NCBI GenBank assembly: GCA_018969115.1
Contig: JAGWYZ010000012.1
Span: 1 to 34,294 of the forward strand
Direction: 5' to 3'
DNA: 34,294 nt
Origin: Chloroflexota bacterium
GTDB lineage: Bacteria > Chloroflexota > Anaerolineae > J036 > Brachytrichaceae
Shown: positions 1-34,294 of the stretch, piece after piece
Position numbering within the stretch: the stretch's first letter is position 1
Layout: the number at the start of each line of letters is the position of its first letter
Position numbers and translations under genes: made by a program
The notes under the pieces: model-generated
What the model was told of the DNA's origin: nothing
The model's database searches: none
The model's input: only the letters and a program-made list of their open reading frames with translations

Positions 1-87
1 ATTTTGTCTAAATATGCGCTCTGATTTGATAAGATCACGTGATTTCATTTGACCAGAAAGTGGAAATTGATTTAAGAAACACCCTCT
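1..87. repeat. Right-end copy of the 18.05-18.25 kb MITE-like element
   Basis: 87-bp gapless match to 18164-18250 with about 6 mismatches; the rest of the element would lie upstream of the window. Confidence 0.85.
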
Positions 88-170
88 TAGGATTACATCT
101 AGGTATTTCGGGATAACGCACAAGATGACACATAAATAGAGGTGCACACCTAAGTTTTTGAGTAAGTGGA

Positions 171-200
171 CAAAAAAAGACGTGCCACCGGCACGTCTTT
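171..200 (-). terminator. Rho-independent terminator of the glycosyltransferase gene
   Basis: On the minus strand AAAGACGTGCC-GGT-GGCACGTCTTTTTTT: GC-rich stem, 3-nt loop and T-run, overlapping the stop codon at 199-201. Confidence 0.8.
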
Positions 201-1443
201 ACCGTTGATACATTGAACGTAGCCGCTGATACAACGCCAAATACTGCCGCGACTGCGCCGCGAATGACAGCGTGTCTTGCACCCGTTGCCGCCCCGCCGC
301 GCCCATGTGTTGGGCCAATGCACGATCTTGTAGCAAATCGCTGATGCGAGCGCTCATCGCATCAACATCACGGGCTGGGCAAACGTAGCCGGTTTCGTCA
401 TGCACCACCGACTCTGGCAAACCACCAATATTTGACACCACACACGGCAAACCACGTACCATCGCGTCGGCTACCGCAATACCTTGGCTCTCGATCAGGC
501 TCGGCTGATAATACACACTGGCCTCGGCGTAATAGCGGTCGATCTGGTGCGGGGCGCTGATATAACCCGGCGTGATAATGCGCTCACTCAGCCCGGTAGC
601 GCGGATGCGTTGGCACATCTCATCATACAGATGCCCATTGCCCAGCCACACAAACCGCGCTTGTGGCAGTTGGGTCAGCACCCGCTGCGCCACCGCAAAC
701 CACGTTTCTGGGTCTTTATAATCGTTCATGTGGCCAATGGTCAGCACCGTAGGTAACACCGACGATGCCATCATCGGCGCGGGCAAGGGTGATTCAGGCG
801 GGCGATAAGAGTTGTAGATGACTGAAATGGCAGCAGGCTGCACACCCAAATTTTGGCTGATGCGCTGCGCCGAAAAGCGCGATACCGTGACGAAATGCTT
901 GCCTTGGCAGCGGCTGATCCAATTCGCCAAACGCACTAACCCTGCCCGCAAACGAGTGGTGGGGTAAGTATGAATGACATTGAGCACCGGCCCAGCAAAC
1001 AGCATCACACCTAAGCGCGCCCCCGGGTCGCCATTAATGGTGATGATGAGATCGGGACAAAAGTGTTTGACCGCTTGCCGCGCAAAAAGCCAATCGTAAA
1101 GTTGCGGCACATGTTGCTGCAATTTGCTGCGCACAGCGTAAATGGGGTATTCGAATTTACTGCCAAAGCGCACATCGACCCGTTTAAGCCATTGGGCGAT
1201 ACGCTGCACCCGTGCTCCCACCACGCCCCATGTTTGCACATAAATATCATCGGGCCGCACCCCCAATTGAGCAAAGCGGGACAGCATGGCCGAGCTTGCT
1301 TGGCCGGGTTGAATGAGCACAGCACTGCGGATGCCATTTTCTTGGTGCACCTGCAATAATTGCAAGAAAAAAGTGAGTGTGCCGCCAAAGGTGTCGTATT
1401 CGGGCACAATTAAAACACGCACTGGGTATTGCATGAGCGGCAT
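199..1443 (-). CDS. Glycosyltransferase family 4 (GT-B) protein
   Basis: C-terminal GT1-like motifs (VLTIGHMNDYKDPETW..., SLIESQGIAVADAMVRGLPCVVSNIGGLPE). The track ORF runs to 1803 but overlaps purB; the MPLMQYPVRVLIVPEYDTFGGT start at 1443 fits. Confidence 0.85.
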   Translation of the reverse strand: MPLMQYPVRVLIVPEYDTFGGTLTFFLQLLQVHQENGIRSAVLIQPGQASSAMLSRFAQLGVRPDDIYVQTWGVVGARVQRIAQWLKRVDVRFGSKFEYPIYAVRSKLQQHVPQLYDWLFARQAVKHFCPDLIITINGDPGARLGVMLFAGPVLNVIHTYPTTRLRAGLVRLANWISRCQGKHFVTVSRFSAQRISQNLGVQPAAISVIYNSYRPPESPLPAPMMASSVLPTVLTIGHMNDYKDPETWFAVAQRVLTQLPQARFVWLGNGHLYDEMCQRIRATGLSERIITPGYISAPHQIDRYYAEASVYYQPSLIESQGIAVADAMVRGLPCVVSNIGGLPESVVHDETGYVCPARDVDAMSARISDLLQDRALAQHMGAAGRQRVQDTLSFAAQSRQYLALYQRLRSMYQR

Positions 1444-1444
1444 A

Positions 1445-2833
1445 TTATGGCTGAATACGCGCCGCCAACGCCCGCGCCCGCGCTGGCGCATCGCCAACAT
1501 AGGCGCTGGCATCGAGCAAAGCCCGCGCTTGGGCGGCTGGCAGCAAACGGGTGATTTCAACATCGACACACAATGAATCGATGAGCGGATTGGCTTGCCC
1601 AGCATTGATGGCGGCCCATGCCTGCATCGAATGGCTGCGTATGACCTCATGCAGGTTTTGGCGGTCGCCACCCGCCTTGACCGCCGCCATGAGCAGCCGC
1701 TCGGTGGCAGCAAAAGGGCCATAGGTCGCCATATTGCGAGCGATTTGGGCCGTGTTGATGCGCAGATCGCGCACAATGCGCGTCGCCACCCGCAACATTT
1801 CATCCACCGCCAAAAAGGCTTCAGGTAAAACTACGCGGCGGTTGGCCGAGTCGTCGAGGGTGCGCTCGAGCAACGAATGGGCGGCGTTGTCCCACATCAC
1901 ACGCGGCAGCGTCGCCACAAAACGCGCCAACGAGTCGATCTTTTCGGCATTGATGGGGTTGCGTTTAAAGGGCATGGCTGATGACCCCACTTGTTTACTT
2001 GCAAATGGCTCGGCCAATTCGCCAATGGGCGGCGACTGCAACACCCGCAAATCAAAGGCAAATTTATACAATGATTGTGAAATGCCAGCCAACACATTCA
2101 ACACCAACCAATCTTGTTTGCGCGGATACGTTTGCGTCACCACCTCAAAAGTGAGTTGGTTGATCGATTGGTGGAGATGTTGATTAAAGCTGGCAAAGCG
2201 CACTGGGTCTGCATCGCATAATTCTAAATACGAAGCGCTGGTACCAACAGCACCGCGAAAACCTTTACCCTTAATCTGATCGCGACAACGCCGCAACTCG
2301 TCAAGATCGATACACAGATCTTGCAAATATTGTGCAAGGCGGTAGCCCAGCGTGGTCGGCTCGGCGGGCTGCAAATGGGTAAACGCCATCGTCGTCAGGT
2401 CGGCATAGCGTTCAACCTGCGCCGCAAGGCTGTGCAACAACCCTTCGAGGCTGGTCAGAGTGAGCGTCAAAGCCGCTTGTAAACGCATCGCCTCAGCGTT
2501 GTCCTCAATATCCATGCTGGTTGCACCCAGATGAATAATGCCGCCGCCAATCGGGCATTGCTCAGCAAAAGCATGAACCTCGGCCATCAAATCATGATGA
2601 ATTTCGCGTTCAATCTCAAGGGCGCGGGCAATGCTGGCCTCGGTCACATCGTCGGCATGGGCACGGAGGTCATCAACCTGCGCCGCATTCACAATGCCAA
2701 GCTGTAATTGGGCCTCAGCCAACTTTACCCATAATTGTCGCCATAAGCGGCGCTTGTGTTGTTCGCTCCATAATTCGCGCATAGCAGCGCCGCCATAACG
2801 CTGTGTAAAGGGCGATTGAAAAGTGTGGTGCAT
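1445..2833 (-). CDS. purB: Adenylosuccinate lyase
   Basis: 462 aa; fumarase/ASL signature SSAMPFKRNPINAEKIDSLARF; HLGATSMDIEDNAEAMRL. Confidence 0.93.
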   Translation of the reverse strand: MHHTFQSPFTQRYGGAAMRELWSEQHKRRLWRQLWVKLAEAQLQLGIVNAAQVDDLRAHADDVTEASIARALEIEREIHHDLMAEVHAFAEQCPIGGGIIHLGATSMDIEDNAEAMRLQAALTLTLTSLEGLLHSLAAQVERYADLTTMAFTHLQPAEPTTLGYRLAQYLQDLCIDLDELRRCRDQIKGKGFRGAVGTSASYLELCDADPVRFASFNQHLHQSINQLTFEVVTQTYPRKQDWLVLNVLAGISQSLYKFAFDLRVLQSPPIGELAEPFASKQVGSSAMPFKRNPINAEKIDSLARFVATLPRVMWDNAAHSLLERTLDDSANRRVVLPEAFLAVDEMLRVATRIVRDLRINTAQIARNMATYGPFAATERLLMAAVKAGGDRQNLHEVIRSHSMQAWAAINAGQANPLIDSLCVDVEITRLLPAAQARALLDASAYVGDAPARARALAARIQP

Positions 2834-2946
2834 TGAAAATTGAAAATTAAAAATGTGAAATTATTGACACAGAAATCGAGTTTCTTCCAGAAACCCGATT
2901 TCTAGATAAGCATGCTTATTGCCGACAATTTTACATTTTCAATTTT
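2834..2946. repeat. AT-rich short-repeat hairpin (GAAAATT words)
   Basis: TGAAAATTGAAAATTAAAAATGTGAAATT ... AATTTTACATTTTCAATTTTAAATTC. Confidence 0.75.
2866..2908. repeat. Dispersed palindrome AGAAATCGAGTTTCT-TCC-AGAAACCCGATTTCT, copy 1
   Basis: 15-bp arms, 1 mismatch, 3-nt loop; nested in an AT-rich hairpin between purB and the D-TA-like gene. Confidence 0.8.
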
Positions 2947-4088
2947 AAATTCCCCCACACAGGGTTTTCGCGTCCGCGGGCGGCAATGTCTTCGACAGCC
3001 ACAATGTGACCCTCTTCGATGATGAGTGCGTGGTCGAAATTATTGACCGTTGGACAAACATGGCGCGGTACAAAATACAGCACCTCGCCAATTTCGGGCA
3101 ATGGGCTTCCGGCGGGTACATCAATCGGCAAATGTTCTTCGCTGGGGCCTTTGGGCGACCAATCAGCATGACCAATCACCTCGCCAGTCGGGATACCAGC
3201 ATCTGCCGACAACGCCTTGTGCCCAGCATACGCCGTAACGCGATTAGGAGCCGGTTGGCTGGCAACATGGGCAATCACCACTGCCGCCGGTTTGTAATCG
3301 AGCTGCGGCAAAATATTGGGAAATGACATATCGGCATAAATCACAGTGCCGGGCGACACCCGATGCACAAAATTGGCCCCACGAAATGGCGCATACGTCA
3401 GCGCACATGGGTAAGCCGGTGTGCCAGAGGTCACCACTTCGGGCACGCGAATGCCAACGCCATTGATGGCGGCGATCAAAGTCATCAACCCGTCATAATT
3501 TTGGTGAGCCGCAATCGTGCGCTCGGGCATGGCCAGATGCGACAAATGCCCATCATAATAATGAATACCTGCAAACTCAACCCCTGCCGCAATGATGGCT
3601 TGGGTCAGCGCCACAATATCACCCACCCGTGCTTGCGGTAGGCCGCTGCGATTCATACCTGGGTTAACATCGACATACAGCGCTACTTTGCTGCCCACCC
3701 ACGCCTTTAGTTGCGATGGATGCTCGATAGTGGCACTAACGCGCGTATTCGGAAATTGGGCGGCGATATCGCAGGTGCGGCGGGCATTCGCCCCCACCAA
3801 CGAATAGGCCAAATTGGCATCGGGCGCACCAATTTGGCACAAAGTGAGCAATTCAAGAGTGGTGGCAGCCTTAAATTGCTTCACGCCATGCTGCATAAAA
3901 CGCCGCATCGTGCTTGGCAATTTGTTGGTCTTAATATGCGGTCGCCAACGATTGGGGTCGTTGCCACATTCAGCCAAAGTCACTTGAATATTGTGCTCAA
4001 CAAATTTGGGGTAAATTGCCAAGGCTGGGGTCATAATATTGACTAAATCAGCATCGACAATGCGGTAATCGGCAAGTGAAAGGTTCAT
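2931..4088 (-). CDS. D-threonine aldolase / D-serine dehydratase-like PLP enzyme (alanine racemase N-terminal fold)
   Basis: RPHIKTNKLPSTMRRFMQHGVKQFKAATTLE PLP-Lys region, DVNPGMNRSG, C-terminal HVCPTVNNFD motif. Confidence 0.85.
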   Translation of the reverse strand: MNLSLADYRIVDADLVNIMTPALAIYPKFVEHNIQVTLAECGNDPNRWRPHIKTNKLPSTMRRFMQHGVKQFKAATTLELLTLCQIGAPDANLAYSLVGANARRTCDIAAQFPNTRVSATIEHPSQLKAWVGSKVALYVDVNPGMNRSGLPQARVGDIVALTQAIIAAGVEFAGIHYYDGHLSHLAMPERTIAAHQNYDGLMTLIAAINGVGIRVPEVVTSGTPAYPCALTYAPFRGANFVHRVSPGTVIYADMSFPNILPQLDYKPAAVVIAHVASQPAPNRVTAYAGHKALSADAGIPTGEVIGHADWSPKGPSEEHLPIDVPAGSPLPEIGEVLYFVPRHVCPTVNNFDHALIIEEGHIVAVEDIAARGRENPVWGNLKLKM

Positions 4089-4091
4089 TTT

Positions 4092-4168
4092 TTTAATTAC
4101 GAATTACGAATTACGAATTACGAATTCGTCGCAAGTAATCTTACGATTCGTAATTTGTAATTCGTAGT
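4092..4168. repeat. Short-tandem-repeat hairpin (AATTACG word)
   Basis: (AATTACG)x4 then AATTCG; right arm ATTCGTAATTTGTAATTCGTA. Confidence 0.9.
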
Positions 4169-4172
4169 TTAC

Positions 4173-5150
4173 TTATCTGACTTGTAAGTCTACAACCAAT
4201 TCTGGACGCAATTCTAATCTCCCATTACGCGCCTCAACCCATTCGCCTTGGGCCGATAACACATCGCCTACATGCAACGTGCGCGAGAAAGGCAAACTGT
4301 GCCAAAGGTCAAACAACTGTATCGGCATACTATTGCCCTGATCGTCTTGCAACTCAATACGAGCCGATTGGGCAGCGCCACGAATATCACGCACCATGCC
4401 ACTGACGGCCAGCCACTGTGCGGGGGCTTCTTTTGCCATCGCCGCAATCGGGCGAATCTCAAAAGCCCGTGCCACCGGCAATAATTGGGTGCTGGCAGCC
4501 CGCAAAGCTAACAATTGTTTGCGCCCACGAAACTCGGCCACACTGCCCTCAAGCCGCACCCAATCACCCACTTGCACATCGGGTGGGCGACCAAATACAG
4601 CTGAATTGAGCGGCATTACCAGATCGGCGGTGGCGTTATCTTCACGCAAGCCAATAATACGCAGGCTATTGCCTGCATCACGGCTGCGGCGCACTTGGGC
4701 TGTCACGCTGACCACATCGCCCACGGCGGCGGCATCCAGCTCGCTCAGGTGAATAGATCTTGTGGCGGGGGCAGTAATGCGTAATTCATCGGCAGCGTTG
4801 ATGGTTAAAGTCGCCTCATCATCTCGAATCCGCAACGTGCCTTCAACCGCCACTTGGTCGCCGGGTGCTGGAATATTTTTACGGCGCAGCAATTCAGCCA
4901 CCACCGCCCGATATGCTTGCACCCGCATTTCGCCGCCGCGATCACGCAATCGAAAAGACAAATAGCCGTCGGCCTCTGACAAAATGGGGTGATCGGCTAA
5001 AACGCCTTCCAGCCTCACATAGGCAAAGTTCATGGCCGGTTGAATGGCTGCCGATGAAATGGTGGTGCGAGGTTTGGCTTGAGAAGCGAGAATGAAGGCA
5101 GCAGTGCTGCCAATTGCCAAAAAAACGAGTAATATTTTGGCAACACGCAT
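4173..5150 (-). CDS. Exported protein with repeated OB-fold-like domains
   Basis: N-terminal hydrophobic signal/anchor; repeated VGDxVxVxGxV...L.L pattern about three times. Confidence 0.6.
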   Translation of the reverse strand: MRVAKILLVFLAIGSTAAFILASQAKPRTTISSAAIQPAMNFAYVRLEGVLADHPILSEADGYLSFRLRDRGGEMRVQAYRAVVAELLRRKNIPAPGDQVAVEGTLRIRDDEATLTINAADELRITAPATRSIHLSELDAAAVGDVVSVTAQVRRSRDAGNSLRIIGLREDNATADLVMPLNSAVFGRPPDVQVGDWVRLEGSVAEFRGRKQLLALRAASTQLLPVARAFEIRPIAAMAKEAPAQWLAVSGMVRDIRGAAQSARIELQDDQGNSMPIQLFDLWHSLPFSRTLHVGDVLSAQGEWVEARNGRLELRPELVVDLQVR

Positions 5151-5154
5151 GAAG

Positions 5155-5224
5155 AAATTTAAAATTTAAAATGGAAAATTTAAAATTGGAGGAAAAGCCT
5201 AGTTAATTTTCCATTTTAAATTTC
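5155..5224. repeat. AT-rich short-repeat hairpin
   Basis: AAATTTAAAATGGAAAATTTAAAATT ... TTAATTTTCCATTTTAAATTT. Confidence 0.75.
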
Positions 5225-5225
5225 A

Positions 5226-5474
5226 CTAGTTGGCTGGTGGTGGGACGGGTAAGTCAGCGATCGCAGTTTTTGCCCATTTGTCACCTTCTTCAATCAACAT
5301 AATCGGAATACCGTCTTTAATTGGGTATTTACGACCACAAGTTTCATCAATCAACCAACTGTCTTTATAAAAAGTCAGTCGGCCCGGGTCTTCGCCGGGT
5401 TGGCGGGTTGACCCTGAAACACAATAGGGGCAACGTAAAATATTGAGAAGCTCTTGGCTAATAGTGTGTACCAT
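5226..5474 (-). CDS. Trm112 family protein
   Basis: 82 aa; ISQELLNILRCPYCVSG...CGRKYPIKDGIPIMLIEEG typical of Trm112/UPF0434. Confidence 0.88.
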   Translation of the reverse strand: MVHTISQELLNILRCPYCVSGSTRQPGEDPGRLTFYKDSWLIDETCGRKYPIKDGIPIMLIEEGDKWAKTAIADLPVPPPAN

Positions 5475-5541
5475 GTATTTTGTCCTTATATGAATTTAAA
5501 TTTTGTTTATTTTATACCGAGAAATAATAAAACAAGAGAAT

Positions 5542-5595
5542 GCCGATCTTACGATGCCGCTTCCTGCAAAGCAGAAGAGACATCGTGAGATCGGC
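5542..5595. repeat. Variable-core palindrome family member (imperfect)
   Basis: GCCGATCTTACGATG...CTGC-AAA-GCAG...CATCGTGAGATCGGC. Confidence 0.7.
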
Positions 5596-5630
5596 AAAAA
5601 CGACATTTTTAATGCTTTTATGAGTATAAC

Positions 5631-6422
5631 TTACGCACCGCGCAATTGTCGCACGTGCTCGCTCACCACTTGCACCGGATCAGCGGCATCAAACGAGGCC
5701 CGCAACAAGGCGCTGGCAACAATGGCCCCATCGGCCAAGTTGCCGATCTCGCGCACATGAGCGGCAGTGCTAACACCAAAGCCCACTACGACCGGTTTGC
5801 CCTCGGCCTTAGCTTTTACGCGCTCAACATATTCACGCAGGCCAGCGGCGAGGGTGTCGCGTGCGCCTGTCACCCCTGTCACCTGCACTACATAAATAAA
5901 ACCGCTGGCATAATTGGCAGCCAATTCGAGGCGGGCGGCGGTGCTGGTGGGCGCGGCAAATTGCACCAAAGCCATATTATTTTGGGCGCACAATTCCCCC
6001 AATTCGCCGCTCTCTTCGGGCGGCAAATCGGGCACAATTAGCCCGTCAACGCCAGCCTTGCACCAATCTTCAACATAACCTTGTTCACCATAAGCAATGA
6101 GTGGATTAAGATAGCCCATTGCAAAAAGCGGCACAGTCACGCCTTCGGCCCGCACTCTGGCGGCAATCTCCATGCCTTTGCGCATCGTTATACCATTTTC
6201 CAAGGCAATTTGCGAGGCTTTTTGCACCACCACGCCATCGGCCAATGGGTCGCTAAACGGAATACCCAGTTCGATCATGTCGGCGCCTGCTGTTGCAATC
6301 GCTTTGATGATCTGCACGGACGTTTCGATCGTCGGGTAGCCTAAGGTCCAAAACGGCATCAATGCCGGGCGGTGTTCGCTTCGCGCTTTGGCAAAAGCAT
6401 GGTCAATAGCATTCAGGCCCAT
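5631..6422 (-). CDS. trpA: Tryptophan synthase alpha chain
   Basis: MIELGIPFSDPLADGVVVQKA, GVDGLIVPDLPPEE, VVGFGVSTAAHV motifs. Confidence 0.95.
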   Translation of the reverse strand: MGLNAIDHAFAKARSEHRPALMPFWTLGYPTIETSVQIIKAIATAGADMIELGIPFSDPLADGVVVQKASQIALENGITMRKGMEIAARVRAEGVTVPLFAMGYLNPLIAYGEQGYVEDWCKAGVDGLIVPDLPPEESGELGELCAQNNMALVQFAAPTSTAARLELAANYASGFIYVVQVTGVTGARDTLAAGLREYVERVKAKAEGKPVVVGFGVSTAAHVREIGNLADGAIVASALLRASFDAADPVQVVSEHVRQLRGA

Positions 6423-6429
6423 CAGTTTG

Positions 6430-6631
6430 GAAATTTAGAATTTAAAATGGAAAATGGAAAATTGGGCAGCAATTTTTGAGGGCATCCTCAAAAGACGTAA
6501 TGCCGAAATCACTATGGCAACCTGTTTGCATTGGGCTTTGCCCAATGCAAACAGGTTGCCATAGTGATTTCGGCGAAGATTTATTTTACCTGCCCCAATT
6601 TTTCATTTTAAATTTTCAATTTTGAATTTTT
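6430..6631. repeat. AT-rich hairpin arms enclosing the 6502-6574 palindrome
   Basis: GAAATTTAGAATTTAAAATGGAAAATGGAAAATTGGGCAG ... CTGCCCCAATTTTTCATTTTAAATTTTCAATTTTGAATTTTT. Confidence 0.75.
6502..6574. repeat. Variable-core palindrome family member (perfect 35-bp arms)
   Basis: GCCGAAATCACTATGGCAACCTGTTTGCATTGGGC-TTT-GCCCAATGCAAACAGGTTGCCATAGTGATTTCGGC. Confidence 0.95.
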
Positions 6632-7095
6632 CGGTAGCTGCCGTTGAAATAAATTAAGGGGGAAGCTTCGGGTTGTTGCACTTGGGCAGCCAACACTTGA
6701 CCAATAAAGATAGTGTGATCGCCGCCCAGATGCCGCTCGATCACTTTACAATCGAGATACGCTAGGGCATCACTCAACACCGGCGCACCAGTGGCCGCCA
6801 CATGATGCGCCAAGCCAGCAAAACGCTCGGTGTCGGGCATACGCCCCGCAAACCGATCTGAGATCGACTGCATTTCTGGCGTTAGAAAATTGACGCAAAA
6901 AATGCCACTGGCATCGATGAGCGGGTGGGTGCGGGTTTTGGTGTTGATGCACACAAATACCATCGGTGGGTCTACGGCCAACGACGAAAACGCCGTTGCC
7001 GTTAACCCATAAATTAGGCCATCGTGTTTGGTAGTGATGATGGTGACGGTGCTGGCCCAGCGCCGCATCACTTGCTTCATATTATCGGGAGTCAT
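6616..7095 (-). CDS. Flavin reductase family protein
   Basis: MRRWASTVTIITTKHDGLIYGLTATAFSSLAVDPPMVFVCINTKTRTHPLI...FCVNFL, flavin-reductase-like FMN-binding pattern. Confidence 0.9.
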   Translation of the reverse strand: MTPDNMKQVMRRWASTVTIITTKHDGLIYGLTATAFSSLAVDPPMVFVCINTKTRTHPLIDASGIFCVNFLTPEMQSISDRFAGRMPDTERFAGLAHHVAATGAPVLSDALAYLDCKVIERHLGGDHTIFIGQVLAAQVQQPEASPLIYFNGSYRKIQN

Positions 7096-7098
7096 CTT

Positions 7099-7184
7099 TG
7101 GAAATATAAAATTGAAAATGTAAAATTGAAAATTGGCCCATGGCCTCCATTTTTAATTTTACATTTTCGATTTTCAATTTTATT
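7099..7184. repeat. AT-rich short-repeat hairpin (AAAATTG/AAAATGT words)
   Basis: AAATATAAAATTGAAAATGTAAAATTGAAAATTGG ... ATTTTTAATTTTACATTTTCGATTTTCAATTTTATTT. Confidence 0.8.
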
Positions 7185-8344
7185 TAGCCGTGTTTCTTCA
7201 TAAAACGATACATACGCTCGATCGCAGTTTCAATTTTTTCATAAGATTGGGCGTAGGCGATACGCACATGATTTGCACCAGAAAAGCCAAAAGCGCTGCC
7301 GGGCACCAGTGCCACTTCTTCTTCTGCCAATAGCGTATTCGCAAATACGTCGCCGTTCATGCCACTGGCACTGACGTCGGGGAAACAATAAAATGCGCCG
7401 CGTGGCTCAAAACAGGTTAGGCCCATCGTGTTTAGCTCACGCACCAACAATTTGCGCCGCCGATCATATTCACCCACCATGTGTTGCACATGTGCTTCGC
7501 CTTGCTCTAGCGCCGCCACCGCCGCAGCTTGGCTCATGGTGGGGGCCGACATGATAATGTATTGATGCACCTTTTTGGCGGCCGCTACCAATGCCTCTGG
7601 CCCACACATATAGCCAATTCGCCAGCCGGTCATGGCGTAATCTTTGCTAAAGCCGCCCAAAAGCACGGTGCGCTCGCGCATGCTCGGCAACGATGGCACA
7701 CACACATGTGGCACCCCATACACCAACCGGTCATACACTTCGTCACTCACGACAATCAAATCATGCTTTTTGGCCACCTCACCGATACTGATTAGATTGT
7801 CACGGGTATACACTGCGCCGGTGGGGTTGCTGGGCGAGCCAATTAAAATGGCTTTGGTTTTAGGCGTAATATAAGGTGCTATCACATCACCGCTGGCCTG
7901 AAAACCTGTGGCAGCGGTCAAATCGACAGTCACAGGCGTACCGCCCGACAACGCCACCGAAGCCGAATAAGCCACAAAACATGGGGCCGGAATGACCACT
8001 TCATCACCTGGGTCACAAATGGCGATGAATAAATCGGCAAAAGCCTCGCTCACCCCAACCGTCACAAAAATCTCGGTTTCTGGGTCATAGCTCACGCCAT
8101 AACGCTTACTAAGGTGGGCGCTAATAGCACGGCGCAGTTGAATAGTGCCAGCATTGCTGGTATAAGCGGTTTCGCCGCGCAGCAATGAATCGACCCCCGC
8201 CTGCAAAATAGGGCGCGGGGTGACAAAATCTGGCTCCCCAATCGCAAGTGAAATCACCTTGGGGTTGGCAGCGGCAATATCAAAAAACTTGCGTATGCCC
8301 GATGGGGGAATAGCGTTAACACGCTGTGAGATCAAGTTGCGCAT
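7184..8344 (-). CDS. Class I/II pyridoxal-phosphate aminotransferase
   Basis: GEPDFVTPRPI, SPSNPTGAVY, SDEVYDRLVY, GGFSKDYAMTGWRIGY (PLP lysine). Confidence 0.93.
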   Translation of the reverse strand: MRNLISQRVNAIPPSGIRKFFDIAAANPKVISLAIGEPDFVTPRPILQAGVDSLLRGETAYTSNAGTIQLRRAISAHLSKRYGVSYDPETEIFVTVGVSEAFADLFIAICDPGDEVVIPAPCFVAYSASVALSGGTPVTVDLTAATGFQASGDVIAPYITPKTKAILIGSPSNPTGAVYTRDNLISIGEVAKKHDLIVVSDEVYDRLVYGVPHVCVPSLPSMRERTVLLGGFSKDYAMTGWRIGYMCGPEALVAAAKKVHQYIIMSAPTMSQAAAVAALEQGEAHVQHMVGEYDRRRKLLVRELNTMGLTCFEPRGAFYCFPDVSASGMNGDVFANTLLAEEEVALVPGSAFGFSGANHVRIAYAQSYEKIETAIERMYRFMKKHG

Positions 8345-8391
8345 TGGGCTATTTTAATCGCAGCTGGCGCTTCATTACGTACAATCTTGCC

Positions 8392-9447
8392 ATGACAATA
8401 ATCCCGTTTCCCACCCTCTCACTAAATGAGCGCCTCGCACGGCTTGCTTTGCCGCCCCAAACTGGGCAGCTGCCGATTGTGATTGATACCGACCCATATA
8501 ACGAAATTGACGATCAATTCGCAATCACCTACGCCCTCAGCTCACCAGAGCGATTTGAGGTAAAAGCACTCTATGCCGCGCCATTTGCCAATGAGCGCTC
8601 TGGCTTTGATGAAGGACGCGGCATGGCCACCAGTTTTGAAACAGCCCAGACGATATTGGCAAAATTACAGACGCAGGGCGCATCAACCCCGCCGGTTTAT
8701 CGCGGCAGCACCCGCTTTGCCACCTCACCAACTGACCCATCTGGCTTTCAAGGCGAGGCCATTCACAGCGATGCCGCCGCGCATCTCATTCAATTGGCCC
8801 GTACCCAGCCCGATGATGCGCCGCTGTATGTGGTGGCAATTGCAGCCATCACCAATATTGCATCGGCCATTTTGTTAGCCCCCGATCTCATTCGCAAAAT
8901 TATTGTGGTTTGGCTGGGTGGGCATCCGCATAACTATCACGATACCAATGAATTTAATTTGCAGCAAGACCCCTTCGCCACCCGTGTCATTTTAGATTGC
9001 GGGGTGCCGTTGGTGCTCATCCCATGTTTTAACGTCACCGAGCATTTGTCGCTCACCACCAACGAGGTACAAACGCGGGTGGCACCGCACGGCGAAATTG
9101 GCGCATATTTGGCGCACGAGTTTGTTAAATATGCCGCCGAGCACCATGCCGACTCGCGTGCAATTTGGGATATGGGGCCATTTGCTTGGTTGGTGAACCC
9201 CGATTGGGTCGAGACGGCGATTATGCCAACCCCCATTTTGGGGACCAGCCCCTTGCAAACCGAAGGTTACTCTGCCCCGCATTTACATAAAAAACGGCAG
9301 GCCAACAAAAGCCGCCCCGCGCATTGCGCATGGTCGATCGACCCACGACGGCACGTCATGCTTGAAGCATTGCGGCTCAATCGTGATGCAATTTTTGCTG
9401 ATTTTTATCGTAAATTAGCGGGGTTTGCAACAAACAGTAGAAGTTAA
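8392..9447 (+). CDS. Nucleoside hydrolase (IUNH-like)
   Basis: IVIDTDPYNEIDDQFAITYAL (Ca-binding Asp cluster); MTIIPF start at 8392 preferred over 8326. Confidence 0.88.
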   Translation: MTIIPFPTLSLNERLARLALPPQTGQLPIVIDTDPYNEIDDQFAITYALSSPERFEVKALYAAPFANERSGFDEGRGMATSFETAQTILAKLQTQGASTPPVYRGSTRFATSPTDPSGFQGEAIHSDAAAHLIQLARTQPDDAPLYVVAIAAITNIASAILLAPDLIRKIIVVWLGGHPHNYHDTNEFNLQQDPFATRVILDCGVPLVLIPCFNVTEHLSLTTNEVQTRVAPHGEIGAYLAHEFVKYAAEHHADSRAIWDMGPFAWLVNPDWVETAIMPTPILGTSPLQTEGYSAPHLHKKRQANKSRPAHCAWSIDPRRHVMLEALRLNRDAIFADFYRKLAGFATNSRS

Positions 9448-9502
9448 AACATATTTTCGCCGCACTCACTATCACTAACCGGAAATAACTCGGGATGTAC
9501 CC

Positions 9503-9677
9503 ATACCTTCGCCATCTCACTCGTGAATGAATTCACGGTCTAAAAATTTCAAACCCGCTAAAGCGCGTTCGCCGCAGCGTGAGGTTACGCACAACCTCTT
9601 AATGCGTTTTAACGCATTTGTTTGTTTAAGGCCGTGAATTCATTCACGGGCAGGCAATCGCAAATTGGCGAAGGTAT
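9503..9677. repeat. Foldback element with TIR ATACCTTCGCCA / TGGCGAAGGTAT
   Basis: Outer 12-bp inverted repeats 9503-9514 and 9666-9677; inner arms CGTGAATGAATTCACGG / CCGTGAATTCATTCACG; further small hairpins GAGGTT..AACCTC and AATGCG..CGCATT between. Confidence 0.75.
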
Positions 9678-9782
9678 TGATGTATAGCAATTAGTTCGTC
9701 TCGCTTCTTTCGGAATACACCGCTGCTTTGATTGCAATTGTTATCGCAGGCTAATGTAATCAGCAATATAGTTCGTTTGCAG

Positions 9783-9940
9783 GGCTGTTCAAAAGTCGCC
9801 TCGTCATTCCCGCGAAAGCGAGAATCTATAACCAGACAGGCGTAGTTTGACTGGTTTGCCGCATTTTTGACCGACCTCGTTATGGATCTCCGCTTTCGCG
9901 GAGATGACAGGTTAAGTGAAGTGCTAACTTTTGAACAGCC
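9783..9940. repeat. MITE-like element with 14-bp TIRs GGCTGTTCAAAAGT / ACTTTTGAACAGCC
   Basis: Perfect 14-bp terminal inverted repeats; internal imperfect inverted repeat around GTCATTCCCGCGAAAGCGAGAATC / GATCTCCGCTTTCGCGGAGATGAC. Confidence 0.75.
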
Positions 9941-10150
9941 TTAATTCGTTTGTCTACTTTTGAAACTTCACTTCGCTTTTTGTTATACTTGCGTTGGAGC
10001 GTTTAGCTTGATCTCTTTGGTCGGTTTTCATTCTATTTTGCCCTATTTTTTGTATTCTTTCAAATCCACAGAATCCGGCAGAACTAGAAAGATTGAATCA
10101 ACTACACTACAAGATAAAACTATATCAAGCTTCATAGGATCAATAAATTA

Positions 10151-11065
10151 ATGAATACTCCAAAAACCTTATTTGATGTATTACAAGTTAGTCGACATGC
10201 TGAGACCAAAACAATAGATGATGCATATCGATCCATCGCTAAACGCTACCATCCTGATATTAACAAAGATCCTCAAGCAACAACCAAAATGAGGGAAATT
10301 AATGAGGCTTACGAAATTTTAAAAGACCCCATAAAACGGGAACAATATCGGATAGAAATTGAGTATTTAGAACAAGAGGCATTTAAAAAAGCAACCGCCC
10401 AAGCAATAGAAAAGGCAAAAAGAGAAGCAGAAAGAGAAGCAGCCGCCAAAGCAAAACAAAATAACACACCAAAAGAACAACAAAATTATCCTTCTTACTC
10501 GGTAATGCTCGATGCTGCAACAAAATCATTTGAAGCCGAAAAATATGATGATGCATACCGAATTGCAACCTCAGCGCTCACTCTTTACCCCGATGATGAG
10601 CGTGCTAATAAAATAGTCAAAGATGTCATACATAGGCGTGATTGGCTTAATCGCTACACCCGGCTAAGCCAATCACTACAAGACTTACAATCTCAAGCTC
10701 GCATCTTGCAATCAGAGTGGACAAATTCTAAAGATGATAAACAAGTGTTTAGCCGATTATTACAATCCAGACAAGCGGGAGTAAAAGCTAATGAGGTTGA
10801 TCGCCCAAACAACTATTTACCATATACCATAATACTTGCAACTATTCTTCTCCTCAGCTCAATTTTTACCATTTCTTATTACGGAAAAACCAAGCAAACC
10901 AGTTTAAAAATAAAGATTTTTGAGCAAGAAACCTTGACGTATATCTCACAGCTTATATCTGAAACTGTTTTTTCCTCAATAGGTTTGACCATAGCATTAA
11001 TTAGTGCTGGATTATTACTATGGATATTTTGGAAAAACAATAAAACTCTAGGCCGATTCTATTAA
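10151..11065 (+). CDS. DnaJ-domain protein with two C-terminal transmembrane segments
   Basis: J-domain with HPD (AIAKRYHPDINKDP...INEAYEILKDPIKREQY); C-terminal hydrophobic stretches LPYTIILATILLLSSIFTISYY and IGLTIALISAGLLLWIFW. Confidence 0.85.
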   Translation: MNTPKTLFDVLQVSRHAETKTIDDAYRSIAKRYHPDINKDPQATTKMREINEAYEILKDPIKREQYRIEIEYLEQEAFKKATAQAIEKAKREAEREAAAKAKQNNTPKEQQNYPSYSVMLDAATKSFEAEKYDDAYRIATSALTLYPDDERANKIVKDVIHRRDWLNRYTRLSQSLQDLQSQARILQSEWTNSKDDKQVFSRLLQSRQAGVKANEVDRPNNYLPYTIILATILLLSSIFTISYYGKTKQTSLKIKIFEQETLTYISQLISETVFSSIGLTIALISAGLLLWIFWKNNKTLGRFY

Positions 11066-11406
11066 GCAATACCTTAATTAAGCACACTCATTTACTCAAC
11101 TTCAGGGATCCCTATTGCCGAAATCTGTAGAAGTGTAACAATGGCTTGTCAAAACTTTGGCTAACCTGACTACACTTTTACGAATCTAGTCTTTAGGGAT
11201 CCCTCACCTTTTATCCTGAGCTTGTCGAAGGGTTTCGAGATGACGCTTGAGGTTATAAGTTTCTCCAACTTGCTGGACGCAAATTGCTGGACGCAAACCC
11301 TCAGGACAGCGTCTAAGAATTTCGAGATGACAGCGAGCAAGTTTTCTTTTACGAAACACTCTCTTGAGTCTTTGAAAACGCCCCAACTATTGAAACTCGG
11401 CTTAAA

Positions 11407-13026
11407 TTAACCACGCAAAAAGCGAATGAGCGTATTGGTCGAGCTGTCATGATTGAGCGCCGCGGCAGGGTTTTGCAATTCGGGAATAATGCGCTTGGCC
11501 AACACTTTGCCCAACTCGACACCCCATTGATCGAATGAGTTGATGCCCCAAATGACACCTTGGGTAAACACGCTGTGTTCATACAGCGCAATCAGGCTAC
11601 CCAAGGTCGCTGGGGTGAGTTGCTCAGCCAAAATCATGCTTGAGGGGCGGTTGCCCTCAAATAGGCGATGCGGGATCATAGCCTCGCTCACACCTTCGAG
11701 TCGCAATTGCTCGTAGGTTTTGCCAAAAGCCAAGGCCTCGGCCTGCGCCAACATATTGGCCTGTAAAAAGGCATGATGGCTGCCCAGCGGGTTATGTGTG
11801 TGCTTAAAACCGATGAAATCACAGGGGATGACAGCCGTGCCTTGGTGAATGAGTTGGTGGAAGGAGTGTTGCCCGTTGGTGCCCGGTTCGCCCCAATACA
11901 CCGGCCCGGTGGCATAGTCAACCCGTTCACCTGCAAGGGTGACGCTTTTGCCGTTGCTTTCCATCGTCAATTGCTGTAAATAGGCCGGAAACCGTTTGAG
12001 ATATTGGTCGTAAGGCAACACGGCGATGCTGCTCACGCCGAAGAAATTGACATACCAGACCGTCAACAACCCCATGATGACGGGCAAATTTTCTAAATAG
12101 GGGGCGGTGCGAAAATGCTCATCCATGGCATGAAATCCGTCGAGCATGGCGCGAAAATGGTCGGGGCCGATAGCGAGCATGGTCGAAAGCCCAATGGCGC
12201 TGTCCATCGAATACCGTCCCCCCACCCAATCCCAAAAACCAAACATATTTGCGGTGTCGATGCCAAATTCGCGCACGGCTTTTTCATTGGTCGATACCGC
12301 CACAAAGTGCTTGGCGATGGCTTCGGGGGCGGTCAATGCCGCCAGCACCCATTGCCGCGCAAGGTCGGCATTTGCCATGGTTTCGAGCGTGGTGAAGGTT
12401 TTGGATGCCACGATAAACAAGGTTTCGCTGGCATCGAGGTCGCGCACCGCTTCGGCAAAATCGCTGCCATCGACATTCGAGACAAAACGAAAAACCATGT
12501 CGCGGGCGGTGTAAGGCTTGAGCGCTTCATAAGCCATCACCGGGCCAAGGTCAGAGCCGCCGATGCCGATATTGACAATATTTTTGATGCGCTTGCCGGT
12601 ATGCCCACGCCATTCGCCACTGCGCACCCGCTCGGCAAAATGCCCCATTTTGTCGAGCACCGCGTGAACTTCGGGCACGACATTTTGCCCATCAACCATA
12701 ATTTCGGCCTCACGCGGGGCGCGTAGGGCCACATGCAACACGGCGCGGTCTTCGGTGCTGTTGATTTTGTCGCCGCGAAACATGGCGGCGATGTGTTGAT
12801 CAAGTTGGCGCTCGTCGGCCAATTTCTCTAACAAACGCAGGGTGGTATCGGCGATGATGTGTTTTGAATAATCAAAATACAAACCAGCAGCACGTGCCAC
12901 AAAATTTTCGCCACGATCGGGGTCATGCCGAAACAAATCGCGCAGATGTTTATGCTTCATGGCATCGGCATGAAGCATGAGTGATAGGTAAGCCGGAGTT
13001 CGGGTAAAGGGGGGATAGGCTGTCAT
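11407..13026 (-). CDS. pgi: Glucose-6-phosphate isomerase
   Basis: 539 aa; [63 protein letters not shown]. Confidence 0.95.
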
Positions 13027-13055
13027 TACCCTTTAATTTTAATGCTGATTTGATT

Positions 13056-13081
13056 GTGTAGGGGCACGGACCGTGCCTCTA
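13056..13081. repeat. Short palindromic repeat GTAGGGGCACGG-A-CCGTGCCTCTAC
   Basis: 12-bp stem (one G:U) overlapping the stop codon of the lipoprotein gene at 13079; could act as a terminator. Confidence 0.65.
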
Positions 13082-14365
13082 CTTCTTGGCAAAGGTCAAT
13101 ACCTGTTTGCCACCCTCAAAATAAATGCGCAAGCTATTGCCGCTCACTTCATAGCGATTCGCTGTGCCGAGCGATTTAAGATACCACGCTTCTTGCGTTG
13201 CCACCTCATTTTTAATACAGGCCATGCGGGTGCTGGCTAAAGCCCCAAATTGAATTTTATCGCCAGTTATGGTGTAACCGCCACCAAAACTATTACAACC
13301 ACCTTTGCCAGAGGCATTTTTGGCATCAAAAGTGAGGGTTGATTCAACATTAGGGGCCGATTTGCCATCTTTGCTGCTTTCAACCAAGCGCCATGCGCTG
13401 CCGGTCAAGTTTTGAGCGGTTGTGGTTGCGACAGGTTTGGTGTTCGCATTGCAATTGCTTGCTAACGGTGCGCCTTTTGCATCTTCGAGCCAGGCTGAGT
13501 CACCTTTGCCAACCATCAGCATATCGGCATTGCCATAACGAAAACCGCTGCCACTGATTTGTTGTTTGAGCAAATACGTCTTGCCATTCATGGTCAAATT
13601 GACCTGATCTTTGCTAAATTCAACCCGAAATGATTTGCCTTCGTTACACACATAATTTGCCACAATCACATTTTGCGGGGTTGCGTTTGGGGTTGCACTC
13701 GCCGTTTTTTGCACCTCAATTAATTTGTCGGCGTTTACTTTGGCATATTTTGAAACCCCAACTGATGGCTTGGCCGTCATCGGTTCATTTGGCTTACGAT
13801 CAGCATAGTTAAAGATAAGCGCGCCATTTTGAAAAGTGGTCGATTGGGGGGCAATACGATCGCCCAACAAAACAGCATTTGTGCCATTACAGCCAACATT
13901 GCTGCCCAAAGCCACCACCCCATAATAAAATGCGCCGCTGCCACCCGAGTCTTGGCTAAGAATCAAAGCAATATCAGCGATACCATCCTGATTAAAATCG
14001 CCACTGGCTTCATTACCAAAATAATTTGTGCGTGTCTTGGTAGCAGCGCCGGGTGCCGAGGCGGTTTCAGCGCTGCCATTTTTTAGCGTTATCTTGACAT
14101 CTTCAATTATGTAAGTGCAGTTTTTGGGGTCATTGACTAACTTTGGTGTTACCGTCATTGTCGATTGAGGGGTGACCAATGGTTTTGGAGCTTCAGCCGT
14201 CGGGCTATTTGTTGCTGGGGCGCTGATGGCGATTGGGCGAATGGGTGTATTCGTCACCGCAACATTCGTGGATGGGTTTGTGGCAAACGGCGTTGATGAC
14301 CCGCTGCATCCAAATAATGTGACAGAGGGTAACAGTGCAAGAAGGAAATAGACATCGTTTTTCAT
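13079..14365 (-). CDS. Lipoprotein with MliC-like and C-terminal META (HslJ-like) domains
   Basis: Lipobox LFGCSGSS; MliC-like NYVCNEGKSFRVEFSKDQVNLTMNGKTYLLKQQISGSGFRYGN; META-like GSAWRLVESSKDGKSAPN..LTFDAKNASGKGGCNSFGGGYTI. Confidence 0.75.
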   Translation of the reverse strand: MKNDVYFLLALLPSVTLFGCSGSSTPFATNPSTNVAVTNTPIRPIAISAPATNSPTAEAPKPLVTPQSTMTVTPKLVNDPKNCTYIIEDVKITLKNGSAETASAPGAATKTRTNYFGNEASGDFNQDGIADIALILSQDSGGSGAFYYGVVALGSNVGCNGTNAVLLGDRIAPQSTTFQNGALIFNYADRKPNEPMTAKPSVGVSKYAKVNADKLIEVQKTASATPNATPQNVIVANYVCNEGKSFRVEFSKDQVNLTMNGKTYLLKQQISGSGFRYGNADMLMVGKGDSAWLEDAKGAPLASNCNANTKPVATTTAQNLTGSAWRLVESSKDGKSAPNVESTLTFDAKNASGKGGCNSFGGGYTITGDKIQFGALASTRMACIKNEVATQEAWYLKSLGTANRYEVSGNSLRIYFEGGKQVLTFAKK

Positions 14366-14466
14366 AATCGTAACTCCATCTAAGCATATTACAACCCAAG
14401 TCGTAATTCTTGATAAGAAATTGACAAAATCTTGATTTTTGTAAGGGTCAAAATAATAACGAAACC

Positions 14467-14555
14467 GTCATTTCGAGCGGAGCGAGAAATCTTTGCATAA
14501 CATACGCTTTTAGCCTCAATTTACACAAAGATTTCTCGCTTCGCGTCGAAATGAC
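14467..14555. repeat. Inverted-repeat element GTCATTTCGAGCGGAGCGAGAAATCTTTG...CAAAGATTTCTCGCTTCGCGTCGAAATGAC, copy 1
   Basis: About 29-bp near-perfect inverted arms; a second copy in opposite orientation begins at 21221. Confidence 0.85.
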
Positions 14556-14605
14556 AGATGTTACGCAAAAATGACGATTTCTATCTCGTGCGTGATGACA
14601 CAGCG

Positions 14606-16372
14606 CTACGATTGCGTCCCAATCACTTGGCTGTCTAAAATCTCACCATACATATGGTTATCACGCAGCAACGCTTCGTGTTTGCCGTGTGCCACCAATT
14701 TGCCCTCATCCATCAGCAAAATCAGGTCGGCGTTGCGCACCGTGCTAATGCGTTGCGCGATAACAAAGCTGGTGCGGCCTTGCATTAATTCGTCTAAAGC
14801 TTGTTGAATCTGATACTCAGTTTCGGCATCGACCGACGAGGTGCTGTCATCAAAAATGAGGATGGCAGGTTTGAGCAACAAGGTGCGGGCGATGGCAATA
14901 CGTTGTTTTTGCCCACCACTCAGCCCCACCCCACGCTCACCGATGATGGTATCGTAACGGTCTGGGAAAGCCATAATAAAATCGTGGGCTTGGGCGGCTG
15001 TGGCTGCCGCTACAATTTCATCGTCACTGGCATCCATCTTGCCATAGGCCAAATTCTCACGAATGCTGCCGCTAAACAGCACGGCATCTTGTAGCACAAT
15101 GCCAATTTGGCTGCGCAACGAGGTCAAGGTGACATCACGCACATCATGCCCATCGACAAGCACACTGCCGCTGCGCACATCGTAAAAACGGGGGATGAGG
15201 TTGATGATGCTGCTTTTGCCACTGCCGGTGCGCCCCAAAATGGCGACGGTTTGACCCGGCTCAACCACAAATGACACATCGCTCAGGGTTGGGCGATCGG
15301 CCCCAGCAAATTTGAATGCGGCATTCTTAAATTCGACGCGACCTTTGATCGCTGGCAAGGGCTTGGCATTGGCCTTATCTTTCACTTCCGATTCAACATC
15401 CAACACTTCAAAAATGCGCTCGGCGCTAGCCCCTGAGCGCGAGATCGAAGCCGCCAAAAAGCCAAATTGGAAAACCGGCTGTAATAACGCTGCCAAATAT
15501 GAATTGAATGCCACTAAGTCACCCACACTCAATTGTTGATTGATGACTTGAATGCCGCCAACTAACACAACCAGCATGGTGGCGATATTGACAATAAGAA
15601 ACAACAGCGGAAACGTGACCGAAATACGTTTGGCAGCATCAATATTGACATCCATCAACAATTGATTGGCCCCACGATATCGGCTGGTTTCGTGGGGTTC
15701 ACGCGCAAATGCCCGCACCACCCGAATACCAGCCAAATTTTCTTGCAAAATGGTGGTAAGTTTGCCCAAACGCTCTTGGGCTTTTGAGAATAATGGGCGC
15801 ACACGGGCGATAAAGTAGCCAAGAAAAACGAAAATGATAGGAATACAGGCCAACTCAATCAACGCCAATTGCCAATTCATGCTGATTAACACGGCCGCGG
15901 CAGCAATTAACACAATGACTGAGCCGATGAGTTGCAACAATCCCCCGCCAATAAATTGACGCAACACATCGACATCGCTGGTAACGCGGGTCATTAATTG
16001 GCCAGTTTGTTGTTGGTCGTGATAACTAAAGCTAAGGGTGCTGAGTTTGTTGAAAATTTGGTTACGCAAATCGAAAGCCACATTTTGCGACACACGCTCG
16101 GCTAAATAGGTTTGGGCAAAGGTAAAGGCCGCCCGCACCGCCGCAGCCCCGATCAACAAGGCCACCCCTTGCCAAATATTGCCAGCCAGCTTGGGCGTGA
16201 TGCCCTCATCGACGATAAATTTGAGCAGTTGCGGGGTAAGCAGGCCCAACACACTCACCATCACCATACTAATAAACGCGCCCAAAGTGATAAGACCATA
16301 TGGTTTTAGAAAACTGAGCGAACGTCGTAGGGCTTGGGTATTGCCGCGTTCGCGGGGGGGACGATTATTCAT
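14606..16372 (-). CDS. ABC transporter, fused permease and ATP-binding protein (MsbA/MDR type)
   Basis: 588 aa; Walker A GRTGSGKSS, signature LSGGQKQRIAIARTLL, Walker B ILIFDDSTSSVD. Confidence 0.93.
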   Translation of the reverse strand: MNNRPPRERGNTQALRRSLSFLKPYGLITLGAFISMVMVSVLGLLTPQLLKFIVDEGITPKLAGNIWQGVALLIGAAAVRAAFTFAQTYLAERVSQNVAFDLRNQIFNKLSTLSFSYHDQQQTGQLMTRVTSDVDVLRQFIGGGLLQLIGSVIVLIAAAAVLISMNWQLALIELACIPIIFVFLGYFIARVRPLFSKAQERLGKLTTILQENLAGIRVVRAFAREPHETSRYRGANQLLMDVNIDAAKRISVTFPLLFLIVNIATMLVVLVGGIQVINQQLSVGDLVAFNSYLAALLQPVFQFGFLAASISRSGASAERIFEVLDVESEVKDKANAKPLPAIKGRVEFKNAAFKFAGADRPTLSDVSFVVEPGQTVAILGRTGSGKSSIINLIPRFYDVRSGSVLVDGHDVRDVTLTSLRSQIGIVLQDAVLFSGSIRENLAYGKMDASDDEIVAAATAAQAHDFIMAFPDRYDTIIGERGVGLSGGQKQRIAIARTLLLKPAILIFDDSTSSVDAETEYQIQQALDELMQGRTSFVIAQRISTVRNADLILLMDEGKLVAHGKHEALLRDNHMYGEILDSQVIGTQS

Positions 16373-16776
16373 GATTTTATAGCTCGCAAAAAGGCATCAT
16401 ACTCGCGGTAATAATCGGATTCGGCGAAAAAGGTGGAGGCCAGCGCGAGACAAACTGACCCTGCCGAGAAATTATCCAATTCTCGCCATACCATTGGGCA
16501 CACATATAAGCCAACATACGGGCGATTGAGATGATAACGTTTTTTCTCTTGCCCATCGTCCAGCAGCACATCAAAGCTGCCCGATAGCGCAATTAAAAAT
16601 TGTTGCAATTCTTTGTGGGCGTGCCCGGCCCGCATTGCACCTGCTGGCACATCATACAAATAATAGGTGCGTTTGATCTCAAACGGCACATGGCGCGTTT
16701 CCTCAATAAAAGTCAGGTTGCCGCGTGGCTCAGATACTTTTGGCAATTCGATCAGATAACAATTGTTGACGGACAT
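16369..16776 (-). CDS. FdtA/QdtA-family cupin (sugar 3,4-ketoisomerase-like)
   Basis: 135 aa; RGNLTFIEETRHVPFEIKRTYYLYDVPAGAMRAGHAHKELQQFLIALSGSFDVLLDDG. Confidence 0.88.
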   Translation of the reverse strand: MSVNNCYLIELPKVSEPRGNLTFIEETRHVPFEIKRTYYLYDVPAGAMRAGHAHKELQQFLIALSGSFDVLLDDGQEKKRYHLNRPYVGLYVCPMVWRELDNFSAGSVCLALASTFFAESDYYREYDAFLRAIKS

Positions 16777-16794
16777 ACCGAGGGAACATTATAG

Positions 16795-16900
16795 TAGTGA
16801 GTAGTGAGGAAGCCGTGAGCTTTGAGCCATGAGCTTTGGTCACGAGTCATGAGTCATGAGTCAAAGCCCAAGGCTCATGGCTCAAAGCTCACGGCTCACA
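16795..16900. repeat. Short-tandem-repeat hairpin (GTGAGC / TTTGAGCCAT words)
   Basis: Left GCCGTGAGCTTTGAGCCATGAGC is the exact inverse of right GCTCATGGCTCAAAGCTCACGGC; loop carries GAGTCATGAGTCATGAGTC. Confidence 0.85.
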
Positions 16901-16947
16901 ACAACTTTTTCGCAATTTATGCGTAAAATAATGTAAGGAGTAAAAAT

Positions 16948-17304
16948 ATGTCATTTATTATCAGAATTGTCGTAAACGCGATTGCATTGTGGGCCACAGC
17001 CTATTTGTTGCCCGGCATGACGGTCTCGGGCAGCATCGTCAACTTGCTTGTTTTGGGGGCGGTGTTTGGGGTGGTCAATGCCTTGGTCAAGCCTATCGTG
17101 ACGGCGTTGTCATGCCCGTTGGTCATCCTTACACTCGGATTGTTTATTTTGGTCATCAATGGTGGCATGTTGTTGCTAACGGCGCGGCTGGTTGGCCCTG
17201 AAATGATGATCATTCGCGATTGGACCGTCGCCATCATCGCCGGCATCGTCATGGGCATCATCAACATGATTCTTGAGACGATTGTTGGGTCGGTAGAGAG
17301 TTAA
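16948..17304 (+). CDS. Phage-holin-family (YvlD/DUF360-like) small membrane protein
   Basis: 118 aa, four hydrophobic segments, GAVFGVVNALVKPIVTALSCPLVILTLGLFILVINGGMLLLTA; AAGGAG ribosome-binding site. Confidence 0.88.
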   Translation: MSFIIRIVVNAIALWATAYLLPGMTVSGSIVNLLVLGAVFGVVNALVKPIVTALSCPLVILTLGLFILVINGGMLLLTARLVGPEMMIIRDWTVAIIAGIVMGIINMILETIVGSVES

Positions 17305-17385
17305 AGGTTGGGGGTTAAGAGTTAAAAGTGAGGTTGCGTAATTTTGACTATCACTCTCAACTCTCAACTTTTATGAACTCTCAAC
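17296..17385. repeat. Short-tandem-repeat hairpin (GAGAGTT/AAGAGTT and AACTCTC words)
   Basis: GAGAGTTAAAGG...GGTTAAGAGTTAAAAGTGAG versus TCACTCTCAACTCTCAACTTTTATGAACTCTCAAC. Confidence 0.75.
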
Positions 17386-17949
17386 GATCAACGCCTCGCT
17401 CACCCACTCGAACTGTTTGCCACATCGGCAGGTGCAATGGGGATGCATGGCCGAGAGTTTGAGCTTTTGCCCACAGGCGCACACCCAGCCCACGCGCCGC
17501 GCTGGGTTGCCACGCACCAACGCGAATGCTGGCACATTGCGGGTGACAACGCTGCCCGCACCCACGAGGGCATATTTGCCAACTGTGATGCCGGGCAGCA
17601 GGGTGCTATTGGCCCCCACACTTGCGCCATCTTGCACAATCGTCACACCCACCTCAAACGCTTGTTTGCTGCGCGGGTAAAGATCATTGGTAAAGACCAC
17701 ATTTGGCCCCAAATGCACATCGTTGCCGATGCGTGCGCCATCCCACAAGTAAATGCCACATTTGATGGTGACGCGGTCACCGATGGTGACATCATTTTCG
17801 ATGAAGCAGTGATCGCAAATATTGCAATCGTCGCCGATGACGGCGCCGGGCAGTACGTGCGCCCACGCCCACACCCGCGTGCCTGCGCCCACTGTCGCGC
17901 CTGGCTCGACAATAGCATGTGAATGGACAAATGCGTTGGATGAAATCAT
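17371..17949 (-). CDS. Left-handed beta-helix (hexapeptide) acyl/acetyltransferase, WxcM-N/WlbB-like, with C-terminal Cys-rich tail
   Basis: Hexapeptide repeats (VEPGATVGAGTRVWAWAHVLPGAVIGDDCNICDHCFIENDVTIGDRVTIKCG); C-terminal CACGQKL...CTCRCGKQF. Start MISSNAF at 17949. Confidence 0.88.
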   Translation of the reverse strand: MISSNAFVHSHAIVEPGATVGAGTRVWAWAHVLPGAVIGDDCNICDHCFIENDVTIGDRVTIKCGIYLWDGARIGNDVHLGPNVVFTNDLYPRSKQAFEVGVTIVQDGASVGANSTLLPGITVGKYALVGAGSVVTRNVPAFALVRGNPARRVGWVCACGQKLKLSAMHPHCTCRCGKQFEWVSEALIVESS

Positions 17950-18052
17950 TTTTTTCGCCGTGTGTTTTGAGCCATCTGCTTTTGCTCTGAATCGTAGCAC
18001 ACTCATATTGCTAATGGGGAGATGAAGTCTCCAATATTTATTGAATTAGTTT

Positions 18053-18252
18053 CTCTAAGACACTGTTTCTTAAAACAATTTTTCGCCAAAATCACTATCT
18101 CAGGGTTGTTATGGGGTGGCAAAGCCACCCCATAACAACCCTGAGATAGTGATTTTGGCATTCATTTTGTCTAAATATGCGCTCTGATTTGATAAAATCA
18201 TGTGACTTCATCTGACAAAAAAGTGGAAATTGATTTAAGAAACACCCTCTAA
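18053..18252. mobile_element. MITE-like foldback element with a 36-bp perfect palindromic core
   Basis: Related ends AGACACTGTTTCTTAAAACAATTT (left) and AATTGATTTAAGAAACACCCTCT (right); core 18085-18120 / 18124-18159 perfect with AAA loop; right 87 bp (18164-18250) also found at 1-87. Confidence 0.75.
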
Positions 18253-18275
18253 CTGCTGCCGCCTTTAAAAAATAT

Positions 18276-18722
18276 TTGGCAACCTTGCCACAAGAGGTAT
18301 TGCTGCAAGAAATGGCTGATTTGTTCGCCAAAATTCCTGCTGTCAAGGCCTATTATCAAACGCGCTTAGCCTCTGACAATCAAAACGAGGTGTTAGAAAA
18401 ATATAAGGCAAAGTTATACGCTTGTTTTTTTACCCGTTCTGGCTTACCGAAATTAGATCGGGCTGGGGCGCGAGAAGTCGTTAACGAGTTTAAACGCATT
18501 GCGGCGACCCCTAAAGACGAAATCGAGATGATGCTGTATTATGTTGAAACTGCTGTCGATTTAACCGCCCGATTTGGCGACATTGATGAAAATTTTTATA
18601 TTGCCGCCGAAAATATGTTCGAGAAAGCCTGCGTAATCGTGCGGCAAACCAAAGGCATGGGCTGGGGTTTCTACGATGCCTTGTGGCAGTCGTATCAACA
18701 ATATTTTGACGTGGTTTTGTGA
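18276..18722 (+). CDS. DUF6155-like protein, probably missing its native start codon
   Basis: KKYLATLPQEVLLQEMADLFAKIPAVKAYYQ...LEKYKAKL resembles DUF6155. The listed start is TTG; reading frame upstream (TAAAFKKY) runs directly into the repeat element. Confidence 0.65.
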   Translation: MATLPQEVLLQEMADLFAKIPAVKAYYQTRLASDNQNEVLEKYKAKLYACFFTRSGLPKLDRAGAREVVNEFKRIAATPKDEIEMMLYYVETAVDLTARFGDIDENFYIAAENMFEKACVIVRQTKGMGWGFYDALWQSYQQYFDVVL

Positions 18723-18904
18723 TTTTATCAATGGCATTAAGCTAAGCATTGCTCAGACCTCAGCTATTTTTTAACAGCGCGTGGTTTGCTGCGTCATAGC
18801 CTTGGCTTAGATGTGCTGGCTTAGCATCCGGCCTCCCTCGTTAGGTGACAGATGCACCACACCTCGCAGGTGCGGTGCATCTTCTTTGGCCTAAATTTAT
18901 GTCG

Positions 18905-18947
18905 TATCTAGAAATCGGGTTTTTGGAAGAAACCCGATTTCTGTGAC
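18905..18947. repeat. Dispersed palindrome AGAAATCGGGTTT..AAACCCGATTTCT, copy 2
   Basis: About 43 bp, matching 2866-2908 in opposite orientation with about 3 mismatches, including 5 bp outside each arm. Confidence 0.8.
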
Positions 18948-19075
18948 ATCTCACAATTTAGCAAAACGCCTAACGCTTCAATTTCATCCTGTAGTTGATT
19001 AGAAACACACCTAAAACGGTATACAATAAACACTCTATCGTTTATTTTTTATCAAATTTAATCAGGATCAACTTT

Positions 19076-19911
19076 ATGTCAAAAAAATCGCCTCAACAAC
19101 CATACGATGAAGATGTCAAACAACTACACGCCTTAGGCTATGCGCAAGAATTGTCGCGTCGAATGAGCGGGTTTTCAAACTTCGCTATTTCGTTTTCCAT
19201 CATTTGTATGTTGGCAGGCGGTATTACCGCCTTTGCCAATGGCTTTAACTCGGCGGTCGGGGCCGCCATCGGCATCGGTTGGCCGCTGGGCGGTTTATTT
19301 GTCCTGATTGTGGCCTTGGCAATGGCCCAAGTTTTGTCGGCCTTCCCCACCGCCGATGGCATATATCATTGGAGTTCTATCCTCGGCAATAAAGGTTGAG
19401 GCTGGATGACCGCATGATCTATGCCTTTGCGCGTGATGGTGGTTTGCCGGCCTCGGCCAAACTTAGCACGGTGAATGAAACCTATCGCACCCCCGTCACC
19501 GCCATTTGGACTGGGGCTGTGTTGGCGCTACTTGCGACCATTTATAGCGAGGCTTTTAGCGTATTGGCGGCAGGTTGCGCGGTATTTCTCTACATTTCTT
19601 ACATCATGCCTGTTGCCGCTGGGCTATTGGCCGAAGGTAACACATGGAAGCAAAAAGGCCCCTTTAGCTTGGGTGTTTATTCAAAATTGGTCGCCATATT
19701 AGCCATTTTGGGTGGATTGGTGTTAGCGTGGGTGGGGATGTAAGCCCCCAACGAAAAAGCTGGCTATCTCACGGTTGTAATTATTGTTGGGTTAACAGCA
19801 CTGTGGTGGGTTTTTGAGCGCCGCCGTTTTCAAGGGCCGCCCACTGGCGGACGCATCGCGGCCTGTCAACGAGAAATTGCTGAGGTTGAGGCACGCTTAA
19901 ACCGCAACTAA
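19076..19911 (+). pseudogene. Degraded APC-superfamily amino acid permease
   Basis: N-terminal MSKKSPQQPYDEDVKQLHALGYAQELSRRMSGFSNFAISFSIICMLAGG...WSSILGNKG, then TGA. C-terminal DDRMIYAFARDGGLPASAKLSTVN...VGM, then TAA, then in frame APNEKAGYLTVVIIVGLTALWWVFERRRF. The central transmembrane part is absent. Confidence 0.85.
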
Positions 19912-20072
19912 GCATCCAGACTTACAAATCTATGTGTGGTTCAGAGGTTGTATAAAACGTTGCAATTTGTCTCTCTCGCAGCCCGCAAAAAATACAAAGA
20001 GTTTACAAAAATACCCTCTTTGTGTTCTTTGCGAGCTTTGTGAAAGGTTGTATATCGTTTGTATACTAATGC

Positions 20073-20885
20073 TTATGGCTTGGCGGTAAAGGTCAGCTTG
20101 AGCTTGGCATCGTCATTGGCCTTCAACATGCCGGCAATATTAGGCGGGTCAAAATTAAACATGGTCATTTTGACGGCGGTGGTAGCGCTGCCCTTAAGTG
20201 CACTGCCATCATAAACCGCTTCTACATCCCAAGTGATCGGTTTGCTGGTTTCTTTCACCTTCATGTCACCAATCATCTTAAATTTGAGCGTATCGCCAAC
20301 TTTATAGCTGGTGGGTAAGCCCTCTAACTTGGTTGGGTTAAATTCAGCAATTGGGAACTTGGCCGATTCGAGCCATTGGGTGCGAATGAAGCTATCGCGG
20401 CGGGTGCTGCCGTTGCCATTGGGGTGCCCGTCGCTCTTAAGCACTTGAATATTGACGCTCACTTTGCCCACTTGGGTTTTTGATGGGTCATTTGGGTCAA
20501 GCTTGATCTCGCCATTAATATTATCGGTAATACCGATGGCGGTGGCCAGCTTGTTATTTTGGTTAAAAAACACCTCATCCACTTCATATTGGGCTTTCGA
20601 CTCACCCGGCACAATTTTGAGGGTGATGGGGCCTGTGGCTGCCGGTTTGGGTGCGTCAGTTGGCTTGGGTGCGTCGGTGGGTTTAGGGGCGGCGGTGGGT
20701 TGGGCTACTGTTGGGGCAGCTATTGGCGCTGAGGCCGATGTCGGAGCTGCTGCCACAGGTTTTGTGGCTTCAGTGGGTTTGGCGGGGACCGCCGTTGGGG
20801 CTGGTGTGGCGGTGGGGCTACAGGCTGCCAGCAAAACGCTTGCGAGCACGAGCATACTGGTATGTTTGATTACACTTGTTTTCAT
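20073..20885 (-). CDS. YceI-family lipoprotein
   Basis: Lipobox LLAACSP; Pro/Ala/Thr linker; YceI-like SKAQYEVDEVFFNQNN...GEIKLDPND...FIRTQWLESAKFPIAEF. Confidence 0.88.
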   Translation of the reverse strand: MKTSVIKHTSMLVLASVLLAACSPTATPAPTAVPAKPTEATKPVAAAPTSASAPIAAPTVAQPTAAPKPTDAPKPTDAPKPAATGPITLKIVPGESKAQYEVDEVFFNQNNKLATAIGITDNINGEIKLDPNDPSKTQVGKVSVNIQVLKSDGHPNGNGSTRRDSFIRTQWLESAKFPIAEFNPTKLEGLPTSYKVGDTLKFKMIGDMKVKETSKPITWDVEAVYDGSALKGSATTAVKMTMFNFDPPNIAGMLKANDDAKLKLTFTAKP

Positions 20886-20941
20886 AGTTGATTTTATCTC
20901 TTTAGTTTTTTTGTCAGAGGTAATTTAAAAAGATGTAATGT

Positions 20942-21007
20942 CGAAATCACGATATGGTCTTGGCGGCAGGGTTTTGCCTTTGCTCCCAAGGCCATATCGT
21001 GATTTCG
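20942..21007. repeat. Variable-core palindrome family member
   Basis: CGAAATCACGATATGGTCTTGG / CCAAGGCCATATCGTGATTTCG, 1 mismatch; flanks AAAAGATGTAATG and CGAACATTTGTTTTGTTTACCCC shared with the 6502-6574 copy. Confidence 0.85.
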
Positions 21008-21220
21008 GCGAACATTTGTTTTGTTTACCCCAAAAAATAGTGAACATGACACAAGATACGTCATGTTCACTGTAAATACTATTAAAAATGCCAAAATAGA
21101 TGTCTTAATTAGTGATTTACTATCAAACTCTTAGCTGAGATTCATTTATATCGACATAACCATCATCAACAATATACGGAAATGATTAAACACTGTAAGG
21201 ATCAAGATGATCGTAGAATG

Positions 21221-21304
21221 GTCATTTTGACGTGAAGCGAGAAATCTTTGCGTAAATTGAGGCTCGAAGCGTATCTTAAGCAAAGATGACGATTTGACGA
21301 TGAC
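21221..21304. repeat. Copy 2 (reverse orientation, one arm decayed) of the 14467-14555 element
   Basis: GTCATTTTGACGTGAAGCGAGAAATCTTTGCGTAAATTGAGGCTCGAAGCGTATCTTAAGCAAAGAT aligns to the reverse complement of copy 1. Confidence 0.75.
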
Positions 21305-21363
21305 ACTATCATCTTGCCCCCTACAGAAATGATTAAGTACGCAAAATCTTGCTTATAACCCTT

Positions 21364-22068
21364 TTACGGTCTTGCTAATGGCTCCCAACCCAATTCACGC
21401 TTGGCCTTGGCCATATTGATAATTTTGCCTTCGTAGTCACCACTAATCATATAGGCCTGATACCCATTGCGATACCGTAGCGCTGCATCGAAGGCACGCG
21501 CGAGGTCACTGGCGGCGGTATGAAATGTGAGTTTACCCGCCCGCGCAATTTCAAGCCATGCCTCATCGGTGATTGGGAAACACATGCGCAAGACATTGGC
21601 GCTCATGCCAAATTGCACCACTGCGTTATAACATACCATTTCGCCCATATATTTGGTCAGCGCATATAAATTGCGCCCATCGAAGGGGATGGCTTCGTCG
21701 TAAAAATAGCGTGTGGTCAGTTCGCCATCATAGATTGACATCGAGCTGGTATACACAGCGTGTTGGATGCCAGCCTCACGTGCTGCTCGCAGCGCCAAAT
21801 ACACGGCTTTGGTGTTGACATCAAAACCGGTTTGAATGCCCTCGACCTCTGTCCAATTGAGCGTCCCCATCGCCATGTAAATCAGCGCATCCATACCCGT
21901 CAGTGCATCACGCATCGCATCGTAATCGGTGACGGCTCCAATGCGATAATCGAGTGTGGCATCGGCGGGTGGGCGCAGATCGAACACCCTAATATTGTGT
22001 TGTGGCTTGAGAAATGGAATAACGCGGCTTGCAACGCCACCGGCGCCGCCAATAATAAGTAGGTTCAT
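21364..22068 (-). CDS. NAD-dependent epimerase/dehydratase family protein
   Basis: MNLLIIGGAGGVASRVIPFL (Rossmann Gly motif), YTSSMSIY, YALTKYMGE (YxxxK). Confidence 0.88.
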   Translation of the reverse strand: MNLLIIGGAGGVASRVIPFLKPQHNIRVFDLRPPADATLDYRIGAVTDYDAMRDALTGMDALIYMAMGTLNWTEVEGIQTGFDVNTKAVYLALRAAREAGIQHAVYTSSMSIYDGELTTRYFYDEAIPFDGRNLYALTKYMGEMVCYNAVVQFGMSANVLRMCFPITDEAWLEIARAGKLTFHTAASDLARAFDAALRYRNGYQAYMISGDYEGKIINMAKAKRELGWEPLARP

Positions 22069-22209
22069 GGTTGGTTGGTTTATTGGTTTATTGGTTTATT
22101 GGTTGATTTATCATTTATTTTACAGATGTTATTAAGCAGTTAACCAGTCAACCAGTCAACCAGTCAACTAATAAACCAGTCAACTAGTCAACTAATCAAC
22201 CAACCAACC
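22069..22209. repeat. Short-tandem-repeat hairpin (GGTTTATT / CCAGTCAA words)
   Basis: GGTTGGTTGGTTTATTGGTTTATTGGTTTATTGGTTGATTTA ... TTAACCAGTCAACCAGTCAACCAGTCAACTAATAAACCAGTCAACTAGTCAACTAATCAACCAACCAACC fills the gap between divergent genes. Confidence 0.85.
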
Positions 22210-22210
22210 C

Positions 22211-23206
22211 ATGATGCACATTATTTCGTCGGGTATTTTGTCCCTCATTCAAGACCTTGGTCGCCCTCACATGCAGCCCTTTGCTGTACCAGCTTCGGGT
22301 GCGATGGATCGCTTTGCGTGTGAAGCGGCGAACCGATTGCTGGGGAATGCCCCTGATGCGGCTTGTGTCGAGGTGACCGGTGGCGGGGCAATGTTTGAAT
22401 TTGCCGAGGCGAGTGTGTTTGCATTGGCTGGGGCTGATCTTGATGCAACCCTCAATGGTCGACGGCTGCCCAATTGGGCGACGGTTTATGCCCCCAAAGG
22501 GGCACAATTGGCCTTGGTTGGGCGACAAACTGCATGGGGGGCACGGGCTTATTTGGCCTTGTCGGGTGGCATCGATGTGCCGATGGTGCTTGGTTCGCGC
22601 AGCACCTATGCCGCGGGTGGATTTGGTGGTTTGGGTGGGCGGGTGCTAAAGGCGGGTGATCAATTGACGGCGCAGACTCCATTCACCCAGTTTGATGCCT
22701 TACGTTTTGCGGGCCGCCTATGGCCCGCACACGCCAAACCAGCTTATGCTGCCCTGCCAAAAGTGCGCCTTTTGTTGGGGCCACACGCCCATTTATTCTC
22801 TGACAATGCGATTCAACAACTGAGCGCCCAGCCCTTAAAAATTACCAGCACCTCGAACCGTATGGGGTATCGCTTTGAAGGTTGCCCCAAATTGGTATAT
22901 CGTCAGGCACTTAGTTTGGCCTCGTTGGGGGTGTTTGCTGGGGTGATTCAAGTGCCGCCCGATGGCTCGCCTATTTTGCTTGCTGCCGATGCCCAAACGA
23001 CTGGCGGTTATCCGATTATTGGGGTGGTCATTCAGGCCGATTTGCCTTTGGTGGGGCAATGCCTGCCGGGTGACACATTGCACTTTGCCGTTTGTGGCCT
23101 CGATGAAGCTGTGCAGGCCTTGACTCAAACGCAACAATGGCTGGCGCTGGGTGGGCAAGATGACGATTACACTTTGGGCTTGGCATGGCGCGGCAGCGCG
23201 GCTTAA
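22211..23206 (+). CDS. Biotin-dependent carboxyltransferase / 5-oxoprolinase subunit C-like protein
   Basis: GILSLIQDLGRPHMQPFAVPASGAMDRFACEAANRLLGN, typical of KipA/PxpC/urea amidolyase C-terminal domain. Confidence 0.9.
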   Translation: MMHIISSGILSLIQDLGRPHMQPFAVPASGAMDRFACEAANRLLGNAPDAACVEVTGGGAMFEFAEASVFALAGADLDATLNGRRLPNWATVYAPKGAQLALVGRQTAWGARAYLALSGGIDVPMVLGSRSTYAAGGFGGLGGRVLKAGDQLTAQTPFTQFDALRFAGRLWPAHAKPAYAALPKVRLLLGPHAHLFSDNAIQQLSAQPLKITSTSNRMGYRFEGCPKLVYRQALSLASLGVFAGVIQVPPDGSPILLAADAQTTGGYPIIGVVIQADLPLVGQCLPGDTLHFAVCGLDEAVQALTQTQQWLALGGQDDDYTLGLAWRGSAA

Positions 23207-23325
23207 GTATTTATCTCTACGAGGAGCATAAAGATAAATCAGAAAATTCTTCCTTGGTGTTCTTCGTGCGCTTTGTGAGAGATTTTTTCCTTTGCTAATG
23301 GGCGAAGTTAGTCTTTGTACAGCCT

Positions 23326-25515
23326 TTAAGTGATGGCTTTCAAATCAACAATTAAATTGGATTGCGCATCGACATGACATCGCCCACGCCTGCCAATGAT
23401 GAGCGTGGCCTCGCGTTCTTCGACAATGGCCGGGCCATTAAATATCATGCCGGGCGCGAGGCGATAGCGGTCGTAAACCGATGTTAATTGCATCGCGTTA
23501 GTTTCTGTGCCGTCCTCGCCATCGGCTTCAGGGTCATAAGCCATGCGCTGGGTTTTGATGGCACTGCTGGCGGTGCGAGGGGTTGTGTCATCGGTTTGCG
23601 CGGCGATGGTTTGTAAACTTAGCCGCAAATTGGGTTCGGGCGATGACGAAATCACCCGCCATGTCACGGTCTCAAGCGGCACTGGCGGCCCCAGCCGACC
23701 AAAAAACCGCACATATTCATGTTCAAATTCGGCTTGAATATTTGGCAAATCAGCGGCGCTTAATATGTGATTGGGCAGACGGATGCGAACTTCGTGGCCT
23801 TGTCCGACATAACGCATCTCTGCAATGTGTTGATGGTGAATATTGTTGATCGATATGCCAGAATTGCACAACAACTGTGTGCCTTCAGTTTGCATCTCAC
23901 CCAGTAATGCGTTTATTTTGGCCCAACCGTCGGTGTTTAATGTTGCCAATTGGGTTGGGAACGAGCGCGTAAAGTCGAAGGCCAGTGGGGCACTGAGGAA
24001 GCCGATGGCGCTCATTACTCCGGCCCCAAATGGAACGATAACCTGTGGCGACCCCAGCGAAGCTGCGACGCGATAGGCATGAACTGGCCCGGCCCCGCCA
24101 AAGGCAAAAATGGGCAGGGTGCGCGGGTCTTTGCCACGTTCAATGCTGTGTACGCGGGCGGCGTTTGCCATTTGCTCATTCACAATTTGGTGAATACCCC
24201 ACGCTGCCTGTTCAATACTCAACCCCAGCGGTATGGCGATGTGGGTTTCAATGGCGCGGCGGGCTGCCACCACATCGAGCGCTATCGCTCCGCCTAGAAA
24301 AAATTGTGGGTCGAGAAAACCTAACACCAAATCGGCATCGGTGACAGTTGGCTCAGTGCCGCCGCGTCCATAACAAGCCGGGCCGGGTTCGGCCCCTGCC
24401 GATTCAGGGCCAATTTTGAGCAAGCCTAAGGCGTTTAGGCGGGCAATTGAGCCACCGCCTGCCCCAATTTCGATCATTTCGATGACGGGGGCTTTGATGG
24501 GCAAGCCAGATCCCTTTTTGAAACGGTAGCGCCGGTCTATCTCAAAATCGTGGGCCAAGAGTGGTTTGCCTTGGTCGATGATGGCAAATTTAGCAGTAGT
24601 GCCGCCCATGTCGAATGAGAGTAGATCGGCAGCGTGGCCTTGTGTGCCACTCGATAGGCCAAAACGGGCCGCTGCTAATGTGCCCCCGGCTGGACCACTT
24701 TCGAGCAAACGTACCGGATAACGTACCGCGGTATCAACCGTGCCCAGCCCACCACTCGACAACATTAATAACAAGCTGCCCGTGAAGCCAGCACGTGCCA
24801 GCCGCGCCTCAAGTTCGCGCAAATAATGTTCGACGTGTGCCTGCACATACACATTTGCCACAGTGGTCGAGGTGCGTTCATATTCACGAATTTCAGGCAC
24901 AACATCGGCTGAGATCGATACGCGTATGTTTGGGGCCACCCGTTGCACAATGGCGCGGGCTTGGCGCTCGGCGGCGGGGTTGGTATAGCTGTTGATAAAA
25001 GCGATGGCGATGGCGGTAATGCCTGCTGCGTCTAATTCATGCACCAGTTTTTCAAGGTAAACCTCGTCGAGCGCGTGTAAGGTGCTGCCGTCAGACAAGG
25101 TGCGTTGAGGCACATCAAAACGCAAATAACGCGGCACCAGCGGTTGTGGCATCTCAAGTTGTAGGTCATACAGATCGTAACGGTGTTCGCGCCCAATCTC
25201 AAGCGTATCTTTAAAGCCTTGGGTGGTGAGCAAGGCTGTTGGTGCGCCTTTGCGCTCAATGATGGCATTGGTTACTAAGGTTGTGCCATGAATGATTTGC
25301 CTGAGGTCGGCATGGGTGATGCCAGCCTTTGCCAACGTCTCATTTAAACCGGTTTTGATCGCCAAAGATGGGTCGCTGGGGGTAGTGAGGGTTTTGCCAA
25401 TGCTAAAGCTGCCGCTGACATCATCGACTACGATCAGGTCGGTAAAGGTGCCGCCAATATCGACACCGGCGCGGTACTGGTGGGGGCGGTTTTGAGGGGC
25501 TGAGAGGCTGGGCAT
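23326..25515 (-). CDS. Hydantoinase/oxoprolinase A (HyuA) family protein
   Basis: YRAGVDIGGTFTDLIVVDD, IIHGTTLVTNAIIERKGAPTALLTTQGFKDTLEIGREHRYDLYDL, SFDMGGTTAKFAII. Start at 25515 preferred; the extension to 25605 reads through a palindrome. Confidence 0.93.
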   Translation of the reverse strand: MPSLSAPQNRPHQYRAGVDIGGTFTDLIVVDDVSGSFSIGKTLTTPSDPSLAIKTGLNETLAKAGITHADLRQIIHGTTLVTNAIIERKGAPTALLTTQGFKDTLEIGREHRYDLYDLQLEMPQPLVPRYLRFDVPQRTLSDGSTLHALDEVYLEKLVHELDAAGITAIAIAFINSYTNPAAERQARAIVQRVAPNIRVSISADVVPEIREYERTSTTVANVYVQAHVEHYLRELEARLARAGFTGSLLLMLSSGGLGTVDTAVRYPVRLLESGPAGGTLAAARFGLSSGTQGHAADLLSFDMGGTTAKFAIIDQGKPLLAHDFEIDRRYRFKKGSGLPIKAPVIEMIEIGAGGGSIARLNALGLLKIGPESAGAEPGPACYGRGGTEPTVTDADLVLGFLDPQFFLGGAIALDVVAARRAIETHIAIPLGLSIEQAAWGIHQIVNEQMANAARVHSIERGKDPRTLPIFAFGGAGPVHAYRVAASLGSPQVIVPFGAGVMSAIGFLSAPLAFDFTRSFPTQLATLNTDGWAKINALLGEMQTEGTQLLCNSGISINNIHHQHIAEMRYVGQGHEVRIRLPNHILSAADLPNIQAEFEHEYVRFFGRLGPPVPLETVTWRVISSSPEPNLRLSLQTIAAQTDDTTPRTASSAIKTQRMAYDPEADGEDGTETNAMQLTSVYDRYRLAPGMIFNGPAIVEEREATLIIGRRGRCHVDAQSNLIVDLKAIT

Positions 25516-25548
25516 ATATACTGAGCGTAGCTTTAAACTGAGATTTTC

Positions 25549-25603
25549 GCCTATATCACTATCCCTCCTCAAGCCACGCTTGAGGAGGGATAGTGATATA
25601 GGC
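25549..25603. repeat. Variable-core palindrome family member (perfect)
   Basis: GCCTATATCACTATCCCTCCTCAAGC-CAC-GCTTGAGGAGGGATAGTGATATAGGC: 26-bp perfect arms, 3-nt loop. Confidence 0.92.
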
Positions 25604-25649
25604 ATTGCGCAATTTTTACCTGTGTAATGTATGGTATTTTATGGAAATA

Positions 25650-26921
25650 TTATTCTTCAACTTTGCGCACGCGGTAATTGCTGCCACTGCTGATCTTGTC
25701 GCCTTCGAAATCTTGGGCGTTGAGATCGCTACCGACTTGCACATTGCGACCAATAATCATGCCTGGGGGGACATGTGTATTTTTGCCGACGACGGTAATG
25801 CCACGAGTGAGGCCGATGCTGGGGTTGGTGGCATAGTCATTGCCGTGTCCAACGTGGGCATCGCGTCCAATCGTGACCCGTTTATCGATAATAGAATGAT
25901 CGACCACTGCGCCTGGGGCAATGACGCTATCGGTGAGAATGACGCTGTGACGCACGATGGCTCCACGCCCTACCCTAACACCGGGTGACAACACCGAATA
26001 TTCGACACTGCCCTCGATGACGCAGCCATCGGCCAGCAAACTGTGATTGACCACTGCACCGGTGCGAATATTTACGGGTGGACGTTCTTCGCTGCGGGTG
26101 TGAATAATCCATTCTCGGTCAATCAGATCGAGATCGGGTTTGTCTCCTAGCAGTTGCATGTGGGTTTCCCAATAGGCTTCGACTGTGCCGACATCGACCC
26201 AAAAATCACGGTAAGGGAATGCAAATACGCGATGATTTTCGCGTAGCATTTTGGGGATGATGTCGCCGCCAAAGTCTTTCTTTGAATTGGGGTCTTTGGC
26301 ATCTTCGGTCAACATGCGTCTGAGGATATCGTAGCTAAACACATAAATTCCCATCGAGGCCAGTGTACCCTTGGGTTGTTTGGGTTTTTCTTCAAACGAA
26401 GTGACCCGATTTTGTTCATCGGTCGCCAAAATGCCAAAACGATGGGCTTCTTCGATCGGTACTGGGCGGGTGGCGATGGTGATATCGGCTTCGTTTTGCT
26501 CGTGATAATCGATCAAAATCTGGTAATCCATTTTATAAATATGGTCACCAGCCAAGATTAATACATATTGGGGGTTGTAATTGACAATGAAGTCGAGGTT
26601 TTGATAGATCGCGTCAGCAGTGCCTTTATATTCAGTGACCCCCCCACGATAGCTTTGATAGGGGTGGAGCGCATAGGCCCCGCTGTTCATACGGTCGAGA
26701 TCCCACGGACCACCGCTGCGAATATGATCGGTGAGTGAACGGGGTAAATATTGGGTAAGAATGCCGACAGTAGTGATGTCACTATTGACGCAGTTGGACA
26801 AGGTGAAATCGATAATGCGATATTTGCCAGCAAACGGGACAGCAGGTTTAGCCCGTAATTGCGAGAGTACCCCGAGCCGTTTTCCTTGCCCACCGGCCAT
26901 AATCATTGCTACGGTTTTCAT
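25650..26921 (-). CDS. glgC: Glucose-1-phosphate adenylyltransferase
   Basis: [71 protein letters not shown]. Confidence 0.95.
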
Positions 26922-27095
26922 AGTATTTTTTCCTTTCTACTTTCTAGTGCGTTGAATCTTACCATTATGTAGTCTTTTTTTACTAGGCGTTTTCAGATGC
27001 CTTTTCAAGAATAGCACAAATTCCGAAAAGATGAAGGGCCGATTTCACGATCTCTCCGCAAGGGGCCAGATTACTGGCCTACGCTAAGATTTGAG

Positions 27096-29546
27096 CTAGT
27101 TTGAGGTCTCTCGATTTACCTCACGCCCTTTACCGGCCTGTTTACTGGCTGCGCCAACAAAGCCCATTTGCTGCAATTCTTCCATCAGCCGTGCAGCGCG
27201 TGGGTAGCCGATGCGCAATTTGCGTTGTAACAATGAAGTGCTGACGCTGCCCGAAGTGCGAATGATCTCCATCGCTTTTTCGATCAAGTCGTCGTCACCG
27301 TCTTCAGCTTCATCTCTGTCGGCACTCCGTCCGCCGCGCCTAGTCTTGCCGCCGCCACGGGTCAACTCAGAGGTGATTTCGCCTACCATCGATTCCCAAG
27401 GTGCGGTTGCTGTGGTAACTAATGCCCCCAATTCGGGCGGGTTGGCTTGCTGTAGCACAGTGCTGCCCATTTCGTTCTCCCACCATGCCAATATGTTATC
27501 CATCTCTTTGTCGCTGACAAAACAGCCTTGTACGCGCATAGGCGTGCCAGCTTCGGGGTTGAGGAATAACATATCACCACGCCCGAGCAATTGCTCGGCC
27601 CCAACTTGATCGAGAATGACCCGTGAGTCGATGGAGGAGGCCACCGAGAACGAAATACGCGCCGGAAAGTTGGCCTTGATCAAGCCTGTTACCACATCGA
27701 CACTTGGGCGCTGGGTGGCGACGACCAAATGGATGCCGGTTGCGCGTGCCATTTGCGCCAAACGACATAGCGTCTTCTCGGTTTCGACTGGCGTTTGCAG
27801 CATCAAATCAGCCAATTCGTCGATCAACACCACCATGCGGGGTAGTTTTTCAGGTGTGGGTAGGTTGCTGGGGCGAGCCAGTTGGTTGCTTTTTAGCTCA
27901 TGTTCAATACTGGCGTTGTAATCGGCAATATTGCGTGCGCCAGTGGTGGCAAATCGTTGATATCGTCGATCCATCTCACGAGTGACCCAACGTAACACAC
28001 CCGGAATACGCTCATGATCGCTTTCGGGTTTGCCAAGTACATGTGGCAGGCTGGCAAAGCGCGTCAATTCCACCCGCTTGGGGTCAATCAAGATCAATTT
28101 CAAATCTTCGGGTCGATTATTCATCGCCAAACAGGTGATAAGGGCGCTCATGCATACGCTTTTGCCAGAGCCGGTGGTGCCAGCAATCAGCACATGTGGC
28201 ATACGCCCTAGATCGGCGGCAATATTTTGACCTGACACATCTTGTCCTAATGCCATCGCCAGTGGGGCATTTATTTTCTGAAAGGCCTCGCTCTCCATCA
28301 CCCCGCGCAGGTCAACGGTGCTGATGCTGGGGTTGGGCACCTCGATGCCGACCAAGTGTTTGCCCGGGATGGGGGCTTCGATACGCAAAGACGAGGCCGA
28401 TAGTGCTAGGGCAAAATCATTATGTAAAGCCGCGATTTGCCCAACCCGAATTTTTTGTTGGCGCATTTCACCATTGGGTCCTAGGCGCTCGATATAGCCC
28501 GGCTCGACCCCAAATTGGGTGACGGCAGGGCCGCGCCGCATTTCGAGCACTGTACCCACCAAACCAAAATGGCGTAATGTCTGCTCAATGACCCGCGCTT
28601 GTTGGTCGATATCGGCGGTGTTGATTTTATTGTTTTTGCTGAGCGCCAGCAAACTCAGTGGTGGCAAATTATCGGAGCGTGGTGGGCGCGTTGGCATGGC
28701 TAGCTGAGGCTTTTGGGTGGCCTTGCTCATGGCTTTTTTTGTGTTTGGTTTAAGTGGCACAACGGGCGGTTCGGGCAGCGGGTGCGCAATGGTTGGCTTA
28801 GGTTCGCTCAGTTTGGGCTTGGGTTGGGCTTTAAGGCTGGGTTTGGGGTTTTCGGGCGCTGGCTGTGGGGGGATGGGAATTGTAGACAGTTTAATTTTGG
28901 GGGCAATTGTCCGTTGCTTTTCAGGCAGCGATGGTACAGATACTTCTTTGTTTGTCTGTGGTTGATTACGGTTTAGACGTGCACGAATTAAAACCGCCAA
29001 TAATGGAAACATGAAGATGGCTGCTGGGATGAGTATTAGCCCTAACCAAATGAACACCGTTAGCCACTTTGCCCACTCCTCATCGCCAATCACCCAGCGC
29101 CGCAAGAGCGTGGTGAGCACCCAACCAACGGCCCCGCCTGCTTGGCCGGTGGTTGCCATCAGGGCGGCGCTTTGGCTACCTGCCAACGCCGCATTAAACG
29201 CATGTAAAAACCCGAGCAAGGCGCAAAAACCAATTTCGGCCATAATGACCCGCCGCCACAGGTGTGCGCCGCTGTGAATGGGGGTGTTGAGGGCGATGGG
29301 CACGCCGATGCCGATAATGAGCAAACAAAATATATAGACTCCTGTGCCAAATGCGCGGCGCAAGAACCCAGCGATACTACCAATCAGCCCGCCCGTGTTT
29401 AAGCCCAATACGGTGAGCATCAGCACCGCCCCAATAAAAATGAGGAATAAGCCAAAGCCATCACGCCAAAGCCAGCGGCTGCGGAGTATTGGCAGGCGTG
29501 GGATAGACTGTAGCAATTGCCGAAAAAATGCGCTAAACCGAGACAT
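27096..29546 (-). CDS. ftsK: DNA translocase FtsK/SpoIIIE
   Basis: N-terminal transmembrane segments, Pro-rich linker, Walker A IAGTTGSGKSVCMSALI, VVLIDELADLM, C-terminal gamma-type winged helix. Confidence 0.93.
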   Translation of the reverse strand: MSRFSAFFRQLLQSIPRLPILRSRWLWRDGFGLFLIFIGAVLMLTVLGLNTGGLIGSIAGFLRRAFGTGVYIFCLLIIGIGVPIALNTPIHSGAHLWRRVIMAEIGFCALLGFLHAFNAALAGSQSAALMATTGQAGGAVGWVLTTLLRRWVIGDEEWAKWLTVFIWLGLILIPAAIFMFPLLAVLIRARLNRNQPQTNKEVSVPSLPEKQRTIAPKIKLSTIPIPPQPAPENPKPSLKAQPKPKLSEPKPTIAHPLPEPPVVPLKPNTKKAMSKATQKPQLAMPTRPPRSDNLPPLSLLALSKNNKINTADIDQQARVIEQTLRHFGLVGTVLEMRRGPAVTQFGVEPGYIERLGPNGEMRQQKIRVGQIAALHNDFALALSASSLRIEAPIPGKHLVGIEVPNPSISTVDLRGVMESEAFQKINAPLAMALGQDVSGQNIAADLGRMPHVLIAGTTGSGKSVCMSALITCLAMNNRPEDLKLILIDPKRVELTRFASLPHVLGKPESDHERIPGVLRWVTREMDRRYQRFATTGARNIADYNASIEHELKSNQLARPSNLPTPEKLPRMVVLIDELADLMLQTPVETEKTLCRLAQMARATGIHLVVATQRPSVDVVTGLIKANFPARISFSVASSIDSRVILDQVGAEQLLGRGDMLFLNPEAGTPMRVQGCFVSDKEMDNILAWWENEMGSTVLQQANPPELGALVTTATAPWESMVGEITSELTRGGGKTRRGGRSADRDEAEDGDDDLIEKAMEIIRTSGSVSTSLLQRKLRIGYPRAARLMEELQQMGFVGAASKQAGKGREVNRETSN

Positions 29547-29649
29547 TGGTTTTATGATTGTACTGGGTTTACGATATTAAGATATGATCTCAAAATGGGG
29601 TAAGTAAATCAAGTTTGCGTCAAAGTCACTATAGATCAACTTTCTAAAA

Positions 29650-29706
29650 GATGAAGTGTGGATTTCATCATACCCTTGCTAAGCGTATGGTGAAATCCGC
29701 ACTATC
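29650..29706. repeat. Variable-core palindrome family member (diverged)
   Basis: GATGAAGTGTGGATTTCATCATAC...GTATGGTGAAATCCGCACTATC, centred on CTT-GCT-AAG; flank TAAAAGATGAAGTG as in other copies. Confidence 0.65.
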
Positions 29707-29717
29707 ATTAGCATACT

Positions 29718-30698
29718 ATGAACAAAGGTCTCACTGATATTTCGGGCCTACAGGTAGGCCATTGGACGAACAAAGAAGGCGGCACCGGCTGTACGGCCAT
29801 CTTATGCCCACCCGAAGGTGCGGTGTGTGGGGTTGATGTGCGCGGCGGTGCACCCGGCACCCGCGAAACTGATTTGCTGCGCCCCGAATGCAGCGTCGAA
29901 AAAGTTCATGCCATTATGTTGGCGGGTGGCAGCGCCTTTGGGTTGGCGGCAGCAGATGGGGCGATGCGTTGGCTCGAAGAGCACGGGCGTGGTTATGATG
30001 TTGGTGTCGCTAAGGTTCCGATTGTGCCAGCGGCCATTTTGTTTGATTTACCGATGATTACGCCCAAGGCCCGCCCTGATGCCGCCGCTGGTTATGCCGC
30101 CTGCCAAGCCGCAAGTGATGCGGCTGTGGTCAACGGCACGATTGGCGCAGGCACTGGGGCGACAGTTGGCAAAATATTGGGGTTGCGTCAGGCCACCAAA
30201 GGTGGCATTGGCAGTGCAAGCAAACATATTACCAATGGCATTGTGGTGTCGGCATTGGTGGCGCTGAATGCCTTTGGCGCGGTGATTGACCCTAAAACTG
30301 GCGAGATCATCGCTGGCCCGCGTAAACCTATCGGCAAAGGCTTTGTTGATCCGGTCGAGGCGGCTCAAGGTTTTATTGGGCAGACCATCGCCCGCGCCCG
30401 CGAAGCGTGGAGCGAACGGGCTAACACCACGCTTGCCGTGGTTGCCACCAATGTCATCTTGACGAAAGCCCAAGCGACCAAAGTGGCGCAAATGGCGCAT
30501 GATGGCCTCGCCCGCACCATCCGCCCGATTCATACTTTGTTTGATGGCGATGTGGTGTTTGCGTTGTCGCATGGCGATAAAAAAGCCGATGTCAGCCTCA
30601 TTGGTGCATTGGCTGCCGATGTTTTGGCCGAGGCTGTGATCAACGCTGTTCAATCTGCCACCGGCCTCGGCGGTGTGCCAGCCATGAAGGAATTGTAA
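29718..30698 (+). CDS. P1 (DmpA/S58) family peptidase
   Basis: ISGLQVGHWTNKEGGTGCTAILCPPEGAVCGVDVRGGAPGTRETDLL; GGSAFGLAAADG; GTGATVGKILG. Confidence 0.92.
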   Translation: MNKGLTDISGLQVGHWTNKEGGTGCTAILCPPEGAVCGVDVRGGAPGTRETDLLRPECSVEKVHAIMLAGGSAFGLAAADGAMRWLEEHGRGYDVGVAKVPIVPAAILFDLPMITPKARPDAAAGYAACQAASDAAVVNGTIGAGTGATVGKILGLRQATKGGIGSASKHITNGIVVSALVALNAFGAVIDPKTGEIIAGPRKPIGKGFVDPVEAAQGFIGQTIARAREAWSERANTTLAVVATNVILTKAQATKVAQMAHDGLARTIRPIHTLFDGDVVFALSHGDKKADVSLIGALAADVLAEAVINAVQSATGLGGVPAMKEL

Positions 30699-30701
30699 GT
30701 A

Positions 30702-30752
30702 GAAAGTGCTGAGTGCTGAGTGCTAAGTTGCTACTCAGGACTCAGCACTTTC
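30702..30752. repeat. Short-tandem-repeat hairpin (GTGCTGA word)
   Basis: GAAAGTGCTGAGTGCTGAGTGCTAAG / CTACTCAGGACTCAGCACTTTC. Confidence 0.85.
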
Positions 30753-31651
30753 ATCGTTGCGCCGTCGTTGTCACAGATCACGCCCATGACTTCGGGGCCA
30801 AAATAACCGAGGGCTTTGACTAGGGCTTGACGAATGGTGCGGCTGGCATCGCCACCGTGAATGATGCTGTAGTAGCCGAGGCCACTTAGGGCACGGGCTT
30901 GCATGGCTGCGCCATTTGCTTGTAGCAAAGGCAAAATGGGGTCATCGTCGGCATCGGCTTGGCTTTGGGCGGGGGCCGATTCGGCCCGCAGTTTGGCTAA
31001 GGCTTGGGCAAAGGCATTGAACTCACGGCGTTCAGCGGCGTTAAATAATTGATTGGCGGCGGCAAAGGCGGCTTCGCGGTTGATGTTGGCTTTGGCTTGC
31101 CACAGGGTGCGGCGTTGCTGCAATTCATAGTCTTCGGGCAAGCCATCGGGTGGCATCGGCATGACCAAAATCCACACCCATGCATTGTCATCATCGATAA
31201 AGTCGATGGGCACATGTCGTCGTAAACGGCCTGTGCCGTCTACCGCCACCAAACCGCCATTCTGATACGCCTGAACTTCACAAGCATGGGCTGGTAAATT
31301 GAGTGCATCGGGTATGGTGTCGGGATCGATGGTAACTGAGCCGTAAAATGGCGATAACACTTGCGCAACGGCAAGGCTGTGCATGGCATCTGAGCCATAG
31401 CCCATTGCGGCTGGCAAGCCCGATTCAATTTCAAGTTCGCCTGAAGGTTGCAGGTTGTAATGGGCAAAAAAGCGTTGTGCTTGTTCATTTGTCCAATCGG
31501 CCCGCCCGCCCGAAGCGATGAATTCATAGGCCGGTTGCGCCGTCAAGTCGATGCGTGGGCCTTGCAATGCCACGCCAATTTCGCACCACTCGCCATCGAT
31601 AGGTGCAAGGCCGAGAAATAAACAAGCAGGAACTTGGAGATGAATTTTCAT
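30731..31651 (-). CDS. GHMP-kinase-like, beta-ribofuranosylaminobenzene 5'-phosphate synthase-family protein
   Basis: ESGLPAAMGYGSDAMHSLAVAQ (GHMP-like Gly-rich motif), HACEVQAYQNGGLVAVDG. Start MKIHLQVP at 31651. Confidence 0.7.
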   Translation of the reverse strand: MKIHLQVPACLFLGLAPIDGEWCEIGVALQGPRIDLTAQPAYEFIASGGRADWTNEQAQRFFAHYNLQPSGELEIESGLPAAMGYGSDAMHSLAVAQVLSPFYGSVTIDPDTIPDALNLPAHACEVQAYQNGGLVAVDGTGRLRRHVPIDFIDDDNAWVWILVMPMPPDGLPEDYELQQRRTLWQAKANINREAAFAAANQLFNAAERREFNAFAQALAKLRAESAPAQSQADADDDPILPLLQANGAAMQARALSGLGYYSIIHGGDASRTIRQALVKALGYFGPEVMGVICDNDGATMKVLSPE

Positions 31652-31857
31652 AGGAGGAGACTGCTTTTGGGGCGGCAATTAAAGTTTGGCCGAGTGGGGG
31701 TATTATATTCGTGGTTCTGTTGGATTCTGTGGCGGGTATATTAAATCCTAAAAATGTATCCTGAGTTTATCGAAAGACAAGATGCGTTTTATACAATTTT
31801 GAAATTTATTCTTGCCCCTTACAAATTTTCGTTGAGTCTAAACAAAAGTGTTAATTT

Positions 31858-31889
31858 TTAACACAAATTTAACTCAATGCAGGTATAAC
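31858..31889 (+). promoter_or_regulatory. Possible Pho-box-like direct repeats plus -10 ahead of pstC
   Basis: TTAACA-N5-TTAACT (11-bp period) at 31858-31874, then TATAAC at 31884; pstC ATG at 31902. Confidence 0.35.
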
Positions 31890-31901
31890 TGACCTAACGA
31901 T

Positions 31902-32822
31902 ATGACCGCAACGAAACACCCCAACAGCCTAAAACGCAAAACCCGTTTGGGCGAAAAACTAATTCAAGCTTTTTTCTTTTTTTGTGGTTTTGTTTCTATC
32001 TTTACGACGATTGGCATTGTGGTGGCACTTGGTTCACAGGCGCTGCGCTTTTTTGGCGAGCCTAGCATCAACCTGATTGAGTTAATTACTACCACTAATT
32101 GGTCGCCTAATATTGGCGAGATTGGTATTTGGCCATTGGTGACATCGACGCTCATCACGACTTTTCTGGCGCTTTTGGTGGCGATTCCGTTAGGGTTGGC
32201 GGCTGCCATTTATCTAAGCGAATATGCTACGCCCAAGGTGCGTAATACGCTTAAACCCGTTCTTGAGATTTTGGCGGGGGTGCCAACGGTGGTGTATGGT
32301 TATTTTGCTTTAACCTTTATGACCCCGTTATTACGCCTCATTTTCGGCAGCGATGTGGTCAAAATTTACAATATGGCTTCGGCGGGGTTGGTGTGTGGGG
32401 TGATGATTATCCCGTTGATCTGCTCGATGAGCGAAGACGCCCTACGTGCTGTGCCGCGTAGCCTGCGCGAAGGCTCGTTTGGCTTGGGCGCAACCAAGCT
32501 AGAGACCAGCCTCAGGGTGGTGTTGCCCGCCGCGTTGTCGGGTGTCATCGCTGCTATTGTGGTGGGCACATCTCGCGCCATCGGTGAGACGATGATTATG
32601 GCGACAGCGGCAGGGGCTGGCCCTAATTTCACCTTTAACCCATTCGAGAGTGCCGAAACGATGGCTGGGCATATTGTGCGCATCAGCGGTGGTGATGTTG
32701 ATTACAACAGTATCGACTACACCAGCATTTTTATCGTTGGCCTTACCTTGTTTTTAATGACCTTAGCCCTCAATTTTCTCAGCCGTTATTTTGTAAATAA
32801 GTATCGTGAAGTTTATGAATAA
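31902..32822 (+). CDS. pstC: Phosphate ABC transporter permease PstC
   Basis: IPLGLAAAIYLSEYATPKVRNTLKPVLEILAGVPTVVYGYFALTFMTPLLR; EDALRAVPRSLREGSFGLGATKLETSLRVVLPAALSGVIAAIVVGTSRAIGET. Confidence 0.9.
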   Translation: MTATKHPNSLKRKTRLGEKLIQAFFFFCGFVSIFTTIGIVVALGSQALRFFGEPSINLIELITTTNWSPNIGEIGIWPLVTSTLITTFLALLVAIPLGLAAAIYLSEYATPKVRNTLKPVLEILAGVPTVVYGYFALTFMTPLLRLIFGSDVVKIYNMASAGLVCGVMIIPLICSMSEDALRAVPRSLREGSFGLGATKLETSLRVVLPAALSGVIAAIVVGTSRAIGETMIMATAAGAGPNFTFNPFESAETMAGHIVRISGGDVDYNSIDYTSIFIVGLTLFLMTLALNFLSRYFVNKYREVYE

Positions 32823-32880
32823 GGATAAAGGATAAAGGATGAAGGTTGATGACTTTCTCATCTTTCATCCTTTACTTCTA
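32819..32880. repeat. Short-tandem-repeat hairpin (AAGGATA word)
   Basis: TAAGGATAAAGGATAAAGGATGAAGG ... CTCATCTTTCATCCTTTACTTCT, between pstC stop and pstA start. Confidence 0.8.
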
Positions 32881-32890
32881 ACTCTTAAAA

Positions 32891-34135
32891 ATGCAAAGCA
32901 ACATTATTCCCCGTAAACGCAATGCCAAAATTGGGCAAGCGATCATGTTTTTATCCACAGCCTTTGCCTTGATTGCGCTGGTGGCTTTGCTGTTGAATGT
33001 CTTTAACAGTAGTTTTGGTAATGTGATTGTGCGGCGCGAGATCGAGCCGTCAGTATTGTCGCCAACGCCGTTAGAGCAACTAAGCCGTGACGAATTAGAT
33101 GCGCTGGTGAAGCGTATTGCCAATAGCGATGACTACGACGGGTTAACACGTGCTGCGTATCGTCGCTTGGATTCGGAGAAACCTTTTGCTGAGCGCAACA
33201 AAGCTGAAATTTTGGCGGTGATTAATGAGCGTTTGATTAGGGAAGAGACGATTGATAGCTTTACCTTGTGGCAAACGTTGTTTGACCGTGCGAGTATTAA
33301 TGCTGAATTGGCTAAACTAAATAATGCCAGTAAAGCAGGCACGCCTGAAGCTCGTACCGAATTTCGCTCATGGGTCAGTGCGCGTTTCTTTACCCAAACA
33401 ATGGGGTCAGTGGCTGAGCTTTCGGGTATTCGCACCGCCATTCTTGGCTCATTGGCAGTGATTGCCATCACGATGCTTGTGGCTTTGCCGATTGGAGTTG
33501 GGGCGGCCATCTATTTAGAAGAATATGCTAAGAAAAACCGTCTTAATGATTTGATACAAACCAACATCACTAATTTGGCGGGTGTGCCGTCGATTATTTA
33601 TGGCATGTTGGGCTTGTTTGTATTTGTGCGGGCGCTTGAGTCATTGACCAGTGGCGCGATTTTTGGCATTGCCGGTAATAATGGCCGCACCATTTTATCG
33701 GCTGGGCTAACGATGGCTTTGTTGGTATTGCCCATTATCATTATCAATGCTCAAGAAGCCATCCGCGCTGTGCCAAATTCGCTGCGTCAGGCTAGTTATG
33801 GGATTGGCGCAACCCAGTGGGAGACGATCCGCGATCATGTAATGCCAGCTGCTTTGCCGGGTATTTTGACGGGAACCATTTTGGCGATGAGCCGCGCCAT
33901 GGGTGAAACCGCCCCGATGGTGGTAGTGGGTGCGTCTACTTTTATTGTCAGCGATCCGACCGGCCCATTCTCAAAATTCACCACGTTGCCGATTCAAATT
34001 TATAACTGGACATCGCAACCAGATGAACAATTTCGTAATATTGCTGCTGCCGCCATTTTGGTGTTGCTCATCATCTTGCTCTCACTCAACATGATCGCCA
34101 TTTTGCTGCGCAATAAAATGAGGAACACAAACTAG
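32891..34135 (+). CDS. pstA: Phosphate ABC transporter permease PstA, with a long insert after TM1
   Basis: GIRTAILGSLAVIAITMLVALPIGVGAAIYLEEYAKKN, NITNLAGVPSIIYGMLGLFVFVRALE, QEAIRAVPNSLRQASYGIGATQWETI. Confidence 0.9.
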   Translation: MQSNIIPRKRNAKIGQAIMFLSTAFALIALVALLLNVFNSSFGNVIVRREIEPSVLSPTPLEQLSRDELDALVKRIANSDDYDGLTRAAYRRLDSEKPFAERNKAEILAVINERLIREETIDSFTLWQTLFDRASINAELAKLNNASKAGTPEARTEFRSWVSARFFTQTMGSVAELSGIRTAILGSLAVIAITMLVALPIGVGAAIYLEEYAKKNRLNDLIQTNITNLAGVPSIIYGMLGLFVFVRALESLTSGAIFGIAGNNGRTILSAGLTMALLVLPIIIINAQEAIRAVPNSLRQASYGIGATQWETIRDHVMPAALPGILTGTILAMSRAMGETAPMVVVGASTFIVSDPTGPFSKFTTLPIQIYNWTSQPDEQFRNIAAAAILVLLIILLSLNMIAILLRNKMRNTN

Positions 34136-34203
34136 GAGCCATGAGCTGTGAGCTGTGAGCCATGACTCACGAACAGTTTTAGCTCAAGGCTCAAGGCTCA
34201 CAG
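34136..34203. repeat. Short-tandem-repeat hairpin (GTGAGCT/GTGAGCC words)
   Basis: GAGCCATGAGCTGTGAGCTGTGAGCC ... AGCTCAAGGCTCAAGGCTCACAGC, directly after the pstA stop. Confidence 0.75.
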
Positions 34204-34218
34204 CCCATCGTAAAAAAC

Positions 34219-34294
34219 ATGCTATCAATCAACTCTCAATCAAAAACCGTAAATGCTGGCCCCAAGGTTCAGAAAATGTTGGCAGAGAATGCCA
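34219..34294 (+). CDS. 5' end of an ORF truncated by the window edge (pstB expected by synteny, not shown)
   Basis: ATG CTA TCA ATC AAC TCT CAA... open to the end of the window; no diagnostic motif visible. Confidence 0.3.
   Translation, partial: MLSINSQSKTVNAGPKVQKMLAENA

Follow-up and report, generated by a model that had tools for sequence, protein, structure and literature searches.

Intergenic hairpins of STRR-type heptanucleotide repeats, expanded in one Chloroflexota lineage and probably turned over by slippage and arm-to-arm copying

The window, a stretch of 34,294 nt identical with contig C162 of a draft Chloroflexota genome (G000; 4.61 Mb in 472 contigs), carries hairpins whose arms are tandem arrays of a short word, usually of 7 nt, and of its reverse complement (Table 1). 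In one of them 4.6 error-free copies of AATTACG are answered by CGTAATT on the other arm, in agreement with a preliminary description of a site near 4092. Both genes next to this hairpin are on the minus strand; one starts at 4088, and the following one ends at 4173. Folded as single-stranded DNA, the hairpin reached -21 kcal/mol (z = -6.5 versus shuffles), and four hairpins folded in this way gave z-scores of -4 to -6.7. Tandem arrays were also found at all the other sites listed in that description, from 2832 to 34136. The 8-mer variant spans the whole gap between two divergent start codons, and its arms are only partly complementary, the two words having just GGTT/AACC in common. An Rfam search of the window matched no family, and no terminator-like stem (G+C rich and followed by a T run, as in intrinsic terminators) was found at the hairpins within 2700-8400.

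Table 1. Repeat hairpins of the window and their counterparts in the sister genomes G003 and G001
Feature	Coordinates	Strand	Remarks	Orthologs
Heptamer hairpin GAAAATT/ATTGAAA	2832..2951	.	Loop holds a second short hairpin	
Heptamer hairpin AATTACG	4095..4166	.	5' arm 4095-4126, 3' arm 4146-4166	
Heptamer hairpin AAATTTA	5155..5223	.		G003 and G001: same junction, same word family, longer 3' arms than the window copy
Heptamer hairpin AATTTAA	6431..6630	.	Flavin-reductase/trpA junction	Also in G003 and G001
73-nt perfect palindrome GCCGAAATCACTATGG...	6502..6574	.	Different element, nested in the loop of 6431..6630	Absent from the G001 ortholog
Heptamer hairpin GAAAATT/AAAATGT	7098..7181	.		
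Heptamer hairpin GAGCTTT/GAGCCAT, center GAGTCAT	16793..16899	.	Divergent junction	GAGCCAT in G003; GAGTAAC in G001
Heptamer hairpin GAGAGTT/GAGTTAA	17296..17369	.	Convergent junction	GATAGYR and inverted loop in G003; GATAGTG in G001
8-mer variant, 5' arm TTGGTTTA, 3' arm CAGTCAAC	22068..22209	.		
Heptamer hairpin AGTGCTG	30705..30749	.	Convergent junction	AGTGCAA in G003
Heptamer hairpin AAGGATA/G	32821..32878	.		AAGGTTG in G003; GATTTTG/A, with a further hairpin inside the loop, in G001
Heptamer hairpin GAGCTGT/GAGCCAT	34136..34205	.		GAGCCAT/GAGCTTT in G003; 8-mer GAATGAGY in G001

The genome also contains a second hairpin family, consisting of near-perfect palindromes of 54 to 75 nt. Their outer ends (GCCRAWNTCACKAT) are conserved while their inner stems vary, and 23 with matching ends were found in 496 kb. 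They occur at 6502-6574 and 18085-18159 of the window and at L010:11634, L012:10410, L018:1808, and other sites, sometimes nested in the loops of heptamer hairpins. Because nested palindromes are absent from sister species (6502 from G001, L012:12389 from G003), this family is probably mobile. Other dispersed repeats, 100 to 200 nt long and recurring many times in G003 and G001, lie at 14433-14580, 18050-18252, 19937-20077, 21181-21329, and 25515-25640.

About 0.5 Mb of the genome was sampled. Of this, 303 kb surrounded AATTACG matches, and 193 kb, the window included, came from contigs picked independently of their repeat content. Array calls depended on a threshold. Of exact period-7 (lag-7) runs with at least 12 matches, the repeat-blind 193 kb contained 25, compared to none in first-order Markov sequence, and the AATTACG-centered 303 kb contained 66. 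Other periods from 4 to 15 gave 0 to 5 runs each in the 193 kb, except for the double unit of 14 (12 runs). An inverted partner of its own word lay within 250 nt of 98 of 139 arrays, while another array's word sought in the same flanks was found for only 4 to 7; a second array in the same orientation accompanied 1 of the 139. Tandem-plus-inverted words are thus in excess over the null, as the preliminary description had supposed. In the unselected sample, an array locus occurred about every 8 kb, a density that extrapolates to several hundred loci in the genome. Contigs end or start inside arrays (L019:16043-16239 and L039:1-38, with AATGGTT and AAAGTGC). Arrays therefore probably break up these assemblies, and the longest ones are probably undercounted. 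At L015:14191-14549, an AATGGTT/AATGGTC array of 210 nt faces an inverted partner of 88 nt across a loop that holds a GAGTCAT repeat, and the array has many relatives in G003.

Three exact tandem copies of AATTACG matched the genome 28 times at about 20 places, and those of AGTGCTG matched it 29 times (backwards controls, 0 each). In the sample, 56 words occur in two or more exact tandem copies. A few dozen related words recur, such as AATTACG, AGTGCTG, AAGGATR, GAGCCNT, and AAATTTA, and four loci of the window belong to the AAATTTA/GAAAATT family. This recurrence contradicts the earlier claim that nearly every locus has its own word. The loci do not collapse into a single consensus element either, with 51 distinct 5'-arm words in the genus alone, and on this point the preliminary description was right. 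Single arrays mix graded words, for example, AGTGCTG, AGTGCAA, AGTGGAA, AGTAGAA, and AGTAAAA, or GAGCCAT, GAGCTTT, GAGCCGT, and GAGTCAT. Some words of the host genome are also found in other phyla. AGTGCTG tandems occur in many Nostocales and, within the class, in 8 of 199 genomes, and 9 of the 56 sampled words also occur at cyanobacterial loci against 3.8 expected, a modest excess in keeping with the resemblance to cyanobacterial heptamers suggested in the preliminary description.

On gene calls from a simple home-made codon-usage caller, which gives approximate boundaries, 57 of the 61 paired loci away from contig ends were intergenic (44 codirectional, 10 convergent, and 3 divergent). The 368 gaps of the sample comprised 243 codirectional, 64 convergent, and 61 divergent ones, and hairpins were depleted in the divergent gaps (3/57 versus 61/368, P = 0.03). 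The median distances from hairpin to left and right gene in codirectional gaps were 3.5 and 3 nt, indicating that the hairpin fills the gap. At some loci the first arm contains a stop codon.

The hairpin between flavin reductase and trpA, at an operon junction, is a derived acquisition. This gene pair is syntenic across the family, and its gap, stop codon included, measures 14 to 37 nt in eleven array-free family genomes. The gap is 81 nt in G001 and reaches 196 nt in both G000 and G003; in the remaining relatives the distance reads longer because trpA was partly aligned or other sequence is present. In G000 the reductase reading frame enters the array and stops at a TGA within it. Array density is high in G000, in G003 (37 per 100 kb), and in G001 (58). 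None were found in 20 kb of G002, which is placed in the same genus, and they are rare in 66 kb from the rest of the family. The expansion is therefore patchy, as it is in cyanobacteria and Beggiatoaceae (PMC4679880).

The same junctions were compared between G000 and the sister genomes G003 (about 93% DNA identity; 78% complete) and G001 (about 80%), all of them drafts. With loci ascertained in G000 first, and the L006-L025 set picked via AATTACG, the junction was occupied in G003 at 24 of 25 array loci for which both flanks were found. Every comparable junction in G001 has a hairpin, and three retain the AAATTTA family. At several junctions the word was replaced in place. AGTGCTG of G000 is AGTGCAA in G003 at window 30705..30749 and L018:8955 and AGTGAAA/AGTGCAA at L015:18380, AAGTGCT is AAGAGCC/AAGAATC at L010:14518, and the words that replace those of the window in G001 are GATTTTG, GATAGTG, GAGTAAC, and the 8-mer GAATGAGY. 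At L077:4320 of G001, GAGTAAY on both arms spans a junction whose window counterpart has GAGCCAT words.

Where the word differs, both arms carry the word specific to the species. The complementarity of the two arms of one genome was compared with that between the 5' arm of one genome and the 3' arm of the other, and it was higher within genomes at 16 loci, lower at 3, and equal at 5 (Wilcoxon P = 0.0003). A second set gave 6, 0, and 5, so that over the 35 orthologous junctions of both sets the within-species value was higher at 22 and lower at 3. At L010:18179, each arm differs between species by exactly one 7-nt unit around an identical loop. Four loops are inverted between species, cleanly at L023:6291 (AAAAGATTTCATGACTTT versus its exact reverse complement), at L018:3345 (GCCTCATTTTCTAATTCG versus its reverse complement), and in short or imperfect form at L018:14853 and window 17296..17369, respectively. 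About 15 loops have the same orientation in both species, and the remainder are undecidable. At two sites, L010:14518 and window 30705..30749, the element was exchanged entirely, loop included. Read from sequence, the comparison is comparative evidence for a rewriting process that acts at fixed sites.

Selection that restores pairing in a functional RNA hairpin, whether for intercistronic processing, stability, termination, or translational coupling, also changes both arms. The placement of the hairpins agrees with such a role, since they fill codirectional gaps and are scarce in divergent ones, as does their persistence in G003, and cyanobacterial STRR hairpins have been discussed as transcript stabilizing or pausing (PMC2670836). 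A useful hairpin would also be expected to persist, as these do, at nearly every junction tested across about 20% DNA divergence. However, conserved mRNA pairing should make G-U more tolerated than A-C in the transcribed strand. In the sense RNA of 65 codirectional hairpins, 87% of 2,408 cells were Watson-Crick pairs, and 72 G-U pairs stood against 91 A-C mismatches (P = 0.16). The lack of a G-U excess is what pairing maintained in DNA and not in RNA would give; it is evidence against RNA pairing as the principal force but leaves room for some RNA role. The identical architecture in divergent and convergent gaps, the missing terminator-like stems within 2700-8400, the inverted or replaced loops, and the wholesale exchange of words also count against it, and we consider an RNA-based explanation rather unlikely.

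Each species' own word on both arms, the higher complementarity within than between species, the four inverted loops, and the absence of a G-U preference together point to slippage and arm-to-arm copying at the DNA level. We think it likely, on these comparisons, that the hairpins are intergenic heptanucleotide repeats of the STRR kind, expanded in one Chloroflexota lineage and turned over in this way. Replication slippage would add or remove 7-nt units and bring in new words. DNA synthesis would then switch arms, by fold-back on the nascent strand or by copying across a cruciform, and the second arm would be the complement of the first because the arms pair and so let synthesis switch between them. 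Inversion across the arms would flip the loop, while a drifting word would sweep both arms of a hairpin that keeps its junction. Selection would mainly decide where hairpins survive, which is in small intergenic gaps rather than genes and seldom in divergent promoter gaps. Homogenized arms and inverted spacers, both present here, are products of template switching between inverted repeats (PMC8794818, PMC8604942). We infer that template switching during replication, and not recombination, does the copying and that the units come from slippage; recombination between arms could be an alternative route to the loop flips. As a process, the slippage with template switching or inversion proposed in the preliminary description gains support from the both-arm rewriting, the one-unit change, and the inverted loops. 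Its argument from a separate word at each locus fails on the recurring families.

Alternatively, hairpins at other genomic loci might donate new arms through gene conversion or recombination. This would suit the two sites at which entire elements were replaced together with their loops, and the recurrence of the same words at different loci. It is nonetheless quite improbable as the general process, given that loops were kept, directly or inverted, while arm length and sequence changed and that the graded word mixtures of single arrays resemble local drift.

The fixed polarity of the hairpins does not follow from slippage and arm copying. Each word has one orientation (18/18 paired loci for AATTACG, 6/6 for AGTGCTG), and no word occurred in both polarities among the 51 of the genus and 42 from elsewhere. 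In a cross-phylum set picked via AGTGCTG, the AGTGCTG hairpins of cyanobacteria, other Chloroflexota, and other phyla all have one orientation. Read towards the loop, 5'-arm words contain about 9% C and 28 to 33% G, and they are C poor in all phyla checked. Gene orientation was rejected as the cause because the sign is alike in all gap types (G>C in 17/17 convergent gaps, and the same sign in codirectional and divergent ones). A general property of local hairpins was also rejected, non-heptamer inverted repeats being G>C in 29 cases and G<C in 45. The supply of stop codons does not explain the polarity either (stop asymmetry of 23 versus 27.1 in letter-shuffled words), and words lacking stops remain G>C by 19 to 3. 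Cytosine deamination with fold-back copying should, by reasoning, yield a G-poor arm, which is the opposite sign. In all gap types, the G-rich strand of the arms is sense after stops and antisense before starts. Partnerless arrays mostly obey the same side rule; in cyanobacteria, it holds for 61 of 79 such arrays from codirectional or convergent gaps. The C-poor 5' arm is a general rule across the phyla checked, and every mechanism must account for it. One that would account for it, and for the recurring words, is an undescribed synthesis, present in many phyla, that adds C-poor heptamers to the 3' strands of the two ends of a broken or stalled junction and joins them into W...W' hairpins, much like a telomere-telomere fusion. 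We regard this as a long shot. Nothing on hairpin elongation by polymerases was found in the literature searched.

A single dispersed mobile element of the MITE or REP type, decayed into many words, would match the high copy number, the inverted-repeat form, and the lineage-confined burst, but it is hardly credible and largely refuted by the in-place replacement of words between sister species, and the hairpins have neither a common consensus nor fixed ends, the fixed-end palindromes of this genome being another kind of element.

As far as the literature searched shows, heptamer hairpins are new for this lineage. Where bacterial heptamer repeats come from and why they pair into hairpins are questions that date from the cyanobacterial descriptions. 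Three sister genomes with different both-arm words and flipped loops at the same sites make the process traceable site by site. Covarying arms, usually taken as proof of RNA function, can come from DNA copying alone.

The short tandemly repeated repetitive (STRR) sequences of filamentous cyanobacteria are 7-bp, intergenic, and hairpin forming and occur in operons, for example, between hupS and hupL, and upstream of hoxW (PMC2670836). The present hairpins resemble them in the 7-bp tandem unit, intergenic position, many loci per genome, and hairpin form, and they have the AGTGCTG word in common with many Nostocales. They differ in their host, which belongs to the Chloroflexota and is not a filamentous cyanobacterium (among 14 named genomes, its GlgC is closest to that of a Thermoflexales MAG of the Chloroflexota, at 62%, and cyanobacteria reach 41 to 44%). 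From this match, the organism most likely belongs to the class Anaerolineae. The hairpins also differ in pairing, 176 of 242 arrays being unpaired at the sampled cyanobacterial loci while most are paired here, and in the number of words and their replacement in place between sister species. According to Rehm et al. 2015 (PMC4692102), the GGGNATC heptamers of Xanthomonas and Nostoc lie between aligned genes, adjoin stop codons, and are rare in divergent gaps, and their G-rich strand is the sense strand where they follow a stop and the antisense strand where they precede a start. Placement, orientation rule, and inverted convergent pairs are the same in the Chloroflexota hairpins, but most of their words lack GGG and the G runs of quadruplexes (AATTACG, AGTGCTG, AAATTTA), so the orientation rule common to both cannot rest on G-quadruplexes alone. 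The TAACTGA direct repeats of Beggiatoaceae, cyanobacteria, and Bacteroidetes, for which a translational role was proposed (MacGregor 2015, PMC4679880), are likewise sporadic heptamer arrays near start codons with a patchy distribution across phyla, but they comprise one word only and are almost always direct (one inverted case). Quasipalindrome template-switch mutations (PMC7202029, PMC8604942, PMC8794818) homogenize arms, invert spacers, and create perfect stems as seen here; they are known from single sites, whereas in this genome the same features are joined to period-7 arrays genome-wide.

Follow-up and report, generated by a model that had tools for sequence, protein, structure and literature searches.

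Long hairpin stems can stay paired as their sequence changes, and how they do so is a long-standing question. It is raised by a 34,294-nt stretch of the draft genome of a Chloroflexota bacterium (called the window below), in which the initial annotation had described a family of palindromes with conserved ends and a different core in every copy. Two origins had been put forward: either one arm serves to rewrite the other, or the core is copied in as a snap-back during transposition.

Hairpins of the window and the elements that carry them

As described, the hairpins at 6502-6574, 18085-18159 and 25549-25603 have arms of 35, 36 and 26 bp, respectively, which pair without a mismatch around 3-nt loops. 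Those at 5542-5595 and 20942-21007 are imperfect members of the family, the second of which really spans 20940-21009. The stretch 29650-29706, also listed as a less perfect copy, is devoid of the shared ends and is a separate hairpin just downstream of a truncated copy. The possible half copy near 27028-27055 is indeed a half hairpin; it belongs to a related family with a GCCGATTTCAC base. The hairpins and the parts of MITEs (types A and B, see below) to which they belong are the following:

1-86, plus strand: end of another type B MITE; the window starts inside this copy, with the contig break close to its hairpin
5542-5595, plus strand: imperfect short hairpin with a GCCGATYT base; in the ortholog L028 the outer base is kept and the core is unrelated
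6486-6501, plus strand: left internal arm of a type A module (CCTCAAAAGACGTAAT), from comparison with other copies
6502-6574, plus strand: perfect hairpin of a degenerate type A element, 35-bp arms, TTT loop
6575-6596, plus strand: internal arm on the right of this type A module (GAAGATTTATTTTACCTGCCCC); the element has lost its outer inverted ends
18056-18058: left target duplication of the type B MITE, TAA (TTA on the minus strand)
18059-18249, minus strand: complete type B MITE of 191 bp, with ends GACACTGTTTCTTAAA and GAGGGTGTTTCTTAAA
18085-18159, minus strand: perfect hairpin within the type B MITE, 36-bp arms
18250-18252: right target duplication of the type B MITE, TAA
20940-21009, plus strand: imperfect type A hairpin; in the ortholog L019 the loop and several arm bases differ
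25549-25603, minus strand: perfect short hairpin, 26-bp arms
27027-27055, plus strand: half copy of the related hairpin family (AAAGATGAAGGGCCGATTTCAC)
29581-29633, plus strand: truncated left half of a type A element

When copies were compared with orthologous empty sites in the sister species (G003), the palindrome proved to be the middle of a larger element. Type A elements, of about 150 bp, begin with GTATCTTCTCAATAA and end with TTATTGAGAAGATAC, these ends being inverted, and are bordered by 8-bp target duplications (AAACAAAG, TAAAGTTA, AGAATTTG, GARTATAT) that are absent from the empty sites. Clean empty sites were obtained for four locus pairs (L173/L184, L141/L199, L165/L201 and L176/L182); the pair L056/L087 was rejected because a truncated element is present there. 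Type B elements, of about 190 bp, have TTA as their target, for which an empty site was found, and IS5-like ends, GACACTGTTTCTTAAA and GAGGGTGTTTCTTAAA. Both types have the same hairpin foot, flanked asymmetrically by AAAAGATGTAAT on one side and GAAAATTTGTTTTA on the other. The interiors consist of hairpin modules only, with no transposase inside. The elements are non-autonomous MITEs, as defined by terminal inverted repeats, a target-site duplication with a clean empty site, and many copies without transposase, and the palindromes are their central hairpins. The initial annotation recognised no named family; the hairpins can now be described as those of MITEs, and the family itself is newly described as far as these searches show. 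In the literature, nothing was found on double-hairpin elements with compensatory changes, nor on perfect-palindrome MITEs in bacteria.

An intact IS5-family element is present in the same genome. It encodes a 266-aa transposase (NF033580), has the ends GAGAGTGTTTCTTAAAG and lies between TTA duplications. Since its ends (GAGAGTGTTTCTTAAA) resemble those of type B, it is a plausible candidate mobiliser of type B on sequence grounds. For type A, no mobiliser was found; an IS256-type transposase (PF00872) was ruled out, PF00872 being absent.

The pattern ATCACKATN{20,50}ATMGTGAT gave 126 matches in the 4.6-Mb draft genome, a lower bound for the copy number (at least 126), versus 3 for the reversed control pattern. 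In relatives of the genus, it gave 74 matches in G003, 2 in G001 and none in G002. With the extended pattern AAATCACKAT...ATMGTGATTT, 63 matches were counted in the source genome and none for the control, and only three genomes, all of the same genus, were positive among 397 of the class, control matches again being zero. Family copies are absent from the 393 other genomes of the class that were sampled; all of the genomes compared are draft assemblies, most or all of them metagenomic. The palindromes are thus real, their count being far beyond chance, and the family is restricted to one uncultured Chloroflexota genus.

Several other repeats were observed. The 89 reversed-pattern matches in G001 were discarded as a signal of the family, as they form a different family of inverted arrays (about 89, e.g. 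L031-L045 near position 1501) with heptamer-like units (TAGTGATAGTGGATAGT ... ACTATCCACTATCACTA) and unrelated centres; a short heptamer inverted array of like style (GAAAGTGCTGAGTGCTGAGTGCT...ACTCAGCACTTTC) lies at 30702-30752 of the window. In G003, four perfect 33-bp hairpins are arrayed near a Y1 transposase gene (L248:985-1377). As their AGATGC...GCATCT ends are conserved and their paired cores vary, they constitute a second family of this kind, one imperfect copy of which is found at 18850-18882 of the window. A further dispersed family, with arms AGAAATCG.GTTT...AAACCCGATTTCT, is represented by hairpins at 2871-2903 and 18910-18942, and one paired change was seen in a similar hairpin at L200/L174. 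AT-rich intergenic repeats of the AAATTTAAAATGGAAAATT type (5152-5222, 6430-6466, 7102-7180, 14418-14580 and 21180-21329) lie beside genes and match each other and relatives on both strands. Lastly, an amino-acid permease-like gene (18995-19743) appears to be split into N- and C-terminal frames and is probably a pseudogene, judging from its reading frames.

Paired changes in orthologous hairpins

Among 69 distinct 73-bp copies, the inner 21 bp showed a mean arm complementarity within a copy of 92%, versus a mean core identity between copies of 51%. The claim of a different core in every copy was nevertheless overstated. The core lineage of the 18085 hairpin, CTCAG[G/C]GTTGTTATGGGG (also written CTCAG[G/C]GTTGTTATG), accounts for 49 of the 82 TTT-loop copies in a manual count, and other burst lineages likewise share cores. 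The initial annotation had held that a few cores shared genome-wide, or arms that mutate independently at orthologous loci, would speak against its proposal; shared cores do occur in part, yet the paired arm changes at orthologous loci remain.

Orthologs were located in both directions via short coding markers, and the hairpins were then aligned. The comparison set comprised 20 orthologous loci with alignable cores, or 630 base pairs, with a divergence of about 6.5% in the flanking DNA; G001 was rejected as an outgroup for ancestral states, its intergenic DNA being too diverged. There were 525 unchanged pairs, 57 with a change in one arm, 18 mismatched in both orthologs and 30 with a two-sided Watson-Crick change, whereas about 0.43 two-sided changes were expected from the coincidence of independent ones. 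The comparison of orthologous loci suggested at the outset thus revealed that both arms changed together. At 6502, the sole hairpin difference from the sister MAG (L028) is one paired C-G to A-T transversion. One-base paired deletions at L076/L091 apparently arose independently in the two lineages, and six paired changes occurred at once at L077/L111. At most loci, the differences are confined to 1-3 pairs scattered over a core that is otherwise unique. Paired changes, though few, were also seen outside the family, in terminator-like and in unrelated hairpins (L073/L107, L012/L177). At two loci, the whole core is different: the ortholog of 25549 (L189) has a wholly different core, still paired, with an identical right junction, and the ortholog of 5542 (L028) shares the position and outer base of the hairpin but not its core. 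Furthermore, type A copies contained 249 cells of two-sided variation versus 59 in column shuffles, and 54 extra Watson-Crick pair types versus 22.

The substitution spectrum of the paired changes was neutral. Transversions made up 13 of the 30, as compared with 64 of 173 changes in the noncoding flanks (p=0.54), whereas compensation via G.U intermediates should favour transitions. On the gene strand, in tandem contexts, 14 G.T versus 29 A.C mismatches were counted (p=0.03, some copies being mutually orthologous and so not fully independent), which is opposite to the G.U tolerance expected under selection at the RNA level. The one-arm mismatches were of transition type in 51 cases and of transversion type in 6, a distribution that differs from the flanks (p=1e-4) and from the paired changes (p=8e-4) and indicates that mismatches of the transversion type are more easily resolved or eliminated.

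The position in the stem also mattered. At the loop-proximal pairs 32-35, 27 mismatches were found versus 4 two-sided variants, and at pairs 12-31, 57 mismatches versus 223 two-sided variants (odds ratio of the contrast 26, p=2e-13). Such retention of loop-proximal mismatches would follow from fold-back priming, in which the loop-proximal bases serve as primer and the outer bases are rewritten. In addition, asymmetric loops were inverted between orthologs at 6 of 12 loci, an assembler origin being possible for individual cases, and inversion was commoner where the arms had diverged more (p=0.03). In assembly, the direction of a loop is ambiguous if its palindrome exceeds the k-mer in length. 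Loop orientation is therefore the weakest datum, as inside a 70-bp palindrome it may be set by the assembler. Taken together, the spectrum, strand, position and loop results agree with what has been published as the footprint of template switching between the arms of inverted repeats.

Processes that could produce the pairs

We consider in-place arm-to-arm copying of a known kind, within MITEs, as the best explanation, with a probability of about 0.7, and infer that the pairs arise by DNA copying, not by selection. According to this scheme, bursts of transposition would spread copies with one common core, and each inserted hairpin would then evolve where it lies. A point mutation in one of the arms would create a mismatch; a template switch, in which the nascent strand folds back on its own arm or hops to the opposite strand, would then copy arm onto arm, as might an equivalent hairpin-templated repair. 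The old pair would be restored or a new pair fixed on both arms, inter-strand switches additionally inverting the loop, and the core would drift over time to a new sequence with its pairing kept. The rewriting of one arm from the other proposed at the outset thus gains support, for the period after insertion, from the 30 two-sided changes in 20 hairpins, their neutral transversion share, the inverted loops and the loop-proximal mismatches.

The strong covariation could also be ascribed to selection on an RNA or DNA hairpin, slightly harmful mutations in one arm being offset by a second mutation, as happens in structured RNAs. The depletion of transversions among unresolved mismatches fits this explanation, as does the nearly invariant outer ATCAC/GTGAT base, although the copies were retrieved by that very motif. 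It appears unlikely in view of the neutral transversion share of the paired changes, the lack of a G.T excess over A.C on the gene strand and the free inversion of the loops. Hairpins occur in convergent, tandem and divergent gene gaps alike (22:36:8), and elements are missing at many orthologous sites, so that there is no sign of a conserved host function. Ectopic gene conversion among scattered copies, by which a whole hairpin and hence both arms would be replaced at once, is quite improbable: most loci show only scattered pair differences inside unique cores, and the position changed at 6502 is C, A or G in three related copies, for which no donor seen fits. Nonetheless, the ends common to many copies could act as homology, and conversion would account for the six simultaneous changes at L077/L111 and for the orthologous positions at which the entire core differs. 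Correction of single bases does not account for such cores, and the differences at 25549/L189 and 5542/L028 suggest either ectopic conversion or a larger template switch.

That the arms were equalised or the loops flipped by graph simplification or read correction is very unlikely, even though the contigs are metagenomic and many of them, including the window at its start, end at these palindromes. By reasoning, bubble merging would need about 2k+1 (at least 43) shared bases, beyond the 26-36-bp arms; paired changes with a neutral spectrum separate species, and many mismatches survive in the assemblies. Loop flips rise with arm divergence, yet the assembler may account for some of them. The other origin proposed initially, snap-back synthesis at transposition yielding a perfect hairpin with a new core that only decays afterwards, agrees with the mobility of the copies and with the different cores of the lineages. 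It can hardly be maintained, since recent bursts have identical cores, transposition thus copying the core faithfully, and is not needed, paired changes being seen between orthologs of a single insertion.

Returning to arm-to-arm copying, plain template switching does not predict the 51:6 transition bias of the one-arm mismatches. This bias could stem from selection that favours stable hairpins, or from a repair of extruded hairpins that responds to distortion. It is conceivable, if doubtful, that a mismatch-sensitive process acts on extruded hairpins, transversion mismatches being resolved about six times more readily than wobble-like ones, and that the hairpin is in addition an exchangeable cassette, one module found in two unrelated MITE frames and having its whole core swapped at fixed loci.

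Comparison with known systems

Bacterial MITEs with IS5-family ends are similar to type B in their length of about 190 bp, inverted ends, TTA target and lack of coding capacity. Unlike them, type B carries a long hairpin module that is also present in type A, whose ends and target duplication are unrelated. Like REP/REPIN and CGTC-tagged palindromes, the palindromes of the family are scattered between genes. Many type A copies have a CGTC run at the foot of their hairpin, a likeness that is probably coincidental. REP stems are of 5-13 bp, without inverted ends and 8-bp duplications (PMC3733652, PMC3116915). The combination that marks REP/RAYT systems, a GTAG-tagged short stem with a Y1 transposase flanked by copies, was not found: the Y1 transposases are not near family hairpins, none of which was found in the DNA fetched around six Y1 loci. 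A RAYT/REP reading was therefore ruled out, inverted ends and duplications being present instead. As to structured RNAs, Rfam gave no match within the window, and G.U is not favoured over A.C. Covariation is usually taken as proof of a functional RNA; here, element copies without evident function combine strong covariation with a neutral substitution spectrum, and the family warns against inferring function from covariation alone.

The closest parallel is template switching (quasipalindromes, Ripley model), which homogenises inverted-repeat arms and inverts spacers (PMC8604942; PMC8794818). Arm homogenisation, one-step two-sided compensatory changes, spacer inversion and correction outward from a primed loop are common to both. 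In contrast to the published cases, the footprint extends here over dozens of orthologous hairpins, all in MITEs of a single bacterial genus, and their unresolved mismatches are strongly biased to transitions. With dozens of replicate hairpins, the family lends itself to measurements, in a bacterium, of arm-to-arm copying, a process that is already known and has rarely been this clear at so many comparable sites.
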